64,000 bases of DNA, from NCBI GenBank assembly GCA_000961595.1, contig LADO01000005.1, positions 1 through 64,000 of the forward strand. The letters are read 5' to 3'. Positions 1-64,000 of the stretch are shown one piece after another. The position numbers and the translations under genes were made by a program. Source of the DNA: Peptococcaceae bacterium BRH_c4b (GTDB lineage Bacteria > Bacillota > Desulfotomaculia > Desulfotomaculales > Desulfocucumaceae). Position 1 is the stretch's first letter. Each line of letters starts with the position of its first letter. Below the pieces are notes generated by a model. It was not told where the DNA came from. It saw nothing but the letters and a program-made list of their open reading frames with translations, and searched no databases.

Positions 1-141
1 TCCTATTTGGAACAAAACTATTACCTGTTTGATTATCGAGATGATGTAATAAAGTCTTTTGAGTCTGTCTTTGATTTTGACTTAAGTAAAAAAGTTATGT
101 CCCAGGCCGAGATTAAAAAAATTTTGCAATACAAAAAATAA
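1..141 (+). CDS. C-terminal end of an unidentified protein (partial)
   Basis: An open frame enters from the left edge and stops at a TAA after 46 codons, ending ...IKKILQYKK. It is rich in Lys, Asp and aromatic residues. A terminator hairpin follows within 40 bases, which supports it as a real gene end. The start and most of the protein lie outside the window. I do not recognise the family from this fragment. Confidence 0.55.
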   Translation, partial: SYLEQNYYLFDYRDDVIKSFESVFDFDLSKKVMSQAEIKKILQYKK

Positions 142-176
142 CTGTAAATACACTACAACTTTATGACAAAAAAAGA

Positions 177-220
177 AACCCGCTAGCTCTTGATAACTCT
201 AGGCTAACGGGTATTTTTTA
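177..220 (+). terminator. Rho-independent terminator
   Basis: A stem of about 10 bp (ACCCGCTAGC pairing with GCTAACGGGT, one wobble) is followed by ATTTTTTA. It closes the partial gene at the left edge. Confidence 0.75.
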
Positions 221-386
221 GTCATTTCTGCTGTAAAACCCAGGATACAGTCCGGACATTACAATAGACCCAGAGTATTAGCTGCAATTAAAAATTTTAT
301 AAAAATTCATTTCATTTTTTATCGTATGGAAAATTGCCATAATGGAAAAGGTTATGATAAGATAACAACAATAAGAGGTGTTGCCA

Positions 387-671
387 ATGTCAGCAGAAAG
401 CTACGACTTGATGGAGAAAAGACTGATTAAAATACTGACGGAAATATACGATATGCAGATGCGCCATTTTTTTGCCGACGACCTCATGCCGGACCTGCTG
501 GATAAAATAGGCGTGGATGAGACAGAGGCCATACTATTAATTAATGAACTGCTGGACAGAGGCTGGGTAAAATGTATCGGCGGGAAACGGAAATTCTTTT
601 TACGTCCCGGGTATATCGCAGGACTGCCCGTGGTGCTGACATCATCCGGATTGTCTGTAGTAAAGAACTAA
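387..671 (+). CDS. Small hypothetical protein, possibly winged-helix
   Basis: A 94-aa protein. The ATG at 387 is chosen over an in-frame GTG at 378 because AGAGGTG sits 6 bases ahead of it. Two helical stretches (KRLIKILTEIYDMQMRHFF and DETEAILLINELLDRGWVKC) are followed by a short basic strand region, a pattern seen in winged-helix domains, but no family is recognised. It sits alone between a terminator and the zinc-ribbon gene 70 bases downstream. The function is unknown. Confidence 0.6.
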   Translation: MSAESYDLMEKRLIKILTEIYDMQMRHFFADDLMPDLLDKIGVDETEAILLINELLDRGWVKCIGGKRKFFLRPGYIAGLPVVLTSSGLSVVKN

Positions 672-740
672 ATTTATGGCCGGACATGTACTTTTTGTCA
701 CCAGGTAACTAACTTAATCCCAATATCAGGAGGTGTAGTT

Positions 741-1181
741 ATGGAACTGTTTCATAAGCTGGGTGACAAGGCCAGGGAAATTGGCGGCAAGGCAAGGGAC
801 ATCGGGGAAAATATAGGTGAGAAGGCCAAGGGTGTGGGAGGTAAAGCCCTGGAGATTACCAAGCGTTCCGGCGAATTGATTGAGATTACAAAGTTGAAGT
901 ATGAAATATCCAGGCTGGAAAAAGAGATGGAGAATAATTTGAGCGGGCTGGGTTTGCTGGTTTATCAGAAATACCGGGGGACCGAGGGCCAGGACGAGGA
1001 AATCGAAAGGCTGTGCAAGAGTACGGTGAAGCTGGAAGAAGATATCAAGGCCGCAGAAGCTGAAATAGCCAAGCTTTCACCTAAACCGCCCTTTTGCCCC
1101 GACTGCAAGGTGGAATTGCCCCAGGGAGGCAAATTCTGCAGCTATTGCGGGAAGGAGATTTTAAAAGACGAAGAGGTGTAG
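741..1181 (+). CDS. Coiled-coil protein with C-terminal zinc ribbon
   Basis: A 146-aa cytoplasmic protein with a good ribosome site (AGGAGGTG). Residues ~1-45 are repetitive and Lys/Gly-rich (GGKARDIGENIGEKAKGVGGKA), ~45-110 are a heptad-like charged coiled coil, and the C-terminus carries two CxxC pairs (CPDC and CSYC) typical of a zinc ribbon. Such small zinc-ribbon proteins are common and mostly uncharacterised in clostridia. A composite repeat and a strong hairpin follow. The zinc ribbon is a sequence observation; binding partners are unknown. Confidence 0.75.
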   Translation: MELFHKLGDKAREIGGKARDIGENIGEKAKGVGGKALEITKRSGELIEITKLKYEISRLEKEMENNLSGLGLLVYQKYRGTEGQDEEIERLCKSTVKLEEDIKAAEAEIAKLSPKPPFCPDCKVELPQGGKFCSYCGKEILKDEEV

Positions 1182-1184
1182 AAT

Positions 1185-1374
1185 ATAAGTGAGCCTTGGG
1201 TTCGGAAGGGGTTATTCCCTGCCGAATCCTTAGAGCGAACATAAATGTATGGGGACACACCTCTCTTTGGAGTCTGGATCTAGGGTCAGAGGAATGTCCC
1301 CAACTAAACGAGCTTTACAGCCTGTTGATCCCCGACCTTCGCGGACGGGGTCTTACAGGCTGTTAGCGAGATAA
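1185..1374 (+). repeat. Composite structured repeat, copy 1 (hairpin A + REP + hairpin C)
   Basis: About 190 bp nearly identical to 56242-56429. Module A is a hairpin (GGGTTCGG pairing with CCGAATCC by one wobble, plus an inner stem). The middle is a REP-like palindrome (1251-1301, GGGGACACACCTC...GAGGAATGTCCCC). Module C is a hairpin with ACAGCCTGT pairing with ACAGGCTGT around CCCCG...CGGGG. Module C recurs alone at 57360-57422. No ORF spans it. Confidence 0.85.
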
Positions 1375-1411
1375 AGAGGAACCGCGGCTTAGCCGCGGTT
1401 CCTCTGGTTTT
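1375..1411. terminator. Long perfect hairpin, probable terminator
   Basis: AGAGGAACCGCGGCT pairs perfectly with AGCCGCGGTTCCTCT and is followed by GGTTTT. It directly abuts the composite repeat and lies between convergent genes, so it may serve either strand. Confidence 0.65.
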
Positions 1412-1443
1412 GACGCCTGCTGAAAGAATTTTTGTATAAGGTA

Positions 1444-1878
1444 TTATTTGGCCGCCTTCACCATGTTTCTGATAACCTCCGGGTCTGTGCCGGTGTACAG
1501 GGCTTTGGCGGAACCGTATCCCTTGGAACGGGCTTCGTTTTTGTTTATAGCCCGCAAGCCGCTGGTATTCAAATCCCTGGCCAAATGGTTAGCTCCAGAA
1601 AAAAGAAAGATGGTTCTGGTGGGCTCACCTGTTTTGCTAATATTGATGATTTTCTTGTCACCAAGATAATAAAAAACGTTCATACCCTGTTCTTTTTTCC
1701 TGATGTTCAATACTTCTCCACTGTTAATCATGCGGTCAATTTCATCCACTATTTTCATGTAATCGTTATCCTTACGGGGCGCAGGACGGCGGGGGGCGGT
1801 GGTAGTATCCGCCGTGGCCGCAACCTCCCTTTGGCCCGTGAACCTGCCAATTATAGAACTAATAATATTTTTCACCAT
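1444..1878 (-). CDS. Hypothetical protein
   Basis: A 144-aa protein. The start at 1878 (MVKNIISSIIGRF) is preferred over an upstream in-frame start because ACAAGGAGTG lies just ahead of it. Residues 1-12 are a hydrophobic/amphipathic helix, ~15-40 a Pro/Arg/Thr-rich linker, and the rest a compact domain (YMKIVDEIDRMINSGEVL, FYYLGDKKIINI). The opposite-strand frame over the same bases lacks a ribosome site. No family is recognised. Confidence 0.6.
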   Translation of the reverse strand: MVKNIISSIIGRFTGQREVAATADTTTAPRRPAPRKDNDYMKIVDEIDRMINSGEVLNIRKKEQGMNVFYYLGDKKIINISKTGEPTRTIFLFSGANHLARDLNTSGLRAINKNEARSKGYGSAKALYTGTDPEVIRNMVKAAK

Positions 1879-2060
1879 ATATAACACTCCTTGTAAATAA
1901 TTATACAGGTTTTGCAAAACCTGTCCCTATATCCTGTATATTCAACGGGGGTGATTTGTAAACCTGCCGCCGGGGTCTTAAAATGAGGATTAACTATCGG
2001 CACTTTTTACCATTTAAGGAGAGTCATATTATCGTCATAGGCAAAACTACCAACATAAAA

Positions 2061-2762
2061 TCAGGGTAGTTCCAGTTCGGCCAGGACCGGCAGGTGGTCG
2101 GAGGCGTCGCTGTCCAAAATGCGGCATGATTTGACCCGCCAGTGTGGGGAGGCGAAAATGTAGTCCAGCCCGTACCCCGGCCGGTAGGAAGGGAAGGTTA
2201 CATATCGGTCCGTAATTAAATCGCCTGTATTCTGCATTTCTCCCTGCAGGGGTAAAAATTCCGCCGAATCCTTGCCGGCATTAAAATCTCCCGCCAGTAT
2301 ATATGGTTTTGTTAAAGTGTTGGCTATGCGCAGTATTTCTTTAACCTGCTCCATGCGATCGGCGGAAGACAGTCCCAGGTGGGTGCAGAGAAAATAGAAT
2401 TTGCTATGTCTGCCGGGAGGGCATAGCAGTGTTTTTAGTAAACCTCTTTTTTCACCCTGCCCGGATAGGGGGATGTTTTGACCAGTAACGGGGTAGCGGC
2501 TCAATATAGCGTTGCCGTAACGGCATCCGCCCGGCCATTTAACGTTGGCTCCAAATAAATAATGCATGCCCAGCATCTTGCCCAGGCGCCGCGCCTGGGG
2601 AGAAAAAAAGCTGCGCGGCATAAGGAAATCCACTTCCTGCAAAGCCACCAGAAGCGCACCGGAATATTTAATTACTTCCCCGGTGCGTTTAATATCCGGT
2701 ATGTCCTGGGAATTGGCGCCGTGGTGTATGTTGTAAGTAAGTATGCTGGTGGTAAAAGACAT
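2061..2762 (-). CDS. Endonuclease/exonuclease/phosphatase-family protein
   Basis: A 233-aa metal-dependent phosphoesterase of the DNase I/APE1/IMPase-like fold. The family motifs appear in order: TYNIHHG near the N-terminus, LQEVD (metal-binding Glu), GNAILSR, THLG, AGDFN (catalytic Asp/Asn), LDYIF and SDHLPV (catalytic His). The start at 2762 follows GGGAGG in GGGGGAGGATATTAAGT; a longer in-frame start has no such site. It has no signal peptide, so it is cytoplasmic. The substrate cannot be told from sequence; the family cleaves DNA, phospholipids or sugar phosphates. Confidence 0.85.
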   Translation of the reverse strand: MSFTTSILTYNIHHGANSQDIPDIKRTGEVIKYSGALLVALQEVDFLMPRSFFSPQARRLGKMLGMHYLFGANVKWPGGCRYGNAILSRYPVTGQNIPLSGQGEKRGLLKTLLCPPGRHSKFYFLCTHLGLSSADRMEQVKEILRIANTLTKPYILAGDFNAGKDSAEFLPLQGEMQNTGDLITDRYVTFPSYRPGYGLDYIFASPHWRVKSCRILDSDASDHLPVLAELELP

Positions 2763-2963
2763 ACTTAATATCCTCCCCCTGGGAGGCCGTTCCCAGAATT
2801 CAGATCTTTTATATAACATATTATGAGCGGGCTGTATATTTTGTCCGGCGGGCGCCGTGCCGCCAGAGACATCGCCGGAGACTGGGTACTGTTACACCGG
2901 AAGCCTTTCCTGTGATATAATAACTTCCATGTAGCAGCTAATATAGTGTGCGGGTGGGTTGTT

Positions 2964-3986
2964 ATGGCACGTTTAATACTGGCCCTGGAAACGTCATGCG
3001 ACGAAACATCGGCGGCGATACTACAAGACGGCACGGAAATACTCTCCAATATAATATCGTCCCAAATTGATGTACATAAAAAATTCGGTGGGGTAGTGCC
3101 TGAGGTAGCGTCCCGCAAACACCTGGAGCTCATTAACGGTGTTATAAAAGAAGCTCTGGAGCAGGCTGGCACTGATTTCTCACGACTTTCCGCAGTGGCG
3201 GTAACCTATGGCCCCGGTCTGGTAGGGGCGCTGCTGGTGGGGGTAGCCGCGGCGAAGGCCATTGCCTATGCCAAGGATATACCCCTGCTGGGGGTAAACC
3301 ACCTGGAAGGACATCTCTACGCCAATTTTTTGGTGGAGCCTGGCCTGGAGTTCCCACTGTTGTGCCTGGTGGTGAGCGGAGGGCACACCGATTTGGTGGT
3401 GATGTCCGGGCATGGAAGCTACCAAGTGGTGGGAAGGACCAGGGATGACGCTGCCGGCGAAGCCTTTGACAAGGTAGCCCGTACCCTGGAGCTGGGCTAT
3501 CCCGGCGGTCCCCTGATTGACAGGCTGGCTACACAGGGGGATGAGGATGCCGTGGTGCTGCCCCGGGCTTATCTGGAGAAAGGTAGCCTTGATTTCAGCT
3601 TTAGTGGGTTAAAATCCGCCGTGATTAATTACCGTCACCGGTCATTGCAGCGGGGGGAAGAAATTGACCGGGCCGACCTGGCAGCAAGTTTTCAGCGGGC
3701 GGTGGTGGATGTGCTGGTGGATAAAACCCTGGAGGCCGCCGTTCGTTTCGACGTCCAGACGGTGCTGCTGGCCGGTGGGGTGGCGGCAAACCGCCGCCTG
3801 CGGGACGCCCTGGCTCTGGGGTGTAGTAATCGGGGGCTGCGTCTGGTTATTCCACCTCCTGTATTGTGTACTGACAATGCGGCAATGATTGCCTGTGCCT
3901 CTTACTATAAATTTTTACGGGGAGATTTTGCCCCCCTTACCCTGAATGCTGTGCCCGGATTGAAGCTGGGTGAGGAAAAATATTGA
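2964..3986 (+). CDS. tsaD: tRNA N6-adenosine threonylcarbamoyltransferase TsaD
   Basis: A 340-aa protein, the usual length for TsaD (formerly Gcp/YgjD). With TsaB and TsaE it transfers the threonylcarbamoyl group from TC-AMP to A37 of ANN-decoding tRNAs. Visible motifs are LETSCDETSAAI at the N-terminus, the metal-binding HLEGH, the nucleotide-binding VSGGHTDLV, LAGGVAANRRLR, and a C-terminal Asp/Asn metal motif (CTDNAAMIA). The ATG at 2964 is preferred over an in-frame GTG six codons earlier because it gives the family N-terminus. tsaB and tsaE are not in the window. Confidence 0.95.
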   Translation: MARLILALETSCDETSAAILQDGTEILSNIISSQIDVHKKFGGVVPEVASRKHLELINGVIKEALEQAGTDFSRLSAVAVTYGPGLVGALLVGVAAAKAIAYAKDIPLLGVNHLEGHLYANFLVEPGLEFPLLCLVVSGGHTDLVVMSGHGSYQVVGRTRDDAAGEAFDKVARTLELGYPGGPLIDRLATQGDEDAVVLPRAYLEKGSLDFSFSGLKSAVINYRHRSLQRGEEIDRADLAASFQRAVVDVLVDKTLEAAVRFDVQTVLLAGGVAANRRLRDALALGCSNRGLRLVIPPPVLCTDNAAMIACASYYKFLRGDFAPLTLNAVPGLKLGEEKY

Positions 3987-4026
3987 CGTATGCTGGTGAA
4001 ATGTTGTCAGTACTGGTTTGGGGGTT

Positions 4027-4173
4027 TTATCCACAACATTAAATTACCAAAATTTTACAGTATATAACCTGTACTTAATAGATTTTATCAGTATTTGCAA
4101 GGGTTAGCGGGAATTTTGCACTGAACCTACCTTGCCCGGAAAGACTGTTCTGTGGAATTTAACCTGTGGATAA
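4027..4173. promoter_or_regulatory. Two consensus DnaA boxes in inverted orientation
   Basis: TTATCCACA lies at 4027-4035 and its reverse complement TGTGGATAA at 4165-4173. They bracket an AT-rich stretch between tsaD and the radical SAM gene. Both match the E. coli/B. subtilis DnaA box perfectly. No dnaA gene is nearby. Confidence 0.5.
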
Positions 4174-4201
4174 TGTTGATAAGTCTGTTAATAACTTATT
4201 T

Positions 4202-5578
4202 ATGGGGATCTATCCTGTGGGTGAAATTGTGAAGCATAAAATGTCGAAAAAACGGCAAAACGATTTATTAATGTATAGTGCGGCACAGAGCAACATATTG
4301 CCCCTGACTTCGACCTGCAACGTGCGCTGTATTTTCTGCAGCCATCGCCAAAATCCGCCGGATGTTGATTCCCGCAGTATTTCCCCGGTTGCCGTGCAAG
4401 ATGTTGAGAACATGCTTTCATTTGTTGATCCCGGCTTACCGCTGGTGATTGGCGAGTCCGTAACCCGGATTATGGAGGGGGAGCCGTTCACACACCCCCG
4501 TATCAGGGAAATCCTTAGCCTAATTAGGAAATGCTTCCCCCGGACCCGGATCAAGATTACCACCAACGGCACCTTGCTTGAGCCAGGGCTGGTGGAATTT
4601 TTATCCTCCCTGGGTGAGTTGGAAATAACCCTTTCCCTTAACAGTGCTGCTCCCGAAAACCGGGCTATATTGATGCATGATTCTCTGGCCGGGGTAGCGG
4701 TGGGGGCGCCTGAGCTGTTAAGCAGGTGCGGGGTGGAGTATCACGGCAGTATGGTGGCCATGCCCCATGTTACCGGCTGGGAAGACATGGCGCGGACGGT
4801 CCGGGCACTGGACCGGTACGGTGCCCGGTCGGTGAGGATTTTTTTGCCGGGACACACCCGTTACGCCCCGCCCGGTTGCCAAATACCCGGCAACCTTTAT
4901 GATGAGCTGGCTAGATTTGTAGAACGAATTAAAAAAGATGTTGCGGTTCCTGTCACAGTTGAACCGCCCGGGCTGTCGGACCTGATGGCCAGGGTGGCCG
5001 GTGTGGTGCCTGGCTCACCAGCGGCCCTGGTAGGGATAAAGCCCGGTGACATTATTGAGTCCGTAAACGGTAAATCCCCAGCGTGCCGGGTGGACGCCTT
5101 CAAAAAGGTATTGAAAGCGGAGAGTCCTGAAATAACCATATCCCGAAAAGGCCAGACGATGCGTCTGGTGCTGGGCAAGAACCCCGGAGCTTTTTCGGGG
5201 CTGGTGATGGATTACGATCTGGAGCCGGGGATTGCGCGGCGTATCGTCAGGATGGTCGGAAGGCATCGCAACCGGAGGCCCCTGCTGCTGACATCGGAAC
5301 TGGGATTCAGTATTATGGCTGCGGGGCTGCATAAATTTCTCCCTGGGGAAGACATTCCAATGCTGGCGATCAAAAACCATTTTTTCGGGGGTTCCATAGG
5401 CTGCGCCGGTCTTTTAACGGTGAGCGACATGATCAAAGCCGTGGAGTTATACGCCGGGGCAACGGGTTTGTTAATCCTTCCCGCCATTGCCTTTGACCCT
5501 GAGGGGCGTGACATTACCGGATGCAGTTATATGGAACTGGCCGAAAAATTTTCAGTTGTCGTGGAAATTATTAATTAA
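4202..5578 (+). CDS. Radical SAM protein with internal PDZ-like and DUF512-like C-terminal region
   Basis: A 458-aa protein. CNVRCIFC near residue 40 is the CxxxCxxC that binds the SAM-cleaving [4Fe-4S] cluster, followed by a radical SAM barrel (ITTNGT, ITLSLNS) to ~230. Residues ~265-330 look like a PDZ domain (PGSPAALVGIKPGDIIESVNG). The last ~100 residues (LLLTSELGFSIM, FGGSIGCAGLLTVSDM) resemble the C-terminus of DUF512 proteins. DUF512 proteins usually begin with the PDZ-like part, so the order here is shuffled. The start is uncertain: a GTG at 4166 overlaps a DnaA box, and neither start has a clear ribosome site. The substrate is unknown. Confidence 0.75.
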   Translation: MGIYPVGEIVKHKMSKKRQNDLLMYSAAQSNILPLTSTCNVRCIFCSHRQNPPDVDSRSISPVAVQDVENMLSFVDPGLPLVIGESVTRIMEGEPFTHPRIREILSLIRKCFPRTRIKITTNGTLLEPGLVEFLSSLGELEITLSLNSAAPENRAILMHDSLAGVAVGAPELLSRCGVEYHGSMVAMPHVTGWEDMARTVRALDRYGARSVRIFLPGHTRYAPPGCQIPGNLYDELARFVERIKKDVAVPVTVEPPGLSDLMARVAGVVPGSPAALVGIKPGDIIESVNGKSPACRVDAFKKVLKAESPEITISRKGQTMRLVLGKNPGAFSGLVMDYDLEPGIARRIVRMVGRHRNRRPLLLTSELGFSIMAAGLHKFLPGEDIPMLAIKNHFFGGSIGCAGLLTVSDMIKAVELYAGATGLLILPAIAFDPEGRDITGCSYMELAEKFSVVVEIIN

Positions 5579-5642
5579 TCGAATATGCCTTCCTGCAAAA
5601 AGCCACCAATGCGGCGCAGGTGGTGTTCAGGTATATTAATAT

Positions 5643-5686
5643 AAAAAGAGCCGGTTCCGGGTTATGCGCCCGGAGCCGGCTCTTTT
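5643..5686. terminator. Bidirectional terminator
   Basis: AAAAAGAGCCGG...CCGGG pairs with CCCGG...CCGGCTCTTTT and has A and T tracts on both sides. It sits between the convergent radical SAM gene and the leftward permease operon. Confidence 0.85.
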
Positions 5687-5704
5687 AAGTTTTTTGTTCC
5701 TCCA

Positions 5705-6415
5705 CTATGCCTCGGCTTTCTTGGGTGATTTGCTGGTGCTAATACCCAGCCCGTCAAAGAGGAAGAAGAGGCCGAATCCATACCACAGGGTGTAGATGAG
5801 ATAGAAAGTCAGCATAAAGGTGAGCGAAGCCTTGTTGTCCTTAACATGTTTAATTTCTATGCCGTAATAATTGTAGGCGGGCTCAATACCCTTCTTCATG
5901 ACATTGTTTAGTACGCTGGATTCTTTAAACATTTCTTGCTTTTTGAATTCGTTATCCATTTTCTTGAATGAGTTGTACCAGTTATAAGTGGCTTCTCTGG
6001 CGTCATAGCCGTATTTAGCTGTTATGCTGTCGCCTTTGTTGTTATACATGGCGTCGCTGTCATTCAGGGCGGAAGCCAGTATTTTTCCATAGTCTCCCTT
6101 GACACTAACGCTGGCGCTATCCACCTTTACATCGGCCCCGGCTGATTGATATAGTTTGGCCCAATTTACTGCTTCGTCATTGCCTTTTGCCTTTAAAGTT
6201 ACATTTATGGTTTTGCCGTTTTCTTTGGTGGCCTTTTTCATTTGATCACCGATGAAATAAGCCGAGCCTTTGGACAGTGAGTTAAACATGTCGTCCGCGA
6301 ATTCCAGTCCATTTCTGCCATTTCCGAAATTGGGTGACATCATCCCTGCATAAACCAGGCAGAAGCTTATTAATAAAGCCAGCCCTATGAAAAAGGTTTT
6401 TTTGTTTCTAATCAT
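5705..6415 (-). CDS. Membrane-anchored hypothetical protein of the TauE/SafE operon
   Basis: A 236-aa protein with a hydrophobic helix at ~7-25 (FFIGLALLISFCLVYAGMM), a ~150-residue hydrophilic domain, a second membrane helix near 200-222 (LTFMLTFYLIYTLWYGFGLFFLF) and a basic tail. Its start overlaps the permease stop by ATGA, so the two are translationally coupled. The central domain (DMFNSLSKGSAYFIGD, VTLKAKGNDEAVNWAKLY) is likely outside the membrane. No named family is recognised. By context it is an accessory subunit of the putative sulfur-anion permease. Confidence 0.7.
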   Translation of the reverse strand: MIRNKKTFFIGLALLISFCLVYAGMMSPNFGNGRNGLEFADDMFNSLSKGSAYFIGDQMKKATKENGKTINVTLKAKGNDEAVNWAKLYQSAGADVKVDSASVSVKGDYGKILASALNDSDAMYNNKGDSITAKYGYDAREATYNWYNSFKKMDNEFKKQEMFKESSVLNNVMKKGIEPAYNYYGIEIKHVKDNKASLTFMLTFYLIYTLWYGFGLFFLFDGLGISTSKSPKKAEA

Positions 6416-7704
6416 TGGGTGACACCCCCTTTAGAATATAGCTGCTGTTCCGCAGATTCGGCCCTGAGCCTTGGTACGTTGCGGATGAAGGTAATGATAA
6501 TCCACAGTGCGAAGAAGGATACCAGCGCGAAGAATATTACCACACCGATATTGGCTATGATCTTTCCTGTGGCAGGTGCTAACTGGATGTATCCCATTTG
6601 GCCCATTTTTTCCGGCAGGGCAAACAGCCTGTTGGTGAAGCCCGCAAGAATCGCTAGGGCGTAGAAGGCTCTAATTTGGATACCGGGAACCACTTTGGTG
6701 GTTATGGCGCCCAACTGGATTCCTGCCAGCGAGCCAATCAACATGCCCATGGCCAGGGTGTAGAACACGTAGCCGTAAACAGCGTACTGGGAAATGGAGC
6801 CGTAGCCGGCTGTGAAGATAATCTGGAGAATATCTGTTCCCACTGTGGTAAAGGAGGATACTCCCAGGCCATATACAAACATGGGGAAGGTCAGGAATCC
6901 ACCGCCAACTCCCAGAATCGCCGCGGTAAATCCTACCACTGTGCCGCACACAGCTACGAATACACCGGATATTTTCCTTCCATCGGGTGTAATTTCCTCG
7001 TCAAAGGTAATCATCGGGGGAAGGTTGACTGATTGCAGTTTTACCGCCAGTGCTGTAAGATCCGAAGGGCCGCCATGGGCGTCCCCAGACGCATGGGCAT
7101 CCTTTCTGCTTTTGAGATAATCAGCCATGGCGTAGATCCCAAGGAACCCAAGCATTACCACATAAATTGCGCTGATTACAAAATCGCTTAACACCGGGTT
7201 ATAGTTGAACAGTGCCCTGTTTATCACGCCGCCCCCGGTAACCCCCAGTCCGGAGCCCACCAGGAAGGCGATGGCCAAACCTACGTGCACGTTACCCAAT
7301 TTTTTGTGAATTGTGGTGCCCATAATTGCTTTGGCAAAAATGTGAAACATGTCTGTACCTACGGCCAGTATGCCCTTAACGCCAAGGCTCATGAGGGCAG
7401 GTGTGATGACAAAGCCGCCGCCAGCTCCAATACATCCTGTAATCAGCCCTGCAATAACGCCAACAGCTATGGAGCCGTAGAACGTGACTGGCGAGAAGAA
7501 GGAAGGCCCGTAGGCTGATTTCCCGCCGATAAATCCGGGCAGGGCGGATGCCGCGTGGGCCATGGCCGGAATCAGTATAGGTAGTGCCAATAACAGTAGA
7601 ATAAGCATCTTCTTACGGTTTTTTATGATGGACAGGGAAGTCTCTATTTCCCATCTGGCGTGCGCCCTTGATGCATACATCAGGGCTTCGTAGTATTTTC
7701 TCAT
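6412..7704 (-). CDS. TauE/SafE-family permease (putative sulfite/sulfonate exporter)
   Basis: A 430-aa polytopic membrane protein. It has a ~30-residue hydrophilic N-terminus with a basic patch, then about eight membrane helices in two related halves. Each half holds the family's glycine-rich repeat: AGLITGCIGAGGGFVITP at ~90 and GFTAAILGVGGGFLTFP at ~260. The family moves sulfite, sulfonates or other small anions; the substrate is not fixed by sequence. The longer N-terminus and hydrophilic central loop (SRKDAHASGDAHGG) are unlike the short ~250-aa members. It lies between a CBS-domain gene and the small membrane partner in one leftward operon. Sulfur-anion transport would suit a sulfate reducer, but that is inference. 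Confidence 0.85.
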   Translation of the reverse strand: MRKYYEALMYASRAHARWEIETSLSIIKNRKKMLILLLLALPILIPAMAHAASALPGFIGGKSAYGPSFFSPVTFYGSIAVGVIAGLITGCIGAGGGFVITPALMSLGVKGILAVGTDMFHIFAKAIMGTTIHKKLGNVHVGLAIAFLVGSGLGVTGGGVINRALFNYNPVLSDFVISAIYVVMLGFLGIYAMADYLKSRKDAHASGDAHGGPSDLTALAVKLQSVNLPPMITFDEEITPDGRKISGVFVAVCGTVVGFTAAILGVGGGFLTFPMFVYGLGVSSFTTVGTDILQIIFTAGYGSISQYAVYGYVFYTLAMGMLIGSLAGIQLGAITTKVVPGIQIRAFYALAILAGFTNRLFALPEKMGQMGYIQLAPATGKIIANIGVVIFFALVSFFALWIIITFIRNVPRLRAESAEQQLYSKGGVTQ

Positions 7705-7785
7705 TTTTTCCTACCCCCTGTTTTTCTATATGCGATAACCCTTTATAGAATAAGTCCCTTGGCAAACCAAAGCATTCGGTTTAAA

Positions 7786-8385
7786 TTAATTGCCCTTGGC
7801 ACTGTTTAAAACCCAGCCATCATTTTTACCAGCTTCGATGAATTTGTTCAATGCATAAACCTGGGTCTCATCGGTAGCCACAAGATTTGATATTTCATGG
7901 AATATTTCCTGGCTCCGGATCATTCCGACGGTACGCCCATCTTCTTCCACCGGCAGGATGTTCACAGTGTGTCTTGTAATACCATAAACTGCTTTGATTA
8001 GCGGGTCATCCGCTTCAACCGTATATTGCACCGGGTGTAATATATCTTGCGCAGTTTTGTTGTCTAATGCTTCCCGGGTTCGCTCGGTGAAAAGTCCCTC
8101 CCAGAATACGGGAATTTGCCATTCGCTGCCCACGGTCCATCCCCGATATCCATTCCCCTTTAAAAACTGAGGCTCGATAGCTTCCAATAAATCGCTGATT
8201 CTAATTAAACCAGTAAGTGAATTATTATCATAAACCAGTAAGGTGGTCTGGTCCGTGCCCGTCGCTCCTGCGGAACCAATAGCTTTATTGAAGATGGTTA
8301 CGATTTTTTCAAAGCTGTCGGAGGGTGTTACTGTAAGAAAGTTTTCAAGGGAAATCATAATGTCTTTAATTTTTTTCTCGCTCAT
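7786..8385 (-). CDS. CBS-domain pair protein
   Basis: A 199-aa cytoplasmic protein with a strong ribosome site (AAAGGAGG). It contains two CBS-like units: ISLENFLTVTPSDSFEKIVTIF...LIRISDLLEAI and ILHPVQYTVEADDPLIKAVYGI...VGMIRSQEIFHEI. CBS pairs bind adenosine nucleotides and control attached or neighbouring proteins. First in the operon with the TauE/SafE permease, it may gate or report on that transporter. A protein of similar plan lies at 21036-21536. There is no fused enzyme domain. Confidence 0.8.
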   Translation of the reverse strand: MSEKKIKDIMISLENFLTVTPSDSFEKIVTIFNKAIGSAGATGTDQTTLLVYDNNSLTGLIRISDLLEAIEPQFLKGNGYRGWTVGSEWQIPVFWEGLFTERTREALDNKTAQDILHPVQYTVEADDPLIKAVYGITRHTVNILPVEEDGRTVGMIRSQEIFHEISNLVATDETQVYALNKFIEAGKNDGWVLNSAKGN

Positions 8386-9188
8386 AAATTTTAGCCTCCT
8401 TTAAATTTTTTTAAATTGTCTGTGATATAATTGAATTTGTTTGGCGTTTCGATTTTATATCACCCCCTGAAGTCATTAATGTGAAATAGGTAACTAACTT
8501 ATTGTTTGGATTGTTTAAATTCTAGAAACCCTCTAGTTAAGCCGCCTTTTCCCTGTTGTCACTACATTTTGACACGTCTGTTGCCGCTTTATTCCCACCC
8601 CCCGGAGCCCCGTTTTTAGAAGGGTTGATACCATTTTGGCAGGTTCGTTTGACCGGTTTTCTGTCACTACGGATTGTGAATAAAGGTACAAGTCTTGGCA
8701 AAAAATAAAAAACTCTTTTTTTATCTGGCTTTGCAAGCCTGGTCGGAGTTTTTTTGTACTTAATTTCTGTCCAATAATTTCCCCCTGTTTTTGTATCTTG
8801 TTTGTACATTTTTTTTGTCTTTGATAGCCAGCCCTTGAGGCAACTATTATGTGTAATAATTCACTATCTTTATGATCATTTTTTTGCTATTTTTATTATA
8901 ACTGATCCATATTGAATGTGCAATATTTCACTATGAATATTTTTATATTAAAAATATTCTGACATATCGGAGATCGGAAAAAATTCAAGGGCTTCCTATT
9001 TTCCACACAACGTAAAAACCTTTTGGCAATAAAAGCCTTTGCGGCATGAAGTTGACATCATTTTGGCAAAGCGATATATTTCTTCTAGGCATTATATAAC
9101 ATACTGCGCGATAGTAAACCAACCGTGCTTTGTTAAATGCGGTCAACTGGTAAATGTTCGTTATAGTCTGATTTTTGGAGGAATTGTA
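8386..9188. other. Long AT-rich intergenic region
   Basis: Eight hundred bases between divergent genes. Overlapping leftward frames at 8533-8809 have low-complexity Lys/Pro content and no ribosome site, so they are not called. Short similar strings recur (CATTTTGACACG near 8567, CCATTTTGGCAGG near 8631, TCATTTTGGCAAAG near 9058). A weak hairpin with a T run lies near 8710-8757. It probably holds the promoters of the flanking genes and possibly decayed sequence. Confidence 0.4.
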
Positions 9189-9761
9189 ATGGCCAAGGGC
9201 GAATTAAGAAAGGATGTTTTAAAACAAAGAGCAGCCATGTTACTTGCTCAGGTTGAGGAAAAAAGCGCCACAATTATAAAAAGGATCGTCTGTCTTGAAG
9301 AATATATTGAGGCCAGGACAATAATGGCTTATGTGGATTTCCGCAACGAGGTGCGGACCGGTGCCCTGATTGAGCACTGCCTTGGCAGTAGCAAGCGGGT
9401 GGCCGTTCCCATCACCGATATTACCAATAAACTTTTGACTCCCTCGGAAATATTGCACTACCCGGAGGACTTGGCTCCCGGAGCCTGGGGCATATTAGAG
9501 CCTGCTCCCGGCTGTATCAGGCCTGTGGATCCCCGGGAACTGGATATGGTGATCATTCCGGGGGTGGCCTTTGACCTTAACGGGGACCGGCTGGGTTATG
9601 GAGGAGGTTTTTATGACCGGTTTTTGCCCCGGACCAGGCCGGGTACGGTTTTTGTTGCCTTAGCTTTTGAAATGCAAATAAAGGAAAACGTTTTTCCGGG
9701 GCCTCATGACTGCCCGATGCACATATTGGTTACCGAGGAAAGGGTAATAAAGTTTAGTTGA
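9189..9761 (+). CDS. 5-formyltetrahydrofolate cyclo-ligase
   Basis: A 190-aa cytoplasmic enzyme (MTHFS family) converting 5-formyl-THF and ATP to 5,10-methenyl-THF, a one-carbon salvage step. Family features are the N-terminal KGELRKDVLKQRAAML, MAYVDFRNEVRT, and the diagnostic VIIPGVAFDLNGDRLGYGGGFYDRFL followed by LAFEMQI. The ATG at 9189 is chosen because TTGGAGGAATTGTA precedes it; the frame is open upstream but without a family N-terminus. It stands just ahead of the formate dehydrogenase operon. The folate link between the two is suggestive, though a 136-base gap separates them. Confidence 0.93.
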   Translation: MAKGELRKDVLKQRAAMLLAQVEEKSATIIKRIVCLEEYIEARTIMAYVDFRNEVRTGALIEHCLGSSKRVAVPITDITNKLLTPSEILHYPEDLAPGAWGILEPAPGCIRPVDPRELDMVIIPGVAFDLNGDRLGYGGGFYDRFLPRTRPGTVFVALAFEMQIKENVFPGPHDCPMHILVTEERVIKFS

Positions 9762-9897
9762 TTAATTTTTGATGGTTCGGGTGGGGAACGCTCTCAATAT
9801 TTTCCGGCTGTTCGGGGGTGGACTGCCGGGAGAAACTCGCCGGGGCCTTCAATGGGTATTTATAATAAAGGGGAGAGAACTGAGAGGAGGGTTTAAT

Positions 9898-10383
9898 TTG
9901 TCTTGCCAATGCGGACACAATGATGATGCTGCCAAGCAGGAGGCGCTGCAAAAAGCGCTGGACAAGTACAAAATAGTGAAAGGCGGTCTGATACCTCTCT
10001 TGCAGGAAGCCCAGGAGATATACGGGTACCTGCCCAAAGAGGTCATGCAGCAGATTTCCAGGGGGATGGGCATTCCGTTCAGCAAAACTTTCGGCGTGGT
10101 AACTTTTTATGCCCAGTTTCACTTAAAGCCACGGGGGCGCAATATTATTCGCGTCTGCCAGGGCACGGCCTGCCACGTAAGGGGGGCGTCCAAAGTGTTT
10201 GACGGGGTGTCTAAAAAACTGGGCGTTGGTAAAAACGGAACCACTGGTGACCTGCGTTATACACTGGAGACTGTAGCCTGCCTGGGTGCCTGCGGACTGG
10301 CCCCGGTAATGATGGTTAATGATGATACACACGGCCGCCTTACCCCGGACAAGGCCGTAAGCACGCTGGAAAAGTACGAATAG
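9898..10383 (+). CDS. NuoE-like [2Fe-2S] subunit of the formate dehydrogenase complex
   Basis: A 161-aa protein, the usual NuoE/HydC-family length, starting at TTG 9898 after GAGAGGAGGG. The thioredoxin-like [2Fe-2S] fold is shown by four Cys in the order CQGTACH...CLGACG (Cx4C and Cx3C). A typical helical N-terminal part (LIPLLQEAQEIYGYLPKEVM) precedes it. The subunit feeds electrons to or from the NuoF-like subunit 17 bases downstream. Homologous small subunits occur in bifurcating hydrogenases (HydABC) and in the FdhF2-HylABC formate dehydrogenase of Gottschalkia acidurici. Soluble and cytoplasmic by sequence. Confidence 0.92.
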   Translation: MSCQCGHNDDAAKQEALQKALDKYKIVKGGLIPLLQEAQEIYGYLPKEVMQQISRGMGIPFSKTFGVVTFYAQFHLKPRGRNIIRVCQGTACHVRGASKVFDGVSKKLGVGKNGTTGDLRYTLETVACLGACGLAPVMMVNDDTHGRLTPDKAVSTLEKYE

Positions 10384-10400
10384 GAAGGAGGCCGTGAGAA

Positions 10401-12353
10401 ATGGAAAACCTTATAGATAAATGTTGCGACAAATGTACACACGCACCGGCTACTCCCTGTAAAGATTATATCAAGTGCCGTAAAGAGGGTCCCATTTGCC
10501 ACCAGGATGAAACCTGCAAACAGAAAAGACAGGATTTCCTGGCTGCTATTAATCTTTCCGAGGGTAGCGCAAATCTACAGGTGCTGATTTGCGCCGGTAC
10601 CGGCTGCGCCTCTTCAGGGTCCGGCAAACTGGTTAAAAAACTGGAAGACGAACTGGCAGCCAATGGGCTGGCTGATCAAGTGCAAATAAAAATCACCGGT
10701 TGTCACGGTTTTTGCGAGCAGGGCCCGCTGATGATCGTGGAGCCCAGGAAAACATTTTATACCAGGGTGGAAGAGGAAGACGTGGCCGAAATTGTGTCCA
10801 GCGATCTGGTCAAGGGCGAAGTGGTGGAGCGGCTGCTGTTCAAAGATCCCAACACCGGGGAAGCTGCCAAAACCTACGAAACGGTACCCTTTTATGCCCG
10901 CCAGAAGCGTCTGGTGCTGCATAACTGCGGCCATATCAACCCGGAGGCTTTATCCGACTATATCGTCAAAGACGGCTATGCAGGATTTTCCAGAGCCTTG
11001 TTTGAGCTGACGCCTGACCAGGTGGTTGATGAGGTAAAAACATCAGGCCTGCGGGGCAGGGGCGGCGGTGGTTTTCCCACCGGTATGAAATGGGGTTTTG
11101 TACGCCAGGCCCAGGGTGACAAAAAATACGTGGTATGCAACGCTGACGAAGGTGATCCCGGCGCGTTTATGGACCGCAGCGTGCTGGAGGGAGATCCCCA
11201 CGCGGTGCTGGAGGGTATGATGACCTGCGGTTACGCCGTGGGTGCGGACGAGGGTTATATTTACGTGCGGGCCGAGTATCCTCTGGCCATTCAGCGTTTG
11301 AAGATAGCCATCGCTCAGGCCGAGGAATGCGGCATAATAGGCGATAATATAATGAATTCCGGTTTCAATTTCCACCTTAAGATTAAAGCTGGCGCCGGCG
11401 CCTTTGTGTGTGGCGAGGAAACTGCTCTGCTCACCTCCATTGAGGGCAACCGGGGCATGCCCAGGGTAAGGCCTCCCTTCCCGGCGAACAGCGGTCTGTG
11501 GGCCAAACCAACCTGTCTGAACAACGTTGAAACCTTTGCCAATGTGCCGCAAATTTTGCGCAACGGCGGCTCCTGGTATGCCTCCATGGGCACCGAAAAG
11601 AGCAAGGGTACCAAAATTTTCGCCCTCACCGGCAAAGTAAACAATACCGGTTTGGTGGAAGTTCCCATGGGAATAAGTATGAGGGAAATCATATTTGACA
11701 TCGGCGGCGGTATCCAGGGCGGCAAAAAGTTCAAGGCCGTGCAAATAGGCGGACCCTCCGGCGGTTGTCTGCCAGATGAGCTTTTGGACCGGCCAGTGGA
11801 TTACGATTCCCTTATCTCGGTGGGGGCCATGATGGGTTCCGGTGGCCTGGTGGTTATGGACGAAACCACCTGCATGGTGGATGTGGCCAGATTCTTCCTG
11901 ACCTTTACCCAGTCCGAATCCTGCGGCAAGTGTACCCCCTGCCGGGAGGGCACCACCAGGATGCTGGAAATACTCACCCGTATTTGCAACGGGGAAGGCA
12001 AAATGGAAGATATTGATACCCTGGAAAGGCTGGGCCGGGTAGTTAAAAACACTGCCCTGTGCGGTCTGGGACAGACCTGCCCCAACCCCATACTGTCAAC
12101 CCTGCGTTACTTTAAAGATGAATATATTGCCCATATTCAGGATAAACATTGCCCTGCGGGTAACTGTGCGGCATTGCTTACCTTCCGGATTGACCCGGAA
12201 AAATGCAAAGGCTGCGGCAAATGCCTCAAGAGCTGCCCGGCCGGGGCTATCACCGGTGAGAAAAAGATGCCCCACGTGATCGATGTGGCCAAGTGTATCA
12301 AATGCGGAAGCTGCCTGATGGGTTGCAAATTTGAAGCCATTCAAAAGGTTTAA
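10401..12353 (+). CDS. NuoF-like FMN/Fe-S NAD(P)-binding subunit
   Basis: A 650-aa protein of the HydB/HylB/NuoF type. In order: a Cys-rich N-terminus (nine Cys within ~40 residues), a thioredoxin-like [2Fe-2S] domain (~60-150: CAGTGC...CHGFC), the FMN/NAD-binding NuoF domain (GLRGRGGGGFPTGMKW, CNADEGDPGAFMDR, AFVCGEETALL), a SLBB region, the NuoF [4Fe-4S] site (SCGKCTPCREG...CGLGQTCPNP), and two C-terminal ferredoxin clusters (CKGCGKCLKSCP, CIKCGSCLMGC). This plan matches subunits of electron-bifurcating complexes, which couple NAD(P), ferredoxin and a third partner. Bifurcation itself is inferred. The Cys-rich N-terminal stretch is longer than I expect. Confidence 0.92.
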   Translation: MENLIDKCCDKCTHAPATPCKDYIKCRKEGPICHQDETCKQKRQDFLAAINLSEGSANLQVLICAGTGCASSGSGKLVKKLEDELAANGLADQVQIKITGCHGFCEQGPLMIVEPRKTFYTRVEEEDVAEIVSSDLVKGEVVERLLFKDPNTGEAAKTYETVPFYARQKRLVLHNCGHINPEALSDYIVKDGYAGFSRALFELTPDQVVDEVKTSGLRGRGGGGFPTGMKWGFVRQAQGDKKYVVCNADEGDPGAFMDRSVLEGDPHAVLEGMMTCGYAVGADEGYIYVRAEYPLAIQRLKIAIAQAEECGIIGDNIMNSGFNFHLKIKAGAGAFVCGEETALLTSIEGNRGMPRVRPPFPANSGLWAKPTCLNNVETFANVPQILRNGGSWYASMGTEKSKGTKIFALTGKVNNTGLVEVPMGISMREIIFDIGGGIQGGKKFKAVQIGGPSGGCLPDELLDRPVDYDSLISVGAMMGSGGLVVMDETTCMVDVARFFLTFTQSESCGKCTPCREGTTRMLEILTRICNGEGKMEDIDTLERLGRVVKNTALCGLGQTCPNPILSTLRYFKDEYIAHIQDKHCPAGNCAALLTFRIDPEKCKGCGKCLKSCPAGAITGEKKMPHVIDVAKCIKCGSCLMGCKFEAIQKV

Positions 12354-12371
12354 GACTGGAGGTGTGTGTAA

Positions 12372-13307
12372 GTGGCGAATGTCACGCTAACCATAAACGG
12401 GGTTAAGGTAACCGTTCCCAAGGGAACTACCGTACTGGAGGCGGCTACCGGAGCAGGATTTTTCATTCCTATTTTCTGCCACACTCCGGAACTAACCGGC
12501 TTCGGGGCATGCCGGATTTGTGTGGTGGAGATACAGGGCATGCGCAACCTGCCTGCTTCCTGTGTTACCGAGGCCACCGAGGGAATGGTGGTGCAGACCG
12601 AATCCCCGGCGGTGGTGGAAGCCCGCAAAACAATACTGGAACTTATCCTGGCCAACCATCCCCAGGACTGCCTTACCTGCGAGAAGAACGGCAACTGTCT
12701 ATTACAAGACTATGCTTTCCGCTATGGTGTAAAGGGACCCGGTTTCGAGGGGCAAAGGCACTCTTTCAGTATTGATGACAGTAACCCGTATATTATAAGG
12801 GATTTGAATAAATGTATTTTATGCGGCAGATGTGTGCGCACCTGTGCCCAGGTAAAAGACCGGGCGGTGATTGATTACGCCTTTCGGGGATTCGACACTA
12901 AGATTGCAGCCCCCATGGATACTCCCCTGGGTGAGTCGGACTGCGTTTACTGCGGTCGCTGCGTGGCGGTATGCCCGGTGGGAGCCCTTTCCTACAAGCG
13001 CCTGTCCGGTCAGGGCAGGGTCTGGGAGATGGAGAAAAAGCCCGTTACCTGCACTTTCTGTGACAGCGGCTGCGAGTTTGACCTTGTTTCCAAAAACGGC
13101 AAGGTTATCGGCGTAGCGGCGAAGGCCCCCGGCCCGGGCCGTCCCCTCTGCCTGAAAGGACGCCTGGGGCTGGAACTGCTGTACTGTGATCAGCCCCAGG
13201 CTCCGCAGTTGAAAAAGGACGGGGAGTTCACGGAGGTTCCCTGGGCGGAGGCCCTGGGTCTGGAAGGCGTGCTGGATAAAATTAAGAAGATGGAGAACAA
13301 ACAGTAA
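12372..13307 (+). CDS. NuoG-like Fe-S subunit, truncated paralog of FdhA
   Basis: A 311-aa protein starting at GTG 12372 after GGAGGTG. It has a plant-type [2Fe-2S] domain (CHTPELTGFGACRICVVE), the Cys/His cluster loop (HPQDCLTCEKNGNC), two [4Fe-4S] motifs (CILCGRCVRTCAQ, CVYCGRCVAVCP), and then only the first ~80 residues of the Mo-pterin oxidoreductase domain, whose CTFCDSGC...C cluster ligands survive. It stops at IKKMENKQ. It closely parallels the first third of the FdhA gene downstream. It probably acts as an electron-wire subunit; it has no Mo or Sec site. Confidence 0.85.
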   Translation: MANVTLTINGVKVTVPKGTTVLEAATGAGFFIPIFCHTPELTGFGACRICVVEIQGMRNLPASCVTEATEGMVVQTESPAVVEARKTILELILANHPQDCLTCEKNGNCLLQDYAFRYGVKGPGFEGQRHSFSIDDSNPYIIRDLNKCILCGRCVRTCAQVKDRAVIDYAFRGFDTKIAAPMDTPLGESDCVYCGRCVAVCPVGALSYKRLSGQGRVWEMEKKPVTCTFCDSGCEFDLVSKNGKVIGVAAKAPGPGRPLCLKGRLGLELLYCDQPQAPQLKKDGEFTEVPWAEALGLEGVLDKIKKMENKQ

Positions 13308-13323
13308 TCATCGGGCTAATAAT

Positions 13324-13383
13324 GCCTGAGGTCACCCGGGATATTTTTCCGGCTTTGTTTTACCGGTTCTGGTGACACCAGGC
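13324..13383 (+). promoter_or_regulatory. Intercistronic inverted repeat
   Basis: GCCTGAGGTCACC pairs with GGTGACACCAGGC except for a 2-base internal mismatch, enclosing a 34-base loop that itself has CCGG repeats. It lies between the truncated NuoG-like gene and fdhA. There is no T tract, so it may be a processing or mRNA-stability hairpin rather than a terminator. Confidence 0.5.
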
Positions 13384-13420
13384 GTCGTACACCCTTTTGA
13401 ATACGGAAAGGAGGTTCTAG

Positions 13421-16108
13421 GTGGCTGAAGTAACTTTAACCATTAACGGCGGGCAGATTACAGTGCCTCAGGGCAGCACCATACTTAACGCGGCCCAAAA
13501 AATGGGCGTTTTTATACCCACCCTGTGCTACGACCCGGAGCTTACCATAGATGGCTCCTGCCGCATGTGCGTGGTGGAGGTAAAGGGCGCCAGGACTTTG
13601 ATGATATCCTGCGCCACCGCCGCCACCGAGGGCATGGTGGTAGAGACTGAGTCGCCGGCGGTAATTGAAGCCAGGAAAACCATTCTGGAGCTGCTGCTGG
13701 CCAATCACCCCCTGGACTGCCTTACCTGCGGCAGGAACGGGGACTGCCGCCTGCAAGATTATGCCTACAGGTACGGAGTTAAAGAGGGCGGCTTCGCAGG
13801 GGCCATGCACCAGTATCCCATTGAAGACGACAATCCTTTTATTGTCAGGGATATGAATAAATGCATACTCTGCGGCAAATGCGTCCGGGCCTGCGCCCAA
13901 ATTCAGGGCAAAAACGTGGTGGACTATACCTACCGGGGGTTCGACACCAAAATAGCTCCCGCCATGGATACTACCCTGGCCGGTTCCGACTGCGTTTTCT
14001 GCGGCAACTGCGTGGCGGTCTGCCCGGTGGGAGCGCTGCAGGAAAAGGTTTTGCGGTCCAAGGCACGTACCTGGGAAATCAACAAGGTGCGTACCACCTG
14101 CCCGTATTGCGGCACCGGTTGCAATTTTGATTTAAATGTTAAGGACGGCAAGGTGGTGGGGGTAACCTCCTGCGACGGGGATGTTAACGGTCGTGCCCTG
14201 TGCGTAAAGGGCCGCTTCGGCTATGGCTTTATCCACCATCCGGACCGGCTTAGCAAACCGCTGATTAAAAAGGACGGCCAGTTTGTGGAAGCCTCCTGGG
14301 AGGAAGCCCTTGCCCTGGTGGCGGAGAAACTTGGCGGTATAAGGGATAATAACGGTCCGGATGCGCTGGCGGTACTGAGTTCCGCCCGCTGTACCAACGA
14401 AGAAAACTATCTGCTTAGCAAATTAACCCGCGCGGTGTTCGGTACCAATAATATCGACCACTGCGCCCGTCTCTGACACGCTCCAACTGTCGCCGGTCTG
14501 GCGACTGCATTTGGAAGCGGGGCTATGACAAATCCCATACAGGACGTGGCCGGGGCCGACTTTATATTTGCTATTGGCACTAACACTACGGAATCACACC
14601 CCATTATCGGGCTGCAGGTGAAAAAGGCCGTCAGGGGAGGTTCCACCCTGGTGGTGGCGGACCCCCGGAAGACTGAAGTAGCCGAATTGGCGAAAGTTCA
14701 TCTACAGATTAAATCTGGCTCCGACATTGCCCTGCTAAACGGCATGGCCAATGTGATTATAGCCGAGGATTTATACAACAAGGAGTTTGTGGCGGAAAGA
14801 ACCGAGGATTTTGAGGCCTTTAAGGCAGCCGTAGAGAAATACACCCCTGAATATGTAGAGGGAATTACCGGCATTGCTGCTGCTAGCCTGAGGGAAGTTG
14901 CCCGGGGCTACGCCAGGGTGAAAAATGCTACCATTCTCTACACCATGGGTATCACCCAGCACATCTGCGGCACCCATAATGTGTTTGCGGTGGCCAACTT
15001 GTCCATGCTTTGCGGGCATATCGGCAAGCCCAACAGCGGGGTCAACCCCCTGCGGGGCCAGAACAATGTGCAGGGAGCCTGCGATATGGGCGCACTGCCG
15101 GCGGTGCTTACCGGTTATCAGGGTGTGGGGCTGGATGATGTCAGGGCCAGATTCGCCTCAGCCTGGGGATTGGAAAGCCTGCCGGCCAAACCCGGTATAA
15201 CCGTGGGCGAAATGCTTGAGGGCGCCTCCCACGGCACCATTAAGGGCATGTATATTATGGGCGAAAATCCGGTGTTATCCGACCCGGATGCGAATCATGT
15301 CGTACATGCTCTGGATAAGCTCGACTTTTTAGTGGTGCAGGACATTTTCCTCACCGAAACTGCCCAGCTGGCAGACGTGGTGCTGCCGGCGGCCAGCTTT
15401 GCCGAAAAGGACGGCACCTTCTCCAATACCGAGCGGCGGGTGCAGAGGGTGCGCAAGGCCGTGGAGCCGGTGGGCGAGGCCAGGCCGGACTGGCAGATTT
15501 TATGCCAGGTTGCCACCGCCATGGGCTATCCCATGAATTATGCTTCTCCGGCTGACATAATGAAAGAAATAGCGTCCCTTACCCCGTCCTACGGCGGCAT
15601 TTCCTACGAGCGGCTGGAGCAGGGGGGCATACAGTGGCCCTGCCCCAATCCGGAACATCCCGGCACGCCGGTATTGCATGTGGGTAAATTCTCCCGGGGT
15701 ATGGGCAAATTCAACCCCGTTGAATACGTGGCGCCGGCGGAAATGCCGGACGAGCAGTACCCGCTGGTACTCAGCACCGGGCGGAGGCACTTCCATTACC
15801 ATACCGGCACCATGACCATGCGCACCGGGGCACTGGAAGTGTATTACGGCACCGAATACCTGGAGATAAACTCCGCCGACGCCGCGAAGCTGGTAATTTG
15901 CGACGGGGATAAGGTGAAGGTTTCCTCCCGCCGGGGTAGTGTGGAGCTAAGCGCCCGGATTACCGATGTGGTACCCGAGGGGCTGGTGTTTACCTCCTTC
16001 CATTTCCCGGAGGTAGCCATCAACAGGCTTACCAACCCGGCCCGGGACAGCATTGCCAAAATACCGGAGTTTAAAGTCTGCGCCGTTAAGGTCGAGAAAA
16101 CAGCATAA
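13421..16108 (+). CDS. fdhA: Selenocysteine-containing formate dehydrogenase alpha subunit
   Basis: One 895-aa protein read through an in-frame TGA at 14474-14476 (residue 352) as selenocysteine. Before it: a [2Fe-2S] domain (CYDPELTIDGSCRMC), a Cys/His loop (DCLTCGRNGDC), two [4Fe-4S] sites and the CPYCGTGC cluster of the Mo/W-bisPGD domain. Across the TGA the frame reads HCARL-U-HAPTVAGLATAFGSGAM, the Sec site of FdhF-type enzymes. After it come the NPIQD, GQNNVQGACDMG and C-terminal pterin-binding (HYHTGTMTMRTGAL) regions. It oxidises formate or reduces CO2 in the cytoplasm. The GTG start follows GAAAGGAGG. NuoE- and NuoF-like subunits in the operon indicate NAD(P)/ferredoxin coupling. Simple gene callers will split it at the TGA. 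Confidence 0.95.
14474..14505 (+). promoter_or_regulatory. UGA codon and bacterial SECIS element
   Basis: Eighteen bases after the TGA stands the apical loop GGTCT, closed by a perfect 6-bp stem GTCGCC/GGCGAC (14489-14505). The E. coli fdhF SECIS has the same GGUCU loop at the same spacing, where SelB binds. selB and selC are not in the window. Confidence 0.9.
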
Positions 16109-16116
16109 GATTACTT

Positions 16117-16152
16117 TTAAAACTGCCCCGGTAAATACCGGGGCAGTTTTTT
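16117..16152 (+). terminator. Terminator of the formate dehydrogenase operon
   Basis: AAAACTGCCCCGGTA pairs with TACCGGGGCAGTTTT, followed by further T residues. Confidence 0.9.
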
Positions 16153-16281
16153 AATAAAAATCAATGCGTATAATATTTAGAATGCTCACAAAAACAATCC
16201 CCCAACTTGCCATAAAATACTACGTCACAACTGCAACAATATCAAAAATATTGATAAGCATATTTTCTTATACAATACGAC

Positions 16282-16310
16282 AAAAAATCACTCGAAAGGG
16301 TGATTTTTTT
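16282..16310. terminator. Short terminator-like hairpin
   Basis: AAAATCACTC-GAAA-GGGTGATTTTTTT, a tetraloop hairpin with a T run. It lies 48 bases ahead of the GTG of the secreted-protein gene, so it may end a short transcript or attenuate that gene. Confidence 0.6.
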
Positions 16311-16357
16311 CATGCGGGACTACTATATTATGGTTTGTAAAACTAGGAGTGATATTT

Positions 16358-18243
16358 GTGAAATCATGTAAGACAAAAAAAAGCAGCCCCGCAAAGTTCC
16401 TTGCCTTTTTTTAATACTGCTGTTCACACTGCTTGCGGTAGCAGTCCTGGCGGCGCCAGCTCTGGCTGATGCGCCGCCTGCGGTAAATCTCAACCAGGAG
16501 TACAGTGGTGTTTTCAGCAAAGGTGGGGAGTTGGCGGATTACACCCTGGACATCCCGCAGGACGGCTTGGTCCAGTTGGACGCCTGGTTCGGCGGCTCAA
16601 ACATGGATGTGCTTGTGGCTGTGACAGGCGCCGACAGCGGCCCGGCCTATGGAGAACACAAGTTTTTGTCGGGGACCGGCTTTTCTTCTGACAGCCGGCC
16701 ATTCGACAACGGGTTTGGCGGCCCGCTGTCGGTGAAAGCCGGCCAGTATTATTACGGTAAAGTTTCCAACAGCGTGGTGTTTACCCTTGCTGCGGGGAGG
16801 TACCGGCTGACCGTGACTAACTGGGGCTGGGACGAGGGATATGACTACAAATTCAAGGTAAATTTCTGGCCGTCCCGCTGGCCCGCAGACAGCGAGTCCA
16901 ACGATACGCCAGCCCTGGCACTGCCTGCTGCCTTCGGCGGATGGCAAAGCGGCCGCCTGGCCTATAACACTGAAAATGAAAGCGCCCGGGACAAAGTGGA
17001 TTATTACACCTTTTCCCTGCAGTCGGACGTGGACCTGCAGGTGGAATACGGCGACGACGACTATCTGGGAGCCCGCTTTGCCGTCTGCGATCAGAGTGGC
17101 AATGCCATGAGAGGCGACGTTTACGACAGCGGGGGCAACATCCTTTCGCAGGGAGCGGAGTCCTTCGCCACACTCATAGCCGGCCAGCCGCCGTATATGT
17201 ACGTACCGCCGGAAGGTTGCACTGATAACGTCAGGACGGCAAAGCTTACCTTAAAAACTGGCCGGTATTACGTGAAGGTTGAAGAAACGAGAAACCTGGG
17301 GGGCGCGTACCGTTTCCGCCTGGGTATGGCGCAACAACAGCCTGCGGCACCGCCTCCGGTGCAACAGCAACCCGTTACGCAGTACCCGGCGCAGCAACAG
17401 CCCGCGCAGCAGGTACGTACTGAAACACCAGCCTACACCGGCAGTGGCGGTATAAGCATAATGGTCAACAAATCTCTCATTCGCCCGGACGTGCCGCCGC
17501 AAATCATCAACGGACGCACCATGGTGCCGGTGCGTTTCGTGGCCCAGGCCCTGGACTGCCGGGTAGACTGGGACGAAGCTACCCAAACGGTGGTGATAAC
17601 CTCGCCGGGGCATTACAAAGCTGTCCCGCCGCCCAACGGCACCGGGCAAATCCTCATCTTGGTCGACGGTAATTTGATTAACCCGGACGTGCCGCCGCAG
17701 CTTATCAACAACCGCACCATGGTGCCGGTGCGCTTCATCGCCGAGGCCATGGGAACCAGGGTGGACTGGGACGAGGCGACGCAAACCGTGAGTATCGATA
17801 GTGGCGCGGGAACGGCGCCGGAGTCCGGCACAGTAGTCCACCCGCCGCTGGTGGGACCCTACATCGACCAGAGCACCCAGGTTCTGTTGGAAAGGCGGAC
17901 GGACGCCGGCGGGAGGGAAATCTTCGTACCCACGGACAGGTCGCAGGTGCCGGTAAAAGCCGGTGTCCCGGTAATTAACGCTTCCGTGCTTCTGGAGAAC
18001 GCCTTGCACGGTCAAAATATCAAGGCCGTGCTGGAATACAACCACGGTGAGGCCAGTCTAACCACTGAAGATTTGATCATGCCGAAAAGCGGCTCCGGTT
18101 ACATCGGTTTCAGCTTTACCCAATCTACCGCAGAGTGGCCTACGGGAGACTATGAAATAAAAATCTTCCTGGACGGCGTTTACAAGGCTTCCACGCCCTT
18201 TGACGTTGTGGAAGAGGACGGGACAAACGTCTACGGGGGCTAG
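16358..18243 (+). pseudogene. Secreted protein with two copper-amine-oxidase N-like domains; signal peptide frameshifted
   Basis: The main frame begins to look like protein upstream of any start codon. Joining GTG 16358 (AGGAG 8 bases before) to it through a 1-base shift in an A8 (16373-16380) or T7 (16406-16412) run restores a classic signal peptide (FLAFFLILLFTLLAVAVLAAPALA, with ALA cleavage). The mature part has a jelly-roll-like pre-peptidase-type N-half, a Gln/Pro linker, and two copies of the domain holding INGRTMVPVRFVAQAL and INNRTMVPVRFIAEAM, usual in secreted Firmicutes proteins. As sequenced, only an internal TTG at 16531 is available, which would lack export. Confidence 0.75.
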
Positions 18244-18328
18244 CTTAAACAGGTGAAGGTTCAGGTAAAAAACCGCACCACGGGTGTATGCGCACGTTGG
18301 CCGCGCATTTGCCAGGCGTGGCAAGTAG

Positions 18329-18670
18329 ATGAAAGGAGGTTTTGCATTTGAGGAGACTACTTTCTTTTTTCTGGGCGGAATGGTATACATGCCCAAGGCT
18401 TTAGAATCAGTTGATGTTGCTTTTGATGATATGGTTATAGAATGGTACAAGGTAGAGCCAGGGTTTAAAGCAACCGGAAAAACAATCGGTGAACTGAGCA
18501 TACGCAAAAAAACAGGTGCGGCTATAATAGCAATAGTTAAACGCAGCCAGGCTAAAATAATAAATCCGGGACCTGAGCAGGAAATCAAAGAAGGAGCGAC
18601 TCTTGTTGTTCTTGGCGGGAGAGAGCAAGTTAAAGCATGTAAAAAGCTGATCCAAAATGGGAGTATATAG
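18329..18670 (+). pseudogene. khtT: khtT-like K+/H+ antiporter regulatory subunit, 5'-truncated
   Basis: The 113-aa frame holds the RCK_C (TrkA-C) domain of KhtT (VAFDDMVIEWYKVEPGFKATGKTIGELSIRKKTGAAIIAI...INPGPEQEIKEGATLVVLG). KhtT proteins are usually ~160 aa; the N-terminal half is absent here, and the bases before 18329 do not encode it in any frame. AAAGGAGG at 18331-18338 lies inside the frame. The GTG of the antiporter gene overlaps its TAG by one base, the normal khtTU arrangement. It is probably a decayed or altered regulator. Confidence 0.7.
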
Positions 18671-19473
18671 TGTTTATGGGTGAACATCTTCTTTTTGAAG
18701 TTGGACTTGCTCTTGGAATTATTGCTGCGGCTGGATTATTGGCTTCCCGTTTACGTTTTTCTATCGTGCCGATATTAATTATAGCTGGTATGGCTGTCGG
18801 ACCTCACGCGCCACACATTGGAATGTTTGATTTCCGTTTCATAGAAAGTGCCCCATTAATTAATTTCATGGGGCGTTTAGGTGTGCTCTTTTTACTATTT
18901 TATCTGGGGTTGGAGTTTTCTGTTGGCAGATTAATAAAAGCAGGGCGTTCTATATTCATTGGTGGAACTATATACATGGTAATCAATTTTACACTGGGAA
19001 TAGCTTTTCCGTTATTGTGGGGATGGCCTCTGCGTGAAGTTCTGGTGGTACCCTTTAGGGATTTTTTTGGAGCACTATTTTTCTTTAGCTTTGGATTGAG
19101 TATTGATCCTCTTGCCCTCACCGGGGCTTTCTGGCCTGCTCTTGGTGCTGTTGGAATAACAATAGCAGGTAACTTTATTTCAGGTTTGTTGGCAGGCCGA
19201 AAATCCGGATATTCCCATAGGGCTTCCACCAATGTTGGACTAACAATCATATCCAGGGGCGAGTTTTCGATTATTTTGGCAAACCTGGCTAAAGCCGGAG
19301 GATTATTGCCGATACTGCAACCCTTTGCCGCTCTTTATGTTCTGATATTGGCAATCATAGGACCGTTGCTTACCAAGGAATCAAAATGGATTTACTCAAA
19401 AATGGCCCGTATATTTAAGTGGCCGCCGTTGAAAGATACGGATAAATTGAGGCAGCGTTCTTTGGCCCAATAA
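18670..19473 (+). pseudogene. khtU: khtU-like CPA2 antiporter with an internal in-frame deletion
   Basis: A 267-aa membrane protein of the CPA2 cation/proton antiporter family, whose members are ~400 aa. N-terminal helices to LLWGWPLREVLV and C-terminal helices from VPFRDFFGALFFFSFGLS match family order, but the ~130 residues normally between them (the middle helices) are missing without loss of frame. The transport core is therefore probably non-functional. The pair with the truncated khtT just upstream suggests that the whole operon is decaying. Confidence 0.7.
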
Positions 19474-19478
19474 TTGGG

Positions 19479-20174
19479 CTAGGTCATCCCCGCCAGGCGG
19501 TTCAGCAAAGAGTCCATCATACTGTTTAGCTCTTCGATATGTTTTAATCCTGCCGTGATTTCTTCCCGGGCCTGAATATAGCTGCCTTCGACTATTTCGT
19601 CGCCACAGTTCCGGATCAGTGCAGCAATGCTGCCGGCTGAACTTTCCAGGTGAAACTGCAGCCCGATGACCCTCTTTTCATATTCAAAGGCCTGGTTGGG
19701 GCAGGCCTTACTTGCCGCGGTTCGCACCGCCCCGGAAGGGATGTCGAAGGTGTCGCCGTGCCAGTGGAATGCAGTAAATTTTTCGGGCAGGTCATTAAAA
19801 ACAGCGGTGTTTTTTGCCTCCGGGGTCAGGTAGACGGGATGCCAGCCTATTTCCCGGTGGGAATTGTTATAGACCCTGGCCCCCAGCACATCGGCAATGA
19901 GCTGCGCCCCCAGGCAGATGCCCAATACAGATTTTTTGGCCGCTATAGCTTTTTCGATATATCTTTTCTCTTTAGCCAGCCAGGGGTATTTATCCTCTTC
20001 ATAAATATTCATGGGGCCGCCCATGACGACCAGCATGTCAAACTCCATATCCGCCACCGGGATTTCACCGGCAAAGAGTTTCGTTCCCGCCACTTCGTTC
20101 TCGTTTACCTTTATCCAGTTTTCTATATACGCAATACCCTCGAAGGGAACGTGCTGTAAATAATGAATTTTCAA
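19479..20174 (-). CDS. Class I glutamine amidotransferase-like protein
   Basis: A 231-aa protein like stand-alone GMP-synthase-type amidotransferase domains. It shows GGPMNIYEE, the nucleophile elbow GICLGAQLIA (Cys), FHWHGDTFD and the catalytic HxE in QFHLESSA. The TTG at 20174 is chosen because AAAGGAG stands 8 bases ahead; a GTG three codons earlier overlaps the ribosome site. Relatives act on gamma-glutamyl or related amides, but the partner is unknown. It converges on the damaged khtU with a 5-base gap. Confidence 0.85.
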   Translation of the reverse strand: MKIHYLQHVPFEGIAYIENWIKVNENEVAGTKLFAGEIPVADMEFDMLVVMGGPMNIYEEDKYPWLAKEKRYIEKAIAAKKSVLGICLGAQLIADVLGARVYNNSHREIGWHPVYLTPEAKNTAVFNDLPEKFTAFHWHGDTFDIPSGAVRTAASKACPNQAFEYEKRVIGLQFHLESSAGSIAALIRNCGDEIVEGSYIQAREEITAGLKHIEELNSMMDSLLNRLAGMT

Positions 20175-20259
20175 ATGCGGCACTCCTTTCGACTCTGCTG
20201 CCCTGCAGTAATATTTTATTATAAATCAACAGAAGCAGTAAACCGAAGTTGTTTTAAGG

Positions 20260-20871
20260 TTAAGATGCATTTGAACCTCCGGAGGTCAGCAGCGTTCCGG
20301 CCTGAAAAACCGTCTCCAGGGCTTCCGTATTACTGTTAATAACTCCTGTCTTATCCGTCAGGGGAAAGCAATAGCTGCTATCCCATTGAATATCAAGCAT
20401 TTTAAAAAAATAACGGGCTGTCCTCAGTGCGCCGTCAAAAACCCCGGGTAAATTGGTGCCGGCTGCGGAGATGTAGATGCCCCGGCGGGGTGGACGCAGA
20501 TGGCTGTCCTGAATAACCGGTTCCTTTAAAACATAGCGGGTGGCCCAGAACTGCTGGCTGCGGTCAACCAGGGCTTTGGCCTGGGCGTTCATGCCCATGG
20601 AGAAGATAGGGGCGGCCATGATGATGCGGTCGGCCTCCAGTATTTTGGTAAAAATATCAGCTGCGCCGTCCTTTACCACGCATTTGCCGTTTGTAAAGCA
20701 CCCATCGCAGGCCCGGCATGGTGCAACACTGAAATCTACTAGCCTCACTACTTCCGTGGCGGCTCCGGCTGCTGCCGCACCTTCCATGACCTTTTCCAGC
20801 AATATGGAGGTGTTGCCGTTAAGCCTGGGGCTGCAGGCCAGCCCCAGGCACTTTATTCTACCATTATCCAT
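20260..20871 (-). CDS. Iron-sulfur flavoprotein (NADPH-dependent FMN reductase-like)
   Basis: A 203-aa flavodoxin-fold protein. The N-terminal LACSPRLNGNTSILLEKVMEGA is the FMN phosphate loop. CRACDGCFTNGKC (Cx2Cx2C...C) is the compact cluster motif of the archaeal/clostridial Isf family, which binds a [4Fe-4S] cluster next to FMN. APIFSMGMNAQAKALVDR follows, as usual. It is probably a soluble electron-transfer or oxygen-defence reductase of anaerobes. It is a single gene with a terminator downstream of the next leftward unit. Confidence 0.85.
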   Translation of the reverse strand: MDNGRIKCLGLACSPRLNGNTSILLEKVMEGAAAAGAATEVVRLVDFSVAPCRACDGCFTNGKCVVKDGAADIFTKILEADRIIMAAPIFSMGMNAQAKALVDRSQQFWATRYVLKEPVIQDSHLRPPRRGIYISAAGTNLPGVFDGALRTARYFFKMLDIQWDSSYCFPLTDKTGVINSNTEALETVFQAGTLLTSGGSNAS

Positions 20872-20961
20872 AATTTATTTCCTATCCTGATAAAATGCCA
20901 TACGTTTGCCCTGGCTCATGAGCTAAATATATTCTCTACCGGGTTTTAAATTCCTCCGTAA

Positions 20962-20998
20962 ATAAAAACCAGGGGCATTAGTTGCCCCCGGGGTTTTA
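20962..20998. terminator. Terminator-like hairpin
   Basis: AAAACC-A-GGGGCA pairs with TGCCCC-CG-GGGTTTT around ATTAGT, with A and T runs on both sides. It lies between the CBS gene end and the start of the flavoprotein gene, so it most likely ends the leftward CBS transcript. Confidence 0.7.
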
Positions 20999-21035
20999 TG
21001 CGAACGGATTAAGTTTGACAGGTTGGTGGGTGTTT

Positions 21036-21536
21036 TCACAACATTTCGCCGATATAATCCAGGATGTCCAGCGCCCGAATAATGCCTATAGCCTTCTTAT
21101 CCTCAAATACAGGTATGATATTAACATTTTGTGTCATCATTAATTCTATAGCCCTGGTTACATCATCATCTCCCTGCAAAAAGGCTTTTACCAGGGGCCG
21201 TGCAGATTGCCCAACCTTGGTCACTGTATACTGCTCCAGCGGTGTCTTGTGGTAAAAGAAAGCCCAGGATAGGGTAAACAGTTCCGTGTTATCGTAAAGC
21301 ATTCGGTTTCTTTTAATGGTGTTGAGGATATCCCGCACAGTTAATATGGCAACCAGTTGCTCTTCGTTACAGACTTTTTTGGTCCTGCTGAAAACCATCA
21401 TTGAACGGTGTTCTTTTCCCTCTGCCAGAATGGACTTCATTTTTTTAATGGCGTCTTTTAGAGTGTCATCTTCATATACTACGGGGTATTCGGAGATGGG
21501 TAGCATTAGCTCACGGACTTTTTTTGTGTCTGGCAT
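21036..21536 (-). CDS. CBS-domain pair protein
   Basis: A 166-aa protein starting at the ATG at 21536 (MPDTKKVRELMLP) after GGGAGGTG; the longer open frame upstream is not protein-like. It has two CBS units: YPVVYEDDTLKDAIKKM...VAILTVRDILNTI and VGQSARPLVKAFLQGDDDVTRAIELM...IGIIRALDILDYI. The plan resembles the CBS protein of the TauE/SafE operon at 7786-8385, and ligand sensing is the likely role. It is monocistronic. No partner gene is adjacent in the same direction. Confidence 0.8.
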   Translation of the reverse strand: MPDTKKVRELMLPISEYPVVYEDDTLKDAIKKMKSILAEGKEHRSMMVFSRTKKVCNEEQLVAILTVRDILNTIKRNRMLYDNTELFTLSWAFFYHKTPLEQYTVTKVGQSARPLVKAFLQGDDDVTRAIELMMTQNVNIIPVFEDKKAIGIIRALDILDYIGEML

Positions 21537-21898
21537 GACTTTGACACCTCCCGCTTTCTTTTTATTTTGCATAAATATATTCGTCCCCAGTTTGTATTTT
21601 CCTTCACAAATATAAAATATAATAAATATTTTTACCAGAATTACTTTTTTATAACCCTGCAGGATAATATACGGGGTACTCTGGTAAGTGATATTAACAA
21701 AACGGTTGTATTTTAAAACCCGTGCTGCTATAATATTTTCAATAGTGGGCGATTGGAGTCGCCCAGTAACATTGTCATTATTTTTCGCGACAAATACCAC
21801 GAAGGTATTTTTCCGTATGAAGCGGATATATCTTTGTGGTTTTTATTTTTGTATCAATACTGTTTTTAATTGTGAAAAATTTTAGGGGGCTTGGTAAC

Positions 21899-22563
21899 TT
21901 GCACATTCCTGACGGTTTTTTGGATGCTAAAATCTGGGTAACAGCTGCGGCCTTAAGTACGGGTGCCATAGGTTACAGTGTGTCCAAATCCAGGGAGGAA
22001 CTGGATGAAAGGCAGGTTCCCAAACTGGGGATCATGGCTGCATTTATTTTCGCTGCCCAGATGGTGAATTTTCCGGTGGGCGTGGGTACTTGGGTACTTC
22101 CGGCCATCTTCTGGGAGCCGCCCTGGCTGCCATACTGCTGGGTTCCTGGAGCGCCTGCCTGATATTGTCCACGGTTTTGTTTATCCAGTGCCTGGCCTTT
22201 CAGGACGGCGGGCTGACAGCCCTGGGCGCCAATGTATTCAATATGGCGGTGGTGGGAGTATTGACGGCCTTTATTGTATATAAGATTTTTTCCGGCATTG
22301 CAAAGAGTAAGGCCGGAAGGAATATTTCTGTCTTCCTGGCATCCTGGGCCTCGGTTTTTGCCGCTTCAATGATGGCCACTCTTGAACTGAGTGTTTCCAA
22401 CCAGATACATTTATCATTTGCTCAAATTTTTGTACCCATGGCCGGCTGGCATGCTGTCATTGGTATAGGGGAAGGGCTGATTACTGTAGTGGTGGTTAAT
22501 TTTGTGGAAAGACTCGGCTTCGTAGATACAAGGAACAATATGCGAGCGGAGGTGAAGGAATGA
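21899..22563 (+). pseudogene. cbiM: cbiM-type cobalt/nickel ECF transporter component, frameshifted by an 8-bp duplication
   Basis: The TTG at 21899 begins the invariant LHIPDGFLDAKIW, after AGGGGGC. At 22083-22098 TGGGTACT occurs twice in tandem. Removing one copy gives FPVGVGTSGHLLGAALAAILLG, the conserved family core, and joins two frames into one ~218-aa membrane protein. As sequenced, translation ends early. CbiM is the substrate-capturing membrane subunit for Co2+ or Ni2+ uptake. The PDGLE-domain gene overlaps its 3' end (ATGA), but no cbiQ or cbiO follows. Confidence 0.85.
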
Positions 22564-22853
22564 AGGGTAAATATAAGGTATTGCTTTTGGCCCTTATCGT
22601 GGCAGCTTTGCTGTCTCCCTTTGCTTCATCCCACCCGGACGGACTGGAAAGGGTGGCGGAGGATAAAGGCTTTTTAGAGAAAAGTGAGGGTAAGCCTAAC
22701 GTTACCTCGCCGATACCGGACTATATTTTCCCGGGTATCAAAAATGAATCCGTGGCCACTGCCGTTGCCGGTATTGCCGGTACTCTATTCACCTTCGGAG
22801 TGATGTACGGTGTGGCCAGGCTGGCGGGGAAAAAGAAGGCCGGAAATTCATAA
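22560..22853 (+). CDS. PDGLE-domain protein (CbiN/NikN-like)
   Basis: A 97-aa protein with an N-terminal membrane helix (VLLLALIVAALLSPFASS), the name-giving HPDGLERVAED motif, and a second helix (VAGIAGTLFTFGVMYGVARL) before a basic tail. Such proteins assist CbiM or NikM in cobalt/nickel uptake. It is translationally coupled to the broken cbiM. A terminator comes 60 bases later, so the ATPase and CbiQ components must be elsewhere or lost. If the upstream frameshift is real, its own translation may suffer. Confidence 0.85.
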   Translation: MKGKYKVLLLALIVAALLSPFASSHPDGLERVAEDKGFLEKSEGKPNVTSPIPDYIFPGIKNESVATAVAGIAGTLFTFGVMYGVARLAGKKKAGNS

Positions 22854-22914
22854 TCCTGCTGTTATTTGCACCGGTTGACAATGGTAAACTGTGCCAAACC
22901 AGCTCGTTCAGTAC

Positions 22915-22947
22915 AAGACTCCCTGCGAGTAGGCAGGGAGTCTTGTT
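22915..22947. terminator. Terminator between convergent genes
   Basis: AAGACTCCCTGC pairs with GCAGGGAGTCTT around GAGTAG. Confidence 0.8.
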
Positions 22948-22954
22948 GGCGGTG

Positions 22955-23938
22955 TTATTTAGGGAAGCGCCAAACGATAATATTTTTCACGGCGGTATCC
23001 TCTTCTTTAGCGGTTTCCCAGGCGTTTTCATCTTCTGCTGTGATCTCGTCAGCCGGATCATCCGGCGGAGTTTCTTCCCGGGGCGCATCTGTTCCCGATG
23101 CCTGCTCTTCCATAAGCTCTTCGTTTTCTACCTGTGTTTCCTCAGGGAAGTCTTCTTCCGGGGGTTCCTCTTCCTGCACCGCTACCTCCTGTGTAACTTC
23201 TTTATCGGTTGCCTCTTCCTGGGCCGCTTCTTCCAGTGTTACTTCTACTTGTGTAATTACTTCTTGTGGCAGGCTCGCCATTAAGGCGTTGATTAACTCT
23301 TCCGGAACTGGGAAACCCTCTTCAGAAGCCGCTAAGATATCATCATTTCCGGTGGCAGCGCCCTCTTCTACAGGTGCCTGGGTATTTGCGGTTCCGTTAA
23401 TTTCAGGGCTTGCTTCGGTCATATATTCGGGAGGGATTGTAGTTTCTGTTTCCCCTTGATAATTATCTTCGGGGCTGGTGGCGGTATCCAGCACGGCAGT
23501 CTCTTGAGCTTCTGCAGCGCTGTCACTGGCCTTCTCTTCTTCCGGTGCAGGTAAATTCTCGCTTATCTCTGTCGTGCTTAAATATTCTTCTGCGTCTGTT
23601 TCTTCCTTTTTTATTTCGTGAGCCAGGATACGGTACACCTTTCCTCTGGTCATAGTTGCCAGTTCATCAAGAATTGCATCTGTAATTGCGTCCGGGTGAC
23701 CCCATACAAATAGATTCACTCTTTTTCTTCTGGCTATTTCCCGCCTGGTTGCCCCCGGTACGTCTCCGTTATCCGGCACCAGCAGCACCGGAAGTTGCAG
23801 GCCTTTCCAGCGGTCATCATCACTGTTCAGCGCGGAGAAAGATATGATCAGCAGGTCTGAAAAAGGATTTCTATAGAAGGCCCTCTCGGCTGCTCTCAAG
23901 TACATATCTTTTTCGCTGAGTATGCCCAAATTCTTCAA
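22955..23938 (-). CDS. Acidic protein with N-terminal cell-wall-binding-repeat-2-like domain
   Basis: A 327-aa protein from TTG 23938 (GGGGAAGGGG ahead). Residues ~1-110 resemble one unit of cell wall binding repeat 2 (LPVLLVPDNGDVPGATRREI, VNLFVWGHPDAITDAILDELATMTRGKVYRI). Residues ~115-310 are an extremely Glu/Pro/Thr-rich, probably disordered tail, and the end is basic/hydrophobic (VKNIIVWRFPK). No signal peptide is visible, which is odd for a wall-binding domain. The Ser-rich frame on the other strand is a reflection of the Glu codons. Confidence 0.6.
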   Translation of the reverse strand: MKNLGILSEKDMYLRAAERAFYRNPFSDLLIISFSALNSDDDRWKGLQLPVLLVPDNGDVPGATRREIARRKRVNLFVWGHPDAITDAILDELATMTRGKVYRILAHEIKKEETDAEEYLSTTEISENLPAPEEEKASDSAAEAQETAVLDTATSPEDNYQGETETTIPPEYMTEASPEINGTANTQAPVEEGAATGNDDILAASEEGFPVPEELINALMASLPQEVITQVEVTLEEAAQEEATDKEVTQEVAVQEEEPPEEDFPEETQVENEELMEEQASGTDAPREETPPDDPADEITAEDENAWETAKEEDTAVKNIIVWRFPK

Positions 23939-24088
23939 CCCCTTCCCCGGGTATATATTTTTAATATTACTGTATGTTTAAATATGTCAGGCAGTTAATA
24001 AATGTATATTCTGCAAGTCAGCGGAATATTAAAGCCCGGCGGTGAGAAGCAGCTATTTCTGTAAAATAAATGGGCAGGTGGGATAAAA

Positions 24089-24169
24089 TTGCTGAAAAGA
24101 TTTAGTTGTAAAACTCTAAATATATACACTGGTGCTGCGGGTGCTGGAGTTTATGCGGGTTATAAATAA
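24089..24169 (+). CDS. Possible 26-aa Gly/Ala-rich peptide
   Basis: TTG follows AGGTGGG, giving a basic N-terminus (LLKRFSCK) and a small-residue stretch (TGAAGAGVYAGYK), and the stop lies in the terminator stem. Too short to judge by composition; it could be chance. Confidence 0.25.
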   Translation: MLKRFSCKTLNIYTGAAGAGVYAGYK

Positions 24170-24217
24170 ACAAAAGAGGTCCCGTATGTACTCCCGGGAC
24201 CTCTTTTGTTTATTTGT
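24164..24217. terminator. Long bidirectional terminator
   Basis: AATAAACAAAAGAGGTCCCG pairs almost perfectly with CGGGACCTCTTTTGTTTATT around TATGTACTCC, with A/T-rich flanks. It ends the leftward DUF1540 gene and anything arriving from the left. Confidence 0.8.
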
Positions 24218-24410
24218 TTCTCGCGTTTTTGAAAGTCTGGCAGCAGGTGTCGTCCATGTTGCCGGCAGGAGTGGCTTTGAGGTTGCTGAGCTGGGCGTTG
24301 GGCGGGAAGCCCCCCTCCTGGTCATTTTGAATCACTATGTTGTCAGCATTGCAGAGATTTCCGTTCTGCCAATAAGAACAGCTGTTTACTGTGCAATGTA
24401 CATAGGGCAT
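24210..24410 (-). CDS. DUF1540-type Cys-rich small protein
   Basis: A 66-aa protein with a strong ribosome site (AAGGAGGT). The arrangement CTVNSCSYWQNGNLCNA near the start and DTCCQTF at the end matches DUF1540, a small Cys-rich domain common in spore-forming Firmicutes and probably metal-binding. The opposite-strand frame over it lacks these features. It is transcribed alone. The role is unknown. Confidence 0.85.
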   Translation of the reverse strand: MPYVHCTVNSCSYWQNGNLCNADNIVIQNDQEGGFPPNAQLSNLKATPAGNMDDTCCQTFKNARNK

Positions 24411-24479
24411 AAAAAATACCTCCTTAAATTATTATAATATTTTCAGAGGTATTTTTTCAAAAAAAATAAGTTTTATGTA

Positions 24480-24508
24480 TTGAAAAATGTTTTTCCCGGG
24501 ACTATGCT
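24480..24508 (+). promoter_or_regulatory. Candidate promoter of the putative small RNA
   Basis: TTGAAA (24480-24485), a 17-base spacer and TATGCT (24503-24508) fit a sigma-A promoter with three mismatches in total. Confidence 0.45.
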
Positions 24509-24514
24509 AAACAA

Positions 24515-24662
24515 TCACAGCGTATTAGGGAATAACTATTATTCTCGTGGATAAGTCTGTTGCTACGGCCTGAGAAGGTCGGCCATACCTTCTCTGCAGC
24601 GATCAGTCTATTCATAATTATTCCAAATAGTAAAACCAACATGAAATATGGTTGGTTTTTTT
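24515..24662 (+). ncRNA. Putative structured small RNA with its own promoter and terminator
   Basis: GGAATAA (24529-24535) pairs with TTATTCC (24618-24624). Inside lie GTTGCT/AGCGAT (two wobbles) and a perfect 8-bp hairpin GAGAAGGT/ACCTTCTC (24572-24594). A terminator (AAAACCAAC...GTTGGTTTTTTT, 24632-24662) follows directly. There is no ORF. A closed rod with bubbles recalls 6S RNA in outline but is shorter than usual (~150 nt), so the family is not assigned. The 5' end is inferred from the promoter. Confidence 0.5.
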
Positions 24663-24706
24663 GTGTCCTTTACCAAATAAACTATGCTTTATATGGAATA
24701 ATATAA

Positions 24707-24735
24707 TTGACATATGTTCATATAATAGTTATAAT
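24707..24735 (+). promoter_or_regulatory. Consensus promoter with embedded operator, upstream of the nifX-like cluster
   Basis: TTGACA (24707-24712), a 17-base spacer and TATAAT (24730-24735) form a perfect sigma-A promoter. TTGACATATGTTC (24707-24719) covers the -35; its exact reverse complement lies at the nifU-like promoter (27278-27290). Confidence 0.7.
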
Positions 24736-24772
24736 TTTAATGAAAATATGCATATAACATTGTTTTTAAATA

Positions 24773-24838
24773 GGGGACATTCCTTCCCGATTTTATTAAA
24801 AGGTAAGGAATTTATCCAGCCCAAGAAGGTGTGTCCCC
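24773..24838 (-). repeat. REP-like palindromic element
   Basis: GGGGACATTCCTTC...GAAGGTGTGTCCCC, the family consensus in reverse orientation, about 66 bp. It lies in the leader between the promoter at 24707 and the nifX-like ATG. Confidence 0.85.
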
Positions 24839-24861
24839 TTACCTTAGAAAGGAGTGAGACC

Positions 24862-25224
24862 ATGAAGGTTGCAATAAGTTCCCGGGGGCAGACTCTTGAC
24901 TCAATGATGGAGCCGAGGTTTGGCCGATGCAGTTGGTTTGTGGTGGTGGACACAGGGAATGGGGAACACAACGCTTACAGCAATGAAATTAATTTATCCG
25001 CAGCACAGGGCGCGGGCATTCAGGCAGCACAAAATGTGACTCATTACGGTGTGGAAGCAGTAATTACCGGCCAATGCGGGCCAAAAGCATATAAAACACT
25101 AAAAGTCGCCGGAATAAAAATATTTAGCGGGGCGGATGGTACAGTGTCGGAGGCTCTGGAAAAATTAAATGGCGGATTACTGGAAGAGGCCGGGGAGGCA
25201 GATGTGGAAGGTCATTGGATGTAA
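24862..25224 (+). CDS. NifX/NifB-C-like (dinitrogenase iron-molybdenum cofactor family) protein
   Basis: A 120-aa protein starting at the ATG after GAAAGGAGTGAG; the frame upstream passes through the REP element and is not coding. Family marks: MKVAISSRGQTLDSMMEPRFGRCSWFVVVD, GAGIQAAQNVTHYGVEAVITGQCGPKAYKTLKVAGIKIF. These small RNase H-like-fold proteins bind Fe-S or Fe-Mo clusters; outside nitrogen fixation their role is unclear. There are no nitrogenase genes here. It overlaps by 10 bases the remnant of a P-loop ATPase. Confidence 0.88.
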   Translation: MKVAISSRGQTLDSMMEPRFGRCSWFVVVDTGNGEHNAYSNEINLSAAQGAGIQAAQNVTHYGVEAVITGQCGPKAYKTLKVAGIKIFSGADGTVSEALEKLNGGLLEEAGEADVEGHWM

Positions 25225-25412
25225 ATACACTAAACATAGCCATTGCCAGTGGTAAGGGAGGAACGGGCAAAACCATCGTTTCTACCAACCTGGCCATGGC
25301 TGCTGCCGAGGTAAATTATAATGTTTTTAATACAATAGAAAGGAAGATCAAAAATGAAAATTGCCATGCCGGTTGTAGGAGGACAACTTTGTACACATTT
25401 CGGGCACTGTGA
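25215..25412 (+). pseudogene. Remnant of a MinD/Mrp-type P-loop ATPase
   Basis: From TTG 25215 the first ~33 residues (MDVNTLNIAIASGKGGTGKTIVSTNLAMAAAEV) are the deviant Walker A start of MinD-superfamily ATPases, which in many anaerobes sit between NifX-like genes and carry inserted ferredoxin domains. After AEV the similarity stops abruptly and the frame runs into the next gene. About 250 residues are missing, most simply by deletion. Confidence 0.75.
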
Positions 25413-25698
25413 AAGCTTTCAGTTTTTTGATGTAGACCCCGGCACCAAAGAGGTTAAAAAAATGGAAACAATGACCGCTCCGCCTCATGAACCGGGCTTA
25501 CTTCCCAAAATTTTAGGCGAACAGGGAGTCAGCGTAGTAATAGCCGGAGGTATGGGCGCGCGTGCGCAGGACCTTTTCAACCAGAGGGGAATAAAGGTCA
25601 TTGTGGGCGCAAGCCCTTCTGCCGGCAGTCCTGAAGAGATCGTCGAGACTTATATTTCCGGGTCTTTGAGTACCGGGGCAAATCCATGCGATCATTAA
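25354..25698 (+). CDS. NifX/NifB-C-like protein
   Basis: A 114-aa second member of the family (MKIAMPVVGGQLCTHFGHCESFQFFDVD, PHEPGLLPKILGEQGVSVVIAGGMGARAQDLFNQRGIKVIVGA). The ribosome site GAAAGGAAG precedes it, and a terminator hairpin comes right after the stop. It carries Cys/His residues at the N-terminus (CTHFGHC) fit for metal or cluster binding. It likely works with the preceding NifX-like protein and formerly with the deleted ATPase, in Fe-S or Mo cluster handling. Confidence 0.88.
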   Translation: MKIAMPVVGGQLCTHFGHCESFQFFDVDPGTKEVKKMETMTAPPHEPGLLPKILGEQGVSVVIAGGMGARAQDLFNQRGIKVIVGASPSAGSPEEIVETYISGSLSTGANPCDH

Positions 25699-25717
25699 AA
25701 AAGTACTGAAAAAATTT

Positions 25718-25761
25718 AAAAAAGATAAGGCATGTCTTTTAGGATGCCTTATCTTTTTTTG
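25718..25761 (+). terminator. Terminator
   Basis: AAAGATAAGGCAT pairs with ATGCCTTATCTTT, followed by TTTTG. Confidence 0.9.
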
Positions 25762-25882
25762 TTTATTGTTGACATAGGCTCATAACATGTGGTAAGGTAG
25801 TTATGGGTATATATTCATAATGATTCATTATATTATTGGATAATAAATGACAGCTTAAGAATATGAGGAGTGATTAAATCAG

Positions 25883-26356
25883 TTGCCCAGACCGCCAAAA
25901 ACTCGCCGAGTTGGTTTAATACCGTCAATAACATATTTTAACCCTACCGGAGCTAGCGCGTTGGAGGCAGATGTAATCAGGCTTGGGCTAGATGAGTGGG
26001 AAGCCTTAAGGCTAAAGGATTATATGGGGCTGGATCAGAATGATTGCGCCCGCTATATGAATCTGACCCAAAGCACTTTTCAGAGGATTTTAACCTCGGC
26101 AAGGCTTAAACTTACCAGTGTTGTGGTGGAAGGAAAGCCCCTTCGTATTGAGGGCGGCAACTATGAGGTTATCAATCGCTGGTCATGCAGGCTGTGCGGT
26201 TATGAATGGGAAGATTTTGGCGAGCCCGACGAAAAAATAACTCATTGTCCGTCATGTGGATTGGAAGGGGTAGAAAAGGAGGTTTACGGCTCTGGCTGGG
26301 GCCAGCCGGGATGTCAGGGACATGGCAGGGGAAGGAGAAGGCGCAGGGGCAGGTAA
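25883..26356 (+). CDS. DUF134 DNA-binding protein with zinc ribbon
   Basis: A 157-aa protein from TTG 25883 (GAGGAGTG ahead). Residues ~1-95 are the DUF134 helix-turn-helix region (MPRPPKTRRVGLIP, YFNPTG, LGLDEWEALRLKDYMGLDQNDCARYMNLTQSTFQRIL). A four-Cys ribbon (CRLCGYEW...HCPSCG) and a Gly/Arg tail (GRGRRRRRGR) follow. DUF134 proteins usually lie beside NifX-like and MinD-like genes, as here, and are the obvious candidate regulators of this cluster. This is inference; binding to the 13-bp site is untested. Confidence 0.88.
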   Translation: MPRPPKTRRVGLIPSITYFNPTGASALEADVIRLGLDEWEALRLKDYMGLDQNDCARYMNLTQSTFQRILTSARLKLTSVVVEGKPLRIEGGNYEVINRWSCRLCGYEWEDFGEPDEKITHCPSCGLEGVEKEVYGSGWGQPGCQGHGRGRRRRRGR

Positions 26357-26424
26357 CTTGACTTGTACACGAGTTTGGGGAAGTTCCTTCGTGAAAATGT
26401 TGAAAAGGGAAGGGGGGTGTTGTG

Positions 26425-26643
26425 ATGCCACGTTTTGACGGAACAGGTCCAGCCGGTTCAGGTAAAATGACCGGCCGCGGAATGGGTAAATGTATGGGGG
26501 TAAATGGTATGCCGGGTGACAGGGAGAATACTGGCCAGGGGTTTGTGCGCAGGATAGGGCAATCTCTAAGGCTTGGCTTGGGCGCATGTACGGGTAGAGG
26601 GCCGGGCAGACGCCAGGGAGGCGCTGGAGCAAACGGTAAATAA
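26425..26643 (+). CDS. Small Gly-rich DUF5320-like protein
   Basis: A 72-aa protein beginning MPRFDGTGPAGSGKMTGRGMGKC, the usual opening of the small Gly/Met/Arg-rich proteins found with NifX-like and DUF134 genes. It has a GACTGRGPGRRQGG-type end and two Cys. The ribosome site is GGGGGGTG. Function is unknown; possibly metal or cluster related, by neighbourhood only. Confidence 0.75.
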   Translation: MPRFDGTGPAGSGKMTGRGMGKCMGVNGMPGDRENTGQGFVRRIGQSLRLGLGACTGRGPGRRQGGAGANGK

Positions 26644-26682
26644 AGGGTGAAGTTATTGAGCTATTCAGGTTTAGTATTAATT

Positions 26683-26748
26683 GGGGACATTCCTTCTCGA
26701 AATTGTCAAGAAGTAAACTATTAAGGCAAAATCAGAAGGTGTGTCCCC
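26683..26748 (-). repeat. REP-like palindromic element
   Basis: GGGGACATTCCTTC...CAGAAGGTGTGTCCCC, in reverse orientation, between two DUF5320-like genes. Confidence 0.85.
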
Positions 26749-26779
26749 TTACCTTTTATTTAATTTGGAGGTGTTTTAT

Positions 26780-27160
26780 ATGCCAAGAGGAGACAGAACG
26801 GGTCCCTTTGGTTACGGCCCGCGTACGGGCAGAGCGGCAGGTTTTTGTGCAGGATATGGAGCTCCGGGCTATATGGCGGCGGGACCAGGGGCCGGTTGGC
26901 AAAGGGGACAGGGATTCGGACGCAGAAGGTGTTACAGTGGCTTTGGCTGGAACCAGGCATATAATCTTCCGCAAACACCGGCGCCTGGCTACCAAAAGGG
27001 CAATTACCAGCCCGATATTGATAATGAGAAATTGTCTCTGATTAATGAAGCCAGGGCCTTGAAAGAGCAGTTGTTAATGCTGGAAAAGAGGATTAAAGAC
27101 CTGGAGGGTGAGGAAAAAAACAAGGATGAATTGAAATTCAAAAACGAAGGTAATGACTGA
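26780..27160 (+). CDS. DUF5320-like protein with C-terminal coiled coil
   Basis: A 126-aa protein; the start at 26780 follows GGAGGTG. It opens MPRGDRTGPFGYGPRTGRAAGFC, passes through a Gly/Arg/aromatic region, and ends in a helical coil (EKLSLINEARALKEQLLMLEKRIKDLEGEEK). That is the DUF5320 layout, and such coils usually oligomerise. It is the last gene of the cluster before a terminator. Function unknown. Confidence 0.82.
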   Translation: MPRGDRTGPFGYGPRTGRAAGFCAGYGAPGYMAAGPGAGWQRGQGFGRRRCYSGFGWNQAYNLPQTPAPGYQKGNYQPDIDNEKLSLINEARALKEQLLMLEKRIKDLEGEEKNKDELKFKNEGND

Positions 27161-27210
27161 TAGCCGATACATTTCAGGGCCGTTTAGTATACGGCCCCCA
27201 GATTAATGAC

Positions 27211-27245
27211 AAACCCCCTGAAATTTAGTGGTTTCAGGGGGTTTT
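27211..27245 (+). terminator. Terminator
   Basis: AAACCCCCTGAAA pairs with TTTCAGGGGGTTT, ending in TTTT. Confidence 0.9.
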
Positions 27246-27264
27246 ACTCCGTAAAATGGAATGG

Positions 27265-27290
27265 TATAATATGAAATGAACATATGTCAA
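27265..27290 (+). promoter_or_regulatory. -10 box and downstream operator of the nifU-like gene
   Basis: TATAAT at 27265-27270 (weak -35 TTTTAC 17 bases upstream) is followed by GAACATATGTCAA at 27278-27290, where transcription would start. This is the exact reverse complement of the site at 24707-24719. Overlap with the start point suggests a repressor. Confidence 0.55.
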
Positions 27291-27331
27291 ATATGACCAT
27301 GGTAGTCAGGATCTAGGGAGGCGTACTACAT

Positions 27332-27817
27332 ATGAATGATGAACAAATTAACAATGCTAGTATTGCATACAGTGAAAAAGCTCTTGAGCATTTCGCTAAC
27401 CCAAGAAATGTAGGCATTGTAAAAAACTTTAATGGACGGGGTAAAATTTGTGAGGTTGAATGTGGTGACGTTTGTGAGATTACTATTTTAGTAGAGGATG
27501 AGTTAATAAAAGATATTAAATTTAGAGTTTATGGTTGTGCAGGAGCTGTGGCAACTTCCAGTGCTGTTACTGAGCTGGTCAGGGGAAAATTATGCGCTGA
27601 AGCCCTTAAGTTAACAGATGATGAGGTAGTGGAATTTTTATGTGGCCTGCCAGAACAAAAAAAACACTGTTCTTTACTTGGAATCCGAGCTTTAAAACAG
27701 GCAATATATGATTACCGGCTATATAAGCAGTTGCTAGAGGCTGGCCAGGTTGCAAATCGTGATGAATACGAAAAAATACGGAAAGAATTATCTCAGCAGT
27801 TTGTAAATGAGTTCTAG
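27332..27817 (+). CDS. NifU/IscU-like Fe-S scaffold protein
   Basis: A 161-aa protein. The three scaffold cysteines are visible in context: ECGDVCEITI, VYGCAGAVATSSAVTEL and KKHCSLLGIRAL. The N-terminus (YSEKALEHFANPRNVGIVKNFNGRGK) matches NifU-N. The family assembles Fe-S clusters with a cysteine desulfurase and passes them to apoproteins; no desulfurase gene is adjacent. AGGGAGGCG is the ribosome site. It shares the 13-bp operator with the NifX-like cluster, so both may respond to iron or a metal/cofactor signal. Confidence 0.9.
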   Translation: MNDEQINNASIAYSEKALEHFANPRNVGIVKNFNGRGKICEVECGDVCEITILVEDELIKDIKFRVYGCAGAVATSSAVTELVRGKLCAEALKLTDDEVVEFLCGLPEQKKHCSLLGIRALKQAIYDYRLYKQLLEAGQVANRDEYEKIRKELSQQFVNEF

Positions 27818-27971
27818 TTTTATAAGACTGGATGAAGAGGTTAAGGAGCGAATGTTTTCTTTTGACGAAGACCCGGAACTGTTGGACATGATTTCCGGAG
27901 TAGGCTTCGGGTTAGGATTGATCTTCCAACTATGTGATTATAAGTACCTCTATTCAATTATACTACATTAA
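27807..27971 (+). CDS. Possible 54-aa protein overlapping the nifU-like gene
   Basis: ATG lies 11 bases before the upstream stop, giving MSSSFIRLDEEVKERMFSFD... with a hydrophobic C-terminal half (MISGVGFGLGLIFQLCDYKYLYSIILH). There is no clear ribosome site and no recognised family. Confidence 0.3.
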   Translation: MSSSFIRLDEEVKERMFSFDEDPELLDMISGVGFGLGLIFQLCDYKYLYSIILH

Positions 27972-28120
27972 ACGGCAAGAATATTTATTATAGATATTAC
28001 AGCAGGATAATAATTCTTCCCGGCGAAACATCTGTAATTACTGGAAATCAACAGTTGTTTTGCAGCTGAGGACATTTACAGCTGCTGCAGCCTGGTCATT
28101 AATAACGGGGGTGAAACGTT

Positions 28121-28297
28121 GTGAAAACGGAAAAAATGATTATAGAGGCGGTCCAGGCGGCTGCCAGGGAAGGCAGGCTGACGTGTACCCAGGCCAGGAA
28201 GCTGGCCGATGAACTGGGTGTTTCTCCCGCCAGGGTGGGGGCAGCCTGTGATCAGTTGAAGATAAAAATAAAAGCCTGCGAGTTGGGCTGTTTCTAA
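28121..28297 (+). CDS. Small helix-turn-helix-like protein upstream of moeA
   Basis: A 58-aa protein from GTG 28121 (ACGGGGGTG ahead), 19 bases before moeA. The helical N-terminus (MIIEAVQAAAREGRLTCTQARKLADELGVSPARVGAACDQL) reads as a compact helix-turn-helix, and the end KIKACELGCF has two Cys. Its position ahead of moeA suggests a role in molybdenum-cofactor control or assembly; this is inference from context. Confidence 0.65.
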   Translation: MKTEKMIIEAVQAAAREGRLTCTQARKLADELGVSPARVGAACDQLKIKIKACELGCF

Positions 28298-28316
28298 GGA
28301 ATTGTGGGGGAAATGA

Positions 28317-29558
28317 ATGGCTGAATTGTTTAAAGCCGTGACTGTGGATGATGCCCGGGAAATGCTGGCCCGGCATTTGAACGTGTGTGGCGTGAAAAAG
28401 CAAGTCTCCATTACGGAAACCCTGGGCAGGAGGATTGCCGCGGATGTATCGGCACCGGAGGATGTGCCGGGGTTTGATCGATCCACCATGGACGGTTTCG
28501 CGGTGCTGGCCCGGGATACCTTCGGTGCCTCGGAGGGTCTGCCCGCCTATCTGGACGTGGAGGGAGAAATTTTTATGGGCCGGGAAGTAGCCGGGCCCAT
28601 CGCCCTTGGACGGATCTGGCGCATACCCACGGGGGGGATGCTGCCTTCGGGGGCGGATGCGGTGGTTATGGTGGAGCATACCGAAGAACTGGATGATAGG
28701 ACCATCGGCGTGACCAGGCCGGTGGCGCCCGGAGAAAACATTGTGCGCCGGGGAGAGGATGTAGCGGCTGGAGGTATGGTACTGAGCAACGGTCAAATCA
28801 TCCGGCCCCAGGACATGGGACTGTTGGCGGCGGTGGGGGTGCATACCCTGGAGGTTGAGGAGCCTTTCAGGGTGACCATAATTTCCACCGGTGACGAGGT
28901 GGTGGCGCCGGATCAGACGCCCGGCCCGGGCCAGGTGAGGGATATAAACTCTTACGCCCTGTATGGGCTGACCAGGCAGTGCGGGGCTTCTCCGGTGCTG
29001 GCAGGTGTGGTCAGGGATGATTTTACTGCCTTGAAAGAGGCCATGGAAAAGGCTATAGCATCTTCCGAGATGGTTTTGCTTTCCGGTGGCAGTTCGGTGG
29101 GCACCAGGGATGTGTCCCTACAGGTAATTGAGTCCATGGGCGAGCCGGGGGTGCTGTTTCATGGCATATCCATAAAACCAGGCAAGCCTACCATTGGTGC
29201 GGTGTTGGGTGGTAAGCCTGTTTTCGGCCTGCCCGGCCACCCGGTTTCCGCCATGGTGGTCTTTGCGCTGTTGGTGGAGCCGTTACTCAGGGTGGGGAGG
29301 TACCCGTCCAGCGATGTGGAGAGACGCCTGGAGTTTCCGCTGCGGGCCAGAATAAACAGAAATATTCGCTCTGCAGCCGGGAGGGATGATTATATACGGA
29401 TAACTCTGAAAGAGTTGGCAGGTGAGCTAATCGCCGAACCGGTGCTGGGGAAATCAGGGCTTATTTCCACCATGGTCAAGGCCGGTGGGCTGGCACATAT
29501 TCCCACCGGAATGGAAGGCGTCGAAGCCGGGGAATATGTATGGGTTAAACCCTTCTAA
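28317..29558 (+). CDS. moeA: Molybdopterin molybdenumtransferase MoeA
   Basis: A 413-aa enzyme inserting molybdate into adenylated molybdopterin. MoeA marks: RRIAADVSAPEDVPGFDRSTMDGFAV (domain I), GAVVMVEHTE-like metal/pterin site (GADAVVMVEHTEEL), ISTGDEVVAP, LSGGSSVGTRD, KPGKPTIGAVLGGKPVFGLPGHPVSA, and a C-terminal beta domain. Length is normal. It supplies cofactor for Mo/W enzymes such as the formate dehydrogenase in this window. It lies in an operon with the small gene upstream and a second moeA-like gene 26 bases downstream. Confidence 0.95.
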   Translation: MAELFKAVTVDDAREMLARHLNVCGVKKQVSITETLGRRIAADVSAPEDVPGFDRSTMDGFAVLARDTFGASEGLPAYLDVEGEIFMGREVAGPIALGRIWRIPTGGMLPSGADAVVMVEHTEELDDRTIGVTRPVAPGENIVRRGEDVAAGGMVLSNGQIIRPQDMGLLAAVGVHTLEVEEPFRVTIISTGDEVVAPDQTPGPGQVRDINSYALYGLTRQCGASPVLAGVVRDDFTALKEAMEKAIASSEMVLLSGGSSVGTRDVSLQVIESMGEPGVLFHGISIKPGKPTIGAVLGGKPVFGLPGHPVSAMVVFALLVEPLLRVGRYPSSDVERRLEFPLRARINRNIRSAAGRDDYIRITLKELAGELIAEPVLGKSGLISTMVKAGGLAHIPTGMEGVEAGEYVWVKPF

Positions 29559-29584
29559 TTCAACACGCAAGGAGTGACCCCTCA

Positions 29585-31507
29585 ATGAAAAGGGATGTAT
29601 ATTTATCTGACCGGCCCCTGGAGGAGGCCCAAACCGGTTATATGGAATTGCTGCAGCGGGCCGGGGCAATGAATCCGGGCAGGCCGGAGCTGGTGGAGGT
29701 GGAGAAGGCCTCCGGCAGGATAACTGCTGCGCCTGTGTACGCCAGGGTTTCCTCTCCCCATTATAACGCTTCAGCCATGGACGGAGTGGCCGTCAGATCT
29801 ATGGACACATTTGGCGCTTCAGAAACCTCCCCTAAAAAATTAACCTTGGGTGAGTTTGTACACATGGTGGATACCGGCGACCCCCTGCCTCCGGGCTGTG
29901 ATGCAGTGATTATGATCGAGGATATACATTTTGTGGCCGAAGAAGAATTTGAAATAATTGCCGCCGCCTCTCCCTGGCAGCATATCAGGGTTATCGGTGA
30001 GGATGTGGTGGCCACGGAAATGATCCTGCCCGGCAATCACAGGCTGCGCCCGGTGGACCTGGGAGGCATACTGGCGGGCGGAGTAACGGAAATATATGTT
30101 TATCCCCGGCCCAGGGTGGCCCTGTTGCCCACCGGCAGCGAGCTGGTGCAGCCAGGCGCCGGGCTTAAGGAAGGCGATATCATTGAGTATAACACCAGGG
30201 TATTCGGGGCGCTGGTGGAGGAATGGGGAGGTATGCCCATTCGCTATGAAATAACCGTGGACGACTACAATCTGCTCAGGGAACGGCTGAAAAGCGCCCT
30301 GGCCGGGGCGGATGTTGTGTTGATCAACGCCGGTTCCTCCGCCGGCCGGGAGGACTATACCGCTGCACTGATCGCCGAAATGGGCGAGGTATATACCCAC
30401 GGTGTGGCCATAAAGCCCGGCAAGCCGGTAATTCTCGGATTGGTGGACGGAAAACCGGTGGTGGGTGTGCCGGGTTACCCGGTTTCAGCTGTGTTGGGAA
30501 TGGATCTGTTCGTACGGCCAGTAGTATACAGAAAGCTTGGCTCGGTTCCGCCGGTCCGGCCCAGGGTGGACTGTTTCATGTCCCGCAAAATTGTATCGCC
30601 CATGGGGGTTGAGGAATTTGTCCGGGTGAAGTTGGGGCGGGTGGGGGAAAAGATCATAGCCACGCCCATATCCCGGGGAGCGGGAGTGATCATGTCCATG
30701 ATCCGGGCGGATGGGATGCTGAGGGTTCCCAGGCTGTCCGAAGGGTATAACGCCGGTGCTACGGCACCGGTGGAATTAATGAGATCCATTGAAGAGATAC
30801 GTGAAACCACTGTCGTTATCGGCAGTCATGACATTGCCCTGGACGTGCTGGCCAATTATTTGCGTAAAATACATCCAGAGGCCAGCCTCTCTTCCGCCCA
30901 TGTGGGTAGCCTGGGCGGTTTGTCTGCCCTTAAGCGGGGAGAGGCCCACTGTGCCGGCACCCACCTGCTGGACGAGGAGACGGGGGATTACAACGTTTCC
31001 TACATAAAAAGATTGTTACCTGACCGGGGGATAGTGCTTTTGAACCTGGTTTACCGGGAGCAGGGCTTAATCGTGGCTGAAGGAAATCCCAAAGGTATAA
31101 CTGGCGTGGGGGATTTGGCCAGGCCGGATATGAGCTATATCAACCGCCAGCGGGGGGCCGGCACCAGAATACTGCTGGACTTCAAATTAAAAGAAGCGGG
31201 TATCGTACCCTCAATCATTAATGGCTATCAGCGGGAGGAGTATACCCACATGGCGGTGGCTGCGGCTGTGGCCAGCGGTTCAGCGGACGCAGGCATGGGC
31301 ATCCGGGCCGCGGCGAAGGCCCTGGGGCTGGATTTCGTTAGTGTGGTGGAGGAGCGCTACGACCTTTGTATTCCCCGGGAGTACTGGGATACGCCATATG
31401 TCACCAGGCTGTTGGAGGTGTTGAAAATGCCGGAATTCCGGGAAGAGGTGCTCTCCCTGGGCGGTTACGATCTCCGGGACTGCAGCAAAATAATGTGGGA
31501 AAGCTGA
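29585..31507 (+). CDS. MoeA fused to a periplasmic-binding-like (LysR-substrate-type) domain
   Basis: A 640-aa two-part protein. Residues ~1-405 are a second MoeA (NASAMDGVAVRSMDTFGAS, CDAVIMIEDIHF, LPTGSELVQPG, NAGSSAGREDYTAAL, KPGKPVILGLVDGKPVVGVPGYPVSA). Residues ~410-640 (TTVVIGSHDIALDVLANYL, GSLGGLSALKRGEAHCAGTHLLDEETGDYN, YINRQRGAGTRILLDF, VASGSADAGMGIRAAA) are a type 2 binding-protein fold that usually binds molybdate or tungstate. This fusion is known in anaerobes and archaea. Two MoeA proteins may separate Mo from W insertion. Cytoplasmic; no signal peptide. Confidence 0.92.
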   Translation: MKRDVYLSDRPLEEAQTGYMELLQRAGAMNPGRPELVEVEKASGRITAAPVYARVSSPHYNASAMDGVAVRSMDTFGASETSPKKLTLGEFVHMVDTGDPLPPGCDAVIMIEDIHFVAEEEFEIIAAASPWQHIRVIGEDVVATEMILPGNHRLRPVDLGGILAGGVTEIYVYPRPRVALLPTGSELVQPGAGLKEGDIIEYNTRVFGALVEEWGGMPIRYEITVDDYNLLRERLKSALAGADVVLINAGSSAGREDYTAALIAEMGEVYTHGVAIKPGKPVILGLVDGKPVVGVPGYPVSAVLGMDLFVRPVVYRKLGSVPPVRPRVDCFMSRKIVSPMGVEEFVRVKLGRVGEKIIATPISRGAGVIMSMIRADGMLRVPRLSEGYNAGATAPVELMRSIEEIRETTVVIGSHDIALDVLANYLRKIHPEASLSSAHVGSLGGLSALKRGEAHCAGTHLLDEETGDYNVSYIKRLLPDRGIVLLNLVYREQGLIVAEGNPKGITGVGDLARPDMSYINRQRGAGTRILLDFKLKEAGIVPSIINGYQREEYTHMAVAAAVASGSADAGMGIRAAAKALGLDFVSVVEERYDLCIPREYWDTPYVTRLLEVLKMPEFREEVLSLGGYDLRDCSKIMWES

Positions 31508-31517
31508 ACAGATGAAA

Positions 31518-31530
31518 GGGGACACACCTC
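31518..31530 (+). repeat. Half REP-like element
   Basis: GGGGACACACCTC, the left arm only, running straight into the mogA ribosome site (AGAAGGAGGAG). The right arm is missing. Confidence 0.6.
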
Positions 31531-31545
31531 AGAAGGAGGAGCCTT

Positions 31546-32037
31546 ATGTACAGGGTTGCGGTGGTTACTGCCAGCGACAAAGGCGCCAGGGGCGAGAGAA
31601 TTGACCAAAGCGCAGGTGTGATTAAAGATATGCTGGCTGGAATTAATTTTGATGTGGTGGCATATAAAATTATTCCGGATGACCTGGATACCATCAGCCA
31701 AACATTGATTGATCTGGCCGACCACGGTGTGGTGGAACTGGTGCTGACCACCGGTGGAACGGGTTTCTCCCCCCGGGATAACACCCCGGAGGCCACCCTG
31801 GCCGTGGTGGAGAGGACGGTGCCGGGCATACCTGAGGCCATGAGGCTGGAAAGTTTGAAAAAGACTTCCAGGGCCATGCTCAGCCGGGCTGTAGCCGGCA
31901 TCAGGCACAAAACATTGATTATTAACATGCCAGGCAGCCCTAAGGCGGTACGTGAATGCCTGGAGGTAATCATGCCCGTCCTGCCCCATGCCCTGGAAAT
32001 ATTGACGGGCAGGGGAGGGGAATGTGGAAACATATAA
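31546..32037 (+). CDS. mogA: Molybdopterin adenylyltransferase (MogA/MoaB family)
   Basis: A 163-aa enzyme adenylating molybdopterin before metal insertion by MoeA. Family marks: VAVVTASDKGARGERIDQSAG, VPDD-like PDDLDTISQTL, LTTGGTGFSPRDNTPEAT, and NMPGSPKAVRECLEVIMPVLPHAL. Normal length. It is third in the moeA operon, with a half REP element in the 38-base gap before it. The MogA and MoaB names are both used for this fold; function is well supported by the adjacent moeA genes. Confidence 0.93.
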   Translation: MYRVAVVTASDKGARGERIDQSAGVIKDMLAGINFDVVAYKIIPDDLDTISQTLIDLADHGVVELVLTTGGTGFSPRDNTPEATLAVVERTVPGIPEAMRLESLKKTSRAMLSRAVAGIRHKTLIINMPGSPKAVRECLEVIMPVLPHALEILTGRGGECGNI

Positions 32038-32265
32038 CAATTCCGGTAATTTTACGGCAGCTGCAGAAAAAAATAGTATAAAAATTTTCCCCCTGGAGAA
32101 AATATTGTTAGAAGATGAATATTGTAGAATGATGCCAGCATGATATAGAAGGAGAAATTAAAAGATAAACATCCCTCATTTATAAAAACGGTCCAAAACG
32201 GGTTATTTTTTCATGTGTAGATGTTTGCTTTTGATTTTACCGTTCTATATTATATTATTTGAGTG

Positions 32266-32292
32266 TTAGCACTCGCCATGAATGAGTGCTAA
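32266..32292 (+). promoter_or_regulatory. CIRCE element (HrcA operator)
   Basis: TTAGCACTC, nine bases, GAGTGCTAA: a perfect match to the consensus, 45 bases ahead of groES and just downstream of an AT-rich promoter region. It implies HrcA repression with heat-shock release. hrcA itself is not in the window. Confidence 0.97.
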
Positions 32293-32337
32293 CAAGAAAG
32301 TTAATAATAATAATAAATACTAAAAGGAGGGTCCCTT

Positions 32338-32622
32338 GTGATTAGACCATTAGGCGAGCGGGTAGTTGTTAAGCCTCTGCCCAGTGAAGAAGTTACCAAA
32401 AGCGGTATCGTATTACCGGACACCGCCAAAGAAAAGCCCCAGGAGGGCGAAGTTGTGGCCGTAGGATCCGGTCGTTTGCTGGACAACGGCTCCAAGGTTG
32501 CCATTGATTTGAAAGTTGGCGACAAAGTGCTTTTTTCCAAGTATGCCGGCAATGAAGTTAAAATTAACGAAGTGGAATATCTTATTCTGCGTGAAGCCGA
32601 CGTCCTGGGCGTAATTGAGTAA
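32338..32622 (+). CDS. groES: Co-chaperonin GroES
   Basis: A 94-aa protein from GTG 32338 (AAAAGGAGGG ahead), of the standard GroES length. It shows [17 protein letters not shown], the mobile loop ([23 protein letters not shown]) and the C-terminal strand ([16 protein letters not shown]). Seven copies cap GroEL during folding. It is the first gene of a CIRCE-regulated operon with groEL 43 bases downstream. Confidence 0.97.
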
Positions 32623-32659
32623 AGAATATTCTGGTTAAACCCTACATATAAGGAGGTAA

Positions 32660-34318
<1,659 letters not shown>

Positions 34319-34340
34319 TAACAAAATAAAATCCTCCTAT

Positions 34341-34373
34341 AGAAAGGCCCCTGCCACCGGCAGGGGCCTTTTA
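34341..34373 (+). terminator. Terminator of groESL
   Basis: AAAGGCCCCTGCC pairs with GGCAGGGGCCTTTT around ACC. Confidence 0.9.
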
Positions 34374-34579
34374 CCATCAATCGTACTTTTATCGCAGAAT
34401 GTTTAAGTGAGGAACATGTAAAGCCAAATAGTTCAGGTCACTAGAGTCAGCGGGCCAGGAAAAATAAGCCGAAAAGCATGGAGGATACGATCAGAATAAT
34501 GGGATGTATAAATTCTTTTCGGTTCAGCATCAAGTAAAATGTATATTATGATTGCTCTCTTGACTCTCTTTTAAGGTCA

Positions 34580-34644
34580 GGGGACACACCTTCTTGATTG
34601 TCTAAATTCCTTACATATAATCAAATTCACGAAGGAATGTCCCC
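34580..34644 (+). repeat. REP-like palindromic element
   Basis: GGGGACACACCTTC...GAAGGAATGTCCCC, 65 bp, with the flank AAGGTCA also found at the copy near 58992. It lies in the 411-base groEL-cysK gap; the rest of the gap shows no gene or clear riboswitch. Confidence 0.85.
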
Positions 34645-34729
34645 AACTTAAGTGGAATACTGAGATCGGGTTGCAGCTGGACAGGATATCTTAGCATTTG
34701 CATAATTTATAAAAAAAGAGGTTGAAGCA

Positions 34730-35653
34730 TTGAAAATATCAGATACCATAACCGATTTGATAGGTATGACCCCCTTGCTCAGGCTGAATAGTTTTATCGG
34801 CAAGAGTCCTGCTACTGTGGTCGCCAAACTGGAATACTTCAATCCGGGCGGCAGCATTAAAGACAGGATTGCTATCAACCTGATACTCAGGGCTGAAGAG
34901 CAGGGAATGGTAAACAAAAACACGGTTGTGATTGAGTCTACCAGCGGCAACACCGGTATTGGCCTGGCCATGGTATGTGCTGCCAGGGGCTACCGGATAA
35001 TACTTACCATGCCCGAAACTATGAGCGTGGAGAGAAGGACCTTGCTGAAGGCTTACGGAGCCGAGGTGGTACTGACCCCGGGGTCTGGCGGGATGAAAGG
35101 GGCTATTCAAAAAGCCGAAGAACTGGCCGGGAAATACCCCGGGGCTTTCATACCCGGGCAGTTTGTCAATCCTGCCAATCCGGAGATGCACTACCTTACC
35201 ACGGGTCCGGAAATATGGAGGGATACCGGCGGAAAAGTCGATATTTTTGTAGCCGGGGTGGGAACTGGAGGGACAGTAACCGGTGTGGGGAAATTTTTGA
35301 AGGAGAAGAAGCCGGAAGTGAAAATAGTGGCTGTGGAGCCGGCCGCCTCACCGGTGCTGTCCGGCGGGGAACCCCACCCGCATCCCATCCAGGGTATAGG
35401 AGCCGGTTTTGTACCCACTATTTTAAAACGGGAGCTACTGGATGAAGTGGTAACAGTGGACGGCGCCGATGCCATGGATGCCGCCCGCAGACTGGCCCGG
35501 GAGGAGGGGCTGCTGGTGGGCATTTCTTCTGGAGCGGCGGCCTTTGCCGCCCTGCAGTTAGCTCGCAAGGATGAAAACAGGGGAAAAATGATTGTCGTGC
35601 TTTTGCCCGACAGCGGGGAAAGATACCTTTCCACGGAATTATTCAGCGTGTAA
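34730..35653 (+). CDS. cysK: Cysteine synthase A (O-acetylserine sulfhydrylase)
   Basis: A 307-aa PLP enzyme making cysteine from O-acetylserine and sulfide. GGSIKDR holds the PLP lysine (~44); [12 protein letters not shown] binds substrate; [12 protein letters not shown] binds the PLP phosphate; GISSGAA and [12 protein letters not shown] close the fold. The TTG start at 34730 follows AAAAGAGG. Normal length. It is followed 10 bases later by ogt, a probable two-gene unit. A sulfide-producing anaerobe would use it for cysteine synthesis. Confidence 0.95.
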
Positions 35654-35663
35654 CAATAAGAAG

Positions 35664-36218
35664 GTGGTAGTTATTTTAATACTGGAAAAGGGATGTGTTC
35701 AGACCAGTGCCGGGTATGCCGGCGCGGCATGGTCGGACAACGGCCTGGTGGTGTTGACCCTGCCCGAAGAAACACTGTCCCTTGCCTGCGAAAAGCTGGA
35801 TTTAGAATTGCTGGAGGTTTCCTCCAGGTGGTCAGTCAACATTAGGGAGGCGGGGTCGAAAAGTGATTTTGCAGAAAAAATAAAAACCGAACTGGAGAGG
35901 TATTTTTCTGGAGAGCCCACCGTATTTACCTTGCCAGTGGATTTAAGTTTATACTCGCCCTTCAGAAAAAAAGCTCTTTCCGTGGTTAAAGATATACCCT
36001 GGGGTGAGGTGAGAAGCTACGGAGAGGTTGCCGCACTGGCGGGAAATCCCAGGGCAGCCAGGGCTGTGGGCGGGGCCATGGGCTCCAATAGAATATTACT
36101 GGTCATACCCTGTCACAGGGTAGTCAGTCATGACGGTTCGTTGGGAGGGTTCGGCGGCGGGCTGTCCGTGAAACGGAGATTGCTCAATATGGAAGGATTG
36201 AAGCTTGAAAAGCAATAA
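35664..36218 (+). CDS. ogt: Methylated-DNA-protein-cysteine methyltransferase
   Basis: About 184 aa. The C-terminal domain has the active-site PCHRV (IPCHRVVSHDGSLGGFGGG) and the DNA-binding region (IPWGEVRSYGEVAALAGNPRAARAVGGAMGSN). The protein removes alkyl groups from O6-guanine suicidally. The N-terminal domain is ordinary. The start is uncertain: a GTG at 35664 lies inside the AAGGTGG ribosome site, and an ATT a few codons on would be better placed. Likely cotranscribed with cysK. Confidence 0.92.
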   Translation: MVVILILEKGCVQTSAGYAGAAWSDNGLVVLTLPEETLSLACEKLDLELLEVSSRWSVNIREAGSKSDFAEKIKTELERYFSGEPTVFTLPVDLSLYSPFRKKALSVVKDIPWGEVRSYGEVAALAGNPRAARAVGGAMGSNRILLVIPCHRVVSHDGSLGGFGGGLSVKRRLLNMEGLKLEKQ

Positions 36219-36357
36219 TTGCTTTTTTGTTATGATAATGCTATTTATAAGGGGCTAAGATTCCTATTTGCCCAAGTCCTTCTGCAAAAACCGGGATGCA
36301 TGGCTAAAAGCGAAGGATCTAACCTTTACAGGGAAATTGCCAAAAAGTTTAATAGAA

Positions 36358-36936
36358 TTAGGACCGGGGCAAGTAGCGGGTAATCACAAAGAAAGTGGGA
36401 TTGGCGCCGGCGGCCAGGGCAGCTATATCCGCAGGGGTGGTGCTGAATGGCTCCTGGCCCGGGAACAGATCGATACCGGCCTTTTCATAAACCGAATCTA
36501 TTAGCGCCGAGCAGATCAGCCTTCTTCCCGCCTCCATTAGTTCACTCAGGCTGTAATAGTCTTCACCATCCCTGAATAAATGTTGGCCTTTTTTCTTAAG
36601 CAATTTAACCGCTTGCCTGACTATCTCAAAATAGTCGTATTTTGGCGGGTTTTGCTGCAGGATAGCAACGTACTTCTTCATTCTAATAAGTACATTCTGA
36701 ACTGCAGGCTGTGGAGACAAATAGAGGCATTTATGTCTGATTACCATGAAAGCCCTGTTGCCGCCTATGAAGCTGTTGTCCTTGTAATGAAAACCGTCAT
36801 AGAGCATCTCGATAATTTTTCCTTCCTCTACGCACATAGCCGCATGGGTAAAGAAACTCCCGGTGAAGCCTTGAATGGCATCGGAGTAAAGGTTATCTCC
36901 ATGAGCTAATATTACGTCACCATACTGAAAAACCAT
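36358..36936 (-). CDS. YiiX/YaeF-like permuted papain-fold (NlpC/P60-type) hydrolase
   Basis: A 192-aa protein with the permuted papain-like pattern: FQYGDVILAHGDNLYSDAIQ, THAAMCVEEGKIIEM with the catalytic His in front, and the late Cys in RRLICSALIDSVYEKAGIDLFPG. Members cleave amide or thioester bonds in peptides or lipids. No signal peptide is seen. The ATG at 36936 (ACGGGGGTTG ahead) is preferred over an upstream TTG. The 139 bases to ogt hold nothing recognisable. Confidence 0.75.
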   Translation of the reverse strand: MVFQYGDVILAHGDNLYSDAIQGFTGSFFTHAAMCVEEGKIIEMLYDGFHYKDNSFIGGNRAFMVIRHKCLYLSPQPAVQNVLIRMKKYVAILQQNPPKYDYFEIVRQAVKLLKKKGQHLFRDGEDYYSLSELMEAGRRLICSALIDSVYEKAGIDLFPGQEPFSTTPADIAALAAGANPTFFVITRYLPRS

Positions 36937-37052
36937 GGTATCAACCCCCGTAATTGCGTACAAACTCCCTTTTTGGTTGTAGAAATCAGTAATTCGTGTA
37001 TTTTTATTGTATTGATGTGGAAAACTATTCTTATAAAGGAGGTATTATAATA

Positions 37053-37364
37053 GTGTCTTTTGAGGTATATAAGCCCCGTGGTGAAAGAATGGAAAAGGTG
37101 CCGGTAGTTTCTCTTTCCAAAACTTCCATAGTGTTAAATAACGTGGCAAGGCAAAAAATTGACAGCGGCAGGATTGAACTGGCCTTTGATCGGGATACCC
37201 ATACTATCAGAATTAAAGCTGTGGATGAAGGCGGTATTGAAATGAAAAAAACAAAGGTGTTCGGCAAAGGGTTTTTCAATCATTTCGGCATCACCAGGAG
37301 AGGTAAATTCGAAGCAAAGTACGAGCCTGAGGAAAAAGCCATATATGCTAATTTGCTTCATTAA
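37053..37364 (+). CDS. Hypothetical protein
   Basis: A 103-aa protein from GTG 37053 with AAAGGAGG ahead. It is beta-rich, basic and soluble (VSFEVYKPRGERMEKVPVVSLSKTSIVLNNVARQKI, FDRDTHTIRIKAV, GKGFFNHFGI), a pattern common to small clostridial proteins of unknown role. A clean terminator follows, so it is a single-gene unit. Confidence 0.7.
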   Translation: MSFEVYKPRGERMEKVPVVSLSKTSIVLNNVARQKIDSGRIELAFDRDTHTIRIKAVDEGGIEMKKTKVFGKGFFNHFGITRRGKFEAKYEPEEKAIYANLLH

Positions 37365-37396
37365 GTAAAAGCCCTGTAAGGGCTTTTACTTTTTTA
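37364..37396 (+). terminator. Terminator
   Basis: AGTAAAAGCCC pairs with GGGCTTTTACT, then TTTTT. Confidence 0.9.
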
Positions 37397-37568
37397 ATAT
37401 TTTATGATGAGCCAATTTCAAAAGTGACAGCGTCCAGGTGAAGCACACCTTTTTTTCCATCCCTGTTTTCCTGTTGCAGGCCCGCTCCGTCTTGACAATG
37501 ATAATAAAATACCTTAACATAAATATGCGCCAAAAGCGGCTGGCTCGTCAGTTTAAAATAAATATCTT

Positions 37569-37643
37569 GCTGGAGTGGCTCAGGGGTAGAGCAGCGCACT
37601 CGTAATGCGCAGGTCGTGGGTTCAAATCCCATCTCCAGCTCCA
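37569..37643 (+). tRNA. tRNA-Thr (anticodon CGT)
   Basis: The cloverleaf is complete. Acceptor GCTGGAG/CTCCAGC, D arm GCTC...GAGC, anticodon stem GCGCA/TGCGC with loop CTCGTAA (anticodon CGT at the centre), T arm GTGGG-TTCAAAT-CCCAT, discriminator T and an encoded CCA. It reads ACG threonine codons. The accessory region starts just downstream, but no repeat of its 3' end was seen that would mark an attachment site. Confidence 0.97.
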
Positions 37644-37846
37644 AGAAAAGTCAGTATTTCCAAGGGTTTGGGGTGCTGACTTTACTATTTGTTTTACTCT
37701 TTTCCTGCAGCCTGGTGTATACCTCTTCAAGGCCCCGGTATGACGCAGCCCATGAAAATTTAGGGGCGGTACTTCGATTACAAACTCAGTCAGCAGCTTT
37801 TCTGCTTCCCCCCTGGCCCGGCAGCGCTTTGCTTTAAAGCAGCCTC

Positions 37847-38263
37847 TTACGGCTGCTTTATTCTTGCCTCAAGGTCTTTATGGCCAAGGCGCTCCTTTAG
37901 GGCGTCTTGCAATGTTTGGGAAAAATTAATGCCGACTTTTTCAGCCTTGGCGTTTAGCCAGCTTGGAATAGTTAGTGTTTTCTTTACTGCGCGATTATCA
38001 TTCTCGCGGCGGTATTCTGTGGTGTCGGCAACGACGAGATTAATAAACTGAGGGTGATTTACATTCAGTTTTTCGGATGGAGCAGGAATATTTTCTTGAT
38101 TATTTTCCGCATCACATAGCCACATAGCCATAGCGTCTTCGGCCATTTCTATGGCATTGGCTATATCTTTTCCGCAGGTAATGCATCCAGGTAAATCAGG
38201 AATACGAACATCATATTCGCCAGAGGGTAGAGGGGTAAATATAGCAGGGTAAACATATTTCAT
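37847..38263 (-). CDS. hicB: HicB-family antitoxin
   Basis: A 138-aa protein: an RNase H-like HicB fold (YPAIFTPLPSGEYDVRIPDLPGCITCGKDIANAIEMAEDAMAMWL) and a C-terminal ribbon-helix-helix-like DNA-binding part (TLTIPSWLNAKAEKVGINFSQTLQDALKERL). The ATG at 38263 follows AAAGGTGG. HicB normally neutralises and represses the HicA RNA-cleaving toxin encoded just upstream; here only a hicA remnant remains, so the antitoxin is an orphan. Confidence 0.88.
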   Translation of the reverse strand: MKYVYPAIFTPLPSGEYDVRIPDLPGCITCGKDIANAIEMAEDAMAMWLCDAENNQENIPAPSEKLNVNHPQFINLVVADTTEYRRENDNRAVKKTLTIPSWLNAKAEKVGINFSQTLQDALKERLGHKDLEARIKQP

Positions 38264-38294
38264 ATTGATAACCACCTTTCTTTTTATAGCGGGA

Positions 38295-38398
38295 CTATTT
38301 AAGCCCCGCCTGTTCCAGTATCCCTTGTGCTGTTTATTCGTTTATTTCCTTATGTCAAGAGGGATTTTTACTCCGGGCTTTTTAGGGTGCTTAGCCAT
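38295..38398 (-). pseudogene. hicA: hicA toxin remnant
   Basis: Leftward from 38398 the sequence reads MAKHPKKPGVKIPLDIRK then stops. A second frame nearby reads TAQGILEQAGLK then TAG, like the HicA ending (GTL-x-x-ILxQAGL). The catalytic His part and N-terminus are not found. It lies where hicA should be, directly before hicB. Confidence 0.55.
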
Positions 38399-38559
38399 AT
38401 CGTGTCTTTTGCCAGTAGTGCCTTGGTATCCATGGACTACGGCATTTCCGATCTAATAGGCTCCGAGCTTTTGAGCTCTCATTAGAATTGCAAAAAGGTA
38501 AATTCCAATTTTCTGTAGAATTTTGCAAGTATTCGGTAATAAATAAAGAGTTGATTAAC

Positions 38560-40008
38560 ATGACTGGAATAAATGAAAACTTTGACATTTTTTTTGAGCG
38601 GGACCAGGTCAGGGTCAGGGATGCTTTAAAAGATTTAATCATGCTGTCCGGTGTCTTAAAAGACCTGTCCGGAGAGATATTTTGGGATGATCCCCGCCGG
38701 GTTCTGGATGCTTTAAGAGTGTTTGACCTGATATTAAAAGGCACCTTTTATGAAGAAGAGGCTATCCAGGGGGAACAGGAGCTGGTTTACCGGTTTGAAC
38801 GTATCTATGAATTACAGCCTACCATAGACATACCCCGGCTGGTTCGTTTGGGTAGAAGATATAATTGGATTACCGACTCTCATAATCCTCCTCTGAAGTT
38901 CACCGGCACGGGCAAAAGGATGGTAATGCAACTTCTTCGCCTGGTTAATGACGCTTTGGTTTACCACAGTCAGCCAGCGGAGTTGAAGGAGATTCATCAG
39001 GCGGAAAGGGACCTGCAACTGGCAAAGTCATATGAAGATATTGGTGTTGGTAGTCAGGATACCATCGCCAGCGTATTAAACAATTTGGATAACGCAGTCA
39101 ATGATCTTAAGTTTCAGCGTGAGAAATATATACAGGACCGTCGGGCGTTGGAGAAATACCAGTCTGTGCTGGCACTTCTGGAGATGTTGGAACGGGAATT
39201 GGGTGAGCGTTTTGCCCGGCTGAAGGGCGCTATAGATCAGAAATATGAAAGACAGCACCGCCGGAGCGCAACTTTGTTTTACCGGGTGATTCAAGAATTA
39301 AGCTCACTTCTGGGTGAAAACGCTTACGTGTCCCAATTGGAAGTGGGAAGAAAGGTCCTGCGAGTTAACCGCGACAGGTTTTTGCAGTACCTTGTGGATG
39401 CTTATAGCGACTCCCTGCCGGGTACCACCTTGAAACCTGTTCAGACCATGCAATACATGGAAGAAGGGATATATGACGATGGCGGGGACTCCTTTGCCGG
39501 CCTCTGGATGCCATTTACTTTACCTCCACGGTTGCATGAGGATGATGTGGAACGCGGGGTTCGGCAGTTAGAAGACTGGATTTACCGGTGGGAACCTCCC
39601 CGGGAAAATAGCATGTCAGAAAACATAGAATATCATCCTGCCCGTGCGGTCACCGCCAGGGAACTGGCATCTTTGCTGGGCGCTGCCACCTCTGTTGCGG
39701 CCGAGTTGGAAACAGACACCAGGCCTATTATTGATGCGATTGCCGGGAACCCGGGCATTTCGGTAGCCAAGCTTTTGGCTCAACTGGGCGGAGGATGGGC
39801 CGGTGCGCTGCGCCACCTACTGGTGCTGAGCTACCTGGTTAGCGAAGAAGAAGTGAAACTATTTACCTATAAAAACGGTAAAGACAAGGCAACAGCAGAT
39901 GTGAAAACCGACGGATGGCGGCTTAATTATCCGGATGGTGAGGTTCGCTTTGTCAAAGGTACGGCGGTCTTGGGTAAACAGAAAAAATATGATTTGAAGG
40001 TACGATGA
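38560..40008 (+). CDS. jetA: Wadjet-type JetA (kleisin-like, MksF/MukF analogue)
   Basis: About 482 aa, mostly helical. Winged-helix-like N-terminal region (FFERDQVRVRDALKDLIMLSGVLKDL), a central coil (DTIASVLNNLDNAVNDLKFQREKYIQDRRALEKYQSVLALLEMLERELGERF) and a C-terminal winged-helix-like part. It is assigned from position ahead of JetB and an SMC-like JetC, with which it would form the condensin-like ring that detects and extrudes plasmid or phage circular DNA. The ATG at 38560 is the best start, though the ribosome site is weak. Its stop overlaps jetB by ATGA. Confidence 0.75.
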   Translation: MTGINENFDIFFERDQVRVRDALKDLIMLSGVLKDLSGEIFWDDPRRVLDALRVFDLILKGTFYEEEAIQGEQELVYRFERIYELQPTIDIPRLVRLGRRYNWITDSHNPPLKFTGTGKRMVMQLLRLVNDALVYHSQPAELKEIHQAERDLQLAKSYEDIGVGSQDTIASVLNNLDNAVNDLKFQREKYIQDRRALEKYQSVLALLEMLERELGERFARLKGAIDQKYERQHRRSATLFYRVIQELSSLLGENAYVSQLEVGRKVLRVNRDRFLQYLVDAYSDSLPGTTLKPVQTMQYMEEGIYDDGGDSFAGLWMPFTLPPRLHEDDVERGVRQLEDWIYRWEPPRENSMSENIEYHPARAVTARELASLLGAATSVAAELETDTRPIIDAIAGNPGISVAKLLAQLGGGWAGALRHLLVLSYLVSEEEVKLFTYKNGKDKATADVKTDGWRLNYPDGEVRFVKGTAVLGKQKKYDLKVR

Positions 40009-40691
40009 TTATGGAAAAGTATACAGCTATTGATGAAAAGGATATCCTGATGTTAGATAAAAGGCAGCAGCAGGCCCTTTCCGAGATATTGATATCCAGC
40101 AAAAGTATGGATGGTGTTCCCAGGCAGCGGGTAATGAGAGTGCTGCGTACCAGGGATGAAGAGGTATTTAATCTTTTTCTGCGGAAGGCAAACAGTATCC
40201 TGGGTGACGCCTTGAAGTTAGTATATGATGAGCAAAGCAACCGGTGCGTAGCCCTTACCCGTGCCAATGCTGCCTGGACCCAGGAAGTGCTGGACGATCA
40301 TCAACTGGCGCTTTTTATCTTCTGTTTTTACCTTGGCATGACTTCACGTACCGGCAGGATGACCTTTGACGAGCTGCATGGTTATTTCCAGCGATCCTCT
40401 CTTTATGCTGAGCGCAAGCTGATGCATGCCCTGGACCATCTGGCGAAATGCGGCTTACTAAGGATGGAGGAGTATGAGGGAGAAGGGGATGAGAAGAAAA
40501 GGTCCTATTATATTACCCAGGTGGGCCGCCAGGCCCTGCCCCTCCCTTTTTTAATGCGAATCGTCAGCGAGTCTCAGGGGGGCGAGGTAACGATGGAGCA
40601 GGTCAGGGATTTCTTCAGCCTTGACAGGCGGCAGGAAGACACCGGGAATACGGATGAAGATAAAAAGCAGCTAAAGCTGTTTGCTGACTAG
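40005..40691 (+). CDS. jetB: Wadjet-type JetB (DUF4194-like, MksE/MukE analogue)
   Basis: A 228-aa protein, the kite-type winged-helix subunit. It has LDKRQQQALSEILISSKSMDGVPRQRVMRVLRTR, FYLGMTSRTGRMTFDELHGYFQRSSLYAERKLMHALDHLAKCGLLRMEE, and an acidic Gln-rich end. It bridges kleisin and SMC heads in this system. Coupled by ATGA to jetA and 12 bases ahead of jetC (GAAGAGGTG). Confidence 0.82.
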   Translation: MIMEKYTAIDEKDILMLDKRQQQALSEILISSKSMDGVPRQRVMRVLRTRDEEVFNLFLRKANSILGDALKLVYDEQSNRCVALTRANAAWTQEVLDDHQLALFIFCFYLGMTSRTGRMTFDELHGYFQRSSLYAERKLMHALDHLAKCGLLRMEEYEGEGDEKKRSYYITQVGRQALPLPFLMRIVSESQGGEVTMEQVRDFFSLDRRQEDTGNTDEDKKQLKLFAD

Positions 40692-40703
40692 AAGAGGTGT
40701 GTT

Positions 40704-43700
40704 ATGTATCCAATTAGGTTGCAAATTGCCGGGATACGTGATTTTTCTCCTCAAGCAATGGATCTGGATAAGGTCGTTGCCCACGTTTTAGTTGGGGGGA
40801 AAAATGGCTCGGGTAAATCCACTCTAGTCTATGCCATTGCCTTTGCCCTTGGCAGCCCCAGGATATCGGTGGATGGCCTTCGCTCTAAGACTAGCCGCCG
40901 GGGGGAGGACGGGTGGTATGCCCGGGTCTCAGTGCTTTTTCACAACCCGCCAGGAGAAAATCGCAAAGATGCCCCGGAGTACGTTGAGCTGCATGCAGAG
41001 GTGCGGGTTGCACCCGGTACCGAGCGCCGCCAGCTGAATTATTCCCTTTACGGGGGTGAGGTGCCGGACAAGCTTTCCTTACTGCGCAAGTTTCAATCCA
41101 GAAATGATGCCAGGGAATACTACCGGCGGGTATTTGGCATTGATGCTGAGGGATATTTCATGTTCTGGTACCAGGGCTCCATCGCCGAGTTCGCCAATAT
41201 AAGCGACGCTGCCAGGTTTCAGCGGGTAGCGGAGATGTTTGGCCTGGACGAATTGCAGAGGGAGTGGGAGCTTGCCAGGATAAAGATGAATGATGCCAGG
41301 GATGATTTTGAAAGAGCCAGAACCCTGGCGCTAAACCGCCGTCGCCGCTTGCAGGAGCTCGAAAAGTTTAAAAACGCGCTGGAGCAGAGAGATTTCCTGC
41401 GGCGGGATGCCCTGCTGCTTTATGATGCCTGCCACAGGGGACTGCTGGAGCTATTGCGCGGCGAGCAAGGTGAATTATTAAGCCGGCTGGATAAATACCA
41501 GAAGGAGCATCAGCAGAACCTGCGGGCCAGAGACGATGCCCATAAAGCATTGCGTGACGTTACTATAAAACTTTCTGAGAACAGTGATAAAAGAAACATA
41601 AAACAGAGTGAATTTGCATCAGAAAACCAGCACATTATCCAATTAAATGAGAAAATACGAGTTTGTAGTACGGAGAAAGAAGAGCTTTCTAAAAAGGTGC
41701 GGGACCTGGAATCTAAAATGTACCATATCAGGCGCAGCAAGGAAGATCTCTTGGCGGAGCAGGGAGCTCTTCGGCGTGAGCTCGAAATCTTAGAGGAGAG
41801 AATCCGGCAACTAAGCGGGGAGATTGATGACTTGACCGGCCGCAGGGATGCTATCAACGTGGAAATCGGTAAAGCCGGGAGCGAGCTGGAACGTGTAAAA
41901 GAAAATATCCAGCAGCTGGAGGCCGACCAGTCTGCTTTGCCTTCCCTGGAAATATTACGAGAACAGTATGATAAGTTGAAAAATACAAGGGATAGTGACG
42001 CCGGGCAAAAAGCTTTGCTGGAGGAACGCTGCCGAAGCCTGGAAGCTGATTATGTTCGATTGGCTGGCCAAAAGACCCTGCTTTTGGCGGAACAAGAAAA
42101 GTTGCTTAAGCTGTACCGGCAGGCTGGCATTAAAGCCTATGCTTTTGGGGAGATCTTCGAGGTTCGCGGGGAAATTTCGCGGGAGGAAATAGAGCACCTA
42201 TTGGCACCGCTAAAACACACCCTTTTTGTAGAGCAATCACTGGGACGGGTGCCGGTGGAAAAAGCATTTTACGTGGTAGACCTGTCAAGACCGCATACCG
42301 GGGAACCTCCCAGGGAAAACATATTACAGGAATACCTTATCCCTACGGAAGGGGTTTGTCCGGAAGAATTTTTAGAAAAGGTGAATTGCTGGCTTGCCTT
42401 TATCCAGCTGAATCCAGAAAATAACCCTCCCGGCCATTGCGGCAGCGGGCTGGTATTGTGGCAGGGAAACTTGTGGGACTGCTATGGCCTGCGGGGAGCA
42501 GTGGAACGGGGCGCTGCTATCGGCGTTAAGGCGATAGAAATAGCCCGGCGGGAGTTGGAGGAAAAAATAAGCCAGGCCGGACTGGATATAGAAAATTTAG
42601 ACGGTCATATAAAGGAAATGGATGAGAAAATCAAAGATTTATCTAAAAAAATAAACCGTAGGCAAAATGCTGATGAAAGCTTACCTGGCTTAAGTATACA
42701 AAAGCAATTGCTTGGTACCAAACTGGAACAAATGGGAAAAGAACTGGCTGCTGCAACAGAAACATTGGCTAAAACTGTGGAGGAAAGGAATGCCAACAAT
42801 AATAACAAGGTTAATAAAGAGCAACTGTTGAAGCAGGTCGAGGGTGAGTTAACTGTTTACGCCGAATATGAGCGGGAAGAAAAAAATATAATCCGCATCC
42901 GGGAGTTGTCCGAAGCCCTGGAGAAGGCCGAAGGAGAACTGATAGCCTGTCGTCAGCGGAGTGATGCCCTGGAAGGCGAAGTTGATTCTTTAGAGCGTGT
43001 GGTAAGAGAGTTGTCCCGGGAAGAGGATGCCAGGCAAGGTGAATACGATAAGCTGCATTCCCTGGTGGAGCGGCAGGAACAGGATCTGGCCGGACTGAAT
43101 GAGCAAGCTAGCACCCTTTCTATAGAAATCGAGGAAGTAGAGGTAGAACAGGCTCGTTTGATCAAGGAATTTGCAGAAGTAATTACAAACCTCGAAAATA
43201 CAAGCCAGTGGTTGCCCTTTGAATTTAAGCCCCAGGAAAAAAACCGCTATAACTTTCAGCGCAAAAAGGAAGAAGCCCGCGGGATGCTGGATGATGCGCG
43301 TTCCCGGGTGGTTAATGAGAATGCCCTGGAGGAATACAACGATTTTTCCTACGAGTATAATCTGGCGGTGAAGGAATTGGAAGAATGCGAACTCCGGTAC
43401 AACAACCTGTGCAGCTTGGAAGAGGAGCGCCGGCAAAATTTTGACAAGTCGGTATATAACCGTTGGCTTGGGACTAACAGGCGGTTTTCTGATTACATGA
43501 GACGTCTGGGAATGGTGGGAGAGGTGCGCTCCATCTCACCTGACCCTGAAAGCCGCCATGCCAGCTATCAGTGGGAGCTGCACGTGGCTACCAGGGCGGG
43601 GCACCGGCCGGAAAGGATCGTGCCGGAAAGCGGCCGTACTGTAGGAGAGGGTATTTCAGGAGGGGAAAGGGCGGCCACCTCCCTGGTCTTCGCTCTGGCC

Positions 43701-43985
43701 CTGTTGAGTGATATTGAGAGAAAGCCGCCTTTTTATGTGCTGGATGAATTTGACAGCGCTCTGGATGAGGAGCGAAAGCATGATATTTTCGACTTGTACC
43801 GTTCAGTGTTGGATCGGAAAATGATAATAGTCTCTCCTAAAATTCACGGAGATCAGTACCTGAACAGATTTAATAAGTTTCTCTGTGTGGTGGCCAACCC
43901 TGGTGCCGGATCCAACCAAACAGTCAGTGAGGTCTACGATGTTACCAGGGAGGAATACGTAGAGATTAGGGGCGAAGATGAATAA
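40704..43985 (+). CDS. jetC: Wadjet-type JetC, SMC-like ATPase (MksB/MukB analogue)
   Basis: A 1093-aa protein. Walker A GGKNGSGKST (~31-40) at the N-terminus; two long coiled coils around a hinge (~430-600); and the signature and Walker B at the C-terminus (ISGGERAATSLVFALAL, FYVLDEFDSALDEER). This is the ATP-driven loop-extruding motor of the system. Base composition is like that of the host. Its last 20 bases overlap the 3' end of the opposite-strand jetD. Confidence 0.93.
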   Translation: MYPIRLQIAGIRDFSPQAMDLDKVVAHVLVGGKNGSGKSTLVYAIAFALGSPRISVDGLRSKTSRRGEDGWYARVSVLFHNPPGENRKDAPEYVELHAEVRVAPGTERRQLNYSLYGGEVPDKLSLLRKFQSRNDAREYYRRVFGIDAEGYFMFWYQGSIAEFANISDAARFQRVAEMFGLDELQREWELARIKMNDARDDFERARTLALNRRRRLQELEKFKNALEQRDFLRRDALLLYDACHRGLLELLRGEQGELLSRLDKYQKEHQQNLRARDDAHKALRDVTIKLSENSDKRNIKQSEFASENQHIIQLNEKIRVCSTEKEELSKKVRDLESKMYHIRRSKEDLLAEQGALRRELEILEERIRQLSGEIDDLTGRRDAINVEIGKAGSELERVKENIQQLEADQSALPSLEILREQYDKLKNTRDSDAGQKALLEERCRSLEADYVRLAGQKTLLLAEQEKLLKLYRQAGIKAYAFGEIFEVRGEISREEIEHLLAPLKHTLFVEQSLGRVPVEKAFYVVDLSRPHTGEPPRENILQEYLIPTEGVCPEEFLEKVNCWLAFIQLNPENNPPGHCGSGLVLWQGNLWDCYGLRGAVERGAAIGVKAIEIARRELEEKISQAGLDIENLDGHIKEMDEKIKDLSKKINRRQNADESLPGLSIQKQLLGTKLEQMGKELAAATETLAKTVEERNANNNNKVNKEQLLKQVEGELTVYAEYEREEKNIIRIRELSEALEKAEGELIACRQRSDALEGEVDSLERVVRELSREEDARQGEYDKLHSLVERQEQDLAGLNEQASTLSIEIEEVEVEQARLIKEFAEVITNLENTSQWLPFEFKPQEKNRYNFQRKKEEARGMLDDARSRVVNENALEEYNDFSYEYNLAVKELEECELRYNNLCSLEEERRQNFDKSVYNRWLGTNRRFSDYMRRLGMVGEVRSISPDPESRHASYQWELHVATRAGHRPERIVPESGRTVGEGISGGERAATSLVFALALLSDIERKPPFYVLDEFDSALDEERKHDIFDLYRSVLDRKMIIVSPKIHGDQYLNRFNKFLCVVANPGAGSNQTVSEVYDVTREEYVEIRGEDE

Positions 43986-45417
43986 TGTTGAAAATCTGGT
44001 CCCATTTTTCGGGGCCGCCCAGTAATTCCTCCTGTTCACGGTCACGCAAATCCTGCTCTTCCTGTATACGGCACAGCCATTCATGATATGGTAACACCAT
44101 TGCTGTCTCAAGTTGGGTTGACACAAAAAGGCAATGAGGCAAAATTTCATGGACTTGCCGGGCAATATCAATCCCGGACGGGTCAGTATCCACCCAGGAA
44201 AAAAACGCTTTCCCCGGCCCGGTGGCTGCCAGCATTTTAAGCAGGCGTCTGTGGGCCAGTCGAACGCGCCCGTCAATGCCGATAATGAGCGATTCCGACT
44301 GCCGCCGCTGCCAGCCGGTAGCTTCCATTTTTAAAAGCAGGGCCCTGTTTTCGGTGAGAATAATTCTCCCGGCTCTGGTGATTGCTTCCTCTGTCCTGTT
44401 TACCTGGATATTGCTGAGGGCGCAGATGGTATCATCAGGATAAACTTCTTTTATATCGCCCCTGGCCAGCCGAAGGTCTCCCAGTATATACAGGGGATAT
44501 AGGCTGCCGAGGGAGGTTAAGCCCAGGCTGTCCAAGGGGACTCCGCAAACGGTCTCTGCCATTTGTATAAGCTCGCCCCTGGCCTGATCGAAGTATTTTG
44601 AGCCGCCGATAGAAGGGTTAAAACGCGCACCAATTTCCTTCCATTCATAGCCTTCCGGCATTTCAAGCAGACATTCGGCCAGGGCCAGCAGAAAATCCAC
44701 TCCCAGGTGGTATTTGGAGGATGTTCTGGTAGGAGATAAGGGCCAGGGATAATCCGTATGGAAGATAGTCTTTTTATCTTGTCCAATCACACTTAACTCC
44801 TCTAATTTTGCCTGAATGTGTTCCGCTATTCTCCTTAGAGCAGCATTTACAACACTCTTTTGAAAAAGTTCGCCGGTGTTAAGTGTATCTCCGGCGGGTT
44901 GGTTGTTCTCTATTAGTAATAATATCCGTTGTAGTCTCTGCTCTCTTTCCGTAATCCACTGGAAATGATTTTTCAAAAGTAGTTGTTGTTGTTCTCCAAG
45001 GTGTTGAATTAGAGGGGGCATAGGGCCATATGCGACGGAATGGATTGTTTTTTCATCTGAATTTAATCTAATCCAGCGCCCCAGGTAGCCTGAATTTATC
45101 AACTCAGACACTATGTTATCCGTGGCCATGCCCAGGATGATGGCTTCTTTGGATAAAAGAGACAATAGGCGCTCTTCTGATAGACGCTCTGCTTTTCTAC
45201 ACTCCTTGCTGATTATACCAAGGATATTTTCAGGAATGTTTTCCTCAGCAGGGCTTTCTGACCAGTTGTATTCAAGATAGCCAACCAGGCGCCTGGTCCT
45301 GGTGGTATCCCGGTAGACATTCCACCTTGTCCGTCTACCATTGATAGATTTGCTTGGGCTGGGCGACCAGTTTGATAAAACTTTTACCCAGGATGGAAAT
45401 TTGTCCACTGTAGTCAC
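43966..45417 (-). CDS. jetD: Wadjet-type JetD, Toprim-like nuclease subunit
   Basis: A 483-aa protein with the JetD plan: an N-terminal DNA-binding/dimer part, then a Toprim core with the acidic Glu in LTENRALLLKME (~350) and the DxD motif in FSWVDTDPSGIDIARQV (~412). JetD cuts the circular DNA extruded by JetABC. In the described operons jetD follows jetC in the same direction; here it is encoded convergently and must have its own promoter. It starts at ATG 45417. Confidence 0.85.
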   Translation of the reverse strand: MTTVDKFPSWVKVLSNWSPSPSKSINGRRTRWNVYRDTTRTRRLVGYLEYNWSESPAEENIPENILGIISKECRKAERLSEERLLSLLSKEAIILGMATDNIVSELINSGYLGRWIRLNSDEKTIHSVAYGPMPPLIQHLGEQQQLLLKNHFQWITEREQRLQRILLLIENNQPAGDTLNTGELFQKSVVNAALRRIAEHIQAKLEELSVIGQDKKTIFHTDYPWPLSPTRTSSKYHLGVDFLLALAECLLEMPEGYEWKEIGARFNPSIGGSKYFDQARGELIQMAETVCGVPLDSLGLTSLGSLYPLYILGDLRLARGDIKEVYPDDTICALSNIQVNRTEEAITRAGRIILTENRALLLKMEATGWQRRQSESLIIGIDGRVRLAHRRLLKMLAATGPGKAFFSWVDTDPSGIDIARQVHEILPHCLFVSTQLETAMVLPYHEWLCRIQEEQDLRDREQEELLGGPEKWDQIFNIIHLRP

Positions 45418-45582
45418 CTATTTCAAATATATATATCCGATGGATACGGGATTTCAAATGATGCTCCGGAAAGGGATATAGGCTTCTTTTGATACGCTCA
45501 ATTTCTCCTTGGATGTCGGCCCGGGTGATGTTCTGATTGCGGGCATAGCCGTTATTCTTCTTAAAAATATAACCACTTTTGG
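45335..45582 (-). pseudogene. Open frame without start codon upstream of jetD
   Basis: From 45582 leftward an uninterrupted frame reads GYIFKKNNGYARNQNITRAD, IERIKRSLYPFPEHHLKSRIHRIYIFEIGDYSG and ends in IYQW at 45335, overlapping jetD's start in another frame. It looks like real protein but has no ATG, GTG or TTG start. It may be the 3' end of a lost gene. Confidence 0.35.
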
Positions 45583-45674
45583 TTATAAATGAAAGATAAT
45601 TTTTAAAACTTGTTGCCCTTAGAACGCATGTTTGATAAGATTAAAAAAACAAATGTTTTGAGGGGGAAGGTTAA

Positions 45675-45941
45675 ATGTCCATAATTGAGCAAATCCAGTC
45701 GACCGCTGATAGCGCCATCCAGGAGCTTGAAGCAGAGATAACTGATTTAGAGGAAGAAATTGAAATACATAAGCTTCGTATCCAGGGCGCCCGGGTTCAG
45801 ATCCAGGCACTGAAAAGGTTCCTGAACCCGGAAGAGGGTATCCACGAGATGGTAAAGCCGGCTAAAGGGGCTAAGAAAAACGGCAAAGCGCATGGTGAGG
45901 GGCTTGAGCTTCAGGAGCGTCATTATGCATCGATTTCTTGA
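45675..45941 (+). CDS. Small coiled-coil protein, copy 1 of a duplicated gene
   Basis: An 88-aa protein. The N-terminal two thirds is a coiled coil (IIEQIQSTADSAIQELEAEITDLEEEIEIHKLRIQGARVQIQALKRFL); the tail is Lys-rich (KPAKGAKKNGKAHGE). It is about 85% identical to 53690-53932, including ~50 bases of leader and the GAGGGGGAAGG ribosome site. It overlaps the helicase start by 17 bases. The two copies bound an accessory block. No family is recognised; an immunity, partner or scaffold role is possible but unsupported. Confidence 0.7.
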   Translation: MSIIEQIQSTADSAIQELEAEITDLEEEIEIHKLRIQGARVQIQALKRFLNPEEGIHEMVKPAKGAKKNGKAHGEGLELQERHYASIS

Positions 45942-48224
45942 TTCTGCCGGTATAAAGTCTGTCAGGGTGATTGAGCCCAAGAAAGGCGAATTCAGCCCCT
46001 TTTCTCCGGGGATATCCCCATTAATAATAAATGGCTTAAAGAAAGCAGGTATAGCCAGTCTTTATAAACATCAGGCCGAAGCCATCAAAAGCGTACTGGC
46101 AGGCAACCATATAGTAATTACCACAAATACCGCCAGTGGTAAGTCAATGACATATACGATACCTGTACTTAACGCTTATTTGGATAACCCCGAAGTAAAG
46201 GCTCTTTATTTAACTCCCGCAAAAGCACTGGGACAAAACCAGAAGAAAACTATAAAAGATACTTGCGACATAGTATCGTGGCCAGGTGCACGGCCTGGCA
46301 TAGAAGTATGCGATGGTGACACTGATTTCAATGTGCGCAAGGAAATTTTAAGTAACAATAATTTTGTGGTGACAACACCTGATATGCTTCATGCCAGCCT
46401 TTTGCCAAAGCACTTTCAGTACAAAATTTTTTTTCAGCATTTAAGCTTTGTAATAATCGATGAAGCCCATACGTACCGTGGTATTTTTGGCAACAATGTC
46501 TGCCATGTTATCCGGCGCCTGCTTCGTATTTGCAGGTACTACGGATCTTCACCTGTTTTCATTCTTTGCACCGCCACCATCGCCAACCCCGAAGAATTTG
46601 CTAAAAACCTGGTGGGATTGCAGTTTATAGTTGTCGATAAAGATACCTCGCCCTCGGGGCCGAAGAAGGTAGTATTCTATGAGCCGCCCCAGTATCACAA
46701 AGATGGTGAATTATTAAGAAGATTAACCCACTATGAGGCGGCCAGGGCTTTGGGCAATTATATTGAAAAGGGCCACAGGGTCATCGTTTTTGGCAGATCC
46801 CGCAAAGTGGTGGAAAGCGCTTATAAAAAACTCATCAAGGATTTTCCAGACCTTAAAAGAAAAGTCACCCCCTACAAAGGCTCATTAGTTCCCGAGGTGA
46901 GAAGGAGTCTGGAAAATGATCTTTTCAGGGGAGTTTTAAAAGGGTAATTACTACCAATGCACTGGAGTTAGGAATTGACATAGGTGATTTGGATGTCTGC
47001 ATACTTTCTGGTTTTCCGGGGTCTATATCTTCTACCTGGCAGCAGGCGGGGCGCGCCGGCCGAAATGGTCAGGAGGCCCTTATAGTATTAATGGCCAGCG
47101 AAGACCCCCTTGATCTTTTCCTTGTCCGAAATAGTGCGTATTTCTTCGGACAGTCCTGCGAGAAGGCCATTGTAGCTCCTGATAAAGTCCAATTTCTAGT
47201 GGACCATATCCTCTGTGCGTCACGGGAGCTGCCGCTGACCAGGGAGGACAGCCAATACTGGCCTGAAACACAATATTATAACGTTGTCAAATATCTGCAC
47301 GGCCAGGGTAGCCTGGAACTGGTATCTGATAACCCCAAAAAGTATAGCAACAAGGGTGTGATAGAAAAATTCGGTCTGCGCGGAGACAGTGACCAATACA
47401 GTGTTGTTACGCCCAGGCAAAAAATAGTTGAGCGATATGAATTTAAAGACCTGTTAACTGATGCCTACCCTGGGTCAATCTTAAACATAATGGGCTCTTC
47501 ATATATTGTGAAGGAAATAAAATTTGACAGTAAGGAGATTTTACTGTCTGACCTGCCGCCTAACCTGAATGGCAGCTATACATTGCCGGTTGTGAAATCG
47601 GGTATATCTAACCTTCGCGAGGAAAGTCAGCATAAAGCTGCAAAAATCCCCACTTTTTCTGGTGAGCTAACCGTAAACAACTCCCTTGAGGAATACATAA
47701 TGGTAAAGCCAGGTGGTAAAAAAACGCAATTTACTCTGACCCAGAAAATTGACCCATACAGGCTTACCACAATTGGAATGTGGCTGGATTTCCCTGAAGA
47801 CATTTATGGAGTCCTGCATGCCATAGAGCACCTTATACGTGTTGTTTTGCCATGGATGGTAATGTGCGAAAGAGGTGACCTGGGGAGTCTTATAGAGGGT
47901 AATAGAATTTATGTTTATGATAATCACACGGGTGGTATAGGACTGGTGGAATCGGCGCTGCCTATGGTTAATGAGTTGCTGCAAAGGTGCTACGAGGTGG
48001 TGATAAGCTGTAGGTGTGAAAATGGGTGCCCGTCATGTATTCACATACCCCAGTGCTCCACAAGAAACGAGAAGTTGGATAAAAGAGGGGCCTTAACGCT
48101 ATTGGCCGGTATCCTTGGACACAAAGCCGAAGCGGTTAATGCCGGTCCGCCAGTTGCTTTCAAGACCAGGACGGAGCTTAAACTGGCAGCGCGTCATATT
48201 GAAAAACAGTGGAATGACAAGTGA
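45925..48224 (+). pseudogene. DEAH-box helicase of the DUF1998/MrfA (YprA) type, frameshifted
   Basis: ATG 45925 after CAGGAG begins a superfamily 2 helicase: TNTASGKSMTYTIPVL (Walker A), YLTPAKALGQNQ, VVTTPDML, IIDEAH, CTATIANPEEF. At AAAAGGG (46938-46944) one base is missing: frame 1 stops at LKG, while the next frame reads VITTNALELGIDIGDLD...QAGRAGRNG (motifs V and VI). The C-terminus has the four-Cys site CRCENGCPSCIHIPQC of DUF1998. MrfA-type helicases act in DNA repair; here, inside a defence block, the role is unclear. The intact protein would be ~766 aa. Confidence 0.85.
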
Positions 48225-48501
48225 CAGGGCACAGAAGATAACCAAGTGGTAAATTCATCAATGGATGGCAGGGTGCCGGATGATGATTTGCCGGGGCAAA
48301 CTGGTGATTACCGTTGTATGGTTTCCTTACCGGCCCGGGCAGGGTCCTCCATGGCTTTTGGACTGGATCAAGAATTCACTCAAGTTTAACAGAATTCTTG
48401 GGCAAAGTGTTTTTTATGCTTAACCATTGTATTATATTTCATGATATCGATATAATGAGTGTAAAAGTTGATCAAACATGTTTGTGAGGGGAGGCGAATT
48501 C
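48225..48501. other. Intergenic region with candidate promoter
   Basis: The first 55 codons remain open in the helicase frame after its stop (QGTEDNQVVNSSMDGR... to FGLDQEFTQV), perhaps a lost C-terminal tail or another gene's end. TTGTAT (48427-48432), 18 bases and TATAAT (48451-48456) form a likely promoter for the AAA gene. Confidence 0.4.
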
Positions 48502-49485
48502 GTGAATGCTGTTCTTTTGAAACGATTATTCAGGTCTATTTCTGATGGACGTTCAGATGACCTGTACAAAATAGCCCGAAATATTATCGAAGATGAAATG
48601 AAAAAAGGGCACACTCAGCTGGCAAAAGAATTAAGCAATGTTCTAAAAACGTCTCCAATTAACAAAACGATAGCCACGTTTGAGATAAAACCTACGGAAT
48701 TAAATGTTTTGCCAAGAAGTAAGAGACACGAAACAACTCTTGTTACGCATGTACCGACGGACCGATTGGAACATCATATGGTTTTACCCAAGGCCGTGGA
48801 AGATCGTTTCCTTCGTATTGAAAGAGAATATGCGGCAAGGGAGCGTCTGGCACAATACGGGCTTTTGCCCCGCAGGAAAATACTGTTATACGGATCACCT
48901 GGCTGTGGAAAGACTATGGGAGCTGAACGCCTGGCCTTGAATACAGGGCTTACTTTTTTAAAGGTTCGTTTTGATGCGATAATTTCTTCTTATTTAGGTG
49001 AAACTGCAGTCAATCTCCGCTCCATATTTGATACTGCAGCAAAATCGCCTTGTCTATTGTTTTTTGACGAATGTGACTCTATTGCGAAATCTCGTTCGGC
49101 GATGCAAGAAGTTGGTGAAATTAAGAGGGTCGTGAATAGCTTTCTACAATTACTTGATGAATACGATGCTCCTGGTTTACTTGTGTGTGCGACAAATCTT
49201 AATAATCAACTCGATTATGCAATATGGAGAAGATTTGATGATGTAATAAAAATTCCAAAGCCTGGTCCTGATGAGCTTAGACAATTGATTGAAATGACCC
49301 TTTCAATTGCTAAGGTTTCCAAGCTGGACTGGGAAGTTTTACTGGATACGTCAAAAGGATACTCTGCTGCACAGATAGTCAGATCGGCTAGGGACGCCTT
49401 AAAAAAAGTTGTTTTAGAAGATAGTGGGAGAGTAACTCTGGAAGTTTTATTGGAAGCCATCAAGGAAAACCGAGGTGTTGAGTAG
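48502..49485 (+). CDS. ietA: AAA ATPase, IetA-like
   Basis: A 327-aa protein from GTG 48502 (AGGGGAGG ahead). Walker A GSPGCGKTMGAERLA, Walker B LLFFDECDSIA, sensor CATNLNNQLD and arginine-finger region WRRFDDVI mark a classical single-AAA ATPase, with an N-terminal helical adaptor. It stands immediately before a subtilase gene, the arrangement called IetAS, known from plasmid incompatibility in Agrobacterium and as an antiphage system (Gao et al. 2020). The ATPase looks intact. AT-richer than the operons to its left. Confidence 0.85.
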   Translation: MNAVLLKRLFRSISDGRSDDLYKIARNIIEDEMKKGHTQLAKELSNVLKTSPINKTIATFEIKPTELNVLPRSKRHETTLVTHVPTDRLEHHMVLPKAVEDRFLRIEREYAARERLAQYGLLPRRKILLYGSPGCGKTMGAERLALNTGLTFLKVRFDAIISSYLGETAVNLRSIFDTAAKSPCLLFFDECDSIAKSRSAMQEVGEIKRVVNSFLQLLDEYDAPGLLVCATNLNNQLDYAIWRRFDDVIKIPKPGPDELRQLIEMTLSIAKVSKLDWEVLLDTSKGYSAAQIVRSARDALKKVVLEDSGRVTLEVLLEAIKENRGVE

Positions 49486-50827
49486 TTGGCGCAATCAAAT
49501 CCATTTCCCCATATTCAATTAAAGCTGGTTACAGATGCACCTCAAAAAAAACGCAAGACCCCGCGAGAGCTAAACCCAAGGACCGCATATAATAAGGCGC
49601 AACGCGTTGATCATGCAGAAATATTAGGTGCGTCAATGACAACCCTGCGGGAAGAATGGCAGGAGGAAATAACTAGACGACAGCAGGAGGGACTACCGGA
49701 TATACCGGAAGCCATATCGATTTTTTTAAAAATTGATCCTTCTAGCTTACCGGTTGATGATTTGCGAAAATTCGGGATAGAGGTTATAGGTGAACTGGAA
49801 GACGGTTATATCATAGGGGCTTCTTCTGACGTTACTTTAAGTAGTTTAGCAGCTAAGATTAATGCTTTTGCAGCTGCAGGTCAGAATAATGTAGCAGCCC
49901 TTTGGGAAATTGCTACCGGTACAGCTTGGCGTTATGAGCGTATTCTATCCCCAGCTTTGCTAGCAGAATGGCCCCAAATACGTGATCAGGATCAATTTGT
50001 GATTGATGTTGGTGTAGCATGCCTTGGCATGACACATGTACCAGAACATCCGAACAAACGTCGGGATAAATATAAATCTGAAGAGAATTATTTGAAAGCA
50101 CTGGAAAAGTGGAATGATAAAAGGGATCAGGCTTACGATATATGGAGTGAACTGGCACTAGAAAGATACGATAAGTTGGCTGATTTTGTTAATAAGTACC
50201 AAGGGGAAATTCTGACTGGTATGATTGATGGTGACCATGATCCGTACAGCCAGTTACCGGATTGTTTTACCTGTAGAATTAACATTTCTGGTAAAGGGCT
50301 ACGCGATCTTCGGTACCTCTTTTTCAGCTCCGAAAGTTGCCCACATAGTTGCGCTCATTCAGAATACCTTTCCGAATGAAACTGCACTGCTGTATAGAGC
50401 CCTGTTAATTCAATCTGCAAGATGGCCATCATGGACAAATGCCATAGCAAATAAATCAGATATAATCCGTCATTTGGGCTATGGACTACCTGATGCAGAG
50501 CGTGCCACCCAAAATACGGAATATCGTATCACATTGATAACAAATGGTGAGGTCAGAATACGTGGCAGACAAGTACACATTTATGAGGTGAAAATACCGG
50601 AAGAGCTGCGGCGCCCGGGAGATGCATACGACATAAGGATTGATATTACATTATCTTACAATGCACAGCCCCGTCGAACCCGAAGATATAGGCAGCGGTA
50701 TCTTTCAACCTGGCTGGAATGGCAGACAAGTAAGTTAAATGAGCCGACTGAATTATTTGTTCAGCGAATGATTGATTTAGCAGGTACCAATAACAAAAAA
50801 GAGGGTGTTACTTTATGGACGACGTAA
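49486..50827 (+). pseudogene. ietS: Subtilisin-like protease, IetS-like, catalytic core deleted
   Basis: TTG 49486 touches the ATPase stop. The first ~275 residues are the N-terminal region of IetS-type proteases up to ...TCRINISGKGLRDL. The Ser-containing GTSFSAPKVAHIVALI comes immediately after, but in another frame (50225 frame). CTACGCGATCTT belongs to both sides of the join. The stretch with catalytic Asp and His is gone, so the protease is dead unless rescued. The C-terminal domain reads on to 50827. Confidence 0.78.
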
Positions 50828-50907
50828 ATTTCAGGGATTTATCCCGTTACCGTATAGAAATGGCGGAAAGCGAATATGTACTAAAAATAGTCCTGAACAA
50901 ACAATAA
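50815..50907 (+). pseudogene. Possible truncated HEPN-like gene start
   Basis: MDDVNFRDLSRYRIEMAESEYVL then KIVLNKQ and stop: 30 residues resembling the start of HEPN-domain proteins, cut short. It overlaps the end of the protease remnant. Low certainty. Confidence 0.3.
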
Positions 50908-50938
50908 ATATCTGTTTTTATAAAAAGGGGGACTAAAA

Positions 50939-51172
50939 ATGAGCACATCCAAAGAAATGTTGCATGAAATGGTAGATGCTTTGCCGCAAGAAAAGATTAT
51001 GTTAGTTAAACGGTACCTGGAAGATTTATTAAAAGAGAATAATGAAGATGAATTCTGGTTAGAAGCGGACCTGGGGGATCTTCCTCCGTATGATTGGGGA
51101 TTAAATGGGCTACCCAAAGGTAAAAATGTCAAATATCAACCTGGCGTTGGCTTGATAGTTCAAGAGGATTAA
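50939..51172 (+). CDS. Putative antitoxin of a MazEF-like pair
   Basis: A 77-aa acidic protein (MSTSKEMLHEMVDALPQEKIMLVKRYLEDLLKENNEDEFWLE...LPPYDWGLNGLPKGKNVKY) with AAGGGGG ahead. Its helical N-terminus resembles DUF2281-like and related antitoxin domains. The toxin gene starts 3 bases after its stop. Antitoxin role is by position. Confidence 0.7.
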   Translation: MSTSKEMLHEMVDALPQEKIMLVKRYLEDLLKENNEDEFWLEADLGDLPPYDWGLNGLPKGKNVKYQPGVGLIVQED

Positions 51173-51175
51173 AAA

Positions 51176-51541
51176 ATGAAGGATAATACTATTAAACCAG
51201 GTGATATTCTTTTAATTGCCCTTCCGTCCCATAATCCGAAAGGGCATGAGCAAGAGGGAAGCAGACCGGCTATTGTGGTAGGTATACCAAAAGGCGCAAT
51301 TCGCTATCCTGTGGTTATTGTTGTTCCCTTGACAACTCAAAGTGGCTCCTGGGCGATAAAAAACCCAAATTTATATCATTATATACCGCAAGGTACGGCC
51401 GGGATTCCTCGGGATTCTATAGCTTTGATTGACCAGTTGCGGGCGGTTGATATCCAGCGTGTTCGGGCTTATTTAGGCAGCTTGGAAGAGGAATTGTTTA
51501 ATCCCATAAGAAATAGTTTGCTTCGAATTTTCAGGAAATAA
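51176..51541 (+). CDS. mazF: MazF/PemK-family toxin
   Basis: A 121-aa protein with the MazF fold signature: IKPGDILLIALP at the start, GSRPAIVVGIPKGAIRYPVVIVVPLTTQ, and SIALIDQLRAVDIQRVRAYLGSL. The family cleaves mRNA at short sites and is neutralised by the adjacent antitoxin. It looks intact and is the only complete toxin-antitoxin pair in the window. Confidence 0.85.
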   Translation: MKDNTIKPGDILLIALPSHNPKGHEQEGSRPAIVVGIPKGAIRYPVVIVVPLTTQSGSWAIKNPNLYHYIPQGTAGIPRDSIALIDQLRAVDIQRVRAYLGSLEEELFNPIRNSLLRIFRK

Positions 51542-51598
51542 ATTGATGAGTGGAAAGCCACCTAAAGGGGACTATTATATTCGTAAGCAATGAAAATA

Positions 51599-51634
51599 AG
51601 CTTGTAAATACAAGCCATCTTGTATTTACAAGCT
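51599..51634. repeat. Perfect 16-bp inverted repeat
   Basis: AGCTTGTAAATACAAG, CCAT, CTTGTATTTACAAGCT. A perfect 16-bp stem with a four-base loop, not followed by a T tract. It lies between mazF and the brxL fragment and might be a recombination scar, operator or unusual terminator. Confidence 0.7.
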
Positions 51635-51674
51635 GACCGGGTCAAGGCTTAGGTTTTTGCATGTCGGCTTTTAA

Positions 51675-52073
51675 CTTTTAGAGGTTTCACGAATAGTTGA
51701 TGTGTCTCTTGATACGGAATCGGTGCAAAACAATGATTACCTCATGCATATCCAGGACCTGCAGGGCATCGGGCTGACCTCGGAGCTGGCGCTGACTGCC
51801 TTTATCGCCCTTTGTTCCGGCGCCCTGAAAAGGGCGGTGCAGAGCCAACTGGCGGTACAGGGGTCCATGAGCATAGGTGGGACCATAAATAAAGTGGAAG
51901 AACTGGCCAATACACTGCAGGTATGCTTTGACGCAGGAGCCAAAAAGATCCTGCTGCCCATGGCCTCGGCTGTTGATATTCCCATTGTTCCTCCAGAGCT
52001 GTTTGCCAGATTCCAGATTGCCTTTTACCAGAGCCCCGAGGATGCTGTGTTTAAGGCGCTGGGGGTGGAGTGA
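51675..52073 (+). pseudogene. brxL: C-terminal fragment of a BREX BrxL Lon-like protein
   Basis: The frame is open from 51675 without a good start. It reads NNDYLMHIQDLQGIGLTSELALTAFIALCSGALKRAVQSQLAVQGSMSIGGTI, then VCFDAGAKKILLPMASAVDIPIVPPELFARFQIAFYQSPEDAVFKALGVE, matching the Lon-protease-like end of BrxL. The ATPase two thirds and the rest of BREX are absent. Confidence 0.8.
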
Positions 52074-52178
52074 AGAGTGTTATTTCAAGTAGATTTCCTT
52101 TCTGATTTGCCAGCCGGGGCAGGATCTCCCAGACTGAAGAATGAATACCCCGGAAAAGGAATGGGAGGAGCGAATATT

Positions 52179-52514
52179 TTGAGTGATAAATTTACATCGC
52201 TAGAGGAGCTGCGAAATCTTGTAGCCTCTTTTGTTGAGGCGCGCCAGTGGCAGAAATTCCACACTCCCAAAGACCTGGCTATGTCTGTTGCCATCGAGGC
52301 CGCGGAGCTGATGGAATTGTTCCAGTGGTCTGATGGAATGGATCTGGATGAAGAACATCTGGTCCGGGTACGGGAAGAGTTGGCCGATGTGGTAATATAT
52401 TGCCTTACGATGGCCAATACCCTAGATATAGATCTATCCCGGGCGGTGCGGGATAAAGTGGCCGTTAATGAACGTAAGTATCCGTTGGAAAGGTACAAAG
52501 GGAGATATAAATAG
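52179..52514 (+). CDS. MazG-like nucleotide pyrophosphohydrolase
   Basis: A 111-aa protein from TTG 52179 after GGGAGGAG. The MazG catalytic acidic set is visible in EAAELMELFQW and EELADVVIYCLTMAN. Short MazG-fold enzymes hydrolyse (d)NTPs or modified nucleotides as house-cleaning or in defence. The frame starts earlier but without a ribosome site. Confidence 0.88.
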   Translation: MSDKFTSLEELRNLVASFVEARQWQKFHTPKDLAMSVAIEAAELMELFQWSDGMDLDEEHLVRVREELADVVIYCLTMANTLDIDLSRAVRDKVAVNERKYPLERYKGRYK

Positions 52515-52575
52515 AGATCAATTTAATTAGCCATTCAAAAAATGTCAATATGAGAATTGAACCGGGGGTATGGCA

Positions 52576-53595
52576 ATGCCCATAAAAGCAAAGAAAGACG
52601 CCAGCAGAGGCCTGCGGCTGAACATGATAGTTAATTACATAAATACAAGGACGCCTTATGGTGGTGTAACTTTAAAAGAGCTGGCGGATAAATACGAGGT
52701 TACCGATAGGCAGATACGCAGGGATTTAGATGCCATCCAGGATTACTTGATGGTGCCCTTGGTTAGGCATGAAAAGGTTAAGGAAGGCCAGAAATGTACT
52801 GTTTATTCAGCTGAAGCAGGTTATCTGCCTAGTTTAAGCCCCGAGAAAGCCACGGCCATTTTTTTAAGTTTGCTGCAGCAGCAGGGGTCAGCACTGGCCG
52901 GTCATATAAACGAGCTAAAGGACGCCCTGGTATCAACCCTGTTTAAATACCATTACAGCCCGGAAGATCTGGCGGTGGAGAAACTTCAAAACCGCATCCA
53001 CATGGTGGAGGAGTCACTGGTTGAGCCGGAAAGGGTAGGGGAATTGTTTTCAATGCTGGTGCAGGGGCTTAAAGAATGCCACCGTGTTAAGATATGGTAT
53101 TTTACCGCCTACAGCGGTCGAGTCAGCGAAAGAGTGGTGGAACCCTATGGGCTTATCTGCAAGCGGCAGAACTGGTATCTGGTGGCCCGCTGCCTGGAGC
53201 GTCAGGATATCCGGGTATTCAGGGTTGACCAGATACAAGATGCTTTTCCCTATAGAACAGATAAATTTGATTACCCCACGGATTTCAATCTTAAAGAACA
53301 TATGGCACAAAGCTGGGGTGTGATAAATGATGGCGAGGTGTGCAGGGTAAGGCTTAAATTTAGCCCAGCCCTGGCTTTCAGGGCGAAAAGCGTAGTCTAT
53401 CACTCTTCCCAGGTACTGGAGGAAGAAATGGACGACGGGTCGGTGATTATTTCATATAATGTTTGTGGCATTGCGGAGATGAAAACCTGGCTAGTCCAGT
53501 GGGGCAACAATGTAGAAGTTCTAGAGCCGGGCTGGCTAAGGGAGGATATGTGCAAGGTGGCGGAAGATATTTTGAAGGTTTACCGGAATAGTTAA
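52576..53595 (+). CDS. WYL-domain transcriptional regulator
   Basis: About 339 aa. HTH at ~15-65 (NTRTPYGGVTLKELADKYEVTDRQIRRDLDAI), WYL domain in the middle (HRVKIWYFTAYSGRVSERVVEPYGLICKRQNWYLVARC...VFRVDQI) and a WCX-like C-terminus. WYL regulators often control defence islands by sensing nucleic acids or nucleotides. An ATG two codons earlier (52570) abuts the GGGGG ribosome site. Likely the regulator of this block. Confidence 0.88.
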   Translation: MPIKAKKDASRGLRLNMIVNYINTRTPYGGVTLKELADKYEVTDRQIRRDLDAIQDYLMVPLVRHEKVKEGQKCTVYSAEAGYLPSLSPEKATAIFLSLLQQQGSALAGHINELKDALVSTLFKYHYSPEDLAVEKLQNRIHMVEESLVEPERVGELFSMLVQGLKECHRVKIWYFTAYSGRVSERVVEPYGLICKRQNWYLVARCLERQDIRVFRVDQIQDAFPYRTDKFDYPTDFNLKEHMAQSWGVINDGEVCRVRLKFSPALAFRAKSVVYHSSQVLEEEMDDGSVIISYNVCGIAEMKTWLVQWGNNVEVLEPGWLREDMCKVAEDILKVYRNS

Positions 53596-53689
53596 TTGAC
53601 ATCAGGGAGTTAAGGATAATAAAATTGTTGCTAGCAGAACTTGCGTTTGATAAAATCAAAAAAAACAAATGTTCGAGGAGGAAAGTCAA

Positions 53690-53932
53690 GTGTCTACAAT
53701 TGAGCAAATCCAGTCGACCGCTGAAAGCGCCATTCAGGAGCTTGAAACAGAGATAACTGATTTGGAGGAAAAAATTGAAATGCATAAGCTACGCATCCAA
53801 AGCGCCCGGGTCCAGATCCAGGCACTGAAAAGGTTCCTTAACCCGGAAGAGGGTATTCATGAGATGGCAAAGTCGGCTAAAGGAGCAAAGAAAAACGGCA
53901 AAGCGCATGGTGAGATGCCTGAGCTTCAGTGA
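53690..53932 (+). CDS. Small coiled-coil protein, copy 2 of a duplicated gene
   Basis: An 80-aa protein from GTG 53690 after CGAGGAGGAAAG, near-identical to 45675-45941 (TIEQIQSTAESAIQELETEITDLEEKIEMHKLRIQSARVQIQALKRFLNPEEGIHEM, then AKKNGKAHGE). The leader also matches (GTTTGATAA...ATCAAAAAAAACAAATG). It ends a few codons earlier than copy 1. It marks the right edge of the accessory block. Confidence 0.7.
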   Translation: MSTIEQIQSTAESAIQELETEITDLEEKIEMHKLRIQSARVQIQALKRFLNPEEGIHEMAKSAKGAKKNGKAHGEMPELQ

Positions 53933-53962
53933 AGGGGGATCTAATGATGGGCGAAAAATGAC

Positions 53963-54385
53963 TTAGCGTGCTACCAGGGTGTTCACCAACTCCACCGGCA
54001 CCTCGTAGCGGGCCGCGAACTCGTACACCGATTCCCCCGGCTGCGGCTTTTTCTCCGCGAGCAAAAGCTCCGCCACAAATCTGTCCGCCTGCCGCTCAAA
54101 CTTCCCGGGATAAAAATAAGTGTTTTCCAGCAAGGTAAAATAATTTAGCTCCGGGTGCAGCAGCCGGTGCGCTATTTCGTGGTATACCACCAGTTCTCGC
54201 TGCCTTCGGGGTAGCAGCGTACTATAGCCTATGCAGGCAATCCCCTCCAGCACCAGCAGCATGCCCCTTATTTTCCGGAAGGGGCAGGGTACAACTATAT
54301 AACCCAGGCAGTCCGCCAGCTCATAAGGGTCCGTGGTGCTGTATTTAATCTGTAATTCCTTAACCTCTCTACTTATCCAGTGCAT
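53963..54385 (-). CDS. ImmA/IrrE-family metallopeptidase
   Basis: A 140-aa protein with the zinc motif HEIAHRLLHPE near residue 70 and YHEIAHR context (LVVYHEIAHRLLHPELNYF). The family cleaves phage-type XRE repressors. It lies 76 bases after an XRE gene in the same direction, the usual pair. Normal short length. Confidence 0.88.
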   Translation of the reverse strand: MHWISREVKELQIKYSTTDPYELADCLGYIVVPCPFRKIRGMLLVLEGIACIGYSTLLPRRQRELVVYHEIAHRLLHPELNYFTLLENTYFYPGKFERQADRFVAELLLAEKKPQPGESVYEFAARYEVPVELVNTLVAR

Positions 54386-54461
54386 CTAATCACCCGGTTT
54401 TCGGAAAAAGTGTTAAACAAATTATAACCCTTCCTCCTGTCAGCAGACTGTCACAATCCTG

Positions 54462-54863
54462 CTATTCCTTTCTTTTTTTTATGGCCCTCATGGCTACCTT
54501 CACGAATTGTATAATATCCTCTTTGTCCTCGTCATCCAGTACAGCGCCGTCAAACATGACGTTGGCCTCACGGAGTACTTTTTCAAACTCAGCCGGGGCC
54601 AGTTCCCCGTTCGTTTCTATGTCCGACCTGCCTCTATCCAGGTAGCCGGCGGTCTCCAATAATTTTTCATAGGGGTAGCTGTAAGCTCTGGCCAGTTTTT
54701 GCAAGGTTTCCGCTGACGGTTTAACGGCGCTGCCGCTTCTGGGGTCAACGCCTTTTTCCAGTATGTTCAGGTAAGTGTGGCTGATTCCGATCCTCGCCGC
54801 GGCATCCCGCAGAGGCTCGTCTGACCTTAATTTTCTGAGTAAAGTGCCTAACGGGTATTGCAC
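54462..54863 (-). CDS. XRE-family transcriptional regulator
   Basis: A 133-aa protein. The HTH is at ~5-55 (LGTLLRKLRSDEPLRDAAARIGISHTYLNILEKGVDPRSGSAVKPSAETLQKLARAYSYPYEKLLETAGY). The C-terminus is helical and charged. It is probably the target of the ImmA/IrrE peptidase downstream and faces a second XRE gene across a 147-base operator region. Confidence 0.88.
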   Translation of the reverse strand: MQYPLGTLLRKLRSDEPLRDAAARIGISHTYLNILEKGVDPRSGSAVKPSAETLQKLARAYSYPYEKLLETAGYLDRGRSDIETNGELAPAEFEKVLREANVMFDGAVLDDEDKEDIIQFVKVAMRAIKKRKE

Positions 54864-54881
54864 CAGTAACGCCTCCTGCGT

Positions 54882-54982
54882 AATACATGTTTACCCTATT
54901 GTAAAGCATGGAGTCGAAAAATGGAAGAATAATTTACAATTTGTATGGTAAAACATGATAGACAGCATAGTAAACATGTATT
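54882..54982. promoter_or_regulatory. Divergent operator region between two XRE genes
   Basis: AATACATGTTTAC (54882-54894) and its exact reverse complement GTAAACATGTATT (54970-54982) face each other, with related TTGTAAAGCATG and TAAAACATGATAG between. ACATGTATTACAA recurs inside the XRE gene near 55209. These are likely repressor sites. Confidence 0.65.
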
Positions 54983-55010
54983 ACAATTAGTGCAGGAGGT
55001 GATGACCGGG

Positions 55011-55268
55011 ATGGATAACCGGCTGAGAAAAATAAGGAGAGCCCGCGATGTGACCCAGGAAGAACTGGCCGGGGCGGTATACGCCACCAGGCAGACCATC
55101 ATAGCCATAGAGAAGGGTAGGGTGAAAAGGCCATCAGACGAACTGATGGTGGCCATTGCCAAATATTTCGGGATGAAGGTAGAGGAAATTTTTTTACCCC
55201 TCTTGTACAACATGTATTACAAGAAGCTGCCGGGCGGGGAGGTGAACCGGTATGAGCAAAAAGGCTGA
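55011..55268 (+). CDS. Short XRE-family regulator
   Basis: An 85-aa protein from ATG 55011 after AGGAGGTGATGACC. MDNRLRKIRRARDVTQEELAGAVYATRQTIIAIEKGRVKRPSDELMVAIAKYFGMKVEEIF is the compact one-domain HTH_3 type of Firmicutes. It is likely autoregulated through the ACATGT sites upstream and overlaps the next gene by 17 bases. Confidence 0.88.
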   Translation: MDNRLRKIRRARDVTQEELAGAVYATRQTIIAIEKGRVKRPSDELMVAIAKYFGMKVEEIFLPLLYNMYYKKLPGGEVNRYEQKG

Positions 55269-55548
55269 TTTTCAGGCCAGGATTAAGAGGATAGAAATAA
55301 CCAATAAAGTATTGAAGGGCGGCTGGCGACAGGCTATCAGGGTGGTGCTGGACGACATCGCCCTGACCAATGAAAACCTGCTTGAATTGAGGCAGTTTAA
55401 ACCGAATGAGAATGTGGACGTGATCATCAGGCCGGTGCCGGAGATTGAAGCGGTAAACATCTCCGGGGAGGATATTCCTCTGGTGGAAATTTGTGAGGGT
55501 GGTGTAGCATCCAGCCTGGGAAAAGTCGAAAAGGCCTGGGAGTTTTAG
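55252..55548 (+). CDS. Hypothetical protein co-encoded with a regulator
   Basis: A 98-aa protein (MSKKADFQARIKRIEITNKVLKGGWRQAIRVVLDDIAL...VDVIIRPVPEIEAVNI) predicted as alpha/beta. It starts inside the end of the XRE gene. No family recognised. The overlap suggests that the two are used together. Confidence 0.7.
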   Translation: MSKKADFQARIKRIEITNKVLKGGWRQAIRVVLDDIALTNENLLELRQFKPNENVDVIIRPVPEIEAVNISGEDIPLVEICEGGVASSLGKVEKAWEF

Positions 55549-55662
55549 GAGAAAATAATTATGCGTATACAAGTATAGGCATAATGTAAATATAGACAGG
55601 CTAGAATGTAGAATAAAATGGTGTTATATTTTAAACAACAAATAAACGGGAGGTGATAACAA

Positions 55663-55887
55663 ATGGCCGTTAACAAAGTGGCTGCCAGCTCCGCCCTGAG
55701 GTTGGAACTGCAGTACGGTGTGGACGGGGAGGGCAACCCGGTATTCCGGGACCGCTCCATGGGCAACGTCAAGTCTGCCGCCCCGGCCCAGGACGTTTAC
55801 GATGTGGCTGTAGCCCTGGCGGGATTGCAGGAACATACGCTGAACGGCGTGTACCAGGTGGACGTAGGACGTCTGGAGGAAGTCTAG
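55663..55887 (+). CDS. DUF1659 protein
   Basis: A 74-aa protein with GGGAGGTG ahead: VAASSALRLELQYGVDGEGNPVFRDRSMGNVKSAAPAQDVYDVAVALAGLQEHTL matches DUF1659. It forms, with DUF2922 and YvrJ downstream, a trio of small Firmicutes proteins of unknown function, often found together. Confidence 0.85.
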   Translation: MAVNKVAASSALRLELQYGVDGEGNPVFRDRSMGNVKSAAPAQDVYDVAVALAGLQEHTLNGVYQVDVGRLEEV

Positions 55888-55962
55888 TCCTGCGCATTTG
55901 ATGATGCTGCATCTGCGGCATGAAAGCTTCGAGGTTGAATATAAGGAAAGGAGGTAAAGAAA

Positions 55963-56184
55963 TTGGCCCAAAAACTAACGATGTCTTTCCGCAACACGGC
56001 GGGAAAAACCGTTACCATGTCCCTGGCCGATCCCAGGCCGGACATAACCGCCGCCGACGTGACCACCGTAATGGATGCCATTATTGCAAAGAATGTGTTC
56101 AGTTCCAGCGGTGGTGACCTGGTGGTCAAAGAGCGGGCGGTAGTAATCGACACCACGGAAAACGAACTTTACAACGCAGGCTAG
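55963..56184 (+). CDS. DUF2922 protein
   Basis: A 73-aa protein from TTG 55963 after AAAGGAGG. LTMSFRNTAGKTVTMSLADPRPDITAADVTTVMDAIIAKNVF is DUF2922. Second of the DUF1659-DUF2922-YvrJ trio. A strong GC-rich hairpin and the composite repeat follow. Confidence 0.88.
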   Translation: MAQKLTMSFRNTAGKTVTMSLADPRPDITAADVTTVMDAIIAKNVFSSSGGDLVVKERAVVIDTTENELYNAG

Positions 56185-56201
56185 GCACTGCGGATACAGA
56201 C

Positions 56202-56231
56202 GGCAGGGGGAGGCGAACGCCTCCCCCTGCC
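56202..56231. terminator. Perfect GC-rich hairpin
   Basis: GGCAGGGGGAGGC, GAAC, GCCTCCCCCTGCC: a 13-bp stem with a GAAC tetraloop and no T tract. It may be a terminator or processing site after the DUF2922 gene. Confidence 0.6.
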
Positions 56232-56241
56232 TGAAAATAAC

Positions 56242-56429
56242 ATAAGTGAGCCTTGGGTTCGGAAGGGGTTATTCCCCTACCGAACCCTTAGAGCGAACTT
56301 AAAGGTGTGGGGACACACCTCCATTTGGAGCCTGGCTTTGGGGTCGGAGGAATGTCCCCAACTAAAGAGCTTTACAGCCTGTTTCACCGACCTTCGAGGA
56401 CGGGGTCTTACAGGCTGTTAGCGAGATAA
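56242..56429 (+). repeat. Composite structured repeat, copy 2
   Basis: The same three modules as 1185-1374. Hairpin A here is perfect (GGGTTCGG/CCGAACCC, with inner AGGGG/CCCCT). The REP-like palindrome is 56309-56359. Hairpin C follows from 56361 and ends 14 bases before the YvrJ start, so the element forms that gene's leader. Confidence 0.85.
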
Positions 56430-56443
56430 TAGGAGGGATTATC

Positions 56444-56632
56444 ATGGAGGAAATAATCAAACTCTCAGCCAACTACGGATTTCCTATGATCGTCGCCGGT
56501 TATCTGCTGGTTAGAATTGAGCCGCTATTGCGGGAACTGAAGGAGTCCATAGTCATGCTGACAGCGGTGGTAGCCAGGCAGAATGGCACCGATGTCGAGG
56601 AAATACGCAAAATTGCGGGGTGCGGGAATTGA
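56444..56632 (+). CDS. YvrJ-family small membrane protein
   Basis: A 62-aa protein: an N-terminal membrane helix (LSANYGFPMIVAGYLLVRIEPLLREL) and a short amphipathic tail (MLTAVVARQN). Layout and position after DUF1659 and DUF2922 match YvrJ. The ribosome site is AGGAGGG. Role unknown. Confidence 0.85.
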   Translation: MEEIIKLSANYGFPMIVAGYLLVRIEPLLRELKESIVMLTAVVARQNGTDVEEIRKIAGCGN

Positions 56633-56695
56633 TTATCTATAAACTGGCGAATATATGTGGGTGGAAATTTAGGGATTAATCCTACTGGCCAATAC

Positions 56696-56902
56696 TCATT
56701 TAGAGCGGGATTTTTTTTCCAGAAAGGCATATAAAAACATGGAGCCCACCATGACAGGCAAAGCCCAGTAGCCCAGCACCAAAACAGTTCTGTTGACATA
56801 TTCAGGGTGATAGAAGACCATGAACCCATATGAGATATTGAAGGCTCCGGACAGTATTACGATAACAAAAATTATTTTACGCAGCAGGGCGCTGTTTTGC
56901 AC
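56696..56902 (-). CDS. Small two-helix membrane protein
   Basis: A 68-aa protein from GTG 56902 (AAGGAGATG ahead), with two hydrophobic segments (IIFVIVILSGAFNISYGFMVFY and VLVLGYWALPVMVGSMFLYAF) and a basic end (EKKSRSK). A GTG ten codons earlier is possible. No family recognised; lies downstream of the next gene in the same direction. Confidence 0.65.
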   Translation of the reverse strand: MQNSALLRKIIFVIVILSGAFNISYGFMVFYHPEYVNRTVLVLGYWALPVMVGSMFLYAFLEKKSRSK

Positions 56903-56932
56903 AGATTCATCTCCTTGCCTTTGTTCCGGCAC

Positions 56933-57244
56933 TTACACCAGTATATCCAGGAAAAGACCGGGCTTTATGCTTTCTGTTGTTATTCCCAGGGAATTTAGAC
57001 GGCTCATAAATTCATCGTAATTGCCGGATTCACCATAGAGTTCGTATTCCGGGGAGCTTTGAAAATTTACCTTTTCCGCAAACCTGTTATATGGCGTGGG
57101 GGCGGTTGAATGCTGGGTGTTTTTGTAGGCCGCAGCTATTAGTGGGTTAAATTTAATGGCTGCTGTCTTACGTACTTTGGTCTGTTCGCGCTGTTCCCTC
57201 TGCCTGATTAGTTCCACAGCCCGGTCCAAAGGGTTAATATTCAC
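56933..57244 (-). CDS. Hypothetical protein
   Basis: A 103-aa protein from GTG 57244 (GAGGTGG ahead). Its N-terminus is a charged helix (NINPLDRAVELIRQREQREQTKVRKTA), followed by a Pro/Asn-rich middle and an acidic end (YELYGESGNYDEFMSRLNSLGI). No family is recognised. It probably shares a transcript with the downstream membrane-protein gene. Confidence 0.6.
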   Translation of the reverse strand: MNINPLDRAVELIRQREQREQTKVRKTAAIKFNPLIAAAYKNTQHSTAPTPYNRFAEKVNFQSSPEYELYGESGNYDEFMSRLNSLGITTESIKPGLFLDILV

Positions 57245-57359
57245 TGCTTCCACCTCAATATATATTCCATTGTTTTACTTTAATTATAGACGGTTTTTAT
57301 TATCTTCGGCAAGAAAATATCAAAATGGAGACCAAACCAGACTTGTCAGGAGATTTTTT

Positions 57360-57422
57360 GCTTTACAGCCTGTTGATCCCTGACCTTCGAGGACGGGGTC
57401 ATACAGGCTGTTAGCGAGATAA
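57360..57422 (+). repeat. Solo hairpin-C module of the composite repeat
   Basis: GCTTTACAGCCTGTT...TACAGGCTGTTAGCGAGATAA, matching 1311-1374 and 56362-56429 but without modules A and REP. A short GC hairpin (GATCCC...GGGTC) follows. Confidence 0.8.
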
Positions 57423-57461
57423 AAAGATCCCGTATGCAGGGTCTAAAAAGAGAGTAGGGCT

Positions 57462-57602
57462 TCAAATTTTCTTGCGGACTTCATGTTTGTTCAGTTCGGG
57501 GATTTTACCAAGCTTTACGGGTTCCATGGTTATGGCGAACATCTTTGATACTATTTCTAATGCCTTGACCAGTATTTCTTCCGCAACGTCAACAACACTC
57601 AT
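57462..57602 (-). CDS. Small 46-aa protein
   Basis: Starts at ATG 57602 after GGGGGTG: MSVVDVAEEILVKALEIVSKMFAITMEPVKLGKIPELNKHEVRKKI. The N-terminal half is a long amphipathic helix. No family recognised. The clear ribosome site and codon pattern favour it over the plus-strand frame. Confidence 0.55.
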   Translation of the reverse strand: MSVVDVAEEILVKALEIVSKMFAITMEPVKLGKIPELNKHEVRKKI

Positions 57603-57735
57603 TTATATACACCCCCGGAAGAAAAGTATAATCCACCGCAGGCGCGTTATCATTGCAAAATTGTTGGATTTTTTACCTTTTTAGCGGGCAGGATTAATAA
57701 ATTTTCCAGAGGGCATGATTAAAAATAATTGCAAG

Positions 57736-58311
57736 TTAAAAGGCGGGTTGTGGGGCAGTACTTTTCTGCTGCTCTTTTTTCATTATATATAAGGCGGTTG
57801 CAATGGATCTGGCCAGGGTGTTTGCCCCCTTCCAGACCATATATAAACTGGAATTTTGCAGTAGTAAGTAGTTGGCTATGCCGCCTATATTTACGTTTAA
57901 TATAACTGAAATGTCACCAACAGAGGGTAATTCTCTACCCATCGCCTTGCCCGGGTGGATTGGGCTCTTTTTCACAACCATGTGGCCCAATTCTTTTGTG
58001 CCACCCAGGGAGGCGTCAATGGCCACGATAAACCTGTCATTTTCCAGAGTGTTGTATACGTCCAGCAAATTTTTGGCATGTATGGGGTTATCCAGGCTGC
58101 CGATTACATTTGGCACCATCATCTGTTTCATTAGTGTGCCGGTGAGCGGCCCGAAGCAGTCCCCTGCCGAACGTTCCACACCGATGCATAGGAAAGTTAT
58201 GTTCCTGTCCAGAGGAAACTCGCTTAGAAATATTTTTATTAGTTTACTGAACAGAAATTTTTCTTCAAAATGGTACGAAAACTTATTATCACTGATCACA
58301 TGCAAAACCAT
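57736..58311 (-). CDS. yyaC: Sporulation protein YyaC-like (DUF1256)
   Basis: A 191-aa protein. ITFLCIGVERSAGDCFGPLTGTLM, GSLDNPIHAKNLLDVYNTL, FIVAIDASLGG and VGDISVILNVNIGG match the YyaC/GPR-like fold (DUF1256), expressed in B. subtilis sporulation. It supports a spore-forming host. The N-terminal ~35 residues are less conserved. Confidence 0.88.
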   Translation of the reverse strand: MVLHVISDNKFSYHFEEKFLFSKLIKIFLSEFPLDRNITFLCIGVERSAGDCFGPLTGTLMKQMMVPNVIGSLDNPIHAKNLLDVYNTLENDRFIVAIDASLGGTKELGHMVVKKSPIHPGKAMGRELPSVGDISVILNVNIGGIANYLLLQNSSLYMVWKGANTLARSIATALYIMKKEQQKSTAPQPAF

Positions 58312-58600
58312 CTTTCCCGGTGGAATCTTTAAACAATTATCTCAGAACCACAGGGAAAAATATGGGGAACGGTGGATGGCAGATAAAAAGAATTGCCTGT
58401 CTATCTGACAGGAAAACCGAAATAGAATAAGGAAATTCACTAAATAGCAAAGGAACAAGGCTAATAAACAAGAATTCAGAATAAGAATGATGTAAATTTA
58501 ATATACGGAAATGAGTTTTTGATTGACACAGGTATTGTATGGGAATATTATAAAAATGAAACAATGACCATAATATTGCATTAGGGAGTGGATTGATTAG

Positions 58601-58984
58601 ATGAAAATAGCTGCACCAAACGACAATGGAAAAATTAATCAACATTTCGGTCAAAGTAGAGAATTTATGGTTTGCGAAATGGAAGGCCAGAAGGTGGCGG
58701 GCCAGAAGATCATTTCAGCCGAATCGCTTCAGCACAATCATGGAGGATTGGCCAAATTGTTGCAAGACGAGGGTGTGGAAGTGGTCATTCTGGGGGGTAT
58801 CGGTCCTTATGCCCTGGAAGCCCTGGAGCAGACTGGTTTTAAGACGATAACCGGTGCTGCCGGTGTTATCAGGGAAGCCATGGAAGCCTACGCCAGAGGA
58901 GAGCTTGTATCCCGCAAAGTTGTGTGTAACCATCACGGTCATGGTCACGAGCACGGCCATTCCCACCATCATCACGATAGTTAA
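58601..58984 (+). CDS. NifX/NifB-C-like protein with His-rich tail
   Basis: A 127-aa protein: MKIAAPNDNGKINQHFGQSREFMVCEM, NHGGLAKLLQDEGVEVVILGGIGPYALEAL belong to the NifX-like family, and the end is a metal-binding-looking tail (CNHHGHGHEHGHSHHHH, eleven His). AGGGAGTGG is the ribosome site. Third family member in the window but far from the others. The tail suggests Ni, Zn or Co handling (inference). Confidence 0.87.
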   Translation: MKIAAPNDNGKINQHFGQSREFMVCEMEGQKVAGQKIISAESLQHNHGGLAKLLQDEGVEVVILGGIGPYALEALEQTGFKTITGAAGVIREAMEAYARGELVSRKVVCNHHGHGHEHGHSHHHHDS

Positions 58985-58991
58985 AAGGTCA

Positions 58992-59045
58992 GGGGACACA
59001 CCTCTCTTTTTTAAGTCTGGCTCTGGGGGTCAGAGGAATGTCCCC
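58992..59045 (+). repeat. REP-like palindromic element
   Basis: GGGGACACACCTC...GAGGAATGTCCCC right after the stop of the His-tailed NifX-like gene, flanked by AAGGTCA and AACT as in the copy at 34580. Confidence 0.85.
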
Positions 59046-59071
59046 AACTATAAGGGGAGATTGGGAAAAAT

Positions 59072-59114
59072 GAAAAAGCCTACGGGTAAGCGCTTGTTTG
59101 CCCGGAGGCTTTTT
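59072..59114. terminator. Bidirectional terminator
   Basis: AAAAAGCCT-A-CGGG pairs with CCCG-G-AGGCTTTTT. It lies between convergent genes and overlaps the stop of the leftward membrane-protein gene. Confidence 0.75.
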
Positions 59115-59328
59115 ATGTACCCAGCAGCGCCCATAGCATCCCTATGATTATGGTAAGCAAACCAAGGGCGATGATTTTTGACCAGATAATGACGTTTTTT
59201 GGCCAGGTGCGGGGCTGCAGATAATTTATTTTTTCCCCGCCGGTTAGTATGAAGTAGGTTATTAACAATGTTGCCACAAGTACCACCGATGTACCCAGCA
59301 GTATAAATATCAGACTTAGATAAAGCAT
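59113..59328 (-). CDS. Small membrane protein
   Basis: A 71-aa protein with two hydrophobic helices (YLSLIFILLGTSVVLVATLLITYFIL and IIALGLLTIIIGMLWALL) around a basic-polar loop. GTGGGG precedes its ATG. A terminator follows. No family recognised. Confidence 0.6.
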   Translation of the reverse strand: MLYLSLIFILLGTSVVLVATLLITYFILTGGEKINYLQPRTWPKNVIIWSKIIALGLLTIIIGMLWALLGT

Positions 59329-59531
59329 ACATATGCCCCACTTATAAGATTAATTTACCCACGCTATGGCGCCTGGTGGACCGATTGCCTAAAACATGCG
59401 GCATTATATTTATATTAATTATCTTATCGTATTAATAAATTTTGGACAACCTGAATAAAAGCTACCATTGTTATGGATATTCCGCTTTGTTATAATTCAT
59501 TATGTAATAATGTACATCGGGGTGGTAGGTT

Positions 59532-59948
59532 TTGGACTCATGGGAACGCCTGGTATTAAAATTTACTGATACTCTCGAAACAGTATTTCCCGATGAAACG
59601 GTGGCCGGGGAGCCTTTCTGGTCCCTGATGGAAATAAAGGATGGTAAAAATACAGGTAATTTCCATAGTATTGGTCAAAGATATGGAAAAACAATGGTTA
59701 TGTTGTTTCCGCAAAAAAGGATGGCGGATTGGGCTGCTACCAGGCTCAGGGAGCATAGCTCTGATTTTGGGGTGAGGGGTATAAGCCGGACGCATTTGGA
59801 TGTTTTATGCGGACTTTGTGAATCAGGCTACCCTATTGAATTGGTTGTTGCCGCTGCGGATTTAAACCTAAAAGGGGAACTTCAGGGCGCATCTATGACC
59901 CCCGCCCAAATAAGGGATGCCATAACGCCGGAGCATTGCCAAACGTGA
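59532..59948 (+). CDS. Hypothetical protein
   Basis: A 138-aa soluble protein from TTG 59532 (GGGGTGGTAGG ahead): DTLETVFPDETVAGEPFWSLMEIKDGKNTG, YGKTMVMLFPQKRMADWAATRLREH, LDVLCGLCESGYPIELVVAAADLNLKGEL. No family recognised. The next gene lies 30 bases away, suggesting an operon. Confidence 0.65.
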   Translation: MDSWERLVLKFTDTLETVFPDETVAGEPFWSLMEIKDGKNTGNFHSIGQRYGKTMVMLFPQKRMADWAATRLREHSSDFGVRGISRTHLDVLCGLCESGYPIELVVAAADLNLKGELQGASMTPAQIRDAITPEHCQT

Positions 59949-59978
59949 CCAAAAAGAAATTTATTGAGGAGTGGTAAC

Positions 59979-60716
59979 TTGTTAAGCCTTGACAAAATAT
60001 ATACCCAGTTAAGTTATGCTGAAAAAAACGGTTTGCTGGGCGAACTTAAAAATGTATATGAACGCCTGCCGCAGACCACGTGTGAAAAGTGTGCCACCTG
60101 CTGCAGTGTGCCGTCTCCCGCCTATGTTGTTGAGTTTTTAAATATGTTTCGCTATATGAAAAACAATTTGCAAGATCAAATTCCTGGTATATTGGAAAGA
60201 TGCATAAGGTTTTATTTCCTTGAGCTGGTTGATATAAACAGCAGATGTCCCTTTGTTGATCCTGTGGACAACACCTGCCTGGTATATCCCGCACGCCCTT
60301 TTACCTGCAGGGGATATGGCCTTTTTGACAAGGGAGAGGTGCCGGGCGCAGGGGAAGAGATGCTTAAACTGGCCGAGAAATATAAAAATGAATTCGATAT
60401 CACTCTGCCGGATGAGGTTGTTAACTACAAGCTGCCCCGCTGCGGTAAGGTCATGGTTGCCGGCGGGAAAAAGATTGTACCCGAACTTCTTCAAACATCC
60501 ATTGCCGATGTAGCCAGACTGGAATCAGGGCTGTTTCCCGTGGAAATAGTCGACAGCGAGTATACCTTCGTGCCTTTCCCCACACACCTGGCCTTGACCG
60601 TGCTGGGAGAGGGCGCCAGGGCCAGGCGGCACAAAGTCATGAAAGAATATTTGGAGCAAGGCAGTAGCCCTTTGCTGGAAGGGTATATGGAAAAATACGG
60701 TAAATACAGCTTGTAG
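59979..60716 (+). CDS. YkgJ-type cysteine cluster protein
   Basis: A 245-aa protein from TTG 59979 after GAGGAGTGG. CEKCATCCSVP near residue 35 with later Cys in SRCPFVDPVDNTCLVYPARPFTCRGYGLF is the YkgJ-type zinc/iron-sulfur-binding cluster, found in many proteins of unclear role. The remainder is mixed helix and sheet. A terminator follows. Confidence 0.8.
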   Translation: MLSLDKIYTQLSYAEKNGLLGELKNVYERLPQTTCEKCATCCSVPSPAYVVEFLNMFRYMKNNLQDQIPGILERCIRFYFLELVDINSRCPFVDPVDNTCLVYPARPFTCRGYGLFDKGEVPGAGEEMLKLAEKYKNEFDITLPDEVVNYKLPRCGKVMVAGGKKIVPELLQTSIADVARLESGLFPVEIVDSEYTFVPFPTHLALTVLGEGARARRHKVMKEYLEQGSSPLLEGYMEKYGKYSL

Positions 60717-60734
60717 ATTTATACTGCTTTTGAT

Positions 60735-60764
60735 AAAGAGATCGCTCTGATCTCTTTATCCTTT
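60735..60764 (+). terminator. Terminator
   Basis: AAAGAGATC, GCTCT, GATCTCTTT then ATCCTTTTT. Confidence 0.85.
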
Positions 60765-60919
60765 TTAAGTAATAAAATATTTGATCTTCCGTTTTAAAGG
60801 AGGATTAAGATTTTATGTAGAAGAAAATAAATAAATATTTCAGAAACTAATGCGGTGTGATTATAGTTATAAACTTTTTTCAGTAAGCAAAGGAAAATAT
60901 AAACAGGGAGGGTGACAAC

Positions 60920-62698
60920 GTGGCTGAAAGGGTATATATTGACGCCGATGTGCTCATTCTCGGTGGCGGCACGGCGGGATGCATGGCAGCCTGGGAAGCC
61001 CGGCGAACAGGTGGCGAGGACCTGAAGATAGTTATTGTTGAAAAAGCTTTTATACGCCACAGCGGGTGTCTGTCTGCCGGCATGAACGCCTTGAACATGT
61101 ATATCAACCAGGGTAAGCCGGAAGATTATGTTTCTTATGCCCGTTACGACATGTGTGGCGCACCCATCCGTGAAGATATTATGCTTTCCGTAGCCAATGA
61201 AGTGAACGATACTGTTAAAATTATGGAAGAATCCGGGTTGCCCATGAAAAAAAAGGAAGACGGGCGTTATCTGAACCGGGGAAAATGGAATATAGAAATA
61301 AACGGTTCCCTGCTAAAACCCATCACTGCCGCCAAGGCTATAGAAGCCAGGGCTGAAATTTACAACCGTGTTTACATTACGGATTTGATCGTGAAGGATG
61401 ATGCCTGCATAGGTGCCGTGGGATTCGGTGTCAGGGACGGTAAATTCTATATTTGCCGCGGCAAGGTTACCATGCTGTGCGCGGGAGGCGCCGCCGGTTT
61501 ATGGAGGCCCAACAATCACGGTGACGCACATCACCGGATATGGTATTTTCCCTTTAATGCCGGTAGTTCCTACGCCATGTGCAAACGGGCCGGCGCGGAA
61601 ATGACCACTTTTGAGGTGCGCTTTGTCCCCGTGCGCACCAAAGACACATACTCCCCCACCGGCACTCTTTCCATTGGTATGGGGGCGCCCATGGTGAATT
61701 CTCTGGGGCAGGCCTTTATGAAAGAGGATCCCCATTATGTTCAGTGGGGAGGCCACACCGCGCCGACTCCCATCAGGGCATACGGCTTCCAAAGAGAAAC
61801 CATAGCCCACAGAGGACCTGTTTTTATGGATACCACTAAGGGAGACCCTGCCAAAGTAACTGGTATTAAAGGCCAGTATCTAGACATGAGCCCATCCCTG
61901 GTACTTTATTGGGGCTGCAACGATATAGATCCCTCCAAGGAACCCGTGGAAATCGATGGTGGGGATCCCAACATCGTGGGTGCCCATGCCGGTATGGCTG
62001 GGGCATGGACCAGGGGAACCTCCCGGGAAACCACCGTTGGCCGTCTGTACGTTTCCGGTGACGCCCTGGGCGGCGCACCCAGTCGTTTCATTTCAGGCAG
62101 CTGGACCTGCGGCAGAATTACAGGCCGGAGTATGGCACAGGCATTGAAGGCCAACAGCTATGATTATGCGGACCTGGAGCCGGCTCTGGTGGATGCCCTG
62201 GAGGAACGTACCTTCGGTCCATTGAACAATTACCTGGGCAGGGCCAAGGAAGGTTTATGGACTGACGGTACTCTGATGAGCGGCATCTCGCCCAAACAGA
62301 TGGAAGACCGTATGCAAAAGATTATGGAGGAATATTGTGGCGGCCGTACCCGCTGGTATTTTATCAGTGAGCCATATTTGAACATTGCTCGCAGACATAT
62401 TAAGAGGATGCGCAACGACCAGTTGCAGTACCTCTGTGCCAGGGACTTGCACGACTTGCAACTGGCCTGGGATGTAATCAACCGCCTGGATGTGTGCCAA
62501 CTGGTTGTCGAGCATATTAGTTTTCGCAAGGAAACGAGATTTCCGGGCTATGTGCTTAGAACAGATTATCCTGAAGCTGATCCTGACTATGATTGCTTCA
62601 TTAATTCTAAATGGGATCCTGAAACAGACGAGGTTGTATGCTTCAAAGTTCCTTACGAACAAATAGTTCCCGGAGACCGCCGGAAGGAAACTATCTGA
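60920..62698 (+). CDS. AprA-like FAD-dependent oxidoreductase
   Basis: A 592-aa protein from GTG 60920 (AGGGAGGGTG ahead). The N-terminal ADVLILGGGTAGCMAAWEA is the FAD-binding site. The body follows adenylylsulfate reductase alpha (MNALNMYINQGKPEDYVSYARYDMCGAPIREDI, RWNIEINGSLLKPI-like KWNIEINGSLLKPITAAKA, CAGGAAGLWRPN, YVSGDALGGAPSRFISGSW). AprA reduces APS to sulfite plus AMP; canonical enzymes are ~650 aa. Shorter length, altered middle region and alpha-before-beta order suggest a divergent paralog, so the substrate is uncertain. It is followed by its ferredoxin subunit and an HdrA-like gene. Confidence 0.75.
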   Translation: MAERVYIDADVLILGGGTAGCMAAWEARRTGGEDLKIVIVEKAFIRHSGCLSAGMNALNMYINQGKPEDYVSYARYDMCGAPIREDIMLSVANEVNDTVKIMEESGLPMKKKEDGRYLNRGKWNIEINGSLLKPITAAKAIEARAEIYNRVYITDLIVKDDACIGAVGFGVRDGKFYICRGKVTMLCAGGAAGLWRPNNHGDAHHRIWYFPFNAGSSYAMCKRAGAEMTTFEVRFVPVRTKDTYSPTGTLSIGMGAPMVNSLGQAFMKEDPHYVQWGGHTAPTPIRAYGFQRETIAHRGPVFMDTTKGDPAKVTGIKGQYLDMSPSLVLYWGCNDIDPSKEPVEIDGGDPNIVGAHAGMAGAWTRGTSRETTVGRLYVSGDALGGAPSRFISGSWTCGRITGRSMAQALKANSYDYADLEPALVDALEERTFGPLNNYLGRAKEGLWTDGTLMSGISPKQMEDRMQKIMEEYCGGRTRWYFISEPYLNIARRHIKRMRNDQLQYLCARDLHDLQLAWDVINRLDVCQLVVEHISFRKETRFPGYVLRTDYPEADPDYDCFINSKWDPETDEVVCFKVPYEQIVPGDRRKETI

Positions 62699-62741
62699 GA
62701 CTTTGCCCTTTTTTTCCGATGAGGAAGGAGGAGAATGCTAA

Positions 62742-63086
62742 ATGCCACCTAAAGCCGACCCTACCAAATGCGATGGCTGCCAGGGAGAAAGCGAGCCGCT
62801 TTGTGAACAGGTGTGTCCGGGCAATTTAATGACTCTGGATAAGGAAACTAGAAAAGCTTATTGTCGTGAGCCTGGAGACTGCTGGGATTGTATGACCTGT
62901 ACCAAAGCCTGCCCACGTCAGGCTATTCAGACTACGTTGCAGTATCAAATTGCTTATTTTCCCGGCAAATTAATACCCCTGGTAGGTACCAACAGTGTTA
63001 CCTGGACTTCCATTGACTGCCACGGCAGGGTGGAGCGCTTTGTTATGAAAACCCTGGTTAGTCCTGATGATGAGGATGAGGATTAA
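62742..63086 (+). CDS. AprB-like ferredoxin subunit
   Basis: A 114-aa protein from ATG 62742 after AAGGAGGAG. It has two [4Fe-4S] sets in AprB style: CDGCQGESEPLCEQVCPGNLM and CWDCMTCTKACPRQAI, then a beta region (LVGTNSVTWTSIDCHGRVERFVMKTL). AprB is usually ~150 aa with a C-terminal tail that wraps AprA; that tail is missing and replaced by an acidic end (DDEDED). It passes electrons between the AprA-like flavin and the HdrA-like partner. Confidence 0.8.
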   Translation: MPPKADPTKCDGCQGESEPLCEQVCPGNLMTLDKETRKAYCREPGDCWDCMTCTKACPRQAIQTTLQYQIAYFPGKLIPLVGTNSVTWTSIDCHGRVERFVMKTLVSPDDEDED

Positions 63087-63088
63087 AC

Positions 63089-64000
63089 TTGGCCATTAAT
63101 ATTGGGATATTTATATGCGGTTGCAAGGGCGCCGTTTCAGGCGCCATAGACATGGCCGGAGTTGAGGCCGGATTAACCAGGGTCAAAAAAAAGATCGGAG
63201 CCAAAATTTTTCACCCCTGGCTTTGCGGTCCCGAAGGTGTTTCTCTGCTTGGGGACTCCATAGCCCGGCATAAACTGGACTGTGTCATCATAGCCGGCTG
63301 CCCCGAAACCGTACACAGAGATTTATTCAAACGGGTTGCGGCGGATTCCGGTTTACCCCCGGAGATGGTGATACGGCTGGATATAAGGGAAGGGTGTGCC
63401 CTGCCGCATGGCAGCGATCCCCGAGGCGCAACGCAGAAGGCCGTGAATCTGATCAAGATGTGGAACGGCCAGGCCAGGCTGGCGGAACCATATAAGCCTT
63501 TTTATGAAGACGGCAACAAAGATGTGCTGATTGTCGGCGGTGGCCTGGCTGGCCTGAGCGCGTCCCTGGAACTCGCCGGGGCTGGCCTAAACGTAGTTTT
63601 AATTGAAAAAGAGCCCTTCCTGGGAGGCCGTACGGCCCAGCTCAACAAAGTTTACCCCCGCATGTGCGATGCCAGGTGCGGGGTAACTTTTCTAATTAAC
63701 CGGTTGCGGGAAAACACCCGGGTTAAAATATTTAATCTTACTGAGATAGCCGGGCTTAAGGGTAGTGCCGGGAGATTTGAGGCTGATTTAATCAGCAGGT
63801 CGAATTTTATAGATGCCGAAAGTTGCACCGGGTGCGGCAAATGTGCTGAAGCATGCCCCGTACTGGTGGCAGATGATTTCAATTTCGGTCTGGCCGACCG
63901 CAAAGCAGTCTATTCCCCATGGTCCCCGGATCCGGCGGGCCCATATATAATTGACCGGGCCGCCTGTCTGTCTGGCTGTGACAGGTGCGTGGCGGTGTGC
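63089..64000 (+). CDS. HdrA/QmoA-type flavoprotein, runs off the window
   Basis: TTG 63089 lies 2 bases after the AprB-like stop; 304 codons are seen, open to the edge. An HdrA N-terminal part (GIFICGCKGAVSGAIDMAGVEAGL, AGCPETVHRDLF) is followed by an FAD site (VLIVGGGLAGLSASLELAGAGLNVVLIEKEPFLGGRTAQLNKVYPRMCDARC) and a ferredoxin cluster (CTGCGKCAEACP) before a second begins (CLSGCDRCVAVC). HdrA/Qmo proteins link APS reductase to menaquinone or to flavin-based bifurcation. The C-terminus and any hdrBC or qmoBC genes lie outside. Confidence 0.85.
   Translation, partial: MAINIGIFICGCKGAVSGAIDMAGVEAGLTRVKKKIGAKIFHPWLCGPEGVSLLGDSIARHKLDCVIIAGCPETVHRDLFKRVAADSGLPPEMVIRLDIREGCALPHGSDPRGATQKAVNLIKMWNGQARLAEPYKPFYEDGNKDVLIVGGGLAGLSASLELAGAGLNVVLIEKEPFLGGRTAQLNKVYPRMCDARCGVTFLINRLRENTRVKIFNLTEIAGLKGSAGRFEADLISRSNFIDAESCTGCGKCAEACPVLVADDFNFGLADRKAVYSPWSPDPAGPYIIDRAACLSGCDRCVAVC

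Follow-up and report, generated by a model that had tools for sequence, protein, structure and literature searches.

The nuclease activity of a Wadjet system needs restraint, and in the usual picture the sensor and the nuclease are encoded on one message. The locus described here, in the 64,000-nucleotide stretch of DNA that we analysed (the window), is arranged in another way: jetA, jetB and jetC are encoded on the plus strand, jetD is encoded on the minus strand, and jetC and jetD share their last 20 bases, a layout noted in the original prediction and confirmed by the ORF coordinates and the sequence. This raises the question of whether the arrangement is a one-off oddity or the mark of a lineage, and whether opposed transcription of sensor and nuclease has a regulatory meaning.

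Gene content of the locus

The four genes required of a type III Wadjet are clustered in the window (Table 1), each at full length and without internal stops, and the top PADLOC model for every product is the type III version (JetA3, JetB3, JetC3 and JetD3), which bears out the predicted Wadjet identity. Judged from its genes, the locus is a complete type III Wadjet, a known anti-plasmid system, in a convergent layout variant. The jetA frame is opened by a TTG at 38488, the ATG at 38560 being the likelier start, and jetB overlaps jetA by 4 bp; JetA is 51-61% identical to the proteins of three convergent relatives. JetC has conserved Walker A (GGKNGSGKST), signature (SGGER) and Walker B (FYVLDEFD) motifs. 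A possible alternative start of jetD lies 9 bp inward (GTG at 45408, with AGGTGA ahead of it).

Table 1. Features of the Wadjet locus and its surroundings (window coordinates)
Feature	Position	Strand	Description
tRNA-Thr (CGT)	37569-37643		sole tRNA in the window, ~0.9 kb left of jetA
jetA	38560-40008 or 38488-40008	+	kleisin-like subunit; PADLOC JetA3 1.9e-56
jetB	40005-40691	+	KITE-like subunit; PADLOC JetB3 1.2e-24
jetC	40704-43985	+	SMC ATPase; PADLOC JetC3 2.9e-146; Pfam SMC_N 1.1e-17
jetC/jetD 3'-end overlap	43966-43985		20 bp, tail-to-tail; read directly in the sequence
jetD	43966-45417	-	Toprim nuclease, convergent with jetC; PADLOC JetD3 2.6e-61
abiEi relic	45477-45570	-	5' part of antitoxin gene, immediately before jetD and in its orientation
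Palindrome-like inverted repeat	45568-45587	-	TATAACCA-AAAG-TGGTTATA; precedes jetD, candidate AbiEi operator
Coiled-coil ORF, first copy	45675-45941		small ORF
MrfA/Hrq1-like helicase	45892-48224		DEAD + MZB; in two frames
IetA-like and IetS-like genes	48478-50827		AAA ATPase, then truncated subtilase in two frames
Island debris	51176-52514		MazF/PemK-like toxin, BrxL C-terminal remnant, MazG-like gene
Coiled-coil ORF, second copy	53690-53933		small ORF

The product of jetD groups with JetD, as had been proposed. After JetD3 the next best PADLOC model is JetD2 (5e-05), and the Pfam match to DUF2399 reaches 21.3 bits, under the 23.4 cut-off; identification as JetD therefore relies on PADLOC together with conserved residues and fold. 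An alignment of 14 JetD proteins has 17 invariant columns, all of which are present in the window protein; they include K260-E261, E356 (in LTENRA), D410 and D412 (in DTDPSG) and the C-terminal E461-Q462-E463 (EQE), and E356, D410 and D412 correspond to the Glu and Asp-x-Asp of a Toprim nuclease site. A structure model built from three sequences has moderate confidence (mean pLDDT 70.5, pTM 0.51). It matches topoisomerase VI-A (E 2.3e-06) and the solved JetD structure from P. aeruginosa, 7til (E 1.2e-03); the TM-scores of 0.22-0.41 are low, a probable effect of a multidomain protein and a shallow alignment. Sequence profiles of JetD and JetA gave no meaningful match against the PDB; the JetD match to known structures came from fold comparison.

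The locus adjoins a defence island with broken genes. The helicase gene changes frame near 46940, through either a frameshift or a sequencing error; the IetAS pair looks broken; and the BrxL remnant corresponds to residues 562-680 of 680. The two copies of the small coiled-coil ORF are closely similar, have similar upstream regions, lie about 8 kb apart and bracket the right half of the island, and could recombine. The island may have integrated at the tRNA-Thr gene.

Layouts and phylogeny of type III loci

We compared the layouts of 17 type III loci, the window included. Nine are codirectional in the order D-A-B-C (G376, G609, G685, G753, G669, G530 and G610, together with G421 and G424 of a long-JetC subtype), one is divergent (G416), and seven are convergent: the window, G462/L022 (a Desulfovirgula sp. 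MAG), L021 (a Clostridiales MAG), G407, G341, G535 and the decayed G631. PADLOC-model searches made independently of the window sequence, in a phylum sample, relatives and one further class, account for 15 of the other loci (nine D-A-B-C, five convergent with one of them decayed, and one divergent), and L021 is one extra convergent locus from a window-based search. The survey covers the window's phylum and a 246-genome sample around G794, in which a JetA3 search gave no match and the controls were equally silent. Within the window's order (113 genomes) the window is one of three convergent loci; two long-JetC loci there are codirectional and one locus is divergent.

With six further loci convergent, the window arrangement is not due to chance. 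Codirectional operons had been proposed as typical for Wadjet, and outside the convergent clade this holds for type III: nine of the ten non-convergent loci are D-A-B-C operons, in which jetD is the first gene. The inversion itself is not unique, since all close relatives share it, but it is the minority layout in type III overall. The seven convergent loci are not all whole, three of them being damaged or partial: L021 lies at a contig end, the jetD of G341 has a probable 5' frameshift, and G631 is decayed. A literature search, with most subscription papers outside its reach, found no paper describing a convergent jetD.

Several loci have peculiarities of their own. The first ~40 residues of the G341 JetD (L020:10900-11150) appear to be in another frame, which is the probable frameshift. 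G631 (L053:9291-11903) has a whole jetA, a jetC cut to 179 residues and a jetD of 252 residues. At the G416 locus (L016:9555-19901) jetD and jetA point away from each other, and jetB is separated from jetC by roughly 5.7 kb of other genes, among them an ABC-transporter-like block on the minus strand. The distant type III subtype (L014:2498-7189 and L015:2467-7164) has a JetC of ~1,565 residues, ~470 above the usual length. JetD-like matches in G343 and G033 were left out, as neither has a type III jetA or jetB in its neighbourhood; the one in G033 also resembles JetD1.

In maximum-likelihood trees of JetA, JetC and JetD a single branch sets apart all of the convergent loci, with ultrafast bootstrap/SH-aLRT supports of 91/92, 99/98 and 100/98, respectively; the codirectional loci with a short JetC make up the other group. 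Comparison of 221 ORFs flanking the convergent loci revealed no gene family common to different loci, which argues that the convergent four-gene block is an inherited unit. On the strength of these sequence comparisons, the convergent layout is no isolated oddity: it is a stable, inherited form of a known system, typical of its clade. The outlying long-JetC loci have the D-A-B-C layout, which suggests that the jetD-first order is ancestral and that jetD moved and inverted once, with the rooting uncertain because it depends on this distant outgroup and an unrooted tree; the four-gene block probably arose after that one event. No match was found with JetD alone as query in genome contigs and plasmids, with JetC in an alignment search of viral contigs, or with JetA in plasmids and phages, and there is thus no sign of the convergent lineage travelling on the sampled plasmids or phages.

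We therefore consider it likely that the window encodes a complete type III Wadjet, probably functional, from a separate lineage with the convergent layout, in which jetD moved once, the four genes have been inherited as a block, and jetABC and jetD are transcribed separately. A reading that can stand beside this one, and parts from it solely over the importance of the layout, is that the inversion was a neutral accident that became fixed a single time in an ancestor, that the system works just as the codirectional ones do and that the arrangement carries no regulatory meaning; we give this slightly less than an even chance. It would require a single inferred event, the G416 locus indicates that other jetD inversions are tolerated, and the neighbours upstream of jetD differ in each locus. 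However, the layout has persisted without a return to one operon even though the convergent relatives are only 46-55% identical to the window in JetC and 26-43% in JetD. This persistence says little in favour of a benefit, because re-inversion would also be improbable.

The region upstream of jetD and the jetC/jetD junction

A genome self-search showed that window positions 45477-45604 repeat part of contig C41 of the same genome, where the counterpart comprises the upstream region and the beginning of an intact abiEi gene, which has abiEii behind it; this C41 pair (L060:1946-3668) matches AbiEi_4 (2.1e-10) and AbiEii (4.1e-42). The relic in the window, about 95 bp and shortened by internal deletions, is 90% identical to C41 over 45510-45570 (C41:24170-24230) and 97% over 45477-45508 (C41:24262-24293). 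An AbiE type IV toxin-antitoxin requires an intact abiEi-abiEii pair, and at the window locus abiEii is absent and jetD follows instead. The inverted repeat next to the relic has perfect 8-bp arms, and with two mismatches allowed its pattern occurs twice in the genome, in the window and at C41:23945-23964 before the intact abiEi, and was not found in five related genomes; in the window the spacing between repeat and relic has been lost by deletion. The AbiEi of S. agalactiae binds inverted repeats in its promoter and represses its own operon (PMC7319586).

Given these similarities, jetD may be under a salvaged, AbiEi-controlled promoter. The fuller proposal, that jetD is expressed from a salvaged abiE promoter and that the C41 AbiEi binds the candidate inverted repeat and represses the Wadjet nuclease in trans, we regard as improbable; if true, it would link an anti-phage toxin-antitoxin to an anti-plasmid nuclease uncoupled from its sensor. 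In L021 an intact AbiEi-AbiEii pair also adjoins jetD, divergent from it, and the presence of AbiE genes beside jetD in two convergent loci may be coincidence within defence islands.

At their 3' ends, jetC and jetD abut in all six measurable convergent loci, with overlaps of 46 bp (G462), 41 bp (L021), 20 bp (window) and 4 bp (G535) and gaps of 1 bp (G407) and 8 bp (G341). The original prediction that the two mRNAs could pair through the 20-bp overlap is not favoured by this comparison: the overlap length is not conserved, two of the six loci have none, and the overlapped stretch is the variable tail of JetD. A selected 20-bp antisense switch is consequently unlikely, and the exact overlap is incidental to tight packing. 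Longer read-through antisense between the two transcripts is possible, because in four of the six loci (the window, L021, G407 and G341) we found no strong intrinsic terminator in the 500 nt beyond each 3' end, and transcripts there could overrun by hundreds of bases. The broader view, that the layout was selected because pairing of the convergent mRNAs restrains JetD or JetC expression, would draw on this and on the constant abutment of the ends; the variable overlap and the JetD tail count against it in turn, as does G535, where both strands carry T-run hairpins shortly after the stops that would keep any antisense short, and we doubt it strongly. Promoter and terminator scans gave results at chance level.

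It is very unlikely that jetD is an orphan or a gene in decay, caught beside the defence island and outside any working system, since in spite of its broken neighbours (the split MrfA-like helicase, the truncated IetS, the BrxL remnant and the abiEi relic) jetA to jetD have their full length and contain no internal stops, no defect of frame or active site was found in them, and JetD has all 17 invariant columns.

Mechanism and relation to known systems

In type I Wadjet, loop extrusion by JetABC on small circles activates JetD cleavage (PMC10586767), and by analogy we infer that this cutting mechanism holds for the type III lineage of the window. JetABC would act as the SMC-kleisin-KITE motor, extruding loops and recognising small DNA circles, and JetD, a Toprim nuclease, would be recruited to cut the trapped plasmid. 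Most type III systems would express D-A-B-C as a single message; in the convergent lineage jetD would have been shifted 3' and inverted, probably once, and the four genes would since have travelled as a block. As the strands are opposed, jetABC and jetD are presumably transcribed separately, in keeping with the earlier proposal that the nuclease is decoupled from the sensor. Each would then need its own promoter, and the layout suggests that two transcripts set the subunit ratio. A long-lived lineage with opposed transcription would mean that sensor and nuclease need not share one message, and it provides a natural comparison for how the dose of JetD is set.

Types II and III of Wadjet have barely been studied experimentally (PMC10586767), and the closest comparison is with codirectional type III loci such as G376 and G609. 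These have the same four subunits, similar protein lengths and the invariant JetD residues, but jetD is first in them, whereas in the window it is 3', on the opposite strand and convergent, and falls in a separate clade. The AbiE type IV toxin-antitoxin (PMC7319586) resembles the locus in its upstream region alone, where the relic and inverted repeat are like those before the intact C41 abiE; at the window abiEi is truncated, abiEii is absent and jetD is in its place, and the likeness of the 8-bp arms to the 23-bp S. agalactiae repeats is general in kind only. The type I systems JetABCD/MksBEFG of P. aeruginosa PA14, E. coli GF4-3 and C. glutamicum share the subunit plan and the nuclease fold (7til), but their sequence types differ from those of the window and they are described as four-gene operons (PMC10586767, PMC12287153).
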